Positions 1-64,000 of a DNA stretch of 64,000 nt are shown in pieces. The first letter of the stretch is position 1; each line of letters opens with the position of its first letter. The stretch is from contig JAHUUI010000003.1 in assembly GCA_019218315.1 (NCBI GenBank), positions 144,443 to 208,442 on the forward strand. Reading direction: 5' to 3'. The notes beneath the pieces are model-generated. The model searched no databases and was not told the origin of the DNA. It saw only the letters and a list, made by a program, of their open reading frames with translations. The DNA comes from Cardiobacteriaceae bacterium TAE3-ERU3. Lineage in GTDB: Bacteria > Pseudomonadota > Gammaproteobacteria > Cardiobacteriales > Cardiobacteriaceae. The translations under genes and the position numbers were made by a program.

Positions 1-376
1 GTTCACGTGGCTTACGGTATGAGCCGTAAAGCAATCCGCGGAACATATGCAGGTACACTACAATGAAGAAGAATGATGCGCCGGTTGAGTGCATGTAGCG
101 AATCAACCAACCAAAATCAACGTCACGCATGATGTATTCAACACTAGCAAAAGCATCGGCTGCGCTTGGCTTGTAAAACATCGCCAGCCAGACACCAGTC
201 AGGATCTGATTAACTAGAACCAGGATGGCGAGTGAGCCGAAGTAATACCAAAAGTTGAAGTTTTTCGGTGCGTAATAACGCGCAAGATGATCGTTCCACA
301 AAACTGTCAGAGGGAAGCGATCATCAATCCAACCGACAAAGCCGGTCGTTTTATAAGGATTAGACTTTATGGCCAT
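1..376 (-). CDS. petB: Cytochrome b of the bc1 complex (partial, N-terminal part)
   Basis: Membrane subunit of ubiquinol-cytochrome c reductase, which carries the two b hemes and the quinone sites. The reading frame starts at ATG 376 and runs off the left edge, giving about 125 residues. Visible features are the amphipathic N-terminus with VGWIDDRFP, a first membrane helix around [19 protein letters not shown], and a second helix holding the [12 protein letters not shown] and [14 protein letters not shown] segments. Both helix-2 heme-ligand histidine positions characteristic of the family are present. The start lies 2 bases after the petA stop, so the two genes are co-transcribed in the usual petA-petB order. 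The C-terminal part and any petC lie outside the window. Confidence 0.93.
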
Positions 377-378
377 AC

Positions 379-1020
379 TTAAGCACTCCCTTCACTATCA
401 TCACCAACGACAACAACGTCATCCGATGCGAATTTATATGGTGGTACAACCAAGTTGATTGGTGCAGGGACACCTTTGAAAACACGCCCTGCATAATCGA
501 ACTTAGAACCATGACATGGGCAGAAAAATCCACCTAACCAACTGGTATCACCACGGACTTCACGACCTTCTTCCTTAGATTGCAGCATTGGTGCACACCC
601 TAGATGTGTACAAATACCCAACATCACCATCACGTCTTCACGCTTGGCACGTGTTGCATTAGCTGCATATTCTGGCTGATCGGACTCCTGCGAATTAGGA
701 TCACGCAGTAAATTATCGAGTTCTGGAAGGGATGCCAGCATTTCAGGGGTTCGCCGTAAAATATAGACGAGCTTACCCTGCCACAAAGTGGTTTGTAGCG
801 CACCTGGCTTAAGTTTTGATATGTCAACGCTCACCGGTGCACCAACTGCTTTCGCACGTTCGCTTGGCAGCCACGATGACAAGAATGGTACGGCTACAAA
901 GGCTGCACCCACGGCGCTAACGCCACTGGCCGTTGCTATGAGCATCTTACGACGCCCAAGCTTGTTCGAACCAGCACCGGGCGTAAATGCCGCTCCGGCT
1001 ATTGTTTCTGCATTGCTCAT
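379..1020 (-). CDS. petA: Ubiquinol-cytochrome c reductase iron-sulfur subunit (Rieske protein)
   Basis: Rieske [2Fe-2S] subunit of the bc1 complex, 213 residues from the chosen start. The two cluster-binding boxes CTHLGC and CPCHGSKFD are intact in the C-terminal domain. The N-terminus has a twin-arginine motif (GRRKML) followed by one hydrophobic helix, as expected for a Tat-inserted, membrane-anchored Rieske protein. ATG 1020 is preferred over the upstream in-frame ATG at 1047 because a GGAGA ribosome-binding site sits just before it and the protein then begins MSNAET. petB follows immediately downstream. Confidence 0.95.
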
Positions 1021-1439
1021 GATTATTTCTCCGCGCATCGATTGCAATGATCAATACGGCTTTATTGCCTCTATGAGATCCCCGCAAATTCTGTGATTGC
1101 AACCTAAAATCATGACCAATTTTAGATCTCATCCAGCATTATTTGCTGAGTCTTGGATTTATTATAAACAGATCGACAACATTATCAAATTTTTATTATC
1201 AAGAGACATCAATGATTCTCTTTTCGTAAAGATTAATTTCAAGTAGCTGTTATTTTAATTAATACCAAAATAGTACGCTTTAAATCTAGACATACATTTC
1301 AAAGATAATAAACAACAATGATAAATTATTCATGCGAAGATAATCTTAATAAATATGTAGCAAAGTGCGGTCGAGCAAGGAAACCGCTACAATAACGCGC
1401 TACTCTAAATAATTTAAGTATGCTACATAAGGATATTTT
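1021..1439. other. Intergenic region between divergent petA and ybaN-like genes
   Basis: AT-rich intergenic stretch of about 420 bases with no supportable gene. It must hold the petA promoter on the minus strand and the ybaN-aat promoter on the plus strand. A TACAAT box at 1388-1393, about 47 bases before the ybaN start, is a plausible -10 element, but no good -35 is visible. The stretch from about 1370 to 1402 resembles 12923-12955 (see findings). Confidence 0.5.
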
Positions 1440-1799
1440 GTGAAATTACTGTGGTTTATCGGCGGTATAACTGCTTTCATACTTGGCCTAGTTGGTGCTG
1501 TATTACCGGTGATGCCTACCGTACCTTTTATGATTCTAGCGGCAATCTGCTTTGCCAAGGGCTCACCTAGATTTCATCAGTACTTACTTAATCACAAAAC
1601 TTTCGGTCCACCGATCAGAGCATGGGAAGAGCATCGTGCCATCCCGCGTAAAGCTAAAATTCTTGCCACTGCAATGCTTTGCATCTCTCTTCCTATCACA
1701 ACCTATATCCTTGGTACACATTTGTGGTGGATCAGTGCAACAGTCATTTTAGTGTGCATTGTTGTGATGGTCTGGATATGGCGGTTACCCGATGCATAA
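1440..1799 (+). CDS. ybaN: DUF454 (YbaN-type) inner-membrane protein
   Basis: Small integral membrane protein of 119 residues, a typical length for the family. It starts at GTG 1440 behind an AAGGA-like site (ATAAGGATATTTT). The N-terminal half has two hydrophobic segments (residues about 3-22 and 24-40) with the family pattern LGAVLPVMPTVPFMILAAICFAKG split by a proline turn. It continues with a SPRFHQYLLNHKTFGP motif and a C-terminal hydrophobic pair. The molecular function of DUF454 is not established. aat starts 18 bases downstream on the same strand, so the two are probably co-transcribed. Confidence 0.85.
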   Translation: MKLLWFIGGITAFILGLVGAVLPVMPTVPFMILAAICFAKGSPRFHQYLLNHKTFGPPIRAWEEHRAIPRKAKILATAMLCISLPITTYILGTHLWWISATVILVCIVVMVWIWRLPDA

Positions 1800-1817
1800 C
1801 TGCAATCAAAGAGATAT

Positions 1818-2483
1818 ATGAAACATTTGCTACATCCACATGACAACTTCCCTGACCCTAATCAAGCCGATGAGGATGGATTATTAGCAGTTGGCGGCCT
1901 ACTGACTCCGGAGAGAATTTTTGAGGCACACTGCAAAGGCATCTTTCCGTGGTATGAAAATGATGCATTACCATTGTGGTGGTCGCCTGCACAACGCGGC
2001 GTACTGCCCTGCGACAATATTCATATCAGCCGCAGTTTACATCGGCGTATGCGGCGGCTAACGTTTACATTCAAAATAGATCATGATTTCACTTCCGTGA
2101 TTCACCATTGTCAAAATAGTCATGGCGAAACCTGGATCACCAATGGTATGCGCCAAGTTTATCAGACACTCCATCACGAAGGTCGCGCGCACAGTTTTGA
2201 ACTATGGTGCAATGATAAGCTGGTCGGTGGGTTGTATGGTGTCGCATTAGATCGTGTATTTTGCGGTGAATCAATGTTTAGCCATATTCCCGATGCATCA
2301 AAAATTATTTTGGTCTTAATGTGCCAAAAATTACCACAGCTTGGATTCAGCCATATTGACTGTCAATTCGTCACTAATCACCTAAAAAGTATGGGGGCAG
2401 TGGAAATTAGCCGTAACAAATATCTGGATTTACTTGGCGGGAATCCTGATCGCCTGCGCGGTAATTGGTCAAAGTTACACTAG
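1818..2483 (+). CDS. aat: Leucyl/phenylalanyl-tRNA-protein transferase
   Basis: Transfers Leu or Phe from aminoacyl-tRNA to N-terminal Arg/Lys of proteins, creating N-degrons for the ClpS-ClpAP pathway. The 221 residues match the family length. Typical segments include FPDPNQADEDGLLAVGG near the N-terminus, GIFPWYE, LWWSPAQRGVLP, GETWITNGMRQVY and GGLYGVALDRVFCGESMFS, then CQFVTNHLKSMGA near the end. Its adaptor and unfoldase, clpS and clpA, are in the same window at 43799-46433, so the whole N-end rule arm is represented. It follows the ybaN-like gene closely. Confidence 0.95.
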   Translation: MKHLLHPHDNFPDPNQADEDGLLAVGGLLTPERIFEAHCKGIFPWYENDALPLWWSPAQRGVLPCDNIHISRSLHRRMRRLTFTFKIDHDFTSVIHHCQNSHGETWITNGMRQVYQTLHHEGRAHSFELWCNDKLVGGLYGVALDRVFCGESMFSHIPDASKIILVLMCQKLPQLGFSHIDCQFVTNHLKSMGAVEISRNKYLDLLGGNPDRLRGNWSKLH

Positions 2484-2544
2484 CGAAACGCTCATTTAAT
2501 CCAACTAAGTATCAATTTATTAAAATTTAACTCGACGGATTTTT

Positions 2545-3858
2545 CTATTCCCCAGATGTCTGCAAATTATCCAGTTCACGCAATTTCATCAACTTATCAG
2601 CCAGCTTGATTTCAAAGCCGCGGCGATTAGGTTCGTAAAACACCGTTCCAGCAATCTCATCCGGCAAATAAGTCTGCCCAGCCGCATAAGCTTGCGGCTC
2701 ATTATGGGCGTAGCGATAGGCTTTTCCGTAACCTTCATTACGATGCACTTTAGTCGGTGCATTGCGTAAATGATTGGGGACAGCATAAGCAGGATGCTGC
2801 CGAACTAAAGCAAAGGCAGCATTCATTGCCTTATAACTTGCATTGCTTTTTGGCGCCATCGCCAAATAAGTAATTGCTTGAGCCAAAGCCAAATGCCCCT
2901 CAGGACTACCCAAGCGCTCATAAGCCATATAAGCATTTAAAGCAATATTGAGTGCCTGAGGATCAGCATTACCAATATCTTCACTCGCGACACACAGCAT
3001 CCTACGTGCAATGGTGAGAGGATCAGCACCACCTTCAATCATTCGTGCAAACCAATACATTGCACCATCAGCGTTCGATCCCCGCAATGATTTATGGAAC
3101 GCCGAAAGCATTTCATAAAACCAGTCGCCCTGCTTATCTATCGCCTTAGGCTGCTCGGCAAGCACCTGCTCACGTGCTTCTTCAGGATCAATATTGCGTG
3201 ACCGCAGTAAAGCCCATTCCTCCAACCACGATAATGCTTTACGTACATCTCCCGCCGCTTGTACAGAAAACGCATCAATTGTTTCTTCATCGACTGTAAT
3301 ACCATCCAGCATCTTTTCCGCATCGCGCAATTTACCTGCAATATCTTCACAGCTTACTGGCTGTAAATGGAAAATACGCAGGCGTGACAGTAATGCATTA
3401 TTGAGATGGAAAGCAGGATTTTCAGTTGTGGCACCAATTAGGACAATCGTACCATCTTCCACGTAAGGCAAAAAGGCATCTTGCTGCACCTTGTTGAACC
3501 GGTGAATTTCATCGATAAACAGAATTGTATCAAGTCCATGATCACGGTCTCTTTGTGCTTTTAAAACAGCTTCTCTAACGTCCTTGACGCCACTAAATAC
3601 CGCTGAAAGGCGCACAAAATTCGCATCTGCATACTGGGCACAAAGTAAAGCCAGTGTCGTCTTCCCACAGCCCGGCGGTCCCCATAAAAGCATTGAGAGC
3701 AGTTTGCCCTGCTCCAGCAAACTAGAAAGAGGCTTCCCCTTACCTAGTAAATGCGCCTGCCCTATATATTCTTCGATAGAATGTGGCCGCAGGCGCTCTG
3801 CCAATGGTTTATGTGCTGTACCACCGAATAAAGCTGGTTGATCAGTCACCGATGACAT
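2545..3858 (-). CDS. rarA: Replication-associated recombination protein A (AAA+ ATPase)
   Basis: MgsA/RarA/WRNIP1-family AAA+ ATPase acting at stalled replication forks, 437 residues from the chosen start. Walker A is GPPGCGKTTLA, Walker B is [12 protein letters not shown], sensor 1 lies in GATTENPAF, and the arginine-finger region is ALLSRLRIF. The C-terminal tetramerisation region with GSDPNGA-like content follows (GADPLTIARRMLCVASEDIG). I place the start at ATG 3858 (MSSVTDQPALF). This overlaps the last 17 bases of lolA. A longer form starting at 3909 would lie deeper inside lolA and adds residues not typical of the family. It is co-transcribed with lolA, a common gammaproteobacterial pairing. 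Confidence 0.93.
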   Translation of the reverse strand: MSSVTDQPALFGGTAHKPLAERLRPHSIEEYIGQAHLLGKGKPLSSLLEQGKLLSMLLWGPPGCGKTTLALLCAQYADANFVRLSAVFSGVKDVREAVLKAQRDRDHGLDTILFIDEIHRFNKVQQDAFLPYVEDGTIVLIGATTENPAFHLNNALLSRLRIFHLQPVSCEDIAGKLRDAEKMLDGITVDEETIDAFSVQAAGDVRKALSWLEEWALLRSRNIDPEEAREQVLAEQPKAIDKQGDWFYEMLSAFHKSLRGSNADGAMYWFARMIEGGADPLTIARRMLCVASEDIGNADPQALNIALNAYMAYERLGSPEGHLALAQAITYLAMAPKSNASYKAMNAAFALVRQHPAYAVPNHLRNAPTKVHRNEGYGKAYRYAHNEPQAYAAGQTYLPDEIAGTVFYEPNRRGFEIKLADKLMKLRELDNLQTSGE

Positions 3859-4573
3859 CGACCCCAGCTGGTGGCGTGAAATTAAATGCATTGTTTGCAA
3901 TATTGGCATTACGCTTTACATCATGCAATACAATCAAGCTTTGCTGGCCAACGCCAGTATCGACATATACGCCAGTAATAACCCCATCAAGCATCACAAT
4001 CCACACTTGATCTATTTCATCACTGCTATTTTTGGGCTTAAGCTCATAAAACGTCACGCCTGGTTCATCACTACGTAAGCGTGCAGGAGCCTTTGATGCA
4101 GGTTGCGCACTGACATCAAAAGACTCTAGCAATTTTTTATCACCAACCAGCAAGTTCATTGCGATATCTCCAGCCAGCTCGCTACGCGGACGGATGGTGA
4201 TCTGTTCGAGATCTTGGTCATAATGATAAACCTTAGTGCCATTACTAATGATCCGCTGCTCACTAGGCTCAGTGTACTGCCAGTCAAACATTCCTGGTCG
4301 CTTTAGACGGAAACTACCACTGCTAACGTCTTCACCACGATTTGAATAAACGATTTGCTCAAATTGACCAGACAAACTCTGCGATCCATCTATATAAGCT
4401 GCCAAAGCACTCGCATCACCTACACTACGATCCGATGCATTTACCTCCACAGTGGATTCACTTGTCGACGTGCTATTTGCTCCAGCCATATTGTTAAATA
4501 ATTGTGCAGAGGCTGGCAGAGTATATAAGCCCAAGCCTGTTGCAGCCATGAGAGACAAAATTTTATATCGCAT
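3842..4573 (-). CDS. lolA: Outer-membrane lipoprotein carrier protein
   Basis: Periplasmic chaperone that takes lipoproteins from LolCDE to LolB. It has 243 residues, including a Sec signal peptide (residues about 1-23, ending LPASAQ). A serine/threonine-rich linker of roughly 35 residues sits between the signal and the folded domain, making it longer than the usual LolA of about 205 residues. Core landmarks are SLSGQFEQIVYS, GSFRLKRPGMFDWQY, the strand IISNGTKVYHYDQDLEQ and a C-terminal YVDTGVGQQSLIVLHDV. rarA follows with an overlap. ftsK, often upstream, is not adjacent here. Confidence 0.9.
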   Translation of the reverse strand: MRYKILSLMAATGLGLYTLPASAQLFNNMAGANSTSTSESTVEVNASDRSVGDASALAAYIDGSQSLSGQFEQIVYSNRGEDVSSGSFRLKRPGMFDWQYTEPSEQRIISNGTKVYHYDQDLEQITIRPRSELAGDIAMNLLVGDKKLLESFDVSAQPASKAPARLRSDEPGVTFYELKPKNSSDEIDQVWIVMLDGVITGVYVDTGVGQQSLIVLHDVKRNANIANNAFNFTPPAGVDVIGD

Positions 4574-5099
4574 AATTTTTCCTAATTAGTATTTCAGTAC
4601 AGCCAAAGACTGCCACGACTATCATTGGTTTGCCATGACAAATCCCTCACGATTTAGTCGGCCATCAAGATAAACTCGTCATGGAGTAGCTTTATTGTTC
4701 CATAGTTTCTATTGTAGTTAAAACTCAATCTAGATAAATTATTGCTTGAATAAGTTCAGTATATCTAAACTCGCCAATCAATTTAGATTAAAAACCCTGC
4801 GCATATTGCATGAAATAAAATTCACTTTCTATGCACGCGAAAAGGTATGCGACGTAAGCATCGATCGCTTCGGATAGATTAGTGAACCCTTTGGTTTCCA
4901 TGACATTGGCACGAAACACAGCAACCGGCTACCAACAACAAGAGGGGCTTTTCCGTTCGTTCAAAAGGTGGAAGCACGATAGTGCTGCGTGCTTCCAGTC
5001 AATACTTGTTTTATTGCATAAAAGACTGAAAAATAATCATCTTTTAATTTTCTATTTATCTCATCAAATCATACGAAACATTTCCTGTTTCCAAAAACT
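4574..5099. other. Gene-poor, decayed region upstream of lolA
   Basis: No intact gene is supported. On the minus strand an open stretch of 47 codons (4788-4928), bounded by an upstream in-frame TAG and a terminal TAA, reads like a real C-terminus (it contains NVMETKGFTNLSEAIDAYVA). I do not recognise its family and it has no start context, so it is most likely a gene fragment. A strong hairpin lies at 4969-4997. Plus-strand open frames here are basic and low-complexity and look spurious. Confidence 0.4.
4969..4997. repeat. Perfect 10-bp inverted repeat (hairpin)
   Basis: TGGAAGCACG at 4969-4978 is the exact reverse complement of CGTGCTTCCA at 4988-4997, with a 9-base loop. There is no T-run on either side, so it is not a classical Rho-independent terminator. 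It lies within decayed sequence next to a pseudogene and could be a mobile-element end or a residual regulatory hairpin. Confidence 0.6.
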
Positions 5100-5490
5100 C
5101 TATAAATACTTTTTTACAAATTCAAAGTTTTTGGTTACATTACAAATAGGATATACATCACCCTCAAAAAGTGCCAAATTCTCAAATAATTCAGACTCAT
5201 CAAGTTCATTAATACCATCAGCTTTCATACGGATAATAGGCTCACCATCCTCGGCATACTCAAACAAATCAAGTTAATATTTTTCTCCATCGCATCTGAC
5301 TTTGATATATGACACCCCAATATCCGGTTCAGGCTCAACAACTAATCCTGCTGCCCCTGCTTTTCCTCGAAGAATATCTAAAAAATCAGATACCTCTTGT
5401 TTTTAAGGATCCATTGTATCAATTAATACATTGTATTTTTTATCTAATCCTCTTCCTTCATATAACGTACAGTAAAAAATTAAGATTCAT
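5100..5490 (-). pseudogene. Inactivated small gene (about 129 codons) with two stops and a frameshift
   Basis: Reading the minus strand from ATG 5490 (preceded by AGGAAGGAAAA, a strong ribosome-binding site) gives MNLNF, then a break in a run of six T. One base out of frame, a coherent acidic protein continues through YEGRGLDKKYNVLIDTMDP, VSDFLDILRGKAGAAG, EPDIGVSYIKVRCDGEKY, LFEYAEDGEPIIRMKADG and NLALFEGDVYPICNVTKNFE, ending at TAG 5100-5102. Two in-frame TAA codons (after TMDP and after GEKY) interrupt it. The span is 391 bases, i.e. 130 codons plus one, which fits a single inserted base. The small, acidic, cytoplasmic make-up would suit an immunity-type protein, but I do not recognise the family. 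Confidence 0.7.
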
Positions 5491-5543
5491 TTTTCCTTCC
5501 TCAGTTTTATTGATCTCATATAAGGATTCACCTGAGCTAACTG

Positions 5544-6287
5544 TCACTGATCAGCATATTTATATGCACTGACTTTGCGCTCGGCAAGATCAAACAAGCT
5601 GTCGGTAAGCATCGCCAGCAAAGCAACAATTGCTGCGCCCTGGATGACGTAGGCAGGGTTACTGTTGACCAGTCCGGCGATGATTGGCGTACCGAGGGTT
5701 TGTGCGCCGACGGTTGAGCCGATGGTTGCGGTGCCGATATTGATCAGTACCGAGGTGCGGATACCGGCGAGCATGACCGGAAACGCCAGCGGCATTTCTA
5801 CCCGCCACAATTGCTGCCCGGCTTTCATCCCCATCCCCCGCGCAGCTTCGCGTACTGCGGAATCGACACCTTTGAATCCACGGATGCTGTTTTCGATAAT
5901 CGGTAGCAAACCATAAATCACCAGTGCAACCAGCGCGGGCATAAAACCAAAGCCAACCATCGGTACTGCGATTGCCAATACAGCGGCGGGCGGGAACGTC
6001 TGCCCAATTGCGCTGACCGAAGCCAGCAAGGGCTGGAAATCGCGCCCGATCGGGCGGGTAACGAAAATGGACAACCCTACACCAATCAATATACACAGCA
6101 AAGATGACGCACCAACCAGCAACACATGACTCCCCAGCAATTCAGCAAAGCCTTGCCGGTTATAGAGTGGCGCGCGCAACTTCGGGAACCATTCGGCAAA
6201 TGTGCTTTGGCTATGCGGCAACCAGTAAATCAACGTGACCAATGCCGCTGCGAGCAATCCCGTCCACAGATACGGCCATTTACGCAT
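5544..6287 (-). CDS. yehW: Osmoprotectant ABC transporter permease (YehW type)
   Basis: Membrane subunit of a glycine betaine/choline-type importer, 247 residues with about six hydrophobic segments. The permease signature EAARGMGMKAGQQLWRVEMP, which contacts the ATPase, is intact, and GIRTSVLINIGTATIGSTVGA follows as in OpuBB/YehW proteins. I use ATG 6287 (MRKWPYLW). This overlaps the end of the ATPase gene by 8 bases and fits translational coupling. An ATG at 6317 would overlap further. It is the last gene of a four-gene operon whose order (binding protein, permease, ATPase, permease) matches osmF-yehY-yehX-yehW of enterobacteria. Confidence 0.88.
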   Translation of the reverse strand: MRKWPYLWTGLLAAALVTLIYWLPHSQSTFAEWFPKLRAPLYNRQGFAELLGSHVLLVGASSLLCILIGVGLSIFVTRPIGRDFQPLLASVSAIGQTFPPAAVLAIAVPMVGFGFMPALVALVIYGLLPIIENSIRGFKGVDSAVREAARGMGMKAGQQLWRVEMPLAFPVMLAGIRTSVLINIGTATIGSTVGAQTLGTPIIAGLVNSNPAYVIQGAAIVALLAMLTDSLFDLAERKVSAYKYADQ

Positions 6288-7314
6288 GGGCTTTCGGCCT
6301 CGCCAGTACTGCGTCAAGCGATATTTCGCCGATCAGACGACCGCTGTCGCTATCGACGACCGGCAAAAACAACGTACGATGCCAGACCATGCGTGACAAT
6401 GCTTCCTTGAGCGTGGTTTGCTCTGTCACGACAACGGTACCATCCATCACCAGTGCATCACTGTCACCCGGCATTCTGCCACCGACCAACTGCTGTGGTT
6501 GTCCGTCTACATCGCATTGCCATTCGTGCCCTTCGCCATCCGCTGCTGTTATCCGTTCACCTACCAAGCGCCTGTCGAGCAGCTTCAAGCCCAAATCCGC
6601 CTGCCCGACAAAGTCGCGCACGAAATCATTGGCCGGACGCGTGAGTACGGTAATCGGATCGGCAAATTGATCAATTTTGCCATCGTGCATGATGGCGATT
6701 TTATCCGCCAGCATCAGTGCTTCATCCATATCGTGAGTGACGAAAATCACCGTTTTGCCGCTGCGGCGCTGAATACTGCGCAGCATGTGTTGCAAATTGC
6801 TGCGCGTCACCGGATCGAGCGCACCAAATGGCTCGTCCATCAGCAGGACATCGGGATCAGCGGCCAGTGCCCGCGCCACACCGACACGCTGTGCCTGCCC
6901 GCCGGACAGCTGGTGCGGATGTTTGTCGGCGTAGAGATCGTAATCCATATCCATCGCTGCCATCACTTCGCGTACGCGTGCATCAATCTGCGCTTTGGGC
7001 CAGCCGAGCAAGCGCGGCACCGTACCGATATTGCGCGCAACCGTCCAATGCGGGAATAACCCTGTGGACTGGATGACGTAGCCAATGCGGCGGCGCAATT
7101 CAGCTGGTTTCATGGCACTCGCTACTTCACCGTTAAACAGCACTTCGCCGCTGTCGGGCTCAATCAAGCGGTTAAACATGCGCAGCAAGGTTGATTTGCC
7201 ACAGCCCGACGGGCCAATCAGTACCACCAGCTCGCCATTGGCAATATCGAGATTCAAATCATCAATCACCTTGCGTCCGGCAAAGCTTTTGCTCAAGTGA
7301 CGGCATTCAAGCAT
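6280..7314 (-). CDS. yehX: Osmoprotectant ABC transporter ATP-binding protein (YehX type)
   Basis: Cytoplasmic ATPase of the betaine-type importer, 344 residues. It has Walker A GPSGCGKST, Q-loop YVIQSTGLFPHWTV, signature LSGGQAQRVGVARAL, Walker B VLLMDEPFGALD and switch histidine FVTHDMDEA. After residue about 240 there is an extra C-terminal region ending in a CBS-like half (RTLFLPVVDSDSGRLIGEIS). This is the type of domain that senses ionic strength in OpuA-like ATPases. Its start overlaps the upstream permease gene by 8 bases. Confidence 0.92.
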   Translation of the reverse strand: MLECRHLSKSFAGRKVIDDLNLDIANGELVVLIGPSGCGKSTLLRMFNRLIEPDSGEVLFNGEVASAMKPAELRRRIGYVIQSTGLFPHWTVARNIGTVPRLLGWPKAQIDARVREVMAAMDMDYDLYADKHPHQLSGGQAQRVGVARALAADPDVLLMDEPFGALDPVTRSNLQHMLRSIQRRSGKTVIFVTHDMDEALMLADKIAIMHDGKIDQFADPITVLTRPANDFVRDFVGQADLGLKLLDRRLVGERITAADGEGHEWQCDVDGQPQQLVGGRMPGDSDALVMDGTVVVTEQTTLKEALSRMVWHRTLFLPVVDSDSGRLIGEISLDAVLARPKAHA

Positions 7315-8446
7315 GCTGCCTCCCTGTATCGGTTACATTCATCAGCCATTGCAGCAGTGCATCGACCGCCAACGCCAGCAAAATCGTCGGAATCGCGCCG
7401 AGTAAGACCAAATCCATCGCGTACTGCCCCAGCCCCTGCCACACAAACGTACCCAGCCCGCCTGCACCAATCAGCCCCGCAACCACGGCAAGACCAATTG
7501 CCTGCACCAGCACAATACGCACGCCGGACAAAATCACCGGTAGCGCCAACGGCACATCGACCTTGCACCACACCTGCCACGCCGTCATGCCCATACCGCG
7601 CGCGGCTTCGCGCACATCTGCATCAATGCCGTGGAAGGCGGCATAAGTATTGCGCACCAGCGGCAACAGTGTATACAGCACCAACGCAATCACTGCCGGT
7701 ACCACGCCAATGCCGCCAACGCCCCATTCAGATAACTGCGGATAGCGTTGTGCCAATGCTGCCAGCGGCGCGAGCAACAGCGCAAACAGCGCAATCGAGG
7801 GAATGGTTTGAATAATATTGAGCACCGCAAATGATGGCGCGACTGCCCATTGCTTGCGGCTCAGCCACCAGCCAAGCGGAAAACCGAGCAGCGCAACCAG
7901 CGCAAAGCTCACCGTTACCAACAGCATATGCTGGCGCAATTCGGCGGCAAAGCGGCTCGCCTGATTGTGGTATTCCTTGATTAACGACACCGTCGACCAC
8001 TCGCCACTGTAAAGCAACACCGCGGCAAACAGCACCACAGCGAGCAATGCAATACTGCCCGCGCGGCGCTTACCATCACGGCGTACCGCATCAACAATCA
8101 GCAATAGCGCACACAAAAGAAGCAGCCAAAAGCTGCTTGATAAGGTTGCCCGTGCCGCTGCACCGGCGCCCTCAGCCAAGCCTTGCGACGTACTGCCAAC
8201 CTGCCACAAAACCACCATCGCTAACGCGAGCGCTGCCCACAAAGTCAAAGCAGGTACGGCTACACTACCCAGCACCAGCAATAACGCCGCCACGGCTGGC
8301 AACCATTGCCAACCGTGTAATGCGTCTTGCCAATAGATTGCTTCACCGGAAAACAGGCGGTTAGGGGCAAAATTGAGCAGCGGCAAACACACCGCCACCA
8401 AGACCAGTAGCGCCAAAAAGGCGCGTACCGGATCGATGCGGCGCAT
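7307..8446 (-). CDS. yehY: Osmoprotectant ABC transporter permease (YehY type)
   Basis: Second membrane subunit, 379 residues, longer than the YehW-type partner. The N-terminal 170 residues hold several extra hydrophobic helices, as in E. coli YehY (about 385 residues). The C-terminal half carries the transport domain with the coupling signature EAARGMGMTAWQVWCKVDVP and GVRIVLVQAIGLAVVAGLIG. Its start codon shares its last base with the stop of the binding-protein gene, and its 3' end overlaps the ATPase start, so it is tightly coupled on both sides. Confidence 0.88.
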   Translation of the reverse strand: MRRIDPVRAFLALLVLVAVCLPLLNFAPNRLFSGEAIYWQDALHGWQWLPAVAALLLVLGSVAVPALTLWAALALAMVVLWQVGSTSQGLAEGAGAAARATLSSSFWLLLLCALLLIVDAVRRDGKRRAGSIALLAVVLFAAVLLYSGEWSTVSLIKEYHNQASRFAAELRQHMLLVTVSFALVALLGFPLGWWLSRKQWAVAPSFAVLNIIQTIPSIALFALLLAPLAALAQRYPQLSEWGVGGIGVVPAVIALVLYTLLPLVRNTYAAFHGIDADVREAARGMGMTAWQVWCKVDVPLALPVILSGVRIVLVQAIGLAVVAGLIGAGGLGTFVWQGLGQYAMDLVLLGAIPTILLALAVDALLQWLMNVTDTGRQHA

Positions 8447-9348
8447 CAGTCAATCAAGCCTTTTTCTTTGAGATAATCCGCAGCGACTTGTTGCGCAGAA
8501 AGTCCCTCAACCTGAATTTTGCTGTTGAGTTCTTGCAAGGTTTCGTCATCAAGCGTGGCAAATACCGGCTCGATGATTTCCGGCAACTGCGGATACGCTT
8601 CCAGCACGCTGGCGCGTACCACGGCTGCCGGCGCATAAACCGACTGTGCGCCCTTCTGGTCTTTCAGCACATGCAGATTGGCCGCGGCAATCGCGCCATC
8701 CGTGCCATAAACCATCGCCGCATTCACGCCATTGGTACCCATCGCAGCTGCGCGAATCGTCGCCGCCGTGTTGCCGCCGGAAAGCACCAGCAGCTGGTCA
8801 TCATTTAGCTCAAAGCCATAAGTATCCTGAAATGCCGGAAGTGCCACCGGACTATCGATAAATTCCGCCGATGCCGCCAGCTTCAATTCGCCACCATCAG
8901 CCAAATACTGCTTGAGTGCATCAAAATCGCTCACCCCTTGCTGAAACAGCGCATCATTGACCGCGATGCCCCAAGTATTGTTGGCCGGTGCAGGCTTGAG
9001 CCACACCAATTGATGGTCTTTCTCGTCCGCTTCCTTAATAAAGGCATAGCCCTCGTCGGCATTGCGCCAGCGCTGGTCATCCGCAGTCTCGGTGAAAAAC
9101 GCACCGTTACCAGTGTATTCCGGATAAACATCAATCTCGCCACTGACCAGTGCTTCACGCAGAATATTGGTCGTACCCAGCTCGGTCTTGTCGACCAAAT
9201 CAACATCATGCGCCTGTAGCGTCTGTACCAAAAACTGACCAAGCAAGCCGCCTTCGGTATCAATCTTCGACGCCACCACAACCGGCTCGGCTGCATAAGC
9301 TGCCGTCGCCGCCAAAGCCAATGCTGCACTTAAAATGGATTTTTTCAT
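8446..9348 (-). CDS. osmF: Osmoprotectant ABC transporter substrate-binding protein (OsmF/YehZ type)
   Basis: Periplasmic binding protein for glycine betaine-like solutes, 300 residues with a clean Sec signal peptide (MKKSILSAALALAATAAYA). Family landmarks include VVASKIDTEGGLLGQFLVQ, ELGTTNILREALVSGEIDVY, YPEYTGNGAFF and the C-terminal LNSKIQVEGLSAQQVAADYL. The order osmF-yehY-yehX-yehW is that of the low-affinity enterobacterial system. It is the first gene of the operon. Its promoter must lie in 9349-9461, between it and the divergent comM. Confidence 0.9.
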   Translation of the reverse strand: MKKSILSAALALAATAAYAAEPVVVASKIDTEGGLLGQFLVQTLQAHDVDLVDKTELGTTNILREALVSGEIDVYPEYTGNGAFFTETADDQRWRNADEGYAFIKEADEKDHQLVWLKPAPANNTWGIAVNDALFQQGVSDFDALKQYLADGGELKLAASAEFIDSPVALPAFQDTYGFELNDDQLLVLSGGNTAATIRAAAMGTNGVNAAMVYGTDGAIAAANLHVLKDQKGAQSVYAPAAVVRASVLEAYPQLPEIIEPVFATLDDETLQELNSKIQVEGLSAQQVAADYLKEKGLID

Positions 9349-9458
9349 CTTGCTATCCCCGATTTAAAAAATACAATGTGCGGCATTGTCGCAAAACTCA
9401 CAACCAATCACAAAGATAGACCCGCAGTTAAACATGTCAAAATTCTCATCTTTTCATT

Positions 9459-9467
9459 TGCTATAAT
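9459..9467 (+). promoter_or_regulatory. Extended -10 promoter element for comM
   Basis: TGCTATAAT: TG at 9459-9460, one base, and a perfect TATAAT at 9462-9467, 23 bases before the comM start. The extended -10 form would compensate for the poor -35 region upstream. Confidence 0.6.
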
Positions 9468-9490
9468 CTTTTCCTTTGCACGGACATCAC

Positions 9491-10990
9491 ATGTCACTGG
9501 CCAGTATCCATTCCCGCGCCCCGTTCTCGCTCGATGCCCCACTGGTGCGCGTAGAAGTCCACCTCGCCAATGGCCTGCCACAACTCGCCCTCGTCGGGCT
9601 ACCGGAAAAAGCAGTCAAGGAAAGTAAAGACCGCGTACGCGCCGCCATCCTCAACAGCGGCTTCGAATTCCCGCAAAAGCGCATCACCATCTCGCTTGCC
9701 CCCGCCGACCTGCCCAAAGACGGCGCCCGCTACGACCTCGCCATCGCCCTCGGCATTCTCGCTGCATCAGGCCAAATCCCCGCTACCGGCCTTGAACAAT
9801 ACGAATTTCACGGTGAACTTGCACTCAGCGGCGCTTTACGCCCTGTGCGTGGTGTCCTGCCCTGCGCATTGGCAAGCAGCAATGCCAGGCGCTTTATCGT
9901 CGTCCCTGAAGCAAACGTCAGCGAAGCCAAACTGGTCGCCGGTGAGCAGGTACGCGGAGCGCACAGCCTTGCACATATCGCCGCCATCCTGCACGGCCAG
10001 CAGGATTGGCTCGCCGACAACACTACAAGCGCTGCGCCAACTATTCCCGACTACCCTGATTTCAGCGACGTCATCGGCCATACCCAAGTCAAACGCGCCC
10101 TGCTCATTGCCGCCGCAGGCGGCCACCATATATTAATGAGCGGCCCACCCGGTACCGGCAAATCCATGCTCGCGCAACGTTTTCCCGGCATCCTGCCGCC
10201 AATGACCCGCGACGAAGCCATCACCAGCGCCGCTATCCGCTCGATTAGCCAACACGGCTTCGACCCCGACGACTGGCAACGGCGACCATTCCGCGCACCG
10301 CATCACAGCAGCTCGGCAACCGCGCTGGTTGGCGGCGGCTCGATTCCGCAGCCCGGCGAAATCTCGCTCGCTCACCACGGCGTACTGTTTCTCGATGAAC
10401 TGCCCGAATTTGAACGCCGCGTCCTCGAAATGCTGCGCGAACCACTGGAAAATGGTCATATCACCATTTCACGCGCCGCAATGAAAAGCGAATTTCCCGC
10501 CCGCTTCCAGCTTATCGCCGCGATGAACCCTTGCCCGTGTGGTTATCATGGTGACGATGAACGCAATTGCACTGATACCCCCGACCAAGTCGCGCGCTAC
10601 CGCCAGCGCCTGTCCGGCCCGTTACTCGACCGCATCGACCTGCTCGTACACGTCGCGCGTTACACCCCGCAACAATTGCGCGAAGAAAACACCGGCGAGC
10701 AACACAGCGCCGAACTGCGCCAGCAAGCCAGCGCCGCCCGTGAACGACAAATTACGCGGCAAAACTGCGCCAATGCACAACTCGACAGCAAAGCACTCAA
10801 AGCCCATCTGCACGCCGATGCCGACATCTATCCCCTGCTCGACCGCGCTGCCGCACAACTGCAACTCTCGATGCGCGCCTACCACCGTCTGCTCAAAGTC
10901 GCGCGCACCATCGCCGACCTCGACGCCAGCGATAACATCAGCAAAGCACACGCTGCCGAAGCCCTGCAATATCGTGGCTGGAACACATGA
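9491..10990 (+). CDS. comM: Mg-chelatase-like AAA+ ATPase ComM (YifB)
   Basis: Hexameric branch-migration helicase that helps integrate single-stranded DNA during natural transformation, 499 residues. The N-terminal ChlI-like domain (FSLDAPLVRVEVHLANGLPQ) is followed by Walker A GPPGTGKSMLA, the RPFRAPHHSSSA motif, Walker B LFLDELPEF and a cysteine-bearing NPCPCGYHGDDERNC loop before the lid domain. ATG 9491 (MSLASIHSR) is chosen over an ATG at 9476 because the family begins with this motif. recF overlaps its 3' end by 4 bases (ATGA). Its presence is compatible with competence, although ComM also occurs in bacteria not known to transform. Confidence 0.93.
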   Translation: MSLASIHSRAPFSLDAPLVRVEVHLANGLPQLALVGLPEKAVKESKDRVRAAILNSGFEFPQKRITISLAPADLPKDGARYDLAIALGILAASGQIPATGLEQYEFHGELALSGALRPVRGVLPCALASSNARRFIVVPEANVSEAKLVAGEQVRGAHSLAHIAAILHGQQDWLADNTTSAAPTIPDYPDFSDVIGHTQVKRALLIAAAGGHHILMSGPPGTGKSMLAQRFPGILPPMTRDEAITSAAIRSISQHGFDPDDWQRRPFRAPHHSSSATALVGGGSIPQPGEISLAHHGVLFLDELPEFERRVLEMLREPLENGHITISRAAMKSEFPARFQLIAAMNPCPCGYHGDDERNCTDTPDQVARYRQRLSGPLLDRIDLLVHVARYTPQQLREENTGEQHSAELRQQASAARERQITRQNCANAQLDSKALKAHLHADADIYPLLDRAAAQLQLSMRAYHRLLKVARTIADLDASDNISKAHAAEALQYRGWNT

Positions 10991-12063
10991 CCACCATCAG
11001 CCGCCTGCACATCAGTGGATTGCGCAATCTCGACGGCCTCGAATTGCACGCCCATCCGCACATCAACCACATTCACGGCGCCAATGGTGCGGGCAAAACC
11101 GCTCTGCTCGAAGCCCTGTATATCCTCGGGCGCGGGCGCTCGTTCCGCAGCAGCAAAACCCGCCACATCATCAGCCACGACCACGACTACTACCGTCTCA
11201 TTGCCCACCTTGAACGCAACGGCGACCAGCACCTGCTCGGCATCGAGCGCCACGCCAACGCGCATCAAATCCGTCTCGACGGCGAAGACCTCAAAAGCCT
11301 TGGCGACCTCGCCAGCCTCGTGCCGATTCAAATCATCAATTCCGATCACTTCTCGCTGATTGACCAAGGCCCCGAACACCGCCGCCGATTCATCGACTTT
11401 GGCCTGTTCTACCACGACGCCAACTTCCTGCCACAATGGCAGCGCTACCAGCACGCGCTAAAAAGCCGCAATGCCGCCTTGCGCGACGGCTGGGCAAACC
11501 AGCATATTCGTCCATGGCACGCCATGCTAGACAGCACTGCCAACCACATTGACCAGATGCGCCACGATTACCTCACACAGCTCGAAGCCGCACTCAACGG
11601 CTTCCACGCCAAGCTCGGCGGCCTGCAAACCATCACCATTCACTACCAGCGCGGCTGGCATCAGGACAAAAACCTGCGTGAACTGCTCGACGACAATCTC
11701 GACCGCGACCGCCTGCTCAAGCACACCCGCGACGGCATTCACCGCGCCGACCTGCGCTTCCATTCTGACGGCCACGACATTGCCCACCACTACTCGCGTG
11801 GTCAGCAGAAAACCCTCATCAGCGCACTGATTCTCGCCCAAGCACGCCTGATTGCCGAAGCCAGCGGTCAGCATCCGATCATGCTCGTCGACGACCTCGC
11901 CGCCGAACTCGACCCCGAAAGGCAAAACCTGCTGCTCAACTTCCTCTACGACAGCGGCGCACAGCTCTTCATCACCTCGATCACCCCTGACCTCGACCTC
12001 GGCCAGCGCGACCACCACATCCTGCACCTCGACAACGGCCGCATCATCAGCGACGCATCATGA
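10987..12063 (+). CDS. recF: DNA replication and repair protein RecF
   Basis: SMC-like ABC ATPase that loads RecA at gaps with RecO and RecR, 358 residues. It has Walker A GANGAGKTALLEALY, signature YSRGQQKTLISALILAQ and Walker B IMLVDDLAAELD. The start overlaps comM by ATGA. The stop overlaps the start of the exonuclease-like pseudogene by ATGA as well. In most gammaproteobacteria recF sits in dnaA-dnaN-recF-gyrB. Here it is coupled to comM, and gyrB lies alone about 23 kb away, so the locus has been rearranged. Confidence 0.94.
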   Translation: MTTISRLHISGLRNLDGLELHAHPHINHIHGANGAGKTALLEALYILGRGRSFRSSKTRHIISHDHDYYRLIAHLERNGDQHLLGIERHANAHQIRLDGEDLKSLGDLASLVPIQIINSDHFSLIDQGPEHRRRFIDFGLFYHDANFLPQWQRYQHALKSRNAALRDGWANQHIRPWHAMLDSTANHIDQMRHDYLTQLEAALNGFHAKLGGLQTITIHYQRGWHQDKNLRELLDDNLDRDRLLKHTRDGIHRADLRFHSDGHDIAHHYSRGQQKTLISALILAQARLIAEASGQHPIMLVDDLAAELDPERQNLLLNFLYDSGAQLFITSITPDLDLGQRDHHILHLDNGRIISDAS

Positions 12064-12659
12064 AGCACAGCAAAATCCTCTTTTTTGACCTCGAAACCCA
12101 TGACCACGACGACATCCTCAAAGTCGGCGCACTCCTTAGGCCTGACCAGCAAGAACTTGAGCGCAATACCAACAGCAAATGACACCTCGACAAACTCGCC
12201 CAGCTGGCTCAAAATGCCGATTTCATCGTCGGCCACAATATCTTCCACCATGACCGCCCCATTCTCGCTGCATACCCCACCATGCAGCACCTTTGCACCC
12301 AACCGGGCATCGACACCCAGCAACTCTCACCACCGGCGCTCCCACAAAACCCTTATCACCGCCTAATCAAAAACTACAAACTCATCAACGATAGCCTCAA
12401 TTCCCCATTGGCCAACTGCAAAGCCACTGCGACTCTGTTTGACGACCAAATAGCCGCCTTTAGCACCATGCAGCAGTGCGCCCCACAGCGCCTGCGCATC
12501 TACCACGGCCTGCTCGCCACAAACAGCGGCTACGACCAGCTGTTTCGCCACATCCGCCAAAACAACGCCCCCGCCCCTGACACCCTTGTACAAGACATCA
12601 AGCACCTACTAGAACAAAACCATATTTACAACCCAATTTCACCTCGAAAAAAGCCATAA
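12060..12659 (+). pseudogene. N-terminal DEDDh exonuclease domain of a broken exonuclease/helicase gene
   Basis: The frame opens with ATG 12060 inside the recF stop (ATGA). It reads MKHSKILFFDLETHDHDD, the DxE box of a DnaQ-fold exonuclease, but meets TGA at 12180-12182 after 40 codons. The same frame then continues to TAA 12657-12659 with HLDKLAQLAQNADFIVGHN and IFHHDRPILAAYPTMQHL (second catalytic box), and IYHGLLATNSGYDQLFRHI at the end. Composition matches recF, so this is native sequence. It resembles the N-terminus of large proteins in which a 3'-5' exonuclease is fused to a RecQ-like helicase (inference from pattern memory). The remainder is missing, and candidate C-terminal pieces lie at about 14905-15588. 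Confidence 0.7.
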
Positions 12660-13004
12660 ATCAGGACCACAGCTATTAAAAAACTTTGTTGAGTGGGATA
12701 TATAAATAGCTAGTGACGGGAGTATTTTGACTTAAGTTATATCTTTATTTTTTGTAGCCAATCCTGCTATCCGCCCATATCTGCTCAGCTAGATGTGGCA
12801 ATGGTACGGTTTGGAGCATTCCATCTAAATAAGTGACTACCCTGAGGAGGGAAATAGCAAGTATTTGGGGTACACTTGCCCCGACGCAAGAGAAAATCTG
12901 TGATTTTCTGATAACACACCTAGTCGAGCAGGATAACCGCTACTATCAGGGCTAAACCGTATTTTAAGATAACCAATAATTAACTTTACAAATTAATAAA
13001 GTAG
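12660..13004. other. Intergenic region at the left edge of the kwaAB insert
   Basis: About 345 bases without a supportable gene. Composition drops from GC-rich to AT-rich across it, so one insertion boundary probably lies here. It contains an 8-bp hairpin AGAAAATC-TGT-GATTTTCT at 12891-12909. The segment 12923-12955 resembles 1370-1402. No integrase or flanking direct repeat was found by eye. Confidence 0.45.
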
Positions 13005-13841
13005 TTAATTTAGAACTTTTACTGAATTAGCTAAACGTTTTTCTCCTCCAAAAGAAGTAGTATAAAAACGCTCTTGTATACCATATATAAGATTTTTTAA
13101 ATCAGAATCTGTATTGATTAAAAACTGCCCATTTTTTTTATCATAAGGAAGTCTATCACCACAGTAGCCATTTATATATAAACATATTTCCTGTTTCTCA
13201 TTAGAAGAGAATTTTGATAGACTATCTATTATTAAACTAATTCTCTTACGATTAGGTTTTGATACGTTCTCTGCTTCATAAGAACCGCCTAACTTAATAA
13301 AACTTTCATTTAGAAATTGTATAACTTCAGTTTCTGTAGCTTCTCTATATAAAGTATCTATACCTTCAAAGATGGTATTAATAGTAGCTAAACTTTTAAA
13401 GATTAAGGCATCTAAATCTTTAAAGTAAACGGCGTCAGGTATTTCTTTAATTAATAGGCGGTTATTATTTTCCTCTAGTTTAGTGGATTCACCAAAATAG
13501 ATAAGTGATTTTTGTCGTAAAAAAGTAGATTTGTTAACCTTTTGAAAGTAAAAATTATTATCTTGTACTGAAATAAGGTAAGAAATTTTGTTAAACTCAG
13601 ACCTTTCTATATCATCATGATCTTTAGAGTCAAAATCATTTTTTAATATATCAATACAAAAACTCTGTGATTTAAAATTATCTATTTTGAACCAAGAGTC
13701 TTCATCTAGACTATGATCAGGAGCATAATTAATACAATCTATATCAGACAAATTGAGATTATCAAAAACTATTGTCTCGGATATTAACTTTCGATAAGAG
13801 TTTACTCTAAATCTTTTTATTTTTGCAATAAGACAGTTCAA
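13005..13841 (-). CDS. kwaB: Kiwa anti-phage system protein KwaB (DUF4868-like)
   Basis: 278-residue soluble protein with no signal peptide or membrane segment, rich in Asn, Lys, Asp and Ile. The C-terminal half has the feel of DUF4868: RKRISLIIDSLSKFSSNEKQ, EICLYINGYCGDRLPYD, then FLINTDSDLKNLIYGIQERF and a terminal GGEKRLANSVKVL. In the Kiwa system KwaB is the DUF4868 partner that acts with membrane protein KwaA against phage. The start is TTG 13841, preceded by AAGGAG at ideal spacing. It lies 35 bases inside the 3' end of kwaA, so the two are translationally coupled. AT-rich codon use differs strongly from recF and trpE, indicating acquisition. The assignment rests on pattern recognition plus the partner. 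Confidence 0.68.
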   Translation of the reverse strand: MNCLIAKIKRFRVNSYRKLISETIVFDNLNLSDIDCINYAPDHSLDEDSWFKIDNFKSQSFCIDILKNDFDSKDHDDIERSEFNKISYLISVQDNNFYFQKVNKSTFLRQKSLIYFGESTKLEENNNRLLIKEIPDAVYFKDLDALIFKSLATINTIFEGIDTLYREATETEVIQFLNESFIKLGGSYEAENVSKPNRKRISLIIDSLSKFSSNEKQEICLYINGYCGDRLPYDKKNGQFLINTDSDLKNLIYGIQERFYTTSFGGEKRLANSVKVLN

Positions 13842-14397
13842 AATTTACTCCTTCAATATATGTGTAGCTATTTATTCTATTAGCTTTAAGTGCTATAGCT
13901 TTAGGTTCTCGTAAATCTTTCTTACTAATTAGAAAAAATGACATTCCCTTAACAGTAGTAACATTGTAAAATTTATATCCAAATATAAGAAACAATGGAT
14001 TAAAATATAAGGCTTGAGAAAAAAAAGTAAATACAAATAATATCATATATATAAATATCAAGGTATTAAAATCATTAATACTAAGTGCTACAAAAAAGTA
14101 CCCAAGATAACTAGGTAAAAAACTATTATTTGCATATTCTGTATTAACTATTTCACCAGCCTTAAATCTATCAGACCTTAGTTTTGAACTAAGAATGATA
14201 CTAATACCTGTAAGGCTTACTAATATAAGTATATATAAAGAATAGGATATCCAACCAGAATAATTAATAAACCATTGATACCTATTTAAGTAAGATATTT
14301 TTGTATCTAAAGTAACATCTTCTTTCACTAAGTAAATGATTATTAGTAAAAAGGTAGAATTAAAAGTAAGCAAGCCACGAAATAAAAAGTTTAGCAT
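13807..14397 (-). CDS. kwaA: Kiwa anti-phage system membrane protein KwaA
   Basis: 196-residue inner-membrane protein with four hydrophobic segments: residues about 7-25, 45-68, 94-108 and 110-130. They are followed by a conserved-looking cytoplasmic stretch FNPLFLIFGYKFYNVTT and a basic C-terminal tail. Small four-helix membrane proteins with an NP-x-L-x-x-x-GY-x-x-Y motif, immediately upstream of a DUF4868 protein, are the KwaA pattern. In described Kiwa systems KwaA senses phage attachment at the membrane and controls KwaB. It starts at ATG 14397. Codons are extremely AT-rich compared with flanking genes. An alternative is another membrane-anchored two-gene defence pair of similar layout. 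Confidence 0.68.
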   Translation of the reverse strand: MLNFLFRGLLTFNSTFLLIIIYLVKEDVTLDTKISYLNRYQWFINYSGWISYSLYILILVSLTGISIILSSKLRSDRFKAGEIVNTEYANNSFLPSYLGYFFVALSINDFNTLIFIYMILFVFTFFSQALYFNPLFLIFGYKFYNVTTVKGMSFFLISKKDLREPKAIALKANRINSYTYIEGVNFELSYCKNKKI

Positions 14398-14426
14398 AAG
14401 TTAATCTCTACCTACTAGTCTAAGAT

Positions 14427-14432
14427 ATTATA
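14427..14432 (-). promoter_or_regulatory. Candidate -10 element of the kwaAB promoter
   Basis: On the minus strand a perfect TATAAT lies at 14432-14427, 30 bases upstream of the kwaA start. The -35 region (about 14450-14456) is weak. It suggests that the island carries its own promoter rather than relying on readthrough. Confidence 0.5.
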
Positions 14433-14538
14433 GAATCAATTATGCCTAATAGCTAACTAGCTTACAATCTAGATTAGATACTACAAACAAGTAGTGACGC
14501 ATTACATATATTACTGTATTAAGGAGATATGTATCCCC

Positions 14539-14910
14539 TCACACCATACCCCGCACCCTCGCCATAATTCCCTTTTTAATCGCCAAGTTAACATAGCTAA
14601 CTGCTATAATCAGTAACACCGTCAGCAATGCCACACCACCCATCACGAAACTAGCCAACGGCACACTAAAGCGTAAATCAAACCACTGCGTAATCAGCAC
14701 CCAAGCGGTGATACTCACCCCGACCACGACAATCAGCCCCGCACTGACACCCAATAAACCAATCTCTAAAATATTAATCGCATACAAGTTGCGAGTCTGC
14801 ATACCGAGCAAGCGAAACGGTGCACTGTCTCGCAGGCGGTCTTGTGACGATGACAACAGCGAGGTAATCAGCACCATCATACCCGTAAGCAAAGTAAACA
14901 CCTGCACCAA
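14539..14910 (-). pseudogene. C-terminal fragment of an FtsX-type ABC permease
   Basis: About 123 codons matching the last transmembrane block of FtsX/MacB-type permeases (the YbbP-like COG3127 group). It contains TGMMVLITSLLSSSQDRLRD, the diagnostic coupling segment APFRLLGMQTRNLYAI, then three hydrophobic helices ending in KKGIMARVRGMV. A full protein of this group has about 800 residues, so over 80 percent is missing. An in-frame TGA lies directly upstream of the first TTG, and no start context exists. Downstream it stops 142 bases before kwaA. Composition is close to the chromosome average, so it was not part of the AT-rich kwaAB segment but probably arrived or was left behind in the same rearrangement. 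Confidence 0.75.
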
Positions 14911-15588
14911 TCAGCTCATCTAAACCACAACGCTTTAGATTTGTTTGGCAATCGCCCCACCATCAATACTCGTAATTACAGGGAACTGGCACACGCAAGC
15001 TCCACCATCAGCAAAAACAAACGATAATGACTCTGTTTAATTGCCCCAATGGACTCACTCAACGCCGACGAATCGCAGTCGCCCGTTGCCCTAAATCCAC
15101 AAATGCCTTCACCGACTTAGCAAAGCCATCGCAGACAAAAATAGCACCGTAATCACCAACAACTTCAAAAACCGTAACACATTATCCGATCCTCCCAGCA
15201 CCGACGTATCTGCACTATCAGCATCACTCATCGTCACATCAGGCTGACTCACCAACATCTCAGCCAACCGAGTCTGCTCAACTCAACGAAGTCTTCATCG
15301 ACTAAAGCAGCCGGCAAGAGATCAATGCAGCCACCCACCAGTACATCAACCAACTTGCCATCGGTGATCCGCTAACCCTGCGCAGTAGCAACTACGGCTG
15401 CAACATCCTCGACAAACATGGCAATACTGTCCTCAAAACCAGCAGAAAATACTATCCCGCCCCCCCGAAAAATCCTCATATCTGCCCACATCGCAGATAT
15501 TTACATCCGCAAGCAAAGCGGTAATTAGGATGAACGCTACCATGAAAAGCTGTACTGCGAGCAATTCGCCGTAGTCATCCCGAACTGA
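14905..15588 (+). pseudogene. Degenerate C-terminal remains of the exonuclease/helicase gene
   Basis: No long open frame exists, but three plus-strand stretches read as protein once stops and shifts are allowed. These are SAHLNHNALDLFGNRPTIN onward from about 14911 to 15025, then ADKNSTVITNNFKNRNTLSD at about 15130-15195, then NEVFID-stop-SSRQEINAATHQYINQ and IGDPLTLRSSNYGCNILDKH from 15285. A shift in a run of C follows, then SAHIADIYIRKQSGN-stop-DERYHEKLYCEQFAVVIPN to about 15588. They share strand and composition with the exonuclease fragment at 12060. The simplest reading is that they are the 3' end of the same gene. The helicase family call is inference. Confidence 0.5.
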
Positions 15589-15610
15589 CCCTAAAACGCT
15601 AGACATAAAA

Positions 15611-15630
15611 AAGCCCGGTGAACCGGGCTT
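15611..15630 (-). terminator. Rho-independent terminator of the DUF5339-like lipoprotein gene
   Basis: AAGCCCGG-TGAA-CCGGGCTT, an 8-bp perfect stem with a 4-base loop. On the minus strand it is followed by a run of six T, directly after the stop of the small lipoprotein gene at 15649. Confidence 0.9.
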
Positions 15631-15648
15631 TGTAAAAGCAGATAAGGT

Positions 15649-15939
15649 TTACTTTTTCTGCATTTGATCAAGCATATCTTTCATTTGCTTCATCTGATCT
15701 TTAGCAGCGATACATTGTTGCTTAGCTTGCTCGCGCTGCTCTTTACTCAATGTTTTCCATTGTTCACGAGACTGTTCCATCTGCTTCTCAAATTGCTCCA
15801 TTTGACCCGCAGGTGCATCTTTGCCCATGTCCTTGACCATATCGGCTACTTCTTCACACTCTTTAGGGAAATCAGGTTCGCTTGAGCAACCAGCCATCGC
15901 AACACCAGCCGCAGCCATCATAATCATCCAAGATTTCAT
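15649..15939 (-). CDS. Small lipoprotein, DUF5339-like
   Basis: 96-residue secreted lipoprotein with signal MKSWMIMMAAAGVAMAGC. The lipobox is MAGC, so lipidation is predicted at Cys17. The mature part is highly charged, Gln/Lys/Glu/Met-rich and probably all-helical, with a single conserved-looking disulfide pair (DFPKECEEV near the N-terminus and KQQCIAAKDQM near the C-terminus). This pattern resembles DUF5339 proteins, whose function is not known. The gene is monocistronic between the trpG 3' side and a strong terminator. Confidence 0.75.
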   Translation of the reverse strand: MKSWMIMMAAAGVAMAGCSSEPDFPKECEEVADMVKDMGKDAPAGQMEQFEKQMEQSREQWKTLSKEQREQAKQQCIAAKDQMKQMKDMLDQMQKK

Positions 15940-15986
15940 ACTTAATATCCTTAAGGGTTAAAAATAGAGCTAAATACTATCATCAA

Positions 15987-16628
15987 TTAATTTAATTGGT
16001 GTAAAAAATTGCTGAGCATAACTTTAGCCCCTTCAGTTGCAAATGATTCCGGATGAAACTGCACGCCTTCAAGTGGATATTCGCGGTGACGAACGCCCAT
16101 TACCGCTGCATCAGCTTCAGCCAACTGGGCAAAATCATCATCTTCAGTACCAACTACCGCAGTAATTTCAAGGCATTCCGGCAAAGGCTGTGCCGCGCGG
16201 AGCGAGTGGTAACGCATGATTTGGACGCCCTGCGGCAAGCCGTGAAATATGCCTTTACCATCGTGCAGAATCGGTGAGGTTTTACCGTGCATTGGTGGAT
16301 CATCGCGAATAATCTTGCCGCCAAACACATGCACGATTCCCTGCATACCAAGACACACTCCGAGCATCGGGATCTTTGGCGCAAACTCGCGAATCGCATC
16401 AGCACAGACGCCAAAATAAGCAGGATCATCCGGTGAACCTGGTCCTGGAGAAATCACGATGCGATCAGGCCGCATCGCAGCAATGTCATCAATGGTTATT
16501 TCATCGTTACGGCGCACGATCACTTCGCTGCCAGCCTCTCCTGGATTTTCACTCTGTAAAATCTCACCAATATACTGGTAGAGGTTAAACACAAAAGAAT
16601 CGTAGTTATCAATCAGAAGCACTTTCAT
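15987..16628 (-). CDS. trpG: Anthranilate synthase component II (glutamine amidotransferase)
   Basis: Supplies ammonia from glutamine to TrpE, 213 residues. It is a class I amidotransferase with the N-terminal LLIDNYDSFVFNLYQYIGE, oxyanion motif ISPGPGSPDD, nucleophile Cys in GVCLGMQGIVHVFGG, and catalytic His/Glu in GVQFHPESFATEGA. The start overlaps the trpE stop by ATGA. PabA-type proteins are almost identical in form. Coupling to trpE and trpR favours tryptophan synthesis, though it may serve both pathways. The gene ends the trpR-trpE-trpG operon. Confidence 0.9.
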   Translation of the reverse strand: MKVLLIDNYDSFVFNLYQYIGEILQSENPGEAGSEVIVRRNDEITIDDIAAMRPDRIVISPGPGSPDDPAYFGVCADAIREFAPKIPMLGVCLGMQGIVHVFGGKIIRDDPPMHGKTSPILHDGKGIFHGLPQGVQIMRYHSLRAAQPLPECLEITAVVGTEDDDFAQLAEADAAVMGVRHREYPLEGVQFHPESFATEGAKVMLSNFLHQLN

Positions 16629-18022
16629 GCGTTGTTCTCCTTTTGCGGCATAAATTCACTCAGTACATTACGCATTGCCGCCAGCTTGCGCTCGATTTCA
16701 AGGTATTCATCAGCTGGATTGGAATCGTACACGTTACCGCCACAGGTTTGCGCGTAAGCTTTTTCACCACGCACAAATAGGCTACGGATCGGAATAGCAA
16801 AGATACAGTCGCCGTTAAAGCTGAACTGTCCGACTGCACCGCCATATGGCCCGCGACCATCGGGTTCGAGGCGGTTGATGATTTTCATCGCTTCTACTTT
16901 AGGCGCGCCAGATAACGTGCCAGCAGGGAAATTGGCCGCCAATGCGGTGAACATGTCTTCTTTTGGTGCAAGGATACCGACGATTTCAGAGGAAATATGC
17001 TGCACGTGTGAAAAGCGCTTGATGTCCATCAGGTTACGCACCTTGACCGTGCCAAAGCGTGCTACCCGTCCAATATCATTGCGGTGCAGATCAACCAACA
17101 TATTATGCTCAGCGATTTCTTTCGGATCGTTGAGCAAGGCGCGAGCGAATTGGCGGTCTTCATCGCTGTCTTTACCGCGTTTAGCCGTACCGGCCAGTGG
17201 GAAAGTTTCGAGCTCATCCTGACGCAAACGCAACAGCAGTTCTGGCGACGCACCAATAATCTGCTGTTCGCCAAATTTGACGTAGAACATGTGCGGCGAC
17301 GGATTGACTTCACGCAGGCGGGCATAGATCGGCATTTTGCTGCCGCGAATACGATAATGCGACTTAAAGCCAACTTCACACTGAAAAATCAGCCCTGCTT
17401 TAATATCTTCTTTAACTTGCTCGACTGCTGTTGCATGTTGTTCACGGCTCATACCGTCGCCAAGCCATTCAACCTCAGGGAGTGGATCATCCGGCAATGG
17501 CGATTGCAATAAAGACTCAATCAATGCCATGCGGTTTTCATTGTAGTAGAAGTAGTACAACTCGCCAGTCATCTTATCGTAGGTCAGGCCATCGAGATAT
17601 ACGCCAAATTTAAAAGGCTCAAAATCCTCACTGCTTTTAGCACCAACCGTTGGCTCGAAAAAATTGATCGAGTCATAGCCCGCGTAACCGAACAAACCGC
17701 CAGTGTGTTGGCGCGCCAAAACATGTTGCGGCGTCATTTCACGCAACAATTGATAAGGATTATTCGTCGGGTAATCAACGGTTTCGCCGCTATCACGGTA
17801 AGTAATCGACAGCGTTTTTGCATCTTTGGCAAAAATAATCGCTGCTGGATCAAAGCCAATACCGTGATAACGCGAAATATGGCTTTCCTCACCCAAGGAT
17901 TCCTGCAAAAAACAAGTATCGAAACGTGCTTCAATACGCTTAAACAGCGCAAAAAAATCGATATCCTCGGTAATCTTACGCAGGTGTGGTTTACCTGCAA
18001 TATTTAGTATGTCAGGAATCAT
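16625..18022 (-). CDS. trpE: Anthranilate synthase component I
   Basis: Converts chorismate and ammonia to anthranilate, 465 residues. The chorismate-binding core shows IIGASPELLLRLRQDELET, FPLAGTAKRGKDSDED, LVDLHRNDIGRVARFGTVKV and AGTLSGAPKVEAMKIINRLE, with GPYGGAVGQFSFNGD near the end. The Ala in PLAGT, where PabB enzymes carry Lys, argues for anthranilate rather than aminodeoxychorismate synthase. The N-terminal tryptophan-binding LLES motif is not canonical (FLQES here), so feedback inhibition may differ. It overlaps trpR upstream and trpG downstream by 4 bases each. No trpDCBA genes follow. Confidence 0.92.
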   Translation of the reverse strand: MIPDILNIAGKPHLRKITEDIDFFALFKRIEARFDTCFLQESLGEESHISRYHGIGFDPAAIIFAKDAKTLSITYRDSGETVDYPTNNPYQLLREMTPQHVLARQHTGGLFGYAGYDSINFFEPTVGAKSSEDFEPFKFGVYLDGLTYDKMTGELYYFYYNENRMALIESLLQSPLPDDPLPEVEWLGDGMSREQHATAVEQVKEDIKAGLIFQCEVGFKSHYRIRGSKMPIYARLREVNPSPHMFYVKFGEQQIIGASPELLLRLRQDELETFPLAGTAKRGKDSDEDRQFARALLNDPKEIAEHNMLVDLHRNDIGRVARFGTVKVRNLMDIKRFSHVQHISSEIVGILAPKEDMFTALAANFPAGTLSGAPKVEAMKIINRLEPDGRGPYGGAVGQFSFNGDCIFAIPIRSLFVRGEKAYAQTCGGNVYDSNPADEYLEIERKLAAMRNVLSEFMPQKENNA

Positions 18023-18333
18023 GATTTATCCTTATCGAGATGCTTTTCGAGGTTAATGTGTTGCAAATGCGGCAATAGCTCTGCAATGCTGTGTTGCTGA
18101 TAAGCACGTGCACCACGAGACACCGTTGCAATACCTACACCAAGCTGCTCAGCAATTTCACGCTGGGTATAATCCTGCGCCAGCAAAGTAAAAATACGCA
18201 GGCGATTAGTCAACTCATGTTGCTCGCTATCAGTCAAAAATGCGGTCAACAGTGCCTGCACTTGTACCGGCGTTTCAGCAGTCACAAATATATCAAGCAG
18301 CGCAGCCTGCGCCGCATCTTTAGCATTATTCAT
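18019..18333 (-). CDS. trpR: Trp operon repressor
   Basis: Tryptophan-activated helix-turn-helix repressor, 104 residues, close to the 108 of E. coli. Landmarks are LLTAFLTDSEQHELTNRLRI, LLAQDYTQREIAEQLGVG and the recognition helix IATVSRGARAY. It is the first gene of a trpR-trpE-trpG operon, an arrangement in which the repressor controls its own operon. An operator-like site lies just upstream. Confidence 0.95.
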   Translation of the reverse strand: MNNAKDAAQAALLDIFVTAETPVQVQALLTAFLTDSEQHELTNRLRIFTLLAQDYTQREIAEQLGVGIATVSRGARAYQQHSIAELLPHLQHINLEKHLDKDKS

Positions 18334-18347
18334 GTTACAAATGTTTC

Positions 18348-18375
18348 AATAAACTAGTACACAAGAATATGGCAA
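18348..18375 (-). promoter_or_regulatory. trpREG promoter with overlapping TrpR operator
   Basis: On the minus strand TTGCCA (18375-18370) and TTTATT (18353-18348) are spaced by 16 bases. Between them lies CTTGTGTACTAGTTTATTG. Its GTACTAGTT half matches the trp operator half-site (consensus around GTACTAGTTAACTAGTAC), and the flanking CTTG also matches the reverse complement of CTAGTACGCAAG. The second half-site is degenerate. The site overlaps the -10 element, which suits repression of trpR itself and of trpEG. Confidence 0.65.
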
Positions 18376-18407
18376 AAAAATGTGTCTGTAAAGCTGCATT
18401 TTACAAA

Positions 18408-19373
18408 TCAGGGTTTGCGCGCAACGATCAATACGCGTTTCGGAGGTGGAAGACCTTCTTTTGTCGCCTGATAGTCTGGCTGCATGAAATCATCAAGTGA
18501 GAATCGATCCATCCATGCAGTACGTCGCTGTTCCTCAGCAATAGTTGCTACAGGCTCACTACAATATTCAACTTCTAGCCCCAGTCTCGTCAACCATTGG
18601 CATAGCGCCGCCGGGCTGGGTAAAAACCATACATTGCCCATACCTGCATAACGATCTGGTGGCATATAGACGGTTCGCTCGTCGCCTTCAACGACCAATG
18701 TTTCGACCACCATTTGCCCACCCTTACGCAAGGTTTCACGCAGCTGCCACAAGTGCTGCATTGGGTCACGACGGTGATAGAGTACGCCCATCGACATCGT
18801 AATATCCATATCATTGAGCAAAACATCATCAAGGGTTAGCGGCAAATAGACTATACGCTCAGCCTGATAAAGTTTTTGCAAGGCAAGAAACTGGGCAAAG
18901 TAGTGCCACGAAGGATCAACGCCAACCGTCAATGCAGCACCATCGCCGAGCATACGCAGCATGAAATAGCCATTGCCACAGCCAACATCCAGCACGTGCT
19001 TGCCACTAAAATCAATACCGCTGGCTTTTAGGCGTTCGTATTTGAAATCACTACGCCACTCACAATCAAGATCAATGCCACACGGTGCAAACGGCCCTTT
19101 GCGCCACGGCATTAGTATTTGCAGAGTTTGTTGTAATACCTGTTGTTCATCTACAGACAGGTCTTTTTTGAGCAATGGTGCAGCGCAACTTAGGTCTATA
19201 TCGCCATTCTCACCACTTGGCATATCATCTACTGCAGCCAGCCAGTCGTTAAAATGACCATGACGGCGTTGCCACGCAGTTTCAAGTACCGCTGTAGCTG
19301 TATCATCCAATTTTTCGAGGGAAGTTTTTGCCGCGAGCAACTGCTTCCATTGTTGCAAAGCCAGATTATTCAT
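18408..19373 (-). CDS. cmoB: tRNA U34 carboxymethyltransferase
   Basis: Uses carboxy-S-adenosylmethionine (made by CmoA) to convert 5-hydroxyuridine at wobble position 34 to cmo5U, 321 residues. The N-terminal family region has WKQLLAAK and MPWRKGPFAPCGIDLDCEW. The methyltransferase fold has motif I HVLDVGCGNGYFMLRMLG and the later TMSMGVLYHRRDPMQHL. The gene overlaps cmoA by 4 bases and is the last gene of lipA-cmoA-cmoB. Confidence 0.95.
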   Translation of the reverse strand: MNNLALQQWKQLLAAKTSLEKLDDTATAVLETAWQRRHGHFNDWLAAVDDMPSGENGDIDLSCAAPLLKKDLSVDEQQVLQQTLQILMPWRKGPFAPCGIDLDCEWRSDFKYERLKASGIDFSGKHVLDVGCGNGYFMLRMLGDGAALTVGVDPSWHYFAQFLALQKLYQAERIVYLPLTLDDVLLNDMDITMSMGVLYHRRDPMQHLWQLRETLRKGGQMVVETLVVEGDERTVYMPPDRYAGMGNVWFLPSPAALCQWLTRLGLEVEYCSEPVATIAEEQRRTAWMDRFSLDDFMQPDYQATKEGLPPPKRVLIVARKP

Positions 19374-20083
19374 TTAATCGCGACCCAGCCGCAAAATTGC
19401 AGCGCCTGAAAATAGCGTTCAACGCGACTAAACCCAGCATTGTACAAGCGTGCTTCACTGGCACTGACGCAATCAGTCTGCATGACGTTTTCCAGCGATT
19501 CCCGCTTTTGTGCGATCGCCATATCAGAATAGCCTTGTGCACTTTTGAATGCTTCATGCCACACACGTAAGTCATCGTGTTCGGGGCGGGTTTTCTCACT
19601 AAGCAATAATGCACCACCAGATTGCAGTGCTGCGTAAATACGCTTGAGCAGATCATCACGTAAATCTGGCGCGATGAATTGCAAAGTGAAATTCATCATC
19701 ACCAAATGACACGGCTGCAAATCCAGTTGTAAGATATCACCCTGTGCCACATGGACGTTGCTCATGCCATTACCGGCAACAAACTCACTAAAGCGGTCAA
19801 CCATTGCTGGCGACAAATCCACTGCATCAATACGCACTTCTTCTGGCAAATGCGGGTAAAGTGCAATGGTCGCACCACCCAGCGAGCAGCCAAGATCATA
19901 AACATGACCACCAGCTGGCACAAAGTGCTTACCAACTACCGCCAGCAATTGCAGTAAAGTCGCATAGCCTGGTACGGAACGGTGAATCATATCGGGAAAA
20001 ACCGCCGCTACCCGCTCATCAAAACGAAAATCGACCACGGACTGTGGTCGATCAAAAATATCGTCACGAATAAAGCCAGCCAT
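19370..20083 (-). CDS. cmoA: Carboxy-S-adenosyl-L-methionine synthase
   Basis: Makes carboxy-SAM from SAM and prephenate for CmoB, 237 residues. Family segments are FDERVAAVFPDMIHRSVPGY, motif I VYDLGCSLGGATIALYPHL, VDLSPAMVDRF, and CHLVMMNFTLQFIAPDLR. The start codon shares one base with the lipA stop (TAATG), and its end overlaps cmoB by ATGA, so the three genes form one operon. Confidence 0.95.
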   Translation of the reverse strand: MAGFIRDDIFDRPQSVVDFRFDERVAAVFPDMIHRSVPGYATLLQLLAVVGKHFVPAGGHVYDLGCSLGGATIALYPHLPEEVRIDAVDLSPAMVDRFSEFVAGNGMSNVHVAQGDILQLDLQPCHLVMMNFTLQFIAPDLRDDLLKRIYAALQSGGALLLSEKTRPEHDDLRVWHEAFKSAQGYSDMAIAQKRESLENVMQTDCVSASEARLYNAGFSRVERYFQALQFCGWVAIK

Positions 20084-21117
20084 TACAGCACCGCTTTCGC
20101 CGACATGTCCGCGTGATAAGATGAGCGTACCATAGGGCCTGAGGCAATATGGCTAAAGCCCATTTCCATGCCCTTGACGCGGAAGTCTTCAAATTCTTCC
20201 GGGGTGTAGTAACGCTTGACTGGCAAGTGATGCACACTTGGCTGCAAATACTGGCCAATGGTCAGCATATCGACATTATAACGGCGTAAGTCCGCCATCA
20301 CTTCAAGAATTTCATCGGGCTCTTCGCCAAGCCCTACCATCAAGCCAGACTTGGATAATACTTTCTTACCACAAGCTGCTTTGTAGTCGCGCAACAGTTC
20401 CAGTGATTGCTCGTAGTTCGCACCAGGGCGTGCTTCTTCGTAGAGGCGTGGAATGGTTTCCATATTGTGGTTGAACACATCAGGCGGTGTTTCAACAAGA
20501 ATATCAACCGCTTTAGCGACACGACCACGAAAATCCGGGGTCAAAATTTCAACGGTCATGCGCGGTGCCGCAGCGCGGATTTCGCGAATACAGTCAGCAA
20601 AGTGGCTCGCACCACCGTCAATCAGGTCATCGCGGTCAACAGAGGTAATGACAACATGGTGTAAGCCCATCGCAGCAACTGTCTCGGCAAGGTGTCGTGG
20701 CTCATCCTTATCTAACGGATTAGGACGCCCATGGCCGACATCACAAAACGGACAACGGCGCGTACAGATATCGCCCATGATCATAAATGATGCCGTACCG
20801 TGACGGAAACACTCACCTAAGTTTGGGCAAGAGGCTTCTTCACAGACACTGTGCAGCTTCTGCTCACGCATCACACCCTTGAGGCGCTTAACCTCAGGCC
20901 CACCAGGAAACTGTGCACGAATCCAGCTCGGCTTGCGCAGGCGCTCTTCACCAACATGCTCGACATTAACCGCTATTTGACGGATTTTATCTGCGCCCTT
21001 TTTTTTGACGCCCATCGATTTCGGCTTAGGCCTCTCGCGCCCCTCTACGCGAACCGGAATAGAACCCAATCCGCCACTTTTCCCTGTGGGACGATCTTTG
21101 ACTGTGTTATCGCTCAT
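20083..21117 (-). CDS. lipA: Lipoyl synthase
   Basis: Radical-SAM enzyme that inserts two sulfurs into octanoylated lipoyl domains, 344 residues. The auxiliary cluster cysteines are in [16 protein letters not shown] and the radical-SAM cluster is [15 protein letters not shown]. The conserved C-terminal arginine-serine-SYHA element appears as [18 protein letters not shown]. An N-terminal extension of about 60 residues with many Lys/Arg precedes the conserved domain. lipB is not adjacent. It is the first gene of lipA-cmoA-cmoB. Confidence 0.96.
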
Positions 21118-21247
21118 GATTCAGCCTTCAAAATTGTATGTTGCCCATTATAAACATATCCGCAAAAGCATACAGCTGAACATCTATCGATATATACATA
21201 TCTATTTTCAACAGTATGCTTAAATCAGGCATTTAGTTAGACAGACT

Positions 21248-22006
21248 TCAACGCTGCAGTAGGGCAAGTAATGCACGTTGCTCGCCGCTATCAAGCTTGC
21301 GGAATTTCCCTGGAGCAAGCGGCTTTGGCAGCTCAACAGTGCCATAGCGTGTACGCTTCAAGCGACTAACCTGACAGCCAACAGCTTCCCACAGGCGACG
21401 CACTTCACGGTTACGCCCTTCGTTTAAAGTGACGCTGTAATAACGATTGTATTGCGTATCGTCATCGTGTGGCGAAAAGAGTGGGATGACATCGTTAAAC
21501 TTGGCAAAGCCGTCTTCGAGCTCCATGCCATTGCGCAGTGCTTCGATCATTTCTTCGGTTACTTCACCGGCTACGCGCACCCAATATTCACGCTCAATAT
21601 TGGCACTCGGATGCATAAGTTTATTCGCAAGCTCACCATCATTGGTGAATAAGATTAGACCAGCCGTATTCATATCCAAACGACCAATACTTACCCAGCG
21701 CCCTTGGCGTAACTTTGGCAAGCTGTGAAACACACTGCGCCGCCCCTGTGGGTCTTTACGCGTGCAAATTTCGCCTACTGGTTTGTTATACATAAGAATT
21801 TGGCGTGGTGCATCTTGATCCGGCGACACACGCAGCGGGCGGTTATCTAAGCTTAAGCGCTCATGACCATTAATTTTTTGCCCCAATTCAGCGGGCTTGC
21901 CATTGACGCGCAAGCGCCCTTCCTTGATCCAGCCTTCAATTTCACGGCGTGAACCGAGACCGCGTGCTGCAAGCCACTTTTGGATGCGTTCGTATTCTTC
22001 TTTCAT
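21248..22006 (-). CDS. rluB: 23S rRNA pseudouridine(2605) synthase RluB
   Basis: RsuA-family pseudouridine synthase, 252 residues. It has an N-terminal S4 RNA-binding domain (RIQKWLAARGLGSRREIEGW) and then the catalytic domain with ILMYNKPVGEICTR, the catalytic Asp in SIGRLDMNTAGLILFTNDG, and LNEGRNREVRRLWEAVG near the C-terminus. RluB rather than RsuA or RluE is favoured by the CTRKDPQGR segment and the long C-terminal SRLKRTRYGTVELP. Neither scpB nor a cysteine synthase gene is adjacent, although scpAB lies about 5 kb away. Confidence 0.9.
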   Translation of the reverse strand: MKEEYERIQKWLAARGLGSRREIEGWIKEGRLRVNGKPAELGQKINGHERLSLDNRPLRVSPDQDAPRQILMYNKPVGEICTRKDPQGRRSVFHSLPKLRQGRWVSIGRLDMNTAGLILFTNDGELANKLMHPSANIEREYWVRVAGEVTEEMIEALRNGMELEDGFAKFNDVIPLFSPHDDDTQYNRYYSVTLNEGRNREVRRLWEAVGCQVSRLKRTRYGTVELPKPLAPGKFRKLDSGEQRALLALLQR

Positions 22007-22114
22007 GGTTTTTCCTGTCGCCTACCCGGCAGACGTTTTGTGTAAGAACGCGGCATTATAACGCTTTAGCGCGTTTTAAGCATTAACACAATGCCTATTC
22101 AAAAGCCAATAACC

Positions 22115-22321
22115 CTATTTATCAATACTGTCTAACGCTTCTTTCTGCTTCGCAAGTGCAGCATTGACAGCATCTTCCGCTTTTTTGGTTGTTTCATCCT
22201 GCATTTTGAGCAAAGGGTTATCAGCACGCTGCTCGGCAGTTGACTCGGCTTTTGTCACTTTTTCATCGTCGCCACAGGCTGATAATCCCAAAACGACGGC
22301 AAGCATCAAAATATATTTCAT
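22115..22321 (-). CDS. Small lipoprotein of unknown function
   Basis: 68-residue protein starting at ATG 22321. MKYILMLAVVLGLSAC gives a short signal peptide with lipobox LSAC, lipidated at Cys16. The mature part is helical, Ala/Lys/Glu-rich (KKAEDAVNAALAKQKEALDS). A longer frame from 22372 exists but would bury the signal peptide, and GGAA lies upstream of ATG 22321. No known family is recognised. Confidence 0.7.
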   Translation of the reverse strand: MKYILMLAVVLGLSACGDDEKVTKAESTAEQRADNPLLKMQDETTKKAEDAVNAALAKQKEALDSIDK

Positions 22322-22456
22322 GGAAACCCATTCCTTTTCTTGATATGACACATCATCGTGTGCTGTTGACAAAGACTTGTCAAGGCATAGAAATGAATGA
22401 CCTTGTCACTTCATTGAATCAGCTACTTTCGCTCAAAAATCGGATGAACCAACCAA

Positions 22457-22473
22457 TGCACCGAATCAGTGCA
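22457..22473 (+). promoter_or_regulatory. NtrC-type binding site upstream of glnK
   Basis: TGCACCGAATCAGTGCA is a perfect TGCAC-N7-GTGCA dyad, the NtrC consensus (compare TGCACCAACATGGTGCA at E. coli glnA). It is extended one base on each side (A/T). It lies about 135 bases upstream of the expected transcription start, the normal range for an enhancer, in the long leader before glnK-amtB. Confidence 0.75.
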
Positions 22474-22547
22474 TTTAATTACCCATATCGCACAACTAAC
22501 GATCATATTTTGCACATCAGAATAAAAAGATTTTTTAACTCATTTAA

Positions 22548-22988
<441 letters not shown>

Positions 22989-23004
22989 ATTAAGGGAACC
23001 CATC

Positions 23005-24264
23005 ATGAACGACATTCTTGAACTGCGCTTTGCACTTGATACTTTTTATCTGCTTATTTGTGGCGCTCTGGTGCTGTGGATGGCGGCGGGCTTTACCATG
23101 CTCGAAGCCGGTTTGGTACGCGCCAAAAATACCACAGAGATACTGACCAAAAATATTGGGCTATTTTGCATAGCCTGCTTGATGTACTACCTTTCTGGCT
23201 ATGCCATCATGTACCCTGCTAATGCCAGCAATGCTTATTGGCCCGGATTCGCTACGCTTATTCCGAGCAACCTTGCCAGCGGTGAATGGCTCGCGCAAGC
23301 CGAACGCGGTGAAACCAGCCTTTCTTACGCCAATATGGCGGACTTCTTCTTTCAGGTTGTCTTTGTCGCTACTGCGATGTCAGTTGTCTCCGGTGCTGTT
23401 GCCGAGCGTATGAAATTATGGGCATTCTTTACCTTTTCAGTTGTCATGTGTGGCTTGATCTACCCTATTCAAGGTTTTTGGAAATGGGGTGGCGGCTTTT
23501 TGGATCAAGCCGGATTCGTTGACTTTGCAGGCTCGGGCATTGTGCATCTTTGTGGTGCAAGTGCAGCGCTCGCCGGCATCATCACCCTCGGTCCGCGTAT
23601 GGGTAAATACAGCAAAAATGGCCGTATCAATGCGATTCCCGGTGCCAATCTGCCGCTGGCTGCATTAGGTACAATCATCCTCTGGTTCGGCTGGCTTGGC
23701 TTTAATGGTGGCTCAGAACTGGCCATTTCAAATATTGATGAAGCCAATACAGTCGCACTGGTTTTCGTCAATACAACGCTTGCCGCTGCAGCTGGCGGTA
23801 TCGCCGCAACCTTGACCGCCCAGCTCGTTTTGAAGAAGCCGGATCTGACCATGTTACTCAACGGGGTACTCGGCGGGTTGGTTTCCATCACTGCGGCACC
23901 AGACAGCCCTGCACCATGGCTGGCAATTGTGATTGGGATTATTGGCGGTGTACTGGTGGTCCTGGCTGTACTCGCTATCGACCGCATCAAGCTTGATGAT
24001 CCTGTCGGTGCATTATCAGTACACGGTGTCTGTGGCATTTGGGGATTGCTTGCCGTTCCACTCAGTCAGGCTGATGCCAGCTTTAGCGTGCAGTTACTCG
24101 GTATTGGATCTATTGCTGGATTTGTCTTCTTCACCAGCCTGATTTGCTGGCTGATACTCAAAGTGACTGTCGGTATCCGTGTTGCCGAGCAAGTCGAATA
24201 CGACGGGCTGGACCTACACGAGTGCGGTATGCATGCTTATCCTGAGTTTATGCACAAAGCTTAA
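23005..24264 (+). CDS. amtB: Ammonium transporter
   Basis: Trimeric ammonium channel, 419 residues with about eleven membrane helices. Family motifs are AAGFTMLEAGLVRAKN, DFFFQVVFVATAMSVVSGAVAERM (split), GFVDFAGSGIVHLCGASAAL (the first conserved pore His), LGWLGFNGGSEL and DPVGALSVHGVCGIWG (the second pore His). It starts at ATG 23005 after AAGGGAACC, 16 bases behind glnK. An 80-residue upstream extension in the same frame overlaps glnK and is not real. Confidence 0.95.
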   Translation: MNDILELRFALDTFYLLICGALVLWMAAGFTMLEAGLVRAKNTTEILTKNIGLFCIACLMYYLSGYAIMYPANASNAYWPGFATLIPSNLASGEWLAQAERGETSLSYANMADFFFQVVFVATAMSVVSGAVAERMKLWAFFTFSVVMCGLIYPIQGFWKWGGGFLDQAGFVDFAGSGIVHLCGASAALAGIITLGPRMGKYSKNGRINAIPGANLPLAALGTIILWFGWLGFNGGSELAISNIDEANTVALVFVNTTLAAAAGGIAATLTAQLVLKKPDLTMLLNGVLGGLVSITAAPDSPAPWLAIVIGIIGGVLVVLAVLAIDRIKLDDPVGALSVHGVCGIWGLLAVPLSQADASFSVQLLGIGSIAGFVFFTSLICWLILKVTVGIRVAEQVEYDGLDLHECGMHAYPEFMHKA

Positions 24265-24284
24265 AGTTCAATCTGTACTGTACA

Positions 24285-24317
24285 AAAGATAACCCGGCAC
24301 CATGCCGGGTTATCTTT
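24285..24317. terminator. Bidirectional terminator between amtB and phnD
   Basis: AAAGATAACCCGGCA (24285-24299), loop CCA, and TGCCGGGTTATCTTT (24303-24317) form a perfect 15-bp stem. It sits between the convergent amtB and phosphonate ABC genes. Confidence 0.85.
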
Positions 24318-24370
24318 CTAAAATAGAATGATGTGATCAAAAGTCATGACCTCATCAGCCCAAACCTTAA

Positions 24371-25354
24371 TTAACTGGACTGCTTCTCTTTATTCGCCAA
24401 CTTTGCATCAAGCTCTTTTAAGGTCGCTTCATACTCAGCCATTTTTTTCGCTTTTTCTTCTGCAGAAACCGTGTCGTCATTCTTGAGGTTGCTCATGTCT
24501 TTAAACACAGCAAGCTGACGGATTGGAATCAGTTGATCGTTATCTGACGTCTGGAATGGCGCCCACTCCAAGCCCAACAATACTTCTTTTTCCTGTTCGT
24601 CTTGCGTGCCGTAGTTGAGGAAGAAGTTTCTGACTTTTTCCTTGGTTTCATCGTCCAGATCTTTATTCCACACAATTGGATCACCAGGAATCAGCGGCGA
24701 TTTCCATAATACCTTGATCAATTCAGCTTTCTCTGGTGCGGTTGCCTTCAGGCGTGCCAAGCTTTCAGTGTTGTTGGTCGCCACGTCAACTTGCTTGTTG
24801 GCAACCGAAAGAAGATTTGCTTCGTGGTTAGCATTCATGCTGCGCTTGAAGTCGGATGGGTCGATGTTGTTGAGTGCAAACACATAATAAGCAGGCACCA
24901 AATAACCAGATGTTGAGTTCGGGTCACCGTTACCGAAGGTTAGCTCTGCACGGTGCTCAATCATATCTTCAAGGCTGTTGAGCGGGCTGTCCTTGTGCGC
25001 CACGATCAACGACCAGTAGCCTGGCGAACCATCAGCGGCAACCGTCTGGGCAAAAATTTCTCCATTAGCACGGTCGACCGCTTCCATCGCTGATTTGTTG
25101 CCATACCACGCGATGTCGACCTTCCCAAAACGCATGCCTTCGATAATACCGGCGTAATCCGTGGCAAAAAATGGCTTTACTTCCATACCGAGCTGCTCGG
25201 ACATATCCTCAAGAAAAGGCGTCCAAACTGTTTTGAGATTACTGGAAGATTCCGTTGAAATAATGCCGAAATTCAGTTCTTCAGCCGATACTACGCTGCT
25301 AAACGTCAATGCCGAAGCGACAACTACCGCCAGTTTTTTAACCATGCTTTTCAT
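24371..25354 (-). CDS. phnD: Phosphonate/phosphite-type ABC transporter substrate-binding protein
   Basis: Periplasmic binding protein of the PhnD family, 327 residues with a Sec signal peptide (MKSMVKKLAVVVASALTFSS). Landmarks are LNFGIISTESSSNLKTVW, FFATDYAGIIEGMRFGKVD, IAWYGNKSAMEA and GNGDPNSTSGYLVPAYY. ATG 25354 follows GGAG; an upstream in-frame TTG (25363) has no such site. It is the last gene of phnC-phnE-phnD. No C-P lyase or phosphonatase genes are in the window, so the true ligand (phosphonate, phosphite or phosphate ester) is open. Confidence 0.88.
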   Translation of the reverse strand: MKSMVKKLAVVVASALTFSSVVSAEELNFGIISTESSSNLKTVWTPFLEDMSEQLGMEVKPFFATDYAGIIEGMRFGKVDIAWYGNKSAMEAVDRANGEIFAQTVAADGSPGYWSLIVAHKDSPLNSLEDMIEHRAELTFGNGDPNSTSGYLVPAYYVFALNNIDPSDFKRSMNANHEANLLSVANKQVDVATNNTESLARLKATAPEKAELIKVLWKSPLIPGDPIVWNKDLDDETKEKVRNFFLNYGTQDEQEKEVLLGLEWAPFQTSDNDQLIPIRQLAVFKDMSNLKNDDTVSAEEKAKKMAEYEATLKELDAKLANKEKQSS

Positions 25355-25442
25355 AAATAACAACTCCTGAGATAAAACAAAAGTGACTCGATAAAAACAC
25401 TTCCAGCAGAATCATTTGTGTATTCAATCTACTGTCAGTAAC

Positions 25443-26300
25443 CTAGATAAACCGCTTGCGTAAATACTGCGAGACAAAATCAAGCAAAATGACCGTGACC
25501 ACAATAAAAATCATGATGGCGCACGTCTGTGCATACTGGAAACTGCGAATGGCTTCATAAAGCACCATGCCAATGCCACCCGCACCGACAATGCCGAGGA
25601 TCGTTGCTGAGCGCACATTGGACTCAAAGCGATAGAGTGAATAAGACACCCAAAGAGGCATAATCTGCGGAATAACCCCATAAATGATTTCTTCGATCTT
25701 GTTTGCACCTGTTGCGCGAATGCCCTCAACCGGTCCGTCCTCAATCGCTTCCACTGCTTCGGAAAACAGCTTGGCCAACACACCGGTAGTATGGATAAAG
25801 ATCGCCATCACCCCGGCAAATGGCCCTAGCCCAACTGCGACGACAAACAGCATCGCAAAGACGATCTCATTAATCGCACGAAACGCGTCCATCAAGCGGC
25901 GTGTTGGCTGCACAACCCACCACGGTGCAATATTTTCCGAACTCATTAAGCCCAGAGGAATAGAAAAGACGATGGCCAAAGCCGTTCCCCACAAAGCCAA
26001 CTTGATGGTTATAATCATTTCTTCGAGGTAAAGCTTCCAGTAGCGAAAATCAGGGGGAAAAAATTCGCTCAAGTATTCGCCCATATTATTGCGGTCGGTC
26101 CACAGCATTGGCAGGCGATTCATTTCCGCTCCGTGCCACGCCCACATCAATGCCACGGCAACCAAACCCAGAGCAAGAAAATCCAACCAGCGCTTTCTTT
26201 GCAATTCTGGCGGTAATTTTATGGATTCGTGGGTGAGATTACGTGCGGCTGCGTTAAGCGTCGTCGTTTCGGTAGTCATCAGGTAATCATTCCTGTTCAT
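25443..26300 (-). CDS. phnE: Phosphonate-type ABC transporter permease
   Basis: 285-residue inner-membrane permease. It has an N-terminal helix ([17 protein letters not shown]) and five more. The transport domain includes [37 protein letters not shown] and the coupling region [23 protein letters not shown] 26300 lies 4 bases after the phnC stop. An in-frame ATG at 26279 is the alternative and has an AGGA at longer spacing. It is the only permease in the cluster, so the transporter would be a homodimer, unlike systems with PhnE1/E2. Confidence 0.88.
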
Positions 26301-26304
26301 CGTA

Positions 26305-27183
26305 TTACGCGTAAGCTTTGGCTTGCGCTTTGATCAATGACGTCGGCTCATCTGCTTCTGATATAGCTTCCGGCAAATCATGATTTAATTCCTCGCGCTC
26401 AATACGATAGAGCCGCTCGAGGTATTCTGGGGTTAACTCGGAAGATAATCCTTGATAAAAAATAGTCCCTTTTTGTAAGGCAACCACTTTTTCGCAATAG
26501 GCCAATGCATGCTCAACTTGATGCAGCGTCACCACCATCGTGATGCCGTCACGCTTACAAATATCCCTCAATATGGTTATCACGATCCGCGATGATTCAG
26601 GATCAAGAGAGGCAATTGGTTCATCAGCCAAAATCACCGATGCGCCCTGCATCAACGCGCGTGCAATAGCGACGCGCTGCTGTTGCCCGCCAGATAAAGT
26701 CGATACGCGTTGAAAAGCGTAATCTGCCATCCCAACCCGCTTCAGTGCATCCATTGCCTTTAATTTCTGCTGCAAGGTAAAGCGCTTAAAAAACGTACGC
26801 CAAAAAGGTGTGGAGCCAAGCGCACCGACCAACACATTTTCCAATGTGGTTAGGCGATTGACCAAATTAAACTGCTGAAAAATAAGCCCTATATGGCAAC
26901 GCTGCTGGCGGATACGACGGCTGAGACGCCCTTTTTCCTGAACGGTATTGCCTGCAACCGTAATACGGCTCGCGCTACTTGAATCTCCAGTAATCAATCC
27001 GCTGAGATGGCGCATCAAAGTTGACTTACCGGAACCTGACGGCCCGAGCAGCGCAACCATATCCCCTTCATGAATCGTCAATTCAGGAATATCCAAAACC
27101 TGCTTGCCATTAAAGCTTTTAACAAGGTTCTCGACCCTGACAGCAACGGCACCAGCAGTAGTATGCGTAGCTCGCTCCATCAC
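26305..27183 (-). CDS. phnC: Phosphonate-type ABC transporter ATP-binding protein
   Basis: 292-residue ATPase with Walker [19 protein letters not shown]-loop [20 protein letters not shown], signature [15 protein letters not shown], Walker [15 protein letters not shown] and switch histidine [10 protein letters not shown]. The [19 protein letters not shown] stretch is typical of PhnC. It is the first gene of the phnC-phnE-phnD operon. The 27184-27373 gap upstream must contain the promoter, but no Pho box was identified by eye. Confidence 0.9.
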
Positions 27184-27373
27184 TCCACCATTAATGCGTT
27201 ATGAATTTAATAGCGGGCAATGTAACGGTATATTGTTACGACTTTATGTCAGTAGAATCTCACGATACATATAACTATGCATCAAAAAATGTACGCAATA
27301 TCAATTTCACCATATTGTTTTTACTAAATTAATATTAAGCGTAGAGCTTGATCACAGCAATTCGCTGCTTAGA

Positions 27374-27892
27374 TTAGGCGTCTAGATCATCTGCATTGGG
27401 CAAAATAGGCAGTTCATCAGCCGAACGCAGTGAAAAATCCTGTAAAAACCGTTCGGTGGTTGCGAGTAAATCCGGCCTTCCAGGCACTTCGCGCTGCCCG
27501 ATCACTTCAATCCACTGCACATCAAACAACTGGCGATAAACACCACTGCTGGTCGTCACCCCGCGAACCGCATCAATATCCGCACGGGTGACGGGTTGAT
27601 TGTAGGCAATATAGGCAAGCGTTTCCCAAAATGCACGTGAATAGCGCACCGGCTGTGCTGCTGCAAGTGCAGCTGCATCGTCAAAATAGGCTTCACGCAA
27701 CTGCAAGCGCCAACCGCCGCGCACTTCCATAACCACCATCGCGCTGTTTGCGTAAGCAACGGTTAACTCGCCAAGGGCATCACTAACCGCAGCCTCATCT
27801 GCAGCCAATACACCAGACAGAGTTTTGAGCGATAACGGCTCATCACGGGTAAAGAGCAGCGCTTCAATCCGACGAAACAATGGCTGTGCCAC
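27374..27892 (-). CDS. scpB: Segregation and condensation protein B
   Basis: Kleisin-associated winged-helix protein of the SMC-ScpAB condensin, 172 residues. Family features are PLFRRIEALLFTRDEPLSLK at the start, VRYSRAFWETLAYIAYNQPV, TRADIDAVRGVTTSSGVYRQ and the terminal GRPDLLATTERFLQDFSL. I choose GTG 27892, which shares one base with the scpA stop (TAGTG) and follows GGAGG. The upstream ATG at 27952 would lie inside scpA. Confidence 0.9.
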   Translation of the reverse strand: MAQPLFRRIEALLFTRDEPLSLKTLSGVLAADEAAVSDALGELTVAYANSAMVVMEVRGGWRLQLREAYFDDAAALAAAQPVRYSRAFWETLAYIAYNQPVTRADIDAVRGVTTSSGVYRQLFDVQWIEVIGQREVPGRPDLLATTERFLQDFSLRSADELPILPNADDLDA

Positions 27893-28677
27893 TACGCCAC
27901 CTCCGCTCGTGCTTGCATATAGACTGGCGTAAACAGCGCCTCCTGCTGCCACTGCAACTGCTGGCGCTTGTCGAGTTCTAGCATTGCCATCAACGACACC
28001 ACTAACCCACCACGCCCCTCATCTGCCGTATAAAAATCGTGCAATCCGTGCCATTCATCTTCATTAAGTGTTGCCATCATCATGTCCATACGTGTAGCCA
28101 GTGACCAGCGCTCCTTTTCTACAGCATGCGCCTTGCGCAGCGCTTGACGCGACAATAAACGCTGCATCGACAACGCCAGCAAATCCAAATCAGCTGTCGG
28201 TGGTTCAGGCGGCGCACTATTAACTGGCACACTGTGTGCCGACAACAACGTTCCATCACCGACAAATGCCATCAAAGACAGCTGCTCTGCCGCTTTACTG
28301 TTCTGCGCATATTCAAGCAATTGCGCCGCGAGGTCCGCGCGTGGATCTTGCTCAACATCATCGTCATCACTCATCGGAGGACGTGGCAACATCATGCGTG
28401 CCTTGATTTCCGCTAGCGTGGCCGCCATCAGCAAGTATTCTGCAACCACAGTCATGTCGCTTTCCTTCATTGCGTCCACATAAGCAAGATACTGCTCGGT
28501 GATCATCGCCACCGGAATGTCGAGAATATCAATATTGTGCTTGCGAATCAGATAGAGCAACAAATCCAGCGGCCCTTCAAACGCGGTCAGCAGGACGCGC
28601 AGCGCTTCCGGCGGGATATATAAATCCTTCGGCATACGCTCAAGTGGCTCGCCAAAAACGAGTATTTGTTGTTGCAT
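27892..28677 (-). CDS. scpA: Segregation and condensation protein A
   Basis: Kleisin subunit of the SMC-ScpAB complex, 261 residues. It has the N-terminal ALRVLLTAFEGPLDLLLYLI, then RKHNIDILDIPVAMITEQYL and AEYLLMAATLAEIKARMMLP, followed by an acidic linker (DDDDVEQDP) and a C-terminal winged-helix domain (VVSLMAMLELDKRQQLQWQQ). An smc gene is not in the window. scpB is translationally coupled downstream. Confidence 0.92.
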   Translation of the reverse strand: MQQQILVFGEPLERMPKDLYIPPEALRVLLTAFEGPLDLLLYLIRKHNIDILDIPVAMITEQYLAYVDAMKESDMTVVAEYLLMAATLAEIKARMMLPRPPMSDDDDVEQDPRADLAAQLLEYAQNSKAAEQLSLMAFVGDGTLLSAHSVPVNSAPPEPPTADLDLLALSMQRLLSRQALRKAHAVEKERWSLATRMDMMMATLNEDEWHGLHDFYTADEGRGGLVVSLMAMLELDKRQQLQWQQEALFTPVYMQARAEVA

Positions 28678-28779
28678 TTATTTATCCATAGCAGTATTTA
28701 TAGAATCGATCATTCTCAGCAAGCAAGTGGCTACCCCATGAGATATAATACTGCACTTGTTTTCGCTACCGGCAATATT

Positions 28780-31040
<2,261 letters not shown>

Positions 31041-31045
31041 TCATC

Positions 31046-32380
31046 ATGACTTCATGGCGCATGCTGCTTTCTGCACAAAGAATTGGGCAAGCAGCACAAC
31101 CCGAAGCTTCTGTACGATCTGAATTTCAGCGCGATGGCGACCGCATTATGTTCTCTGCGGCCTTCCGCCGCATGCAAGACAAAACTCAGGTCTTTCCACT
31201 GGAAAAGAATGACTATGTGCGCACTCGCCTGACGCATTCACTGGAGGTTTCATGTGTTGGGCGAAGCCTTGGCAGTAGCGTCGGTACGCAACTATTAAAA
31301 CGCAATCCTGACCTCAGAGACCACGGTATCCACGCCTCCGATATTGGCGACATTGTCGCCGCTGCCTGTCTTGCACACGATATCGGCAACCCACCATTTG
31401 GTCACTTCGGTGAACAAGCCATGCGTGATTACTTCATCAGCGGCAATGGCAAAAATATCATTCCACTGCTAGACAGTGAACAAGAAGCCGCAGATCTGCA
31501 CGCTATTGAAGGCAATGCACAAGGGTTTCGCATTATTAATCGTCTTGAAAGCCCTGATACCCGTGGAGGACTACGCCTTACCGCCGCGACACTGGCAGCG
31601 ACCAGTAAATACCCTTGCACAGCCTACGCCCAACGCGAGGTTGGGCTGAAAAAAAATGGTTGCTACCAAGATGACATTGAAGACTTTTCCAGCATTTTCA
31701 ACTCACTTGGCTTGGCTCAGATACACCCGCAAGCATGGCAACGCCATCCACTTTCTTTTCTCATGGAAGCCGCTGACGACATCTGCTATCTAATTGTTGA
31801 TATCGAAGATGCCTATCAAGTAGGCCAAATCGACCACCAAACTGCGCTTAAGAAGCTCGAAGCACTTGGAGGGGATCTTGTTGATCCTAGCCGCTATAGC
31901 AGCATGAGCAGCAAAAGCGACCAACTCAGTTACTTGCGCGCCAAAGCCATCGGTAAACTCGTGCACGAAACCGTTGATCAATTTTGGGCTGTTGAACCAG
32001 GATTGCTGAATGGAAGCCATACAGACGCTCTGCTCAAAAATATTCCTTCCATTAATCAGCTCAGTGAACTACGCACCTACGCAGCAAACTACATTTACGT
32101 CTCACGCCCTGTCGTCGAAGTACAAATTGCCGGGCACCGTATTCTCACTGGCCTACTCGATTTCTTTTGTACCGCAACAGTTAACCGACACCGTGAACTG
32201 ACCACTGGCAAGCGCCATGATGAAATGATACTTGCCCTGCTACCACAGCGTTACAAGCGCTATAACGACAGCCTTTACCAAAAGCTACTCGGCGTCTGTG
32301 ACTATATCACTGGCATGACTGACTCTTATGCAGTCTCACTGTATAAGAAACTCACCGGCATTTCCTTACCAGTTAACTAA
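31046..32380 (+). CDS. dgt: Deoxyguanosinetriphosphate triphosphohydrolase-like protein
   Basis: HD-domain dNTP triphosphohydrolase, 444 residues, which cleaves dNTP to nucleoside and triphosphate. Metal-binding His and Asp residues are in RLTHSLEVSCVGRSLG and AACLAHDIGNPPFGHFGEQ. Further landmarks are EGNAQGFRIINRLE and SFLMEAADDICYLIVDIEDA. The start, 5 bases after the kdsA stop, indicates co-transcription. Length fits the E. coli-like class better than the short dGTPases. Confidence 0.93.
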   Translation: MTSWRMLLSAQRIGQAAQPEASVRSEFQRDGDRIMFSAAFRRMQDKTQVFPLEKNDYVRTRLTHSLEVSCVGRSLGSSVGTQLLKRNPDLRDHGIHASDIGDIVAAACLAHDIGNPPFGHFGEQAMRDYFISGNGKNIIPLLDSEQEAADLHAIEGNAQGFRIINRLESPDTRGGLRLTAATLAATSKYPCTAYAQREVGLKKNGCYQDDIEDFSSIFNSLGLAQIHPQAWQRHPLSFLMEAADDICYLIVDIEDAYQVGQIDHQTALKKLEALGGDLVDPSRYSSMSSKSDQLSYLRAKAIGKLVHETVDQFWAVEPGLLNGSHTDALLKNIPSINQLSELRTYAANYIYVSRPVVEVQIAGHRILTGLLDFFCTATVNRHRELTTGKRHDEMILALLPQRYKRYNDSLYQKLLGVCDYITGMTDSYAVSLYKKLTGISLPVN

Positions 32381-32388
32381 GGACTTTT

Positions 32389-33402
32389 ATGAATAAGCCT
32401 ACTACCGGCTGGATCATTGGTCATTTTGAACCTCTGCATCAAGGCCACATCAAGCTGATACAACACGCCGTCGGCTTGGTAAACCAGCTTCATATCGTCA
32501 TATTGAACCATCCGAATCCAAACCCTGATTATCCAGTTACTTTGCAAGACAAAGCCCGCTGGTTACAGCGTGCATTCCGTGCCTTCGACTTTGTACAGCT
32601 GCATACTTACGACATGATCAACATTGATCCGAGTGCCAAAGATGCCCAAGCCAAGCTCAAACAGCTACGAGAAGCCTGCGGTATCAGTGCCAAAGCGCGC
32701 CTGATCAGTGACGAAAGCCACCCGTGGCGTGAGCACTTACCCCCTGAGCGGCTTATTTTGTTACCACGCCACGACCGCTACGACACAGACACCATCCACA
32801 ACGACCCAGTCAACCACTGGCACTATATTCACCCTACCGCACGACGCAACTACACACAAACCGTCGTCGTTGCCGGCGGCGAAAGTTCCGGCAAAACCAC
32901 GCTGGTACACAAACTTGCCAACCGCTTCCTTGCCGACTACGTCCTCGAACTTGGTCGCCTCTATGTCGACTACGACCTCGGCGGCAGCGAACTTGCCCTG
33001 CAATACAGCGACTATCAGCGTATCGCCATCGACCATGCCAAAGCAGTCAATAACGCCCTCGAAGCACCCAAAGCTCCGGTCACTATTATCGACACCGATT
33101 TCGTCACCACTCAGGCATTTTGTGAAATCTACGAAGGACAAACCGATCCTACCGTTGCAACTTTCATCGATCAAATGCGCTTCAGCCACACCATCCTGCT
33201 CAATAACAACACCGTGTGGGTAGATGACGGATTGCGCTCACTCGGCAGTGAGCAACAACGGCAAACGTTCCAAAACAAACTCAAGGAAATCTATACCCGC
33301 CACAGCATTAAATGCCATGAAATACACGATAGCGGCTACCACGCTCGCTACGAAAATGCCGTAGATTACATCGTGCAAAATATCTATAACGGCAAATCCT
33401 AA
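32389..33402 (+). CDS. nadR: NadR-type NMN adenylyltransferase / nicotinamide riboside kinase
   Basis: 337-residue bifunctional enzyme making NAD from nicotinamide riboside. The N-terminal nucleotidyltransferase domain starts directly with TGWIIGHFEPLHQGHIKLI (HxGH motif). The C-terminal kinase has P-loop VVAGGESSGKTTLVHKLANR. The N-terminal helix-turn-helix repressor domain of enterobacterial NadR is absent, as in Haemophilus, so it should act as an enzyme only. The usual GxFxPxHxGH is GHFEPLHQGH here, with His instead of Lys at the third position. pnuC lies one gene downstream, forming a salvage pair. Confidence 0.9.
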   Translation: MNKPTTGWIIGHFEPLHQGHIKLIQHAVGLVNQLHIVILNHPNPNPDYPVTLQDKARWLQRAFRAFDFVQLHTYDMINIDPSAKDAQAKLKQLREACGISAKARLISDESHPWREHLPPERLILLPRHDRYDTDTIHNDPVNHWHYIHPTARRNYTQTVVVAGGESSGKTTLVHKLANRFLADYVLELGRLYVDYDLGGSELALQYSDYQRIAIDHAKAVNNALEAPKAPVTIIDTDFVTTQAFCEIYEGQTDPTVATFIDQMRFSHTILLNNNTVWVDDGLRSLGSEQQRQTFQNKLKEIYTRHSIKCHEIHDSGYHARYENAVDYIVQNIYNGKS

Positions 33403-33419
33403 ACCTTTGCAACCCCATC

Positions 33420-34610
33420 ATGGCAAAACTATTTTTTACGATATTTCTGCTATTTATTGCCACTACCACGTGGGCTGAAGATCCTGCCACGACCCTCTAC
33501 CTGCTCGGCTACGACATTCCGACCGAGCAGCGTCAGCAAGTAGTTGCGCAAGATGTCGCTGCGATCAAAACCGATATTGCCGAACGTAGCAAAGCCCCAT
33601 TGTGGCGCATCATTCAAGGCAAAGAAGCACCTCCCTACCCACAACCCAGCCGCGATACCTATCCCAATATCGATCTCCGTCCTTTAACGCTGTGCCGTAA
33701 AGTTAATGATTGTCCGCAAGATATTGCACAAAATCCACAATCTTTCCACGATAGCCTTAAGACACTTGCGCCCGTTCTGCGTGATATTGACGACCTACAG
33801 CACAGCCCGAGTGCTGCACTGCATACGCCATTTCAGGGCGAACTCGCCACCTTTCACAGCCCTATCCCTGCGTATCAATACCTCATTCAACCACTTGTCA
33901 CCCGCAACGCCATTATGCTGCAAGATGATCTCGAACAAGGCACTATCCAAGCCTGCATCAGTATCAACTTCGGCAAAAACCTCATTCGCAGCCAAAGCAA
34001 CCTCGTCCAATCCATCATTGGCGCGACGCTGATCGACTACAACCTCGATCTACTCGCACATTACCCTCAACGTAACTTACCTGAGCAATGCCAAAGTGCA
34101 TTACAACCACTCGATAGCACTACCATCAGCCTATGCCCACTGATGCAATACGAGACAAACCTGAATACCAACATCATCCATACCTTGCCTAACATTCCTT
34201 TCCTGCTCAGTCATAACCACACTATTGCCCTTATGGACGAACAGTATGCACAGTACTGCAGCAATATATGGCAACAAAATATTTCCCTTGATCACATTGC
34301 AACCGCAGTGATCACAGACCACACACCACGCAAACAGTGCCTACTCAATACCATTGGCTGTATCTTGAACGACATCGAAAAACCCGATTACAGCGCCTAC
34401 CAAAACCGCCTGCAAGACAGCAACGCCTACCTGCGCCTTTGGCAAGCTGCACATGACCCTGATTGCCAGCAAGACCCCACTGCCTATATTGCAAAAATTG
34501 CCCCCACCTGGGCTGAACAACGCAACCTTCATCTTGACGACAATCGCCTTACAATCAACACATACAACAGGCAACGCCGTAAACACATCAGCGTCGCTTG
34601 CCAACCTTAA
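33420..34610 (+). CDS. Secreted protein of unknown function between nadR and pnuC
   Basis: 396 residues with a Sec signal peptide (MAKLFFTIFLLFIATTTWAE, cleavage after TTWA). The mature protein has about a dozen Cys, several in spaced pairs (LCRKVNDC; QCLLNTIGC), suggesting disulfides and periplasmic folding. It contains a GYDIPTEQRQQVVAQDVAAI segment near the N-terminus. No catalytic motif is recognised, and it does not resemble NadN or the e(P4) phosphatase. It lies 17 bases after nadR and 36 before pnuC on the same strand, so it is likely in the same operon. A role in nicotinamide nucleotide uptake is only a guess from position. Confidence 0.8.
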   Translation: MAKLFFTIFLLFIATTTWAEDPATTLYLLGYDIPTEQRQQVVAQDVAAIKTDIAERSKAPLWRIIQGKEAPPYPQPSRDTYPNIDLRPLTLCRKVNDCPQDIAQNPQSFHDSLKTLAPVLRDIDDLQHSPSAALHTPFQGELATFHSPIPAYQYLIQPLVTRNAIMLQDDLEQGTIQACISINFGKNLIRSQSNLVQSIIGATLIDYNLDLLAHYPQRNLPEQCQSALQPLDSTTISLCPLMQYETNLNTNIIHTLPNIPFLLSHNHTIALMDEQYAQYCSNIWQQNISLDHIATAVITDHTPRKQCLLNTIGCILNDIEKPDYSAYQNRLQDSNAYLRLWQAAHDPDCQQDPTAYIAKIAPTWAEQRNLHLDDNRLTINTYNRQRRKHISVACQP

Positions 34611-34646
34611 CCCTTTCTTTCTCTGACTCACACAAGGAAACTACGC

Positions 34647-35393
34647 ATGAATATCCTCGATAAAATCACCGGACCTTGGCAACGCCAATGGGCTATTCTT
34701 TGGTTCATTTGCGGCGCTATCGCGCTCAGCGCAGGCTTTTGGTACAGCACCGATCACAGCCAGCTTGAAATTATCAAGCTCATCGTTGCGCTGATTGGGC
34801 TGGTCTGCGTTGTTGCGCTGGCCTTCCGCCGTAACATTGCCGGTAACGGCCTTGGTATCACCGCCAACGTCGGCGAAATCTTCGTACAGGGTCGCAGCGG
34901 CGCAACCGGGCTGATGCTCGCACCCATTTTCTACCTCACCACCCATCTCTACGGCCTCTACTACTGGCATAAAAATGAAGATGGCGACGGCAACATGATT
35001 CCACGCAAAGCTAACGCTACCGTGTGGATCATCACCGCCATTTTTATCGCAGCTGGGCTTGCCGTATTCCCTTGGGTCAACGAACAGCTTCAACAATACA
35101 GCTTCATTGAAAGTGGTAGTGATACTGCGATCAGCTTTGCTGGCATTAATTTAAGCTGGTATGCAATTAACGTGATTGCATTCGTTCTCGGCGTCACCGC
35201 ACAAACTACCATGATTCTGCGCTATTCATTTTCATGGGGCATCTGGATACTGGTTAATTGCGTGTGGCTAGCAGTCAATATTGCCAACCACAACACCATT
35301 TTTGCCATCCAAACCATCGTCTATCAAATTAATGCATTTATCGGCCTTTACGAATGGTGGCAAAGCAGCCGTAAAACAACTGTGAAGCGCTAA
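34647..35393 (+). CDS. pnuC: Nicotinamide riboside transporter PnuC
   Basis: Inner-membrane facilitator for nicotinamide riboside, 248 residues with about seven helices. Family segments are ANVGEIFVQGRSGATGLML, FYLTTHLYGLYYWHKNEDGD, the VTAQTTMILRYSFSW segment and a C-terminal YQINAFIGLYEWWQSSR, which includes the aromatic substrate-binding pattern NAFIGLYEW. Uptake is driven by phosphorylation through NadR, encoded two genes upstream. It is the last gene of the operon and is followed by a strong terminator. Confidence 0.9.
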   Translation: MNILDKITGPWQRQWAILWFICGAIALSAGFWYSTDHSQLEIIKLIVALIGLVCVVALAFRRNIAGNGLGITANVGEIFVQGRSGATGLMLAPIFYLTTHLYGLYYWHKNEDGDGNMIPRKANATVWIITAIFIAAGLAVFPWVNEQLQQYSFIESGSDTAISFAGINLSWYAINVIAFVLGVTAQTTMILRYSFSWGIWILVNCVWLAVNIANHNTIFAIQTIVYQINAFIGLYEWWQSSRKTTVKR

Positions 35394-35430
35394 ATTTCAC
35401 GTTTAAAAACATAATGCTATTTTGACAACA

Positions 35431-35463
35431 AACGGGCATATCCAGTACACGGATATGCCCGTT
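35431..35463 (+). terminator. Rho-independent terminator after pnuC
   Basis: AACGGGCATATCC (35431-35443) and GGATATGCCCGTT (35451-35463) form a 13-bp perfect stem with a 7-base loop, ending in a short T-rich tail. Confidence 0.8.
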
Positions 35464-35466
35464 TTA

Positions 35467-37904
<2,438 letters not shown>

Positions 37905-37923
37905 GTTAAAGTATCACACTTGC

Positions 37924-37964
37924 AAAAAGCCCCCACTTGCCGCAAGCAAGTGGGGGCTTTTTTT
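37924..37964. terminator. Strong bidirectional terminator after gyrB
   Basis: AAAAAGCCCCCACTTGC (37924-37940), loop CGCAA, and GCAAGTGGGGGCTTTTT (37946-37962), with further T to 37964. It is a 17-bp perfect stem between the convergent gyrB and rppH. Confidence 0.95.
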
Positions 37965-38022
37965 GATCTATCTCAAAACAACGTCAAACGCTAGATTAGA
38001 TACGATCTAGCCCTAGCTAGGA

Positions 38023-38634
38023 TTAGCGTGAACGGGAACGCTTGGCAAATGACGGTGCTTTACGGCGCTTATTAGATGGATCGCGCTGCTTATCGACCGG
38101 CTCTTTACGCGCAGATGACGGCTGCGCCAAATTAGGCACTTTACTTGCTAATTCATCAAGAGCCTGCTTGTATACTTTACGCTTGAAATGTACCACTTGA
38201 TTAGCTGGCGACCAGTAATCCACCCAGCACCAATCATCAAACTCAGGCTTTGAGCAAGCTGCCAAATTCACATCATTATCGCTGGTGCGCAAACGCAGCA
38301 AATACCATTTTTGCTTTTGCCCAATACACTGCACCATACCGGGGCGACGCCGACGACGATAACGCACAGGCAAACGATATTTAAGCCAGCTTGACGTCTC
38401 AGCAATAATCTCAACATGCTCGCCTTTTAAGCCAGTTTCTTCGTATAGCTCACGCAACATTGCCTGCTCAGCCGATTCACCAGCATTCACACCACCTTGT
38501 GGAAATTGCCACGAATCTTGCCCACGACGCTTGCCCCAAAAAGCTTGGCCGTGCTCGTTGACGATAATAATAGCTACATTAAAACGATAGCCCTGCTCGT
38601 CAAAAATACTTTCTTCTAGTTGATTATTATCCAT
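38023..38634 (-). CDS. rppH: RNA pyrophosphohydrolase (Nudix)
   Basis: Removes pyrophosphate from 5'-triphosphate mRNA to start decay, 203 residues. The start GYRFNVAIIIVNEHGQAFWG is followed by GQDSWQFPQGGVNAGES and the Nudix helix AMLRELYEETGL. WLKYRLPVRYRRRRRPG and GQKQKWYLLRL are typical of RppH. The C-terminal 45 residues form a very basic Arg/Lys/Ser tail (KRRKAPSFAKRSRSR), longer than in E. coli (176 residues). ptsP or a ptsN-type neighbour is absent. Confidence 0.93.
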   Translation of the reverse strand: MDNNQLEESIFDEQGYRFNVAIIIVNEHGQAFWGKRRGQDSWQFPQGGVNAGESAEQAMLRELYEETGLKGEHVEIIAETSSWLKYRLPVRYRRRRRPGMVQCIGQKQKWYLLRLRTSDNDVNLAACSKPEFDDWCWVDYWSPANQVVHFKRKVYKQALDELASKVPNLAQPSSARKEPVDKQRDPSNKRRKAPSFAKRSRSR

Positions 38635-38952
38635 GTCGGTATTGTTTCACAAGTACCTGTTTAGCACAATAAGACAGCCCTTAAAGGACGTTATAAATAG
38701 GCAAATAGATAGGCCAGGAGAAAGGCATTAAGATTATTTTTATGGTGAAAGTAGTGGCTGCCCAAATAATACGCGCGTAATCAACGACACAATAACCTAT
38801 AAATTAAAGTAAACATTATCTAACAAGCCATAAACATGACAAATCATCACAATAAAACGGATTAATTCTTTACTTGATTTATACCCAGATCAAAGGTTAG
38901 GATGCATCTTTAATTAATAATCCATCCTATTAAGATCATCATCCGGTTTTTC
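38635..38952. other. Intergenic region between divergent rppH and bfd
   Basis: About 318 AT-rich bases without a supportable gene. A possible bfd promoter is TTGATT-N17-TAGGAT around 38874-38903. Just downstream, TAGGATG (38898-38904) and CATCCTA (38923-38929) form an inverted repeat with an 18-base spacer that could be an operator or leader stem. A clear Fur box was not found. Confidence 0.4.
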
Positions 38953-39180
38953 ATGTATATCTGCATTTGTCGAAAAATAAGTGACCACGCAATTATCAAA
39001 GCCATTGAACATGGCGCGGATAATCGCGTTGCGCTGATTAATGCGCTCGGCGTTGGTACCGGCTGTGGAAAATGTCTGGACGCCGTGGACGAACTAATCA
39101 GCGAATACGCTCATCACGGCAAAAACGCCGGCCAGCCTCAAGCCGTACCGACGTTATTCACACCTAAGACAGCAGCGTAA
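38953..39180 (+). CDS. bfd: Bacterioferritin-associated ferredoxin
   Basis: 75-residue [2Fe-2S] protein that reduces bacterioferritin-stored iron for release. The four ligands are Cys4 and Cys6 in MYICICRKIS and two Cys in GVGTGCGKCLDAVDELI, the standard Bfd pattern. The C-terminal 20 residues are an unconserved tail. It is convergent with the two bacterioferritin genes, which end 15 bases beyond its stop. Confidence 0.93.
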   Translation: MYICICRKISDHAIIKAIEHGADNRVALINALGVGTGCGKCLDAVDELISEYAHHGKNAGQPQAVPTLFTPKTAA

Positions 39181-39195
39181 TTACAACTGCTATAT

Positions 39196-39672
39196 TTAGC
39201 TTGCTGAGGAAACTGCCCTTTGCAGGTAGTTTGGCAAGCTTAGATTTTCAATCAGGTCTTGCTGTGTTTCTAGCCAGTCGACATACTCTTCAACGTCGTC
39301 AAACAGCTTTTCGACCAAATCACGCGAGACGTAATCTTCTTCCTTTTCCAAGGTCGTAATCGCATCGCGCAAGCTCTTGTGCTGATCACGCGCAACTTTC
39401 AAATCGCATTCGATCGCTTCTTGCACATTCTCACCAATGAATAACTTGCCGAGATCCTGCAGATTAGGCAATCCTTCAAGCAGGAAAATACGCTCAATCA
39501 AGTCATCAGCGTTCTTCATCGCCTGAATAGACTGCTTATACATCACTTTACCGAGTGATTCATAGCCAAAGTTCTTCAGCATGCGTGCATGCAGAAAATA
39601 TTGGTTAATCACCGTCAGTTCGTGGCGTAACAAGCCATTGAGGGTGTCAAGTACTTTATCCGTCGTTTTCAT
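39196..39672 (-). CDS. bfrB: Bacterioferritin subunit, heme-binding and ferroxidase-deficient (BfrB-like)
   Basis: 158-residue four-helix ferritin-like subunit starting at ATG 39672 after AAGGAT. Aligned by eye with E. coli Bfr, the heme-ligand Met52 is retained in SIQAMKNADDLIERI. The ferroxidase ligands Glu51 and His54 are replaced by Ala and Asn, Glu94 is lost in DLKVARDQHK, and His130 is Tyr in VEEYVDWLETQQDL. So this subunit should bind heme but not oxidise iron. The preceding gene has the opposite pattern. The longer frame to 39726 overlaps bfrA and is rejected. Confidence 0.88.
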   Translation of the reverse strand: MKTTDKVLDTLNGLLRHELTVINQYFLHARMLKNFGYESLGKVMYKQSIQAMKNADDLIERIFLLEGLPNLQDLGKLFIGENVQEAIECDLKVARDQHKSLRDAITTLEKEEDYVSRDLVEKLFDDVEEYVDWLETQQDLIENLSLPNYLQRAVSSAS

Positions 39673-39682
39673 GGCGCAATCC

Positions 39683-40147
39683 TTACGACTGGCTTTGCAG
39701 ATAGTTTTGCAAGCCCATATCGTCAATTAGGCGCAACTGCTGCTCAAGCCAGTGTGCGTGATCTTCTTCTGTATCTTTCAATTGAACAACAAGCAGATCA
39801 CGGGTGACATAGTCCTGATGTTCTTCGCACAACTTGATACCGCGCTTGAGGTTATCGCGTACGCGGTATTCCAACTCAAGGTCTTTTTGCAACATTTCAG
39901 GTACGCTGCTGCCAATATCAAGTTTTTCAACCTGCATATTTGGCGTACCTTCAAGCATTAATACACGGCTGATCATGGCGCTGGCATGCTCAGTTTCATG
40001 CTCCATTTCGTGGTTATTGGCTTCATACAACTTGGTATAGCCCCACTCCTGATACAGGCGTGAATGGATGAAATACTGATCACGCGCAGCCAGTTCGCCG
40101 CCGATCATTTCATTCAAATATGCAATAACTTCTGGATGACCTTTCAT
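39683..40147 (-). CDS. bfrA: Bacterioferritin subunit with ferroxidase centre (BfrA-like)
   Basis: 154-residue bacterioferritin starting at ATG 40147 ([20 protein letters not shown]). The ferroxidase ligands are present: Glu18 region [16 protein letters not shown], the [12 protein letters not shown] pair (Glu51, His54), and [16 protein letters not shown] (Glu127, His130). The heme-binding Met52 position is Thr, so it probably binds no heme by itself. It is paired with BfrB 10 bases downstream, as in Neisseria-type two-subunit bacterioferritin. The start at 40192 is rejected because the family begins MKG. Confidence 0.88.
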
Positions 40148-40273
40148 GTTTTTTACCTTTACTAATTTAAGTGTGCGGCGAATATGACGCACAAAACAGC
40201 AAAGGTCAAAAAAACTTTAAAACTCAATAGTTTCAAAAAAGTCATTATTTATATCCATTTGATTAAAAATGGA

Positions 40274-40288
40274 TTTTAATTCTTATCA
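40274..40288. promoter_or_regulatory. Possible Fur box upstream of bfrA
   Basis: TTTTAATTCTTATCA matches the 7-1-7 Fur dyad (TGATAAT-N-ATTATCA) at 11 of 14 positions, about 130 bases upstream of bfrA. In AT-rich sequence such matches arise by chance, so this is a weak candidate. Confidence 0.25.
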
Positions 40289-40374
40289 AGAACCATTATC
40301 TTGTCTATTTCTAATTGCAATAACTTTTACTGAATAAAAATAACTTTTAATTGAGCTTTATTTAACAACCATTC

Positions 40375-41409
40375 TTATTCTTCAATCCGCCATTCCCATG
40401 TCAGCCCGGCCAAGAATGGTACAATTTCACTATCGCCATAAGGTAATGAGTCAGGGAAGGTATTAGCCTGCCTTACCAACGTGACCTCACCTGAGTTATA
40501 TGGCAAGCCATAAAAGTCGGCACCATAGCGGCTGGCAAAATTTGCTAATTTATCCAGTGCATTCATTTCGTCGAAGACTTGTGCGTACAGTGCCAGAGTC
40601 GCATGTGCGGTATAGCAGCCCGCGCAACCACAAGCATTTTCTTTAGCGTGACGCGCATGTGGGGCACTGTCGGTGCCGAGGAAAAAGCGCGCATCGCCAC
40701 TGGTTGCCGCTTCGCGTAAGGCTTGGCGGTCATCTTCCGTTTTAAGGATCGGTAAACAATAGTAATGAGGTTTCACCCCACCGACCAGCAACGCATTGCG
40801 GTTAAACAGCAAATGCTGTGCGGTAATGGTCGCAGCTGTGTTGCCATCTGTTTGTGCCTGAACAAACTCAACTCCGTGCCGTGTAGTGAGGTGTTCAAGT
40901 ACCATTTTGACGTTCGGGAAACGCGCGCGCAGAGGCGTCAATACGCTGTCAATAAACGTCGCTTCACGGTCAAAAATATCAATATGATCATGCGTCACTT
41001 CACCGTGAATCAACAACAAAAGCCCCGCTTGCTCAATTGCTTCAACGATGGGATAAATCGCTTCGACACTCGCCACACCTTGTGCGGAATTGGTGGTTGC
41101 GCCTTTGGGATACCACTTCACCGCGACGATGCCGGCATCCTTCGCCGCTCTGATGGTTTCAGGTGTCAAACTATCGCTTAAATACAAGCTCATTAGTGGC
41201 GTAAAGTCCGTACCATCAGGCACATGCGCCATGATGCGTTCGCGATAGGCAAGCGCTGCTTCAACTGTATCAACAGCCGGCGTGAGGTTTGGCATCACCA
41301 AAGCCCGTGCACATTGCTTTGCAGCATCAGGCACGGTGCGCGACAGTGCATCACCATCGCGCAAGTGAATATGGAAATCGTCTGGGGTAGGAATGGTGAT
41401 GCGGTTCAT
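40375..41409 (-). CDS. pyrC: Dihydroorotase
   Basis: Class II dihydroorotase of pyrimidine synthesis, 344 residues. Zinc ligands are in DDFHIHLRDGDAL, the carboxylated Lys in VAVKWYPKGATTNSAQGV, and further His in LLLIHGEVTHDHIDIFDRE and VLEHLTTRHGVEF. The substrate Asp is in FFLGTDSAPHARHAKENACG. Size and motifs fit the gammaproteobacterial monofunctional enzyme. It is flanked by the bfr pair and the M61 peptidase without clear coupling. Confidence 0.96.
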   Translation of the reverse strand: MNRITIPTPDDFHIHLRDGDALSRTVPDAAKQCARALVMPNLTPAVDTVEAALAYRERIMAHVPDGTDFTPLMSLYLSDSLTPETIRAAKDAGIVAVKWYPKGATTNSAQGVASVEAIYPIVEAIEQAGLLLLIHGEVTHDHIDIFDREATFIDSVLTPLRARFPNVKMVLEHLTTRHGVEFVQAQTDGNTAATITAQHLLFNRNALLVGGVKPHYYCLPILKTEDDRQALREAATSGDARFFLGTDSAPHARHAKENACGCAGCYTAHATLALYAQVFDEMNALDKLANFASRYGADFYGLPYNSGEVTLVRQANTFPDSLPYGDSEIVPFLAGLTWEWRIEE

Positions 41410-41528
41410 GATGATCTATCCTTCAGTCTATCTATAGATGGAGCGTACAAAATGGGTACAGCAATTCATAATGGCTTGGCATTAAGCTACAGTTTAAGTC
41501 AGCCATACCCGTTTTGTAGGCGTAACGG

Positions 41529-43289
41529 TCAATCTGCTTGTTTCAACCAAGCGCGGCGGCGTGCTTGCGTAGCTGCATCAGCTTCGCGTACAGGCTCAAT
41601 ACAGGCTTTGTCTTTCAGCGCGCCTTCAAGCTCAACCGTAAAGTGATGCAAAATGCCGTCTCGGAATACGTGTATATCAGCATCGCGACCTGATTCACTC
41701 TCAAGCAGACAGCGGCGCAACATTGCTTCGCTGGCAACAATATTATCAACCGCAACCAACTCATCATCAACGGCAATACCTGCTCTAGCAGCAGATGATC
41801 CCTCATCAAGGCGGGTCACGCGCAATTTGCCATGATCATCACGCCAACGGAAGCCCGGCTCACTGCTCGCTGCTTTGCCCTGTACACTATCAGCTTTCAT
41901 GGAAAGGTGCATGCCGACCGCAGCCAAGCTTTCAGCCAGCGGTAATGGTTCTAGGCTGTGCAAGCCTCGCTGCAAGAATGCGGTAAACTCTCCCTCAACT
42001 TCTTTTGGCAACTGACCAGAAACAATCTCAACAAAACGTGCCTCGGTCATGCCCTGTCCATCTTCGCTGTACTGCTGCCAAGCACCGCGCAATACACTGG
42101 CAAGGCTGATATCGTCATCACTTTGGGTACGCAAGAACATATCTAGGCAAAATGCAAACAGCGCGCCATGCACGTAGTAATTGGTGCTGCTGTTGAGTGC
42201 ATCTTCACCGCCGTTGTAGAGCTTCGTCCACGCTTCATAGCTGGAATGAGCCAGCGTTTGATGCTTGTGCCCGCGGCGACGAGTGTGGTTGGTGATGTCA
42301 TCAGCGAGCAACTGCCAATAGTGCTCTTCTTTAATGACGCCACTTTGCACCAGCAGCAAATTGTCAAAATAGGCGGTAAAGCCTTCGAAGAACCACAGCA
42401 TTTCGCTCGGCTGTTCTTGGCGCACATCATAAGGCTGGTAATCGGCTGGTTTGAGGTCTTTGACGTTCCAAGTGTGGAAGTATTCATGCGAGAACAAACC
42501 GAGCAGACGGATATAGTTCGGGCTAATCGTACCATCGGTACGCGGCAATAATGCGCGCGGTGCCATTAGCATGGTTGAACTGCGGTGCTCCAACCCACCA
42601 TAGACGTTATCTGTCGCATGCAACATAAAGCAATAATCTTGCGTCGCCTTCGGCCAGCCGCCAAACATGTCGTGTTCCGCGATACAAATTTTGCGCGCAT
42701 CATCCACTAAACGCTCAAAATCATAATCCCACTTCGCACCACTGACGACCAATTCATGGCGCTTGCCGTACACATCAAATTCTGCGTGTTGCAACGCTGC
42801 ACCAAGCATCAGTGGCGTGTCAATCAAATGATCGTAGTCATCGCAGCATACGCGACCATTAAGCGCCTCTGCACCATACCATTGCCAACCATCGGCAAGT
42901 GCCAATTCGATACGGTGCACCATATCTTCCATGCCTTCCACGGCAATGCACGTGCAGCACGGGTTAATGATACCGCGCTCATGATCGAGATAATTACCAC
43001 GCACGGAAATATCACGCGCATACACGTTATAGGTCAGTACCAGCTCTTTTGCACCTTGCGGCACAGATACTTGCCATGTACTCGGATTGATCATCTGCCA
43101 CGGCAAAACTTCACCACCACTTTTTGCCGTCAAGTTGCGTAGGTACTTGGAAAAGTCGCGGCGAGTATAACTACCGGGAATCCATACCGGCAAATATAAC
43201 GTATATTCTTGCCCGCCACTAACCGGCACACGCTGCTCAACATTAAAACGATGTCCACCGTCAGCTGCTGTAATTAAATAATCAATCAT
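41529..43289 (-). CDS. M61-family glycyl aminopeptidase-like metalloprotease with PDZ domain
   Basis: 586 residues. The N-terminal beta domain (GQEYTLYLPVWIPGSYTRRD) is followed by a gluzincin catalytic domain with zinc motif FSHEYFHTWNVKDLKP (HEXXH) and the third ligand Glu in LWFFEGFTAYFDNLLL. A PDZ domain follows at residues about 480-560 (VTRLDEGSSAARAGIAVDDE). There is no signal peptide, so the enzyme is probably cytoplasmic. M61 proteins cleave N-terminal Gly or Ala from peptides. The biological role in proteobacteria is not well defined. Confidence 0.9.
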   Translation of the reverse strand: MIDYLITAADGGHRFNVEQRVPVSGGQEYTLYLPVWIPGSYTRRDFSKYLRNLTAKSGGEVLPWQMINPSTWQVSVPQGAKELVLTYNVYARDISVRGNYLDHERGIINPCCTCIAVEGMEDMVHRIELALADGWQWYGAEALNGRVCCDDYDHLIDTPLMLGAALQHAEFDVYGKRHELVVSGAKWDYDFERLVDDARKICIAEHDMFGGWPKATQDYCFMLHATDNVYGGLEHRSSTMLMAPRALLPRTDGTISPNYIRLLGLFSHEYFHTWNVKDLKPADYQPYDVRQEQPSEMLWFFEGFTAYFDNLLLVQSGVIKEEHYWQLLADDITNHTRRRGHKHQTLAHSSYEAWTKLYNGGEDALNSSTNYYVHGALFAFCLDMFLRTQSDDDISLASVLRGAWQQYSEDGQGMTEARFVEIVSGQLPKEVEGEFTAFLQRGLHSLEPLPLAESLAAVGMHLSMKADSVQGKAASSEPGFRWRDDHGKLRVTRLDEGSSAARAGIAVDDELVAVDNIVASEAMLRRCLLESESGRDADIHVFRDGILHHFTVELEGALKDKACIEPVREADAATQARRRAWLKQAD

Positions 43290-43368
43290 TATTCTGCCTA
43301 TATGTTTCGCAAAGTGCGCATTCTAACGCAGTTAGAAACGCTAAAACACAGCCAATCAGTAACCGTTC

Positions 43369-43653
43369 TCAAAAGTCAGTGAACAATATAAAGCCCAATG
43401 GCAAGAGCAAAAAGATGGCGTACCACAGCGCAAGGGAATCACCAAAACGCCGCAGCAGAACGAAATATCCCCAAGCGAACAGCCCCTTAACTGCAAATGC
43501 AGTCAACGCTGCATTCACGGAAAAAGTACCAGACATCACTAGAGCCAATAATCCCGCCAATACCGCAAATCCTAAAGCCCAATAAAAGGCTGGGGCATCA
43601 TCCAATTCCCCTTGATAGCGCCCTATCCCCATCATGATCAACATTTCCAGCAT
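43369..43653 (-). CDS. Small hydrophobic membrane protein, function unknown
   Basis: 94 residues with three predicted membrane segments: residues about 24-42 (FYWALGFAVLAGLLALVMSG), 48-68 and 72-90. It begins MLEMLIMMGIGRYQGELDD, so the N-terminus is short and acidic. No family recognised. It sits upstream of the M61 gene on the same strand with an 80-base gap and may share its transcript. Confidence 0.6.
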   Translation of the reverse strand: MLEMLIMMGIGRYQGELDDAPAFYWALGFAVLAGLLALVMSGTFSVNAALTAFAVKGLFAWGYFVLLRRFGDSLALWYAIFLLLPLGFILFTDF

Positions 43654-43798
43654 ATTAAGCGCCTGTATATTGTTTAAACTGATCAGTATTATAGATCAAC
43701 CCCTAACCTAACACATTGGCAAACATCAAAAGCATGTAGCCGCTTGCAAAGTACAATTTTGCCTCCATAATAAACTGACGATAAAAAGGATTGCATCC

Positions 43799-44116
43799 AT
43801 GAGCAAATACCAGACATTTACTGACGCAGAAGCCGATACCCTACTTGACGAACCTGAACTGGAAGAACCACAGCTCTACGATGTACTGCTGCTAAACGAC
43901 GACTACACCACGATGGACTTCGTGATTGATGTCCTCATGCACTTCTTCCGCAAACCCTACAGCGATGCTGAGCGGATCATGTTCGAAATACACGAGCAAG
44001 GATCAGCCATTTGCGCCACGTACTGTCGTGAGATTGCCGAAATGCGCGTCAAGCAGGTCATTGACCACGCTCGCGCGCACGATTTCCCACTGCTTTGTGT
44101 GATGCAGCCGCACTGA
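43799..44116 (+). CDS. clpS: ATP-dependent Clp protease adaptor ClpS
   Basis: 105-residue N-end rule adaptor that hands Leu/Phe/Trp/Tyr-start substrates to ClpA. The core YDVLLLNDDYTTMDFVIDVL forms the substrate-binding pocket (Asn-Asp and Met), then IMFEIHEQGSAICATYCREI. A variable acidic N-terminal tail of about 25 residues engages ClpA. clpA starts 13 bases later. Together with Aat (1818) this completes the N-degron pathway in the window. Confidence 0.95.
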   Translation: MSKYQTFTDAEADTLLDEPELEEPQLYDVLLLNDDYTTMDFVIDVLMHFFRKPYSDAERIMFEIHEQGSAICATYCREIAEMRVKQVIDHARAHDFPLLCVMQPH

Positions 44117-44129
44117 ACCGGAGAACACC

Positions 44130-46433
44130 ATGCTATCAACCGCATTAGAACAAGCCATTGACCGCGCTTTCCGCAGTGCGCAAAGTGCACATCACGAATT
44201 TTTAACCCTCGAGCACCTGCTACTTGCCCTGCTCGATGAAGCAAGCGTCACCGATGCCATACTCTCACTTGGTGGCGATTTGGTTGCCCTGCGTGAGGAC
44301 ATCAACCGCTATATCGAAGAACACAGCCCCAAGCTCGACATCAGCGATGGCGAGCGTGCAACCCAGCCGACCATCACCTTTCAGCGCATGATCCAGCGTG
44401 CCGTCCTCCATGCGCGCAATGCAGGAAAGAAAGAAGTCAGCTGCCTCAACGCACTAGTTGCGATCATGAGCGAACGCGACTCTTATGCCGCATTTTTTCT
44501 ACGCAAGCAAAACATCCAGCGCCTCGACCTTATTACTTACGCCACCCACGGCCGCCCACAAGAAAGCAGCGACAGTGAAGAGAGCAGCGAAAATGGCGAC
44601 GAGAAAGCCAAGCCTCAGCGTAAAAGTGCTTTGGAAGAATTTACGGTCAACCTTAACGCAAAAGCCGAGGCCGGCAATATCGACCCGCTAATTGGCCGCC
44701 AAGCCGAAATCGAGCGCACCATCCAAAGCCTGTGCCGCCGCCGCAAGAACAACCCTATCTTGGTCGGTGAGGCAGGTGTGGGTAAAACTGCAATCGCTGA
44801 AGGATTGGCCAAAGCCATCGTCGATGGTGACGTACCTGATATTCTCAAAAAAGCCACCATTTACAGCCTCGACATCGGCAGCCTGCTTGCCGGCACCAAA
44901 TACCGTGGCGACTTTGAAAACCGCATCAAGGCACTACTAACCGAGTTAGCCAAAATCAAAGGTGCAATTTTGTTTATTGATGAAATCCACACCATCATTG
45001 GTGCCGGTGCGACTTCGGGCAGCACCATGGATGCATCGAACCTGATCAAGCCGGCACTATCAAATGGTGAGCTGCGCTGCATTGGCGCAACCACTGATCA
45101 GGAGTTCCGCCAGATTTTCGAGAAAGATCACGCCCTAGCGCGCCGCTTCCAAAAAGTGGACGTCACCGAACCGAGCATTGACGACGCCATTGCCATCCTG
45201 CAAGGGCTCAAGTCGCGCTACGAAGACTTCCATGACATCACCTACCTCGATGAAGCACTCGACGCAGCCGTGCGCCTCTCGAACCGTTATCTCAACGAGC
45301 GCCGCCTGCCAGACAAAGCCATCGACCTCATCGACGAAGCCGGTGCACGCACCCATCTCGCGCCTCAAGACGAGCGCGAAAGCGTGATCAATGCGCTTAT
45401 GATCGAGCAATTGGTCGCTTCAATGGCGCGTATTCCTGAGAAGAGCGTCAGTCAGGATGACCGCAATTTGCTGCGCACCCTTGAGCGCGACCTCAAAACC
45501 GTCGTTTTCGGGCAAGACGAAGCAATCGACAATCTCGCCTCAGCAATCAAGCTGTCACGAGCCGGATTGCGCGATCCTGAAAAGCCGATTGGTGCTTTCC
45601 TGTTTACCGGCCCGACTGGCGTTGGTAAAACCGAAGTTTGCCGCCAGCTTGCACATGTGCTTGGCATTAAACTCTTGCGTTTTGATATGTCCGAATACAT
45701 GGAATCGCATACCGTGTCGCGCCTGATTGGTGCACCTCCAGGCTATGTCGGCTTTGAACAGCAAGGTCTGCTTACCGAGCAAATTCTCAAAAACCCGCAC
45801 GCGGTGCTGTTGCTCGACGAAATTGAAAAAGCACATCCGGACATCATGAACCTGCTGCTGCAAATCATGGACCACGGACGCATCACCGATGCTAACGGCC
45901 GCGAAGTGAACTGTCGTCAGTTGATTATCGTGCTGACCAGTAACGTCGGCGCCTTTGAAATGGACAAAAACCGCATCGGCTTTGCGCAAGCCAACAGCAA
46001 AGATGCTGCCAACGCGCAATCCGAGGCTGCGATCAAGCGCTATTTCAGTCCGGAATTCCGCAATCGCCTCGATGCAATGATTCGCTTCGCACCACTCGAC
46101 AGCGACACTATTGTTCACGTTGTTGACAAATTCATCATTGAGCTTGAACAGCAGCTCGAAGAAAAGCGCGTCACCATCAGCCTCAACCCTGAAGCCAAAG
46201 ACTGGCTTGCCAAGCATGGCTACGATCCCAAAATGGGCGCACGTCCAATGGGTCGCCTGATCCAGAAGCACATCAAGCAGCCACTTGCCGAGCAATTGCT
46301 GTTTGGTAGCCTTGCTGAGCACGGTGGGCACGTCGATATTGTGATCAAGGACGACAAACCCGAGCTGGAGTGTCGCGCAAATCGTGGCGAAGAAAATACA
46401 GAAGCTGAAGAAACCGATAACCGTTACGTCTAG
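44130..46433 (+). CDS. clpA: ATP-dependent Clp protease ATP-binding subunit ClpA
   Basis: Hexameric unfoldase with two AAA+ modules, 767 residues. The N-domain has [22 protein letters not shown]1 has Walker [14 protein letters not shown] with [14 protein letters not shown], and AAA2 has Walker [14 protein letters not shown] with [18 protein letters not shown]. The tripeptide IGF for docking to ClpP is in [10 protein letters not shown]. There is no coiled-coil M-domain, which excludes ClpB. clpP is not in the window. The stop is 9 bases before the next gene. Confidence 0.97.
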
Positions 46434-46442
46434 GAGAAAATC

Positions 46443-47195
46443 ATGCTATTTCTCGTTACCGGCGCCAGCGCAGGCTTTGGTGCTGCAATTACTCGCCGCC
46501 TCGTAAGCGATGGGCATCGTGTCATCGCCACTGCTCGTCGCTTGGATAAGCTGCAAGCCCTCGCTGACGAACTCGGTGATGGCGTCCTGCCGTGGCAACT
46601 CGACGTCTGTGATTATGACGCCGTCGCAGCACTTCCAAACACGCTACCCGAAGCATGGCGCAATATTGATGTACTGGTCAATAACGCCGGGCTCGCACTC
46701 GGTCTCGAACCTGCGCACAAAACAGAGCTTGATGAATGGATGACGATGGTCGATACCAACGTCAAAGGCTTAATTGCCCTCACCAGAGCAATCCTGCCAT
46801 CGATGGTCGAGTGTAAAAACGGATTGATCATCAATATCGGCTCTATCGCCGGTACATACCCCTATCCCGGCGGCAACGTCTACGGCGCAACCAAAGCCTT
46901 TGTCCACCAGTTCAGCCTCAATCTACGTGCCGATTTAAGTGGCACCGGTGTGCGCGTCAGCAATATCGAGCCGGGACTGGTCGGCGGTAGTGAATTTTCC
47001 AACGTCCGCTTCCGTGGTGATGACGCAAAAGCCGCTGCGCTCTATGAAGGCGCACATGCCCTGCAACCGGAAGACATTGCCGAAACAGTGGCATGGATTG
47101 CTGCCCTGCCCACGCATATGAACGTCAACGCAATCGAGATTATGCCAACCACACAATCCTTTGCACCATTGACTGTTTTCAAAGAAAACACTTAA
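46443..47195 (+). CDS. ydfG: SDR-family NADP-dependent 3-hydroxy acid dehydrogenase (YdfG-like)
   Basis: 250-residue short-chain dehydrogenase. Cofactor motif VTGASAGFGAAITRRLV and the ATARR segment favour NADP(H). NNAGLALGLEPAHKT and catalytic YGATKAFVHQF (YxxxK) match YdfG, which oxidises L-allo-threonine/serine and reduces malonic semialdehyde. It starts after AGGAG, 9 bases after clpA, and may be co-transcribed with it. Confidence 0.85.
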   Translation: MLFLVTGASAGFGAAITRRLVSDGHRVIATARRLDKLQALADELGDGVLPWQLDVCDYDAVAALPNTLPEAWRNIDVLVNNAGLALGLEPAHKTELDEWMTMVDTNVKGLIALTRAILPSMVECKNGLIINIGSIAGTYPYPGGNVYGATKAFVHQFSLNLRADLSGTGVRVSNIEPGLVGGSEFSNVRFRGDDAKAAALYEGAHALQPEDIAETVAWIAALPTHMNVNAIEIMPTTQSFAPLTVFKENT

Positions 47196-47397
47196 CGGAC
47201 ACTGACAGCTACCTGTAGAGCCCACACCGCGTGACGGATGCCACAAAACACATTATCGGTTTTGAGTGCATCCGTACCATAACTTGGACTTGCTAGCGGG
47301 TTAATCAGTGTCTTTCTTTATACCTTGATAATACATCAAATTGATAGATTAACACTTTATTCATAAATATAAGCTCATGCAGATTTATAATATCCGC

Positions 47398-47640
47398 ATG
47401 AGCAAAAAATTCCCCTTACATCCATCACAACCAGAAAAGCGCTGTTGGGGCTGTGAACTGTATTGTCCCGCACATGATCTGCAATGTGGTAACGGGCAAT
47501 CGCGGATGCAACATCCTTGTGAAGCACTCGGTGATGATTGGTATGAACACGGTGATTGGGGCATCGAAATCGACCCAGACGACCCAACCAGCTGCCGCTT
47601 TGTTGACCCTAAAACCGCTAATCAGAAATCACGGCATTAA
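47398..47640 (+). CDS. DUF3079 domain-containing protein
   Basis: 80-residue cytoplasmic protein starting MSKKFPLHPSQPEKRCWGC at ATG 47398. It has a compact Cys-rich core (CWGCELYCPAHDLQCGNG and HPCEALGDDWYEHGDW), a pattern typical of DUF3079, and may bind zinc. Function unknown. A start at 47377 would add MQIYNIR, which is not seen in the family. Confidence 0.75.
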   Translation: MSKKFPLHPSQPEKRCWGCELYCPAHDLQCGNGQSRMQHPCEALGDDWYEHGDWGIEIDPDDPTSCRFVDPKTANQKSRH

Positions 47641-47662
47641 CATTGCCGGAGACCTGACAGCA

Positions 47663-48451
47663 TCACTGATGTAAATTCCCTAAAAAAATTCGTAATGCCT
47701 CGCTATATCCCGCCATTTCTGGCACTTGCGCATGGATGCAGGCAAAGCCTTCACGCTGTTTGATTTTGGCCGCACTGGCCTTGAGTAGCGCACGCGAATG
47801 CCACGGGCGGATCAGCTGATCTTCTTTGGCGTAGAGAATGAGCGTCGGCGCATGGATTTTTTTAATCCGTTTGCCATTTTGTAAATGCCCATTCAGCGTC
47901 CACAACAAATCAGCATAGACGCGCAAACCATCCCACATCGGGACTTCCAGTATCAATGCGCGCACCGGATCATGATCAAAAGCCAGTTGTGTGGCGTTAC
48001 TCGTACCGAGTGAGCGGCCATAGACGACAATCTGCGCCGCACTATAGCCCTGCTCTGCAAGATACTTCCACGCCAATGCACCGTCCTCACGCATATTGGT
48101 TAGCGTCGCTTTGCCATCGCTGTAACCATAGCCACGGTATTCATAGGCGAGCACTGGCATGCGAACAATCTCACTCAGCTGTGCCAAGCGCTCGCCAATA
48201 TCACTCAGTAACTCACCATTGCCGTGCTGATAGAGCAATACGTTGGTACTGTCTGCATAAGTATCACGACCGAACCAGCGCATTTCAATGCACTCACCAT
48301 TACGGTGCTCTAGACAGAATGTATCCTCAGATAATTGGCGACTGATCAATGGCGGATTAAAGCTCAAGCGTGGTGCCAGAATCCAAAAAGCAAAGCCCCA
48401 CACCAGCAAATACACGGCAAGTGCGATCAATATCAGCCATACAATCACCAT
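47663..48451 (-). CDS. Membrane-anchored alpha/beta hydrolase
   Basis: 262 residues. An N-terminal transmembrane helix (VWLILIALAVYLLVWGFAFW) is followed by an alpha/beta hydrolase domain. The nucleophile elbow is VYGRSLGTSNATQLA (GxSxG), with the upstream oxyanion element NVLLYQHGNGELLSD and YEYRGYGYSDGKAT. The late Asp/His region is PTLILYAKEDQLIRPWHSRA. This resembles the YfhR/BEM46-type peptidase/hydrolase group. The substrate is unknown. Convergent with the DUF3079 gene. Confidence 0.82.
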   Translation of the reverse strand: MVIVWLILIALAVYLLVWGFAFWILAPRLSFNPPLISRQLSEDTFCLEHRNGECIEMRWFGRDTYADSTNVLLYQHGNGELLSDIGERLAQLSEIVRMPVLAYEYRGYGYSDGKATLTNMREDGALAWKYLAEQGYSAAQIVVYGRSLGTSNATQLAFDHDPVRALILEVPMWDGLRVYADLLWTLNGHLQNGKRIKKIHAPTLILYAKEDQLIRPWHSRALLKASAAKIKQREGFACIHAQVPEMAGYSEALRIFLGNLHQ

Positions 48452-48473
48452 AGCTCTACCCGCTTATGTCCGT

Positions 48474-50645
48474 TCAGCATTTTTCCAGCTTGGCATACGC
48501 CAATACCAGCCATTTTTCCCCGGCATCGCTAAAGTTAACAAGTACCCGCGCATGGTCACCACTGCCTTCGAGCATCATCACAAAGCCTTCACCAAATTTG
48601 GGATGGCGCACCGTATCACCGTGACTAAATGGCGCGCTGCTGCCTTGTGGCGTCTCCGAACGTGGTGCTGCATACCGTGCGCTGGTAATGCCGGCAAATA
48701 CCATTGGGCGTACGGAAATGACCAGTTTGTCGGGAATTTCGTGGATAAAACGCGATGGTTGTGGATAGCTTTCCTGGCCTTGGAAACGGCGACGCTCGGC
48801 AAAGCACAAGGTCAGCTTGCGCTCGGCACGAGTCATGCCCACGTAAGCCAAGCGGCGTTCTTCTTCAAGCCGCTGTGGCTCTTCCAATGAACGCGAGCTC
48901 GGGAATAATCCTTCCTCAACCCCGACCATAAATACATTGGGAAATTCCAGCCCTTTAGCGCTGTGCAAAGTCATCAACTGTACACTGTCGCTACCTTCTT
49001 CGGCCTGTCCGTCACCGGCATCGAGCGCTGCTTCAGCGAGGAAATCCATGATCCGGTCACTGTCCGGATCGGTGCTCGCATCGACGTAGCTACCAGCGTT
49101 GATCAATTCATCGAGGTTATCACGGCGCGTTTCGCTTTCTTCTTTACCACTCTCCTCATGCATTGCGTACAGGCCGCTGTCCTGTACCGCTATTTGCAAA
49201 GCTCGCTTGAGCGATTTGTCCTGCGCGACTGATTCGGTCATGCGGCGAATCAAATCAACGAAGCCCAATAAGGCATTACGCGCACGACCACTGAAATGAC
49301 GGCTCAACATCGCGTCATCAGCAATAATTGCCCACATTGACGATCCGGCTTCGCGCGCCAGTTCACGTACTTGCGCGATAGTCTTTGCGCCAATACCGCG
49401 CGTCGGTGTATTAATCACCCGCTCCAACGCACCATCATCAGCGGGCTGCATGGTCAGGCGTAAATATGCCAGCGCATCCTTGACTTCGGCACGCTCGAAG
49501 AAGCGCAAGCCGCCGTAAACGCGATACGGCAAGCGGTTTTGCAAGAACAGTTCTTCAAAGACGCGTGATTGTGCATTAGAACGATACAGCACGGCACATT
49601 CGCTAAAGCTACCGCCATTATTCACCCAATGCTGAATCTGCTCGGTGACATAACGCGCTTCGTCGTACTCGTTGATTGCCGGATAAATGGTGATCTGCTC
49701 ACCCGACTCGCCATCACTCCACAGCGTTTTGCCGAGTCGCGCGCTATTCTGCGCAATGACGGCATTGGCTGCGTCTAGAATGGTCTGTGTCGAGCGGTAA
49801 TTCTGCTCAAGGCGGATGGTTTCGAGTTTAGGAAAATCATTTTCAAGGCTCAAGATATTCTCGACCCGCGCACCGCGCCAGCCGTAAATCGACTGATCGT
49901 CATCACCAACCACAAACAGCTTTGCCCCGCCCGCACAAAACAACTCAACCAGACGAAACTGCAATGCATTGGTATCCTGAAACTCATCGACCAGCACCGA
50001 CTGAAAACGGCGCTGATAATCCTTGCGCACGTCTTCATGCTCACTGAGCAACTCAACCGTCAGTAGCAGCAGTTCGGAAAAATCCATCGTCCCTTGTCGG
50101 CGACAAACCTGCTCATACTCTTTATACAAGTCGCGGATCGCTATATCCATCGGATGCGAAGAAGCTGGCACGTCATCCGCGCGCAAACCTTCCTCTTTAT
50201 AGGCATTGATTTGCCATGCCATCTGCTTGGGTTTCATCATCGATTCATCCCAGCTGCGCGCGCGCATCAAGCGCTTAACCATACGCTGCTGATCATCGCT
50301 GTCCATCACCACAAACTGCTCCGGCCAGCCCATACGTGGTGCATGGCGGCGCAGAATGCGCAGGCAAATACCGTGGAATGTGCCCATCCACAGCTGCCCC
50401 ATCGGTCTTGCCAAGGCTTGCTCAAGGCGCTGACGCATCTCACGCGCTGCCTTATTGGTAAAAGTCAGTGCCAACAAGCCGTACGGCGAAATACCATCAA
50501 CAGCCATCAGCCATTGCATGCGCTGCACCAATACGCGCGTCTTACCACTGCCCGCACCGGCAATCACACGCAACGCTCGTGCCTCACTGGTTACAGCCTG
50601 GCGCTGCGCATCATTTAAGCCCTCAAGAATCTCACTAACATCCAC
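48474..50645 (-). CDS. uvrD: DNA helicase II (UvrD)
   Basis: SF1A 3'-5' helicase of nucleotide excision and mismatch repair, 723 residues from GTG 50645 (ILEGLNDAQRQAVTSEAR). It has Walker A VIAGAGSGKTRVLVQRM, motif Ia LLALTFTNKAAREMRQRL, motif II VLVDEFQDTNALQFRLVELF (DEFQD), motif III VVGDDDQSIYGWRGARV, and motif V/VI LMTLHSAKGLEFPNVFMVG and RLAYVGMTRAERKLTLCF. The C-terminal Tudor-like tail is VRHPKFGEGFVMMLEGSG. The GTG start has GGGGCAG upstream. An ATG at 50735 adds 30 unrelated residues. Confidence 0.94.
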   Translation of the reverse strand: MDVSEILEGLNDAQRQAVTSEARALRVIAGAGSGKTRVLVQRMQWLMAVDGISPYGLLALTFTNKAAREMRQRLEQALARPMGQLWMGTFHGICLRILRRHAPRMGWPEQFVVMDSDDQQRMVKRLMRARSWDESMMKPKQMAWQINAYKEEGLRADDVPASSHPMDIAIRDLYKEYEQVCRRQGTMDFSELLLLTVELLSEHEDVRKDYQRRFQSVLVDEFQDTNALQFRLVELFCAGGAKLFVVGDDDQSIYGWRGARVENILSLENDFPKLETIRLEQNYRSTQTILDAANAVIAQNSARLGKTLWSDGESGEQITIYPAINEYDEARYVTEQIQHWVNNGGSFSECAVLYRSNAQSRVFEELFLQNRLPYRVYGGLRFFERAEVKDALAYLRLTMQPADDGALERVINTPTRGIGAKTIAQVRELAREAGSSMWAIIADDAMLSRHFSGRARNALLGFVDLIRRMTESVAQDKSLKRALQIAVQDSGLYAMHEESGKEESETRRDNLDELINAGSYVDASTDPDSDRIMDFLAEAALDAGDGQAEEGSDSVQLMTLHSAKGLEFPNVFMVGVEEGLFPSSRSLEEPQRLEEERRLAYVGMTRAERKLTLCFAERRRFQGQESYPQPSRFIHEIPDKLVISVRPMVFAGITSARYAAPRSETPQGSSAPFSHGDTVRHPKFGEGFVMMLEGSGDHARVLVNFSDAGEKWLVLAYAKLEKC

Positions 50646-50716
50646 TATACTGCCCCGGTCAAATCCAATACGCCATTGTAGCCGATGCACGATATAAGAA
50701 AAAATGTAAAAAGCAG

Positions 50717-50745
50717 TTGACTTGCGCTCACTCACTCGGCATAAT
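50717..50745 (+). promoter_or_regulatory. Promoter of tRNA-Met
   Basis: TTGACT (50717-50722) and CATAAT (50740-50745) are separated by 17 bases. A GC-rich discriminator GCCGCGC follows, the usual sign of a stringently controlled stable-RNA promoter. Confidence 0.75.
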
Positions 50746-50761
50746 GCCGCGCTTTCAAGAT

Positions 50762-50838
50762 GGCTACGTAGCTCAGCTGGTTAGAGCACATCACTCATAA
50801 TGATGGGGTCCCCTGTTCGAATCAGGGCGTAGCCACCA
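50762..50838 (+). tRNA. tRNA-Met (elongator), anticodon CAT
   Basis: 77 bases including encoded CCA. The acceptor stem is GGCTACG/CGTAGCC, followed by D-arm GCTC...GAGC, anticodon loop ACTCATAATG, variable GGGTC and T-arm CCCTGTTCGAATCAGGG. The sequence is close to E. coli elongator tRNA-Met, and the intact 7-bp acceptor stem excludes initiator tRNA. The flanks TTTCAAGAT and ATCTTGAAA can extend pairing beyond the acceptor stem. Confidence 0.97.
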
Positions 50839-50925
50839 TCTTGAAAATGCCAACAGACATTTCGCATTGCAATATCTTCGCATGCACGTTATATTACCAA
50901 GCTGAATAAAAAACACGGTAAATTT

Positions 50926-51543
50926 ATGACGCAATCTCACGAGCATCATCCCGTCACTCATGCAGATTTTGAACACGGTTCAGAATGCCCCTGCTGCTCA
51001 CGCTCACACCGTCGCACATTCATTAAAACCCTTTCCGTTGCTAGCGCTGGTATTATTTTGCCCAGCGAATGGGTTAAGGCTGCGACAACGCGCGAACGCC
51101 TGATCAAGATGCACAACCCTCACACTGGTGAAAACTTGCGTACCATCTATTGGGCGCCAGAATTTGGCTACATTCAGCCGGCCATGAATCAGATCAATAA
51201 ATTTTTTCGCGACTTCCGTGAGAATGCAATCGTTCCGATCGACATCGACCTGCTGAATATTCTTAACTATATTCAGGTCAACGTTGGTCAGCGTCGCACA
51301 CTTGAATTACACAGTGGCTACCGCTCCCCAGCGACCAACCGCAAACTCGCCAGCCGTTCGAACAATGTTGGCAAGAAAAGCTACCACATGCGCGCGCAAG
51401 CGGCCGACATTTCAGTCAAAGGCCTCAGCTCTCGTGAATTAAAAGCCATTGCCAAGCGTATTAACGGCGGTGGCATTGGTCAATATCGTGGTTCTAATTT
51501 TATCCACGTTGACAGTGGCCCAGTTCGTGAATGGTACTATTGA
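50926..51543 (+). CDS. mepK: DUF882 / YcbK-type murein endopeptidase
   Basis: 205 residues. A long N-terminal signal with twin-arginine motif (SHRRTFIKTLSVASAGIILP) points to Tat export. The M15-like zinc domain shows ELHSGYRSPATNRKLASRSN, SYHMRAQAADISVKG (ligand His and Asp) and FIHVDSGPVREWYY (HxD). MepK cleaves cross-links in peptidoglycan. The N-terminal 30 residues before the RR motif (with CPCC) are longer than in E. coli MepK (182 residues). Confidence 0.85.
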   Translation: MTQSHEHHPVTHADFEHGSECPCCSRSHRRTFIKTLSVASAGIILPSEWVKAATTRERLIKMHNPHTGENLRTIYWAPEFGYIQPAMNQINKFFRDFRENAIVPIDIDLLNILNYIQVNVGQRRTLELHSGYRSPATNRKLASRSNNVGKKSYHMRAQAADISVKGLSSRELKAIAKRINGGGIGQYRGSNFIHVDSGPVREWYY

Positions 51544-51566
51544 TTGCTCGACTAAATACAACCATC

Positions 51567-51597
51567 AAAAAAGCGCCCGTTTAAAGGCGCTTTTTTT
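51567..51597 (+). terminator. Rho-independent terminator after mepK
   Basis: AAAAAAGCGCC (51567-51577), an 8-base loop, and GGCGCTTTTTT (51586-51596), followed by another T. A typical GC-stem with T-tract. Confidence 0.85.
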
Positions 51598-51611
51598 ACA
51601 TCTCAATTTTA

Positions 51612-51646
51612 TTGCTCTAAAGAGCAAGCGCCAGCTTGGCTGGCGC
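51612..51646 (-). terminator. Hairpin pair at the 3' end of ilvE
   Basis: GCGCCAGC-TTG-GCTGGCGC (51628-51646) is a perfect 8-bp stem just after the ilvE stop on the minus strand. A second palindrome, TTGCTCT-AA-AGAGCAA (51612-51627), follows directly. The T-tract is weak, so termination efficiency is uncertain. Confidence 0.5.
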
Positions 51647-51659
51647 CACCTTCAAGAGA

Positions 51660-52658
51660 TCAATCAACAAATGTCAGCCAGTTATGAGTATCTTCACTAC
51701 GTCCGTACTGAATATCCATAACTGCATTGCGCAATGCCAAGCTCTTGTCTTGTGCTGAAACATCAATGCTCGCCTCACCGTCAAAGATAAATGACGTCAC
51801 TGGCGCAATCACTGCGGCAGTTCCAGTAAGCGCTGCTTCCGCGCCATTTTCAATGGCACGGCGCAAATCCCCTACGCTAAATTGTTCTTCGCGGATGTTA
51901 TAACCCATATCTTGCGCGATAGTCAGTACACTCATTCGAGTCACGCCGTGCAAAAATTCATCGCTCAATGGCTTGGTGATGATGTCATTACCATCAATGA
52001 GGATGAAGTTTGAAGCACCAGTTTCCTGAACATCTTCATCAGGGCAAAACAACACTTGCTGCGCACCGTACTCGGCTTTCGCCTGCATTTGCCAATACAG
52101 GGCTGAGGCGTAGTTACCACCACTTTTCACGCTACCCATATGTGGCGCACAACGCTGATGACGCGTCTCAACGAGGATTTTCAATGGCGTACCTGGAACA
52201 AAGTAGTCCCCAACCGGCGAAGCCAAAACATACAATAATGCGGTATCTGATGGTGTACCAGCTTTACCGATTTGTGGCTCATCACCAATCAGTGTTGGGC
52301 GCAGATACAAAGATCCAGGAGCGTCAGGAATGATATCGACCGTACGAGCGACAATATCCAAAATCATACCTTTTAATAATGCAGCGTCAGGCACAGGCAA
52401 ATATAGACGCTTGGCGCTGTTTTCTATACGCTTAACGTGATCATCAATACGAAACACCGCTGTACGACCACTTTCTTGACGGAATGCCTTCAGACCTTCA
52501 AAACACGTACTGCTATAGTGCAATACATGTGCACCAGCATGCAGCGTCAGTGCATTACTCGGCTGCCATTTGGGTGGCTGCCAGCCATCTTCATAACGGC
52601 TGATAACCATTTCATCGTAGAAAGTACTGCCAAAAGTTTGGGGGATAACTCGCGCCAT
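51660..52658 (-). CDS. ilvE: Branched-chain amino acid aminotransferase
   Basis: PLP-dependent class IV aminotransferase for Leu, Ile and Val, 332 residues starting MARVIPQTFGSTFYDEMVIS at ATG 52658. The PLP-Lys is in APHMGSVKSGGNYASALYWQ. Other motifs are SSTCFEGLKAFRQESG, SLYLRPTLIGDEPQIGKAG and VQETGASNFILIDG. Length and motifs suit the long BCAT subclass (eukaryote- and actinobacteria-like, about 340-360 residues) rather than E. coli IlvE (309). The frame extended to 52727 has only hydrophobic extra residues and is rejected. Confidence 0.93.
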   Translation of the reverse strand: MARVIPQTFGSTFYDEMVISRYEDGWQPPKWQPSNALTLHAGAHVLHYSSTCFEGLKAFRQESGRTAVFRIDDHVKRIENSAKRLYLPVPDAALLKGMILDIVARTVDIIPDAPGSLYLRPTLIGDEPQIGKAGTPSDTALLYVLASPVGDYFVPGTPLKILVETRHQRCAPHMGSVKSGGNYASALYWQMQAKAEYGAQQVLFCPDEDVQETGASNFILIDGNDIITKPLSDEFLHGVTRMSVLTIAQDMGYNIREEQFSVGDLRRAIENGAEAALTGTAAVIAPVTSFIFDGEASIDVSAQDKSLALRNAVMDIQYGRSEDTHNWLTFVD

Positions 52659-52886
52659 GATCCGATCCTGTTTGATAAAAAATAAATTAGACCAAAAATA
52701 GCCCACATAAGCAATTAACACCAGCAATCATTACCATACTATACGTTGCCATGCGATATGCCTAATACATAACAATCATCTCATATAAATTCTTATCTTT
52801 TTTATCTTCAAAATATTAGCATTGCAATAAACGAACACACTGATAAACCACAAGGTTATACTAAGCAGTAAATAGAGGAGACATCT

Positions 52887-54656
52887 ATGCATGCTTTATC
52901 TCTGAATCAGCCACCTTTTGATCTACTTAGCGAGCACGACCGCACATTATTACAACGCCATGGTGAAGTCGTCTATCTCGCTAATGGGGAAACCCTAGCC
53001 AAAGACATGTGCCATGATTTTTTTGTCGTCATTAAAGGTTCACTAACCCAACGTTGCCCAGATAAAGACAACCTCTATCACCAAGCAAATGACTGGTTTT
53101 TAGGTAATGAGCATGCTGATTTTCACAGCAGTGAAAGCACCCTACTCTACAAAATCGCACGACAGGCAATCAATACAGTTTGCGCCCGCAATGACGGCTT
53201 TGCATCACTGTTCAGCCATACCTTGCGTGACCGACGCCACACGCAACAAACAGCCGATGACAATGAAGCACTTATGCTGCGCAAAGTCAAAGAGGCTTAC
53301 CTACGCAAACCTGTCTTTATTCAGGCTTCTGCCAGCATTGTTGAAGCGACACAGGCAATGCACAAAGCAGGTCAGGGACATGTATTGGTTCACCACCATA
53401 AACGCATTGGTATCTTCTCAAACAGTAATCTGTCTGCTGCTGTGATGGCTGGGGTTAACTTACGTGAAACTGAAGTTGGTGAATTTACCCAGTTCCGCCT
53501 GATCACCATCGATGAAAACAGCGAGCTGAGCGAAGCATTGCAAAAAATGGTCGCCAACCGCATTCACCGCTTACCTGTAACAGATGAACAAGGGCAAATT
53601 ATTGCCACACTTGGTCAGACAGACCTGATGAGCTTTTTCACCAACCACTCACACTTAATTGCCCTTGATATTGAACAAGCTGACAGTATTGAGGCACTTC
53701 ACCGTGCAGCCGGACAAATTGGCCCTTATATCCGGAGCCAATATGAGCGTGGAATCCGTGTCCATATTATTGGATCAATGGTACAAACTCTCAATCTGCA
53801 AGTATTCAGCCGCTTGTGGCAACTGATTGCACCAGCCGAAATCATTGCCAATACTTGCGTCTTCGTGATGGGTTCTGAAGGTCGTGGTGAGCAGATTTTG
53901 CGTACTGATCAGGACAATGGCCTGATTATTGCTGACGGGTTTGAGCACCCACAGCTCGAATCCTGTGCCAAACAGTTCAACACCCACCTCGCACACATGG
54001 GCTACCCTCTTTGCGACGGCAATATCATGATGCAAAATCCACTGTGGCGACAAAATGCAACAGGCTTTTGTGCTTCAATTGACCAATGGCTGTCACTAAG
54101 CAGCGGAAAGGATATGATTTATCTCTCTACCTTTACTGATGCGACGTATGTATGTGGGCAAGAGCAGCTACTCAAGCAATTGCGCCAACATCTATATCAA
54201 CGCCTAGCCCAACAACCAACTGGGCTCATCCGCCAGTGTATGCGCGCAGCTTTGCAATTTGGTGATCCGCAGCATTGGTGGCAAAAATTCTTGCCAGGCG
54301 GCGAGCAGAACGATCTAGACTTAAAAAAGGCTGGTATTTTCCCCATCGTTCACGGTATACGTACGCTTGCACTTGAATATGCTATTGAAGCAACATCAAC
54401 CCAAATGCGACTGCAAATTCTCGCTGAGCAGGAACATCTCGATGCAACTTTGGCACTTAACCTTGGAGAAGCACTTGATTTCTTTATCTCACAGCGCCTA
54501 AAAACAACAATTGCAGCCAGCAGTAAATCACAGCGACAAGGCGTTAACCCAACTATGATGAGTGCTATGGAACGAGATATCCTCAAACACAGCTTAAATG
54601 TCGTCCGTGAATTCAAAACAGAATTGACCGGACGCTATCATTTAGATCGGATCTGA
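52887..54656 (+). CDS. CBS-domain / DUF294 putative nucleotidyltransferase
   Basis: 589 residues, four parts. Residues about 1-115 resemble a cyclic-nucleotide-binding-like beta-barrel (LSEHDRTLLQRHGEVVYLAN). Residues about 135-265 form a pair of CBS domains (KPVFIQASASIVEATQAM; ITIDENSELSEALQKMVANR). A GlnD-like nucleotidyltransferase domain holds VMGSEGRGEQILRTDQDNGL (GS-x10-DxD) at about residue 330. The C-terminal helical DUF294 region follows. Such proteins are putative regulators. Their target is not established. The next gene, a DnaQ-fold exonuclease, starts 1 base after its stop, a conserved pairing in several proteobacteria. Confidence 0.85.
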   Translation: MHALSLNQPPFDLLSEHDRTLLQRHGEVVYLANGETLAKDMCHDFFVVIKGSLTQRCPDKDNLYHQANDWFLGNEHADFHSSESTLLYKIARQAINTVCARNDGFASLFSHTLRDRRHTQQTADDNEALMLRKVKEAYLRKPVFIQASASIVEATQAMHKAGQGHVLVHHHKRIGIFSNSNLSAAVMAGVNLRETEVGEFTQFRLITIDENSELSEALQKMVANRIHRLPVTDEQGQIIATLGQTDLMSFFTNHSHLIALDIEQADSIEALHRAAGQIGPYIRSQYERGIRVHIIGSMVQTLNLQVFSRLWQLIAPAEIIANTCVFVMGSEGRGEQILRTDQDNGLIIADGFEHPQLESCAKQFNTHLAHMGYPLCDGNIMMQNPLWRQNATGFCASIDQWLSLSSGKDMIYLSTFTDATYVCGQEQLLKQLRQHLYQRLAQQPTGLIRQCMRAALQFGDPQHWWQKFLPGGEQNDLDLKKAGIFPIVHGIRTLALEYAIEATSTQMRLQILAEQEHLDATLALNLGEALDFFISQRLKTTIAASSKSQRQGVNPTMMSAMERDILKHSLNVVREFKTELTGRYHLDRI

Positions 54657-54657
54657 T

Positions 54658-55254
54658 ATGTTTGGTTCATGGCGAAACACGCAGCGCATCAAGCAAAGTC
54701 AATACAGTGATGTCTTGCTTGGCAACAAAGTGAAAGATGAGTGGATCTGTATCGACTGTGAAATGACCGGACTCAATCCACGCCATGATTTTCTGCTCAG
54801 TGTCGCAGCCATCCCGATCAAAGGGCAACGCATCCTAACCGGTCAAGCTGGTTACTGGATTTGCCGGCCACCAATCATGCCTACAGCTGAAACCATTTGT
54901 ATCCATGGGCTACGCCCAGAAGACGTTGAAACTGGAATCAGTTATGCCACATTGTTCGATGAATTATTACCGATGATCGCTACGCGCCCGATCGTCGGCT
55001 ATCACACACCGCTAGACAAAGGCTTTCTCGATAGCCACTGCAGGCAAATTCTTGGCTTTACTCCTCCCAATCGCTGCTTGGACATTGCTACACTATTTGC
55101 ACAATATGAGCAGCAGCGCAACGGACAACCGTGCAGTAACCTAAAATTTACTCATATTCTTGACTCATTAGGCGTCCCCACCCTACCCGCACACAATGCA
55201 TTTAATGATGCACTCATGACGGCAATGGCTTTTCAAATGCTCAAGCGAAGCTAA
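54658..55254 (+). CDS. DnaQ-fold 3'-5' exonuclease
   Basis: 198 residues, DEDDh exonuclease. The DxE box is in WICIDCEMTGLNPRHDFLLS, the second acid in PIVGYHTPLDKGFLDSHCRQ, and the catalytic His/Asp in LPAHNAFNDALMTAMAFQ. It is related to the proofreading epsilon subunit, but the real dnaQ is usually next to rnhA, so this is a paralogue. Its start is separated from the DUF294 gene stop by a single base, indicating a shared operon and probably a shared process. Confidence 0.87.
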   Translation: MFGSWRNTQRIKQSQYSDVLLGNKVKDEWICIDCEMTGLNPRHDFLLSVAAIPIKGQRILTGQAGYWICRPPIMPTAETICIHGLRPEDVETGISYATLFDELLPMIATRPIVGYHTPLDKGFLDSHCRQILGFTPPNRCLDIATLFAQYEQQRNGQPCSNLKFTHILDSLGVPTLPAHNAFNDALMTAMAFQMLKRS

Positions 55255-55277
55255 ATCAGATAATGATGAACAATAAA

Positions 55278-55300
55278 AAAGCGCCGACTAGCGGCGCTTT
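55278..55300 (-). terminator. Terminator between the exonuclease gene and the amino acid ABC operon
   Basis: AAAGCGCCG-ACTAG-CGGCGCTTT, a 9-bp perfect stem at 55278-55300. A run of A upstream on the plus strand makes a T-tract for the minus strand, so it ends the amino acid transporter operon. Confidence 0.85.
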
Positions 55301-55322
55301 CCATGGTTAACCCATTAAGTGA

Positions 55323-56096
55323 TCAATAAATATCTTCAGAGAAATAGGCATCGTTGATGGTTTTATACTTACCACTCTCACGAATACCCTGAATCGCTTC
55401 ATTGAGCTCTTCACGCAACTGATCGTCGCCTTTACGCACAGCAATGGAAATACCCTCACCATAGTATTGTGGATCACTGAATACAGGCTCAGCAAATGCA
55501 TAGTCAGCGCCTTCTTGTTGATCGAGGAAACCGGTCAACATAGCAACCTGATCAGCCAAGGTCAGGTCAACGCGGCCAGCCTGCATATCCAGGTTAACTT
55601 CATCTTGAGAGTTATAACGGCGAATTTCTGCCACTTTATCTGCCAACTCAGCTGTCGCAAAACGGTCATGCACAGTCGCACGCTGTACGCCCAATACTTT
55701 GCCGCTAAGCGACTCAGCAAGGTTGTCATCATTAATCGCACTTGCTTGACCTGATTTCAATACCAAGCGGCCGTTACTTGAATAATATTTATCGGTAAAA
55801 TCAACGCTTTTTTTACGCTCATCAGTTGCGCTCATTGAGGCAACGATAGCATCGATCTTGTCTGTTTTTAATGCAGGGATCAAGCCATCCCAGCTGACTT
55901 GCACCAATTCGCATTGTTTGTCCATCTGTTCACACAGTGCTTTGGCAATATCAACGTCAAAACCGATCAATTCACCCTCTGGGCTCACTTCACTGAATGG
56001 AGGATACTCACCTTCGATACCGATGCGTAGATTATCTGCTGCCAATGCAGGGAAAGACAGCGCGGCCAAAATGGCTAAAGATAATGATTTCATCAT
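55323..56096 (-). CDS. Polar amino acid ABC transporter substrate-binding protein (second copy)
   Basis: 257 residues with signal peptide MMKSLSLAILAALSFPALAA. Family-3 binding protein: DNLRIGIEGEYPPFSEVSPE, FDVDIAKALCEQMDKQCELV, VSWDGLIPALKTDKIDAIVA and SMSATDERKKSVDFTDKYY. It is a paralogue of the binding protein at 57555 (same WDGLIPALKT and ATDERRKSV landmarks). It is the last gene of the five-gene operon. Two binding proteins sharing one QMP complex recalls HisJ/ArgT and ArtI/ArtJ, so it probably extends specificity among basic amino acids. Confidence 0.88.
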   Translation of the reverse strand: MMKSLSLAILAALSFPALAADNLRIGIEGEYPPFSEVSPEGELIGFDVDIAKALCEQMDKQCELVQVSWDGLIPALKTDKIDAIVASMSATDERKKSVDFTDKYYSSNGRLVLKSGQASAINDDNLAESLSGKVLGVQRATVHDRFATAELADKVAEIRRYNSQDEVNLDMQAGRVDLTLADQVAMLTGFLDQQEGADYAFAEPVFSDPQYYGEGISIAVRKGDDQLREELNEAIQGIRESGKYKTINDAYFSEDIY

Positions 56097-56842
56097 GTTC
56101 TCCTGGTTGCTAAATGTCGCCCGAGCCTATGCTCAAGCATTTGAAATGTGAATACAATCACCGAAGTAATGATCAAGTACAAAATACCGGCGGTAATAAA
56201 CGGTACAAATGGTTCGTAGTAAATGGCATAGAGATTACGCGCAACACCGGTAATATCCATAATCGTCACCACAGCAGCAATTGCTGAACCATGCAGCAAG
56301 AAAATGACTTCGTTACCATAGGCTGGCAATGCACGCCGCGCGGCATTAGGCAATACAATACGTCGTGCAATTAACCCTTTACTCATACCCATGGCGATCG
56401 CGGCTTCTACTTCACCTTTTGGCGTCGTTTCAATCGCACCACGTACAATCTCCGAAGTATAAGCAGCAGTATTCAGAGTAAAGGACAGCAACGCCCAAGG
56501 CCAAGCCTGACGCAAGATCGGCCACAGTGAGCTACTACGAATACCTTCAATATCACCAATTTGCTGGCCAAGAGCATAATAGATGAGGTAAAGCTGGACC
56601 AACATCGGTGTACCGCGAAATACATAGCTAAATGCCATGGGCAATGCTCTAACCCAAATGGGCAATCGTGATGCGAGAATCATCCCCAATGGCAATGCAA
56701 TAATTAAACCGAGAAGCAACGATAATCCGACCAGCCATACCGTCGTCCACACACCACCCAATAACTCAGGGACATGATCAGCGACAATCGGCCATTGGTT
56801 TTCAACGAACTCAGACCATAATCCTAAAACAGGTTCTGCCAT
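56093..56842 (-). CDS. hisM: Polar amino acid ABC transporter permease (HisM type)
   Basis: 249-residue inner-membrane permease. The domain contains WTTVWLVGLSLLLGLIIALP, YVFRGTPMLVQLYLIYYALG, the coupling motif EVEAAIAMGMSKGLIARRIV and GNEVIFLLHGSAIAAVVTI. Start and stop overlap its neighbours (1 base with hisQ, 4 bases with the downstream binding-protein gene). Confidence 0.88.
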   Translation of the reverse strand: MAEPVLGLWSEFVENQWPIVADHVPELLGGVWTTVWLVGLSLLLGLIIALPLGMILASRLPIWVRALPMAFSYVFRGTPMLVQLYLIYYALGQQIGDIEGIRSSSLWPILRQAWPWALLSFTLNTAAYTSEIVRGAIETTPKGEVEAAIAMGMSKGLIARRIVLPNAARRALPAYGNEVIFLLHGSAIAAVVTIMDITGVARNLYAIYYEPFVPFITAGILYLIITSVIVFTFQMLEHRLGRHLATRRT

Positions 56843-57549
56843 TATGCCCTCCGCTCGGTAAAGCCAACAGAATAACGGCGCTTAAGCCACAGCAGTACGG
56901 CAATTGAAATACTGGTCAGTACGAGGAAGCCTAGTGCTGCTGCACCGAAAAACAAAAATGGTTCTCGAGTGCTTTTTGCAGCAAGGTTAGCAAAGCCGAC
57001 CAAATCCTGTAATCCAATAATTGAGACCAAGGCTGTAGTCTTCAACAATACCAGCCAGTTGTTGCCTAAACCCGGGATAGCGTAGCGCATCATAAGCGGC
57101 CAGGTAATTCGCCGGAAAATGGTTCTCGGGGAAAGCCCATAAGCACGTGCTGCTTCTATTTGCCCATGAGGGATGGCAAGAATAGCACCACGGAAAGTTT
57201 CCGCCATATATGCACCGAATATAAAGCCAATCGTCAAAATACCACTAATAAATGGACTCATATCAACGTAGCCCCAGCCCATTCTTTTAGCTAGCAGGTT
57301 AAGCAAAAATTGCCCACCATAGTAAAAAAGGAATAGCTGCACCAAATCAGGCACACCACGGACTACGGTTGTGTAAAAAGTTGCAGGCCAACGAAAAATC
57401 CTCATTTTCGATAAGCGCCCCATACAGGCGACAATACCGATCAACAGAGAAAGCGCCAACCCGGCCAATGAAAGCTCGAGGGTGATCAAAGCACCCTCGA
57501 GCAAGTTACTCGAATAGTCGAGTAACAGCGTTATTTGCTCTGAGAGCAT
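56842..57549 (-). CDS. hisQ: Polar amino acid ABC transporter permease (HisQ type)
   Basis: 235-residue permease with GALITLELSLAGLALSLLIG, YTTVVRGVPDLVQLFLFYY, MAETFRGAILAIPHGQIEAA, YGLSPRTIFRRITWPLMMRY and IPGLGNNWLVLLKTTALVSI. This is the HisQ pattern, including the RYSVGF tail. It lies 5 bases after the stop of the first binding-protein gene and overlaps hisM by one base. Confidence 0.9.
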   Translation of the reverse strand: MLSEQITLLLDYSSNLLEGALITLELSLAGLALSLLIGIVACMGRLSKMRIFRWPATFYTTVVRGVPDLVQLFLFYYGGQFLLNLLAKRMGWGYVDMSPFISGILTIGFIFGAYMAETFRGAILAIPHGQIEAARAYGLSPRTIFRRITWPLMMRYAIPGLGNNWLVLLKTTALVSIIGLQDLVGFANLAAKSTREPFLFFGAAALGFLVLTSISIAVLLWLKRRYSVGFTERRA

Positions 57550-57554
57550 AAGCC

Positions 57555-58340
57555 TTATTGCGCGCTTTGACCGTCAAGGCCGTAGATGTCGTAGTCAAAG
57601 TACTTGTCGTTAACTTCTTTGTACGCACCATTTTCGCGAATAGCCTGAATGGCTTGTGAGAATTTGTCAGCCAGTTCTTGCTCATCTTTACGTACAGCAA
57701 TCGAAATGCCTTCACCAAAGTATTTCTCGTCAGTCAGTTCAGGGCCAAATTGCTCAAAACCTTCGCCAGTGTCACGATTCAAGAAACCGTCTTGCAATAC
57801 GATCTTGTCTGCAAAAAGCAAATCAAGGCGGCCAGCTTGCGCGTCAAGGTTCGCTTCATCTTGCGAGTTGTAACGCTGAATATCGACCCAGTCACCAAGT
57901 TCCTTGGTCGCATAGTCATCAAATACTGATGCACGCAATACGCCAAGTACTTTGCCTTTAAGCCCTTCTTCACTGATTTCGACATCTGTACCTTTCGGAC
58001 GTACAAATACACCCGGGTTGGTGTAGTAAGGAGCTGAGAAGGTCACACTCTTACGACGCTCATCAGTCGCGTTCATTGAAGCGATAATCGCATCAATTTT
58101 ATTGGTTTTCAGCGCAGGAATGAGACCATCCCAATCAATTTGTTTGATTTCACATTCAACTTCCATCTGCTCACATAGCGCCATAGCGATGTCGATATCA
58201 AAACCACTCATTTCACCATTGCTGCCAAGCTCAGAGAAAGGTGGGTAAGTGCCATCTGTAGCAATGCGCAGAGTTTCGGCGTTAGCAATAGTGAATGCAC
58301 TTATTGCGGCAATAGTTGTTGTCAGTAGAATTTTTTTCAT
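57555..58340 (-). CDS. Polar amino acid ABC transporter substrate-binding protein (HisJ/ArgT type)
   Basis: 261 residues with signal peptide MKKILLTTTIAAISAFTIAN. Ligand-domain landmarks are LRIATDGTYPPFSELGSNG, FDIDIAMALCEQMEVECEI, KQIDWDGLIPALKTNKIDA and SMNATDERRKSVTFSAPYYT. It sits directly after the ATPase gene. The overall order (ATPase, binding protein, Q, M, binding protein) mirrors artPIQMJ, while the ATPase and permeases look HisPQM-like, so histidine, lysine and arginine are the likely substrates. Confidence 0.88.
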   Translation of the reverse strand: MKKILLTTTIAAISAFTIANAETLRIATDGTYPPFSELGSNGEMSGFDIDIAMALCEQMEVECEIKQIDWDGLIPALKTNKIDAIIASMNATDERRKSVTFSAPYYTNPGVFVRPKGTDVEISEEGLKGKVLGVLRASVFDDYATKELGDWVDIQRYNSQDEANLDAQAGRLDLLFADKIVLQDGFLNRDTGEGFEQFGPELTDEKYFGEGISIAVRKDEQELADKFSQAIQAIRENGAYKEVNDKYFDYDIYGLDGQSAQ

Positions 58341-58380
58341 GTGTTACTCCTTAATGTTGTTCTAAAAAGATAAATGGACA

Positions 58381-59157
58381 TCAGCCTTTTAGGCTATTAG
58401 ATAAAAACTGTCGGCATCGCTCGGATGTCGCGTGCTGGAAAACCTGCTCGGGCGTGCCTTCTTCTTCCACCATTCCTTGGTGCAAGAAGACAACTTTAGA
58501 GGAAACTTCACGCGCAAAACCCATTTCGTGTGTGACTACGATCATGGTGCGCCCTTCAGCCGCAAGATCTTGCATGACGCGCAAAACATCACCGACCAAT
58601 TCAGGGTCAAGTGCAGAAGTCGGCTCGTCAAAGAGCAGTGCATCAGGCTCCATCGCCAATGCCCGTGCAATCGCTGCGCGCTGCTGCTGACCGCCTGAAA
58701 GGTGCGCAGGATAGTAATCTCGGCGATCGTAAAGCCCGACTTTTTGCAATAAGGCATCAGCTCGTTCAATGGCTTCTTTCTTTGGCACGTTAAGGACATG
58801 CGTCGGTGCTTCAATCAAATTCTGCAGCACAGTCATGTGCGACCAAAGATTGAAGTTCTGAAATACCATGGATAGCTTGGAGCGAACACGAGCAATCTGC
58901 TTAGCGCTGCCAGCAATGCGATCACCACCACGACCTTGCTTGATGTGTACGGTTTCGCCGGCCAGCCTCACTTCACCGTAATCCGGCATCTCAAGAAAGT
59001 TCAGGCAACGCAGAAAAGTACTTTTACCTGAGCCAGATGAACCAAGAATAGATACAACATCACCTTTGTTCGCGGTCAGTGATATACCTTTAAGAACTTC
59101 ATTATTTCCAAATGATTTATGTATATCAATTGCTTGCAGTGCTGGTGTCGTGCTCAA
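58381..59157 (-). CDS. hisP: Polar amino acid ABC transporter ATP-binding protein (HisP type)
   Basis: 258-residue ATPase with Walker [20 protein letters not shown]-loop [18 protein letters not shown], signature [15 protein letters not shown], Walker [14 protein letters not shown] and [12 protein letters not shown]. The NLWSHMTVL segment and the charged insert after TVHIKQG (GRGGDRIAG) match HisP. No ATG fits. I choose TTG 59157 ([17 protein letters not shown]) because CGGAGTAAGGG precedes it and the length then equals HisP. A TTG at 59202 gives a longer frame. It is the first gene of the operon. Confidence 0.88.
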
Positions 59158-59270
59158 ACCCTTACTCCGACTAGATAATAAACAGTGCTTAATTGTACAC
59201 AAAGTGTGTTGCCTGTCTATCTATTTATTAATCAATGCTATCATACTGCGTTTGCAATCAATATCTACGC

Positions 59271-60425
59271 ATGAACGACAATCCTACTTATTCTTTGCTT
59301 ATCCAATTACTTGCACGCGCATCACTAACTCCCAATGATGCCGGTTGCCAAGCGCTGATCGCAGACCGCCTGTCTGCTCTCGGTTTTTCCTGCACAACGC
59401 ACCAAATAAACGAAACCACTAACCTGTGGGCAACTCACGGCAGTGGCCACCCTATTATTGCTTTTGGAGGCCATACCGACGTTGTGCCAGTTGGCAATGA
59501 AGCAGACTGGGTTAGCCCACCATTTATTCCAACTGAGCGGGACGGAAACCTTTACGCACGTGGTGCTGCGGATATGAAGGCTGGCGTTGCGGCAATGGTT
59601 GTTGCGCTAGAGCGTATCGTCCGTGACTATCCCGATCACCCGGGTACACTAGCCATTTTACTGACCAGTGACGAAGAAGGCGTGGCTGTAGATGGCACCA
59701 AAGCCGTCCTGCCCATCCTTGCAGATCAAAGCGTACAAATTGACTACGCCATTGTTGGCGAACCAACCTGCAAAGACGTACTCGGTGATACATCGCGTAA
59801 TGGGCGCCGTGGCTCGCTGCATTTGCACCTTACGATCAAAGGTCGTGAAGGCCATGTTGCCTATCCAGAGCACATTGCCAACCCCATTCATGCACTCAGC
59901 CAAATCGCTGCCGCGATCAGCGCTATAGAATGGGATAAAGGCAACGCACACTTCCCGCCAACTTCTTGCCAAATCAGCAATATTCATGGTGGTACAGGTG
60001 CAGATAATGTCGTTCCCGCAACCGCTCAACTGATGATGAACTGGCGCTACAATACCGAGCACAGCGCCGAATCCATAGAGGCGCGAACCAATACCATCAT
60101 CGACCGGATCGCTACTGAACACGGCGTAGAAGTCATCCGTGAATGGCGCTTATCTGGCGAACCATTTTCTACCGATAATAAAAAACTCACTGCAGCATTA
60201 AAGCAGGCAATTGCCACACATTGCGGTATGAACGTCGTCTTTAATACTGCTGGCGGGACATCAGATGCACGCTTTTTTGCCAAGTACGGCGCTGCAACGA
60301 TTGAGTTTGGCCCATGCAATGCCACCATCCATAAAAACAATGAGTACGTCCGTATCGCAGATCTTGCACCTTTAAGTGATATCTATACCGATACCGTACG
60401 TCAACTATTGGGCCTGACTGAATGA
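59271..60425 (+). CDS. dapE: Succinyl-diaminopimelate desuccinylase
   Basis: Dinuclear zinc hydrolase in lysine/diaminopimelate synthesis, 384 residues. Metal ligands are in IIAFGGHTDVVPVGNEADWV, LYARGAADMKAGVAAMVVAL and LLTSDEEGVAVDGTKAVLP (catalytic Glu-Glu). The later His is in GPCNATIHKNNEYVRI. ATG 59271 (MNDNPTYSLLIQLLARASLT) is the family start; 59235 is an in-frame ATG with unrelated residues. The stop overlaps the trmA start (ATGATGA). Confidence 0.95.
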   Translation: MNDNPTYSLLIQLLARASLTPNDAGCQALIADRLSALGFSCTTHQINETTNLWATHGSGHPIIAFGGHTDVVPVGNEADWVSPPFIPTERDGNLYARGAADMKAGVAAMVVALERIVRDYPDHPGTLAILLTSDEEGVAVDGTKAVLPILADQSVQIDYAIVGEPTCKDVLGDTSRNGRRGSLHLHLTIKGREGHVAYPEHIANPIHALSQIAAAISAIEWDKGNAHFPPTSCQISNIHGGTGADNVVPATAQLMMNWRYNTEHSAESIEARTNTIIDRIATEHGVEVIREWRLSGEPFSTDNKKLTAALKQAIATHCGMNVVFNTAGGTSDARFFAKYGAATIEFGPCNATIHKNNEYVRIADLAPLSDIYTDTVRQLLGLTE

Positions 60426-61513
60426 TGAGCGATTACCAGCAGCAACTAAAAGACAAGCAGTCACGCTTACAAACCTTGTTAGCACCCTTTTTTCAGGGTG
60501 ACTTAACCCTCTATGCATCACCCGCCGAGTATCACCGATTACGCGCCGAGTTCAGGGTTTGGCATGATAATGGGCAATGTAGCTACGTAATGACCCCACC
60601 GGGCGAAAAACCGCGCCCTGATACCATCATCCGCCTTAAGCAATTCCCAACCGCAAACCAGCGCATCAATACGCTGATGCCGCAATTGCTCGATGCTATC
60701 CATGCTGACAGCATACTACGCGAGCGCCTGTACCAAGTGGAGTTTCTCAGTACCCTGAATGGTGACGACCTCATCACCATGATTTATCACCGCAAGCTTG
60801 ATGAAGCATGGCAACAAACCGCACGCCAATTGGAAGAAAGATTGGGCACAGCCATTATTGGCCGCAGCCGCAAGCAAAAAGTCGTCTTAAGCCGAGATTA
60901 CGTCACTGAGACGCTTAATATAGACGGCATATCATTCCAATATCGTCAGTATGAAGGGAGTTTTACCCAACCTAACGGGCATATTTGTGAGTCGATGCTC
61001 AGTTGGGCAACCCAACATAACCACCAGCCACAACGCGACCTGCTTGAGCTCTACTGCGGGAATGGAACATTTACCTTGCCTCTCGCTCACAACTACCGTC
61101 GAGTATTGGCAACGGAAATCAGCAAAACGGGCGTTCAAGCATTACGTGACAATATTTTACTCAACGGCATCAGCAATATTGCTGTTGCACGCTTATCTGC
61201 ACAGGAATTCACCGAAGCCTGGCAAGGAGAACGTGAATTTAACCGACTCAAACAGGATAACATCTCCCTGTCCGACTACGACTTTGCCGCCGTATTCGTC
61301 GATCCACCACGCGCAGGCATTGACGACGACACACTAAACTTGCTCAGCAACTTTGAGCAGATCACCTACGTGTCGTGTAACCCTGAGACACTTGCGGCAA
61401 ACCTGCATCAATTGACCCGTACCCACGACGTAACAGCAGCTGCATTATTCGACCAATTTCCATTCACGCCACATATAGAATCTGGCGTCATTCTGCAAAA
61501 GAGGAATGATTAA
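60422..61513 (+). CDS. trmA: tRNA (uracil-5-)-methyltransferase
   Basis: Methylates U54 in tRNA (and tmRNA), 363 residues. It has motif I DLLELYCGNGTFTLPLAHN, catalytic Asp in FVDPPRAGIDDDT, nucleophilic Cys in YVSCNPETLAANLHQL, and a C-terminal DQFPFTPHIESGVIL. The start is ATG 60422 or the adjacent ATG 60425, overlapping the dapE stop. The N-terminal region lacks the four-Cys Fe-S cluster of RumA/RlmD, which favours TrmA. Confidence 0.94.
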   Translation: MMSDYQQQLKDKQSRLQTLLAPFFQGDLTLYASPAEYHRLRAEFRVWHDNGQCSYVMTPPGEKPRPDTIIRLKQFPTANQRINTLMPQLLDAIHADSILRERLYQVEFLSTLNGDDLITMIYHRKLDEAWQQTARQLEERLGTAIIGRSRKQKVVLSRDYVTETLNIDGISFQYRQYEGSFTQPNGHICESMLSWATQHNHQPQRDLLELYCGNGTFTLPLAHNYRRVLATEISKTGVQALRDNILLNGISNIAVARLSAQEFTEAWQGEREFNRLKQDNISLSDYDFAAVFVDPPRAGIDDDTLNLLSNFEQITYVSCNPETLAANLHQLTRTHDVTAAALFDQFPFTPHIESGVILQKRND

Positions 61514-61584
61514 CAATTATTAGCTGACGCCAAAATCATAAAAGCTTACGATGAAGAGGTTGAATAACCAAACTGGAGAATGGA

Positions 61585-62004
61585 ATGACAAAGTTATACG
61601 AAACCAATGTACACGTCAGCGGTGGCCGAAATGGCAGCGCCAAGTCTGACGACGGTAAACTGAATGTCAACCTGCAAATGCCCAAAAGCATGGGTGGTAA
61701 TGGCGAAGGAACAAACCCTGAGCAACTGTTCGCCGCTGGCTATGCAGCGTGTTTTATGGGGGCAACCCAGTTAGTCGCCAAAAATAAAGGCATTGAACTG
61801 CCACAAGGCTTCACCATTGACAGCCACGTTGAGCTCGGTAAATGCGACCAAGGCAATCTCGATATTTCCGTCGTCTTTGGTATCAACCTCCCGGGCATGG
61901 ACGCAGCACAAGCAGAAGAAATTGTCGAAGCTGCTCACGAAGTGTGCCCTTACTCGCGAGCAACCCGCGGTAATATTGATATTGACTTTAATATCAACCT
62001 GTAA
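61585..62004 (+). CDS. ohr: Organic hydroperoxide resistance protein (Ohr/OsmC family)
   Basis: 139-residue thiol peroxidase. The two redox Cys are in LFAAGYAACFMGATQLV and AHEVCPYSRATRGNIDID. The start KLYETNVHVSGGRNGSAKSD is typical of Ohr rather than OsmC. Organic hydroperoxide reduction is lipoamide-dependent in this family. No ohrR-type repressor is adjacent. A terminator follows. Confidence 0.92.
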   Translation: MTKLYETNVHVSGGRNGSAKSDDGKLNVNLQMPKSMGGNGEGTNPEQLFAAGYAACFMGATQLVAKNKGIELPQGFTIDSHVELGKCDQGNLDISVVFGINLPGMDAAQAEEIVEAAHEVCPYSRATRGNIDIDFNINL

Positions 62005-62020
62005 AGCTACGCACCCAACT

Positions 62021-62048
62021 AAAAAGGCCGCTTATAAGCGGCCTTTTT
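62021..62048. terminator. Bidirectional terminator between ohr and pgsA
   Basis: AAAAAGGCCGCTTATAAGCGGCCTTTTT is a 28-base palindrome (split here as AAAAAGGCCGCTTA and TAAGCGGCCTTTTT) between the convergent ohr and pgsA genes. Confidence 0.9.
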
Positions 62049-62068
62049 ATTAGCGGTATTAAGCAAAA

Positions 62069-62626
62069 TTACTTTAAGTACTGCACTGCCGCAGCAGTGT
62101 ATTTCCACATTGAAAGCAAAGTGAGCACTGCGGCAATAATCAGCAATACTTGACCGATCTGCCAAATGGGAAAGCCGAAAAAATCATCTTGATAAATCAA
62201 AAATCCAAGTGAAAACATCTGCGCTGTTGTTTTCCATTTACCAATGTTTGACACAGCCACAACATTGCGCAAATCAAGTGCGGCCATCCACTCACGCAAT
62301 GAAGAGATCCACACTTCACGCCCAATAATAATCAGTGAACACAGCATTAGCCACCACTCTGGCCTACTTTGCAGTACAACAATCAAAACCGCAGCAACCA
62401 TCAACTTATCAGCTACCGGATCAAGAAAAGCTCCAAGCGGACTGACTTCTTTATTGATCCGTGCCAAATAACCGTCAAAATAATCAGTGATACACGCTGT
62501 AGCGTAAACGATCAATGCCGGCCACTTACCCAAGACTTCGGGGTGAACATAAAACAAAAGAATAAACAGCGGAATCATCCAAATACGTGCTTTGGTCAAT
62601 TTCATTGCGAGTCCGGCTGTTTGCAT
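62069..62626 (-). CDS. pgsA: CDP-diacylglycerol-glycerol-3-phosphate 3-phosphatidyltransferase
   Basis: Makes phosphatidylglycerol phosphate at the inner membrane, 185 residues. The CDP-alcohol phosphotransferase motif D-x2-D-G-x2-A-R-x8-G-x3-D-x3-D is intact (ITDYFDGYLARINKEV, SPLGAFLDPVADKLM). About five hydrophobic helices follow. ATG 62626 lies 4 bases beyond the uvrC stop, and AAGGAT within the uvrC end serves as the ribosome-binding site. The frame extended to 62695 overlaps uvrC and is rejected. uvrC-pgsA is the E. coli order. Confidence 0.92.
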   Translation of the reverse strand: MQTAGLAMKLTKARIWMIPLFILLFYVHPEVLGKWPALIVYATACITDYFDGYLARINKEVSPLGAFLDPVADKLMVAAVLIVVLQSRPEWWLMLCSLIIIGREVWISSLREWMAALDLRNVVAVSNIGKWKTTAQMFSLGFLIYQDDFFGFPIWQIGQVLLIIAAVLTLLSMWKYTAAAVQYLK

Positions 62627-62630
62627 AAAC

Positions 62631-64000
62631 TTATCCTTGATCGTGAAGAGTGGCGTAAATATCTCTGGCAAGTGCTTCACTGATGCCCGGCACACGTGTC
62701 AGATCATCAATGCTGGCGCGCTCAACCATCGCGAGACCGCCAAAGTATTTTAACAGGGCTTGACGCTTTTTGGCACCAATACCGGGGATTTGTTCGAGAA
62801 CCGACTTTTGACTACTTTTTGCACGTGCATTACGGTGCCCCGTGATGGCAAATCGGTGCGCCTCGTCGCGAATCTGCACAATCAGCTGCATGGCCTGACT
62901 GTCTGACGGCAAGAAACGTGCAATCGACTCTCCGGGAAACCAGAATTGCTCCAGGCCTGCTTTGCGCCCCTGACCTTTAGCAACTCCGATTAGCTGCATA
63001 TCATCAATGCCCAGCTCGGCAAATACCTCAATCGCCTGGCGCAGCTGCCCCTTACCACCATCGATAAAGACGATATCGGGTCGCTTGCCACTGTGATCTT
63101 CGCTACCCTCATCACGCTGCGCCTGCATCTTACTGTAGCGGCGCATAATCACCTGACGCATCGCTGCATAATCATCACCAGGGGTAATACCTTTGATGTT
63201 ATAGCGACGATAATCACTTTTGACCGCACCACGCTGATCAAAGACAACGCATGATGCAACTGTCTGTTCACCTTGGGTATGGCTGATATCAAAGCACTCC
63301 ATGCGCTCAGGAATTTTTTCCAGCAAAAACGCCTCGGCCAATGCAGCAAAGCGCTTATGCATCGCCATTTTTGCAGCCAGTTTCAGTGCCAAGCTCTGTT
63401 TGGCATTCTCAATCGCCATATCCAGCCATTTACGCCTTGCTTCTCGTGGTTGGCTAGTTATCATAACCTTATGCCCTGACTGCACAGTCAGATAGTCACT
63501 CAGTGCCGCTTTCTCGTCCAAATCAGCATTAACCAATACCTGCTTTGGTGCGCGACGTTGGTTGTAAAACTGGGTAATGAAAGCCGTTAAAATATCACCT
63601 TCGGATGATTCTTCAGGCAACTTTGGGTAATAGGCCTGCGAAGTCACATTATGACCATCGCGATAAAACATCACCTGAACACACGCTTCTCCATAAGCTG
63701 TCGCCACTGCCAATACATCGGCATCAGCCTCACCGGAAACCATATTTTGCTGTGTTGTTACCTTGCGTAACTGAATCAACTGATCACGCAACATCGCCGC
63801 TTGTTCATATGCCTGCTTTTCCGCCGCTTCAGTCATTTTTTGCGACAATTCTTCAAGCAAAGTCTCGCTGCGACCACTTAAAAATTCACGCGTATGCCGT
63901 ACAGTCTCTGCATAGTCTTTTTCGTTGATATAACCTACGCACGGCGCATAGCAACGCTCGATCTGATACTGCAAGCACGGTCGGCTGCGATTGGCGAAGT
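62631..64000 (-). CDS. uvrC: Excinuclease ABC subunit C (partial, C-terminal part)
   Basis: Dual-incision nuclease of nucleotide excision repair. The frame continues past the right edge (NRSRPCLQYQIERCYAPCVG), so about 455 of some 610 residues are present and the GIY-YIG domain is missing. Present are the UVR motif (KQAYEQAAMLRDQLIQLRKV), the RNase H-like endonuclease core (ECFDISHTQGEQTVASCVV; IVFIDGGKGQLRQAIEVFAE) and the C-terminal helix-hairpin-helix pair (LEQIPGIGAKKRQALLKYFG). pgsA follows. Confidence 0.96.
   Translation of the reverse strand, partial: FANRSRPCLQYQIERCYAPCVGYINEKDYAETVRHTREFLSGRSETLLEELSQKMTEAAEKQAYEQAAMLRDQLIQLRKVTTQQNMVSGEADADVLAVATAYGEACVQVMFYRDGHNVTSQAYYPKLPEESSEGDILTAFITQFYNQRRAPKQVLVNADLDEKAALSDYLTVQSGHKVMITSQPREARRKWLDMAIENAKQSLALKLAAKMAMHKRFAALAEAFLLEKIPERMECFDISHTQGEQTVASCVVFDQRGAVKSDYRRYNIKGITPGDDYAAMRQVIMRRYSKMQAQRDEGSEDHSGKRPDIVFIDGGKGQLRQAIEVFAELGIDDMQLIGVAKGQGRKAGLEQFWFPGESIARFLPSDSQAMQLIVQIRDEAHRFAITGHRNARAKSSQKSVLEQIPGIGAKKRQALLKYFGGLAMVERASIDDLTRVPGISEALARDIYATLHDQG

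What the first reader, a model, noticed from the sequence alone, without database searches (positions are those of the whole stretch)
13005..14397. Kiwa-type two-gene anti-phage system in an AT-rich island
The two minus-strand genes form a coupled pair: a four-helix membrane protein with the FNPLFLIFGYKFYNV segment, and a soluble DUF4868-like protein starting from TTG inside the first gene behind AAGGAG. This is the KwaA-KwaB pattern. Base composition drops sharply against recF on one side and trpE on the other, the pair has its own TATAAT, and it interrupts a degraded gene. All this fits a recently acquired defence island. KwaB is 278 residues, which I recall as shorter than typical members, so a divergent subtype is possible.
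Basis: partly seen in the sequence, partly recalled or inferred. Interest (0 to 1): 0.75.

Follow-up and report, generated by a model that had tools for sequence, protein, structure and literature searches.

The report
Divergent Kiwa anti-phage gene pair
Two foreign-looking, AT-rich genes between recF and trpE in this bacterium encode a divergent but recognisable Kiwa defence system, a membrane sensor plus a partner protein thought to block phage DNA as it enters the cell; this is a new member of a known system, not a new kind.

Summary
Two intact, overlapping minus-strand ORFs (kwaA 13807-14397, 196 aa; kwaB 13005-13841, 278 aa, TTG start) sit in the most AT-rich stretch of the window (25-27% GC against a mean of 48%). 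KwaA matches PADLOC KwaA models (2.7e-18) and KwaB matches PADLOC KwaB/DUF4868 models (8e-10). Pfam and NCBIfam give nothing. The predicted KwaA fold has the solved KwaA structures as its top PDB matches (VIA-align 2 Z 10-12.5, next row 3.9). The KwaB model is poor, but the solved KwaB structures are still its top matches. Thirteen homologous loci from three phyla, plasmids and viral contigs carry the same A-then-B pair. Several lie beside restriction genes, and A and B diverge together. No other of 32 genomes of the order has KwaA. It belongs to a divergent clade: classical members found here score 114-397 bits for KwaB, ours 37. 278 residues is normal for this clade. Corrections: the pair lies between two different degraded genes rather than inside one, and the promoter claim is no better than chance. 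Anti-phage activity was not tested. New member of a known kind.

The parts
13807..14397 (-). kwaA: 196-aa membrane protein, 4 hydrophobic segments, then a cytosolic beta-rich C-terminal part; the last 14 aa extend into kwaB and are absent from homologues
   Evidence: PADLOC KwaA PDLC00216 E 2.7e-18; top PDB matches are solved KwaA, Z 12.5/10.7/10.1; hydropathy; alignment
13005..13841 (-). kwaB: 278-aa soluble DUF4868-type protein, TTG start
   Evidence: PADLOC KwaB PDLC00229 E 8e-10 over profile 72-279/282; top Foldseek matches are solved KwaB 9mtn/9mrx_D/9nyu; no hydrophobic segment
13848..13853 (-). AAGGAG ribosome-binding site of kwaB, inside kwaA, 6 nt before the TTG
   Evidence: read; most homologues have a similar purine-rich site at the same junction
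14427..14432 (-). TATAAT, possible -10 element of the pair (weak: no good -35, not above chance)
   Evidence: sequence; promoter scan
12060..12656 (+). flank: degraded exonuclease-like ORF starting at the recF stop, one in-frame TGA
   Evidence: no Pfam hit, so the identity rests on motif reading only
14539..14910 (-). flank: 3' remnant of an FtsX-type permease gene; decayed sequence continues to about 15600
   Evidence: PF02687 FtsX 6.8e-08; an intact 880-aa paralogue elsewhere in the genome, 53% identical

Best explanation
The pair is a horizontally acquired Kiwa system of a divergent clade. By analogy with E. coli Kiwa, KwaA forms an inner-membrane tetramer that holds KwaB dimers and responds to phage attachment or injection at the envelope. 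KwaB then binds the incoming phage DNA and blocks its replication and late transcription, with RecBCD as a partner. Shown here: both genes are intact, homologous to KwaA and KwaB, arranged as the two-gene unit, foreign to the host lineage, and the host has RecB and RecC. Inferred from published Kiwa work: complex formation, sensing, DNA binding and protection.
For: PADLOC KwaA 2.7e-18 and KwaB 8e-10. Fold matches to solved Kiwa subunits: KwaA Foldseek E 7.5e-4 with probability 1.00 and Z 12.5 against 3.9 for the best unrelated row; KwaB is first in Foldseek at E 1.5e-3 with a poor model and at Z 7.5. A KwaA family profile finds E. coli KwaA 9mrg at 3.1e-5 by sequence. The A-then-B pair is conserved in 13 other loci, with gaps of -4 to +10 nt where counted. 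KwaA and KwaB identity matrices correlate: Mantel r 0.92, none of 5000 permutations reached it. Homologous pairs lie between hsdR and a McrB-like ATPase gene, between hsdS and hsdM, near a DNA methyltransferase and a Vsr-like gene, and in viral contigs. 25-27% GC in a 48% GC window. No KwaB in 11 other genomes of the family, no KwaA in 31 others of the order. RecB and RecC open frames present. Mechanism of Kiwa as reviewed in PMC12904381, PMC12593503 and PMC13190303.
Against: No activity data. The KwaB model is low confidence (pLDDT 59), so its fold match is suggestive only. Pfam KwaB (PF16162) does not reach this protein. A KwaB profile does not find solved KwaB by sequence. Sequence identity to solved KwaA is about 15%.
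Confidence: 0.93

Rival explanations
1. A true Kiwa locus by descent that is no longer protective in this host: weakly expressed, or altered by the 14-residue C-terminal tail of KwaA that homologues lack.
For: KwaA runs 14 residues past the family's usual end; overlap with kwaB is 35 nt, where homologues have gaps of -4 to +10 nt; both flanking genes are decayed; no promoter above chance.
Against: No stop or frame break in either conserved part; conserved positions are kept in both proteins; the ribosome-binding site of kwaB is good.
Confidence: 0.12
2. The pair serves mainly a mobile element, as a prophage or plasmid superinfection-exclusion module that was left behind, rather than being maintained as host immunity.
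For: Close homologues lie in viral contigs and on plasmids.
Against: No match in the deposited phage collection; no integrase, phage gene, attachment-site repeat or tRNA adjoins the pair in this window. The mechanism would be the same either way.
Confidence: 0.1
3. A two-gene unit only distantly related to Kiwa, with a function other than phage defence.
For: KwaB score is low (36.7 bits) compared with 114-397 bits for classical members on the same models; no Pfam or NCBIfam hit.
Against: Both partners independently hit Kiwa models, both top the structural search against Kiwa, in the Kiwa gene order, and relatives sit beside restriction genes.
Confidence: 0.05

Closest known systems
Kiwa (KwaA-KwaB), E. 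coli type, solved structures 9mrx, 9mrg, 9mrr, 9mtn, 9nyu; Zhang et al. Cell 2025 (cited in PMC12904381; paper itself not held)
   Same: Two genes in the order kwaA-kwaB; four hydrophobic helices plus beta-rich cytosolic part in KwaA; DUF4868-type KwaB; top structural match for both proteins.
   Different: About 15% identity; KwaB 278 aa against 315 aa; not reached by Pfam or NCBIfam models; KwaA has a 14-aa C-terminal tail overlapping kwaB.
[quoted passage not shown]
   Same: Two-gene Kiwa in a genome outside E. coli; KwaB described there as alpha/beta N-terminal part with all-helical C-terminal part, like the secondary structure predicted here.
   Different: Sequence not compared here (not retrieved).
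Unnamed kwaAB pairs found here: viral contigs L012/L013 (52-55% identical), Ottowia L001, Roseivivax plasmid L004, Persicobacter L005, Lachnospiraceae L002, N. gonorrhoeae L006, lactobacilli L007/L010
   Same: Same clade, same gene order, similar lengths (KwaB about 267-281 aa).
   Different: Short or no overlap of the two genes; some lie next to restriction-modification genes.

Membership tests
Kiwa | kwaA homologue (membrane protein with about four transmembrane helices) | tested here: met
   PADLOC 2.7e-18; hydropathy; fold Z 12.5 to 9mrx_A, rmsd 5.2 over 173 residues
Kiwa | kwaB homologue (DUF4868 / PF16162-like) | tested here: met
   PADLOC KwaB (DUF4868) 8e-10 and 1.3e-07; Foldseek top matches solved KwaB. 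Pfam PF16162 itself gave no hit for this protein and only weak hits for two relatives, best E 0.0033
Kiwa | KwaB fold shown with a confident model | tested here: inconclusive
   model pLDDT 58.8, pTM 0.40; VIA-align 2 Z 7.5 with rmsd 13.5 over 174 residues, and Z 6.5 with rmsd 3.5 over 99 C-terminal residues
Kiwa | adjacent co-directional genes, kwaA then kwaB | tested here: met
   same in 13 other loci
Kiwa | KwaA tetramer binding KwaB dimers | not testable with these tools
   single-chain prediction only
Kiwa | protection against phage, DNA binding by KwaB, cooperation with RecBCD | not testable with these tools
   host has RecB and RecC open frames; no assay possible

The most novel reading that the evidence does not exclude
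The pair and its relatives form a separate Kiwa lineage spread over at least three phyla by plasmids and phages, which common family models miss and which may sense a different phage signal or use KwaB differently from E. coli Kiwa.
Probability: 0.12. Interest if true: 0.45.

Novelty: new member of a known kind. Interest (0 to 1): 0.22.

Why it matters
It is a clean Kiwa locus in a lineage where no other sampled genome has it. It points to a divergent Kiwa clade that Pfam and NCBIfam do not label, so such pairs would pass as hypothetical proteins. The clade would widen the alignment of KwaA and KwaB and help find residues needed for sensing and DNA binding. It does not change what is known about how Kiwa works.

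Tried and rejected
Pfam and NCBIfam scans of both proteins gave nothing. Sequence searches of the PDB with either protein alone gave nothing; the 10-sequence KwaB profile gave only chance hits and the 15-sequence one none. The first KwaA profile's best hits were ghrelin receptors at E 0.06 or weaker, rejected as chance for a helical membrane protein. No match to KwaB in the deposited phage collection. No Rfam family in 11.9-16.1 kb. No attachment-site repeats, terminal inverted repeats above chance AT-rich matches, or adjoining tRNA that would mark an island boundary. The neighbouring intergenic sequences are not repeated elsewhere in the genome, apart from the FtsX remnant and one 31-base match. 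An exact empty site could not be shown: comM-recF is conserved in four relatives, but the sequence after recF differs from this genome and trpE is not there. The order of branches inside the clade is not resolved in the KwaB tree.

Full report
What is there. Two minus-strand ORFs overlap by 35 nt: 13807-14397 (196 aa, ATG) and 13005-13841 (278 aa, TTG, with AAGGAG at 13848-13853). They lie in the lowest-GC part of the window: 25% and 27% GC, 17% at third codon positions, against a window mean of 48% with sd 5%. Open frames of 278 and 196 codons have probabilities of about 1e-11 and 1e-8 at this composition.

What the proteins are. The 196-aa protein matches PADLOC KwaA models, best 2.7e-18 over almost its whole length. 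The 278-aa protein matches PADLOC KwaB (DUF4868) models at 8e-10 and 1.3e-07. Pfam and NCBIfam give nothing. Homologues were found in genomes of Ottowia and Lachnospiraceae, on plasmid-collection records of Roseivivax, Persicobacter, Neisseria, Sphingobium, Apilactobacillus, Latilactobacillus and E. coli, and in viral contigs. Two more distant, classical pairs came from a search of the phylum. In every locus with both genes the KwaA-type gene comes directly before the KwaB-type gene, with a gap between -4 and +10 nt in the loci measured. KwaA motifs such as LPSYLGYFF and YFNPLFLIFGYKFYNV are conserved. Pairwise identities of KwaA and KwaB across 14 loci correlate at r 0.92, and none of 5000 permutations reached that, as expected for partners that travel together.

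Structure. A KwaA model (pLDDT 70) has solved KwaA as its first four PDB matches, Foldseek E 7.5e-4 to 4.1e-3. VIA-align 2 gives Z 12.5 (rmsd 5.2, 173 residues), 10.7 and 10.1 for the three KwaA entries and 3.9 for the next row. A profile of the widened family also finds E. coli KwaA by sequence at 3.1e-5. The KwaB model is poor (pLDDT 59), probably because few sequences could be used. Even so its first six Foldseek matches are all solved KwaB, the best at E 1.5e-3. VIA-align 2 puts KwaB first at Z 7.5, though the global rmsd is 13.5; the C-terminal helical part superposes at rmsd 3.5 over 99 residues, Z 6.5. Taken alone the KwaB fold is only suggestive; with the profile hit and the genetic linkage it is convincing.

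Divergence. Two classical KwaB proteins found here score 114-397 bits on the four KwaB models that match this clade, and the window's protein scores 37 on its best. In a tree of 14 KwaB sequences those two stand apart from the window's group with full support, while the order inside the group is unresolved. The clade spans Pseudomonadota, Bacillota and Bacteroidota. KwaB length in it is about 267-281 aa, so 278 is not a truncation.

Context. Nearby the pair stands alone: recF and comM on one side, trpE and trpG on the other. Between recF and kwaB is an exonuclease-like fragment with one in-frame TGA. Upstream of kwaA is the decayed end of an FtsX-type permease gene, of which an intact 880-aa relative exists elsewhere in the genome. 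So the pair lies between remnants of two different genes. comM-recF is conserved in four relatives, but what follows differs. KwaB is found in 1 of 12 genomes of the family and KwaA in 1 of 32 of the order, this one each time, and KwaB in 4 of 398 of the phylum. In homologous loci the pair lies between hsdR and a McrB-like ATPase gene (L012/L016), between hsdS and hsdM (L006), near a DNA methyltransferase and a Vsr-like gene (L002), and in viral contigs; these gene names are my reading of the translated neighbours, not profile hits. This supports defence and mobility.

Mechanism. [quoted passage not shown] The original paper is not held, so this rests on reviews. The host here has RecB (1250-aa open frame) and RecC (1119-aa open frame) side by side. 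I infer that the window's pair works the same way. Homology and gene order are shown; complex formation, sensing, DNA binding and protection are inferred.

Oddities. KwaA here ends 14 residues later than its homologues because its frame runs on into kwaB. This could be harmless.

Verdict. It is a new member of a known kind and of modest interest.

Noticed in passing
window 13807-13841: KwaA reads 14 residues past the usual family end into kwaB, giving a 35-nt overlap where homologues have gaps of -4 to +10 nt.
   Followed up: partly
window 12060-12656 (+): Exonuclease-like ORF beginning at the recF stop, with one in-frame TGA; no Pfam hit and no second copy in the genome; not found downstream of recF in four relatives.
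   Followed up: partly
window 14539-15600 (-): Decayed FtsX-type permease gene; only the 3' 123 codons are open. Intact relative (880 aa) at G000:C1:319340.
   Followed up: partly
window 12780-13010 (-): Intergenic stretch downstream of kwaB folds more stably than shuffles (z -2.8) with long imperfect hairpins; no Rfam family and no second copy in the genome.
   Followed up: partly
L012 1-6828 and L016: A contig classed as viral carries kwaAB between hsdR and a McrB-like ATPase gene, so it may be a defence island misclassified as virus, or a satellite element.
   Followed up: no
L009 1383-2876: E. coli plasmid p101EVA-3 carries a Kiwa-like pair in which the kwaA-like gene looks split (homology falls in two frames), and only kwaB is annotated.
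   Followed up: no
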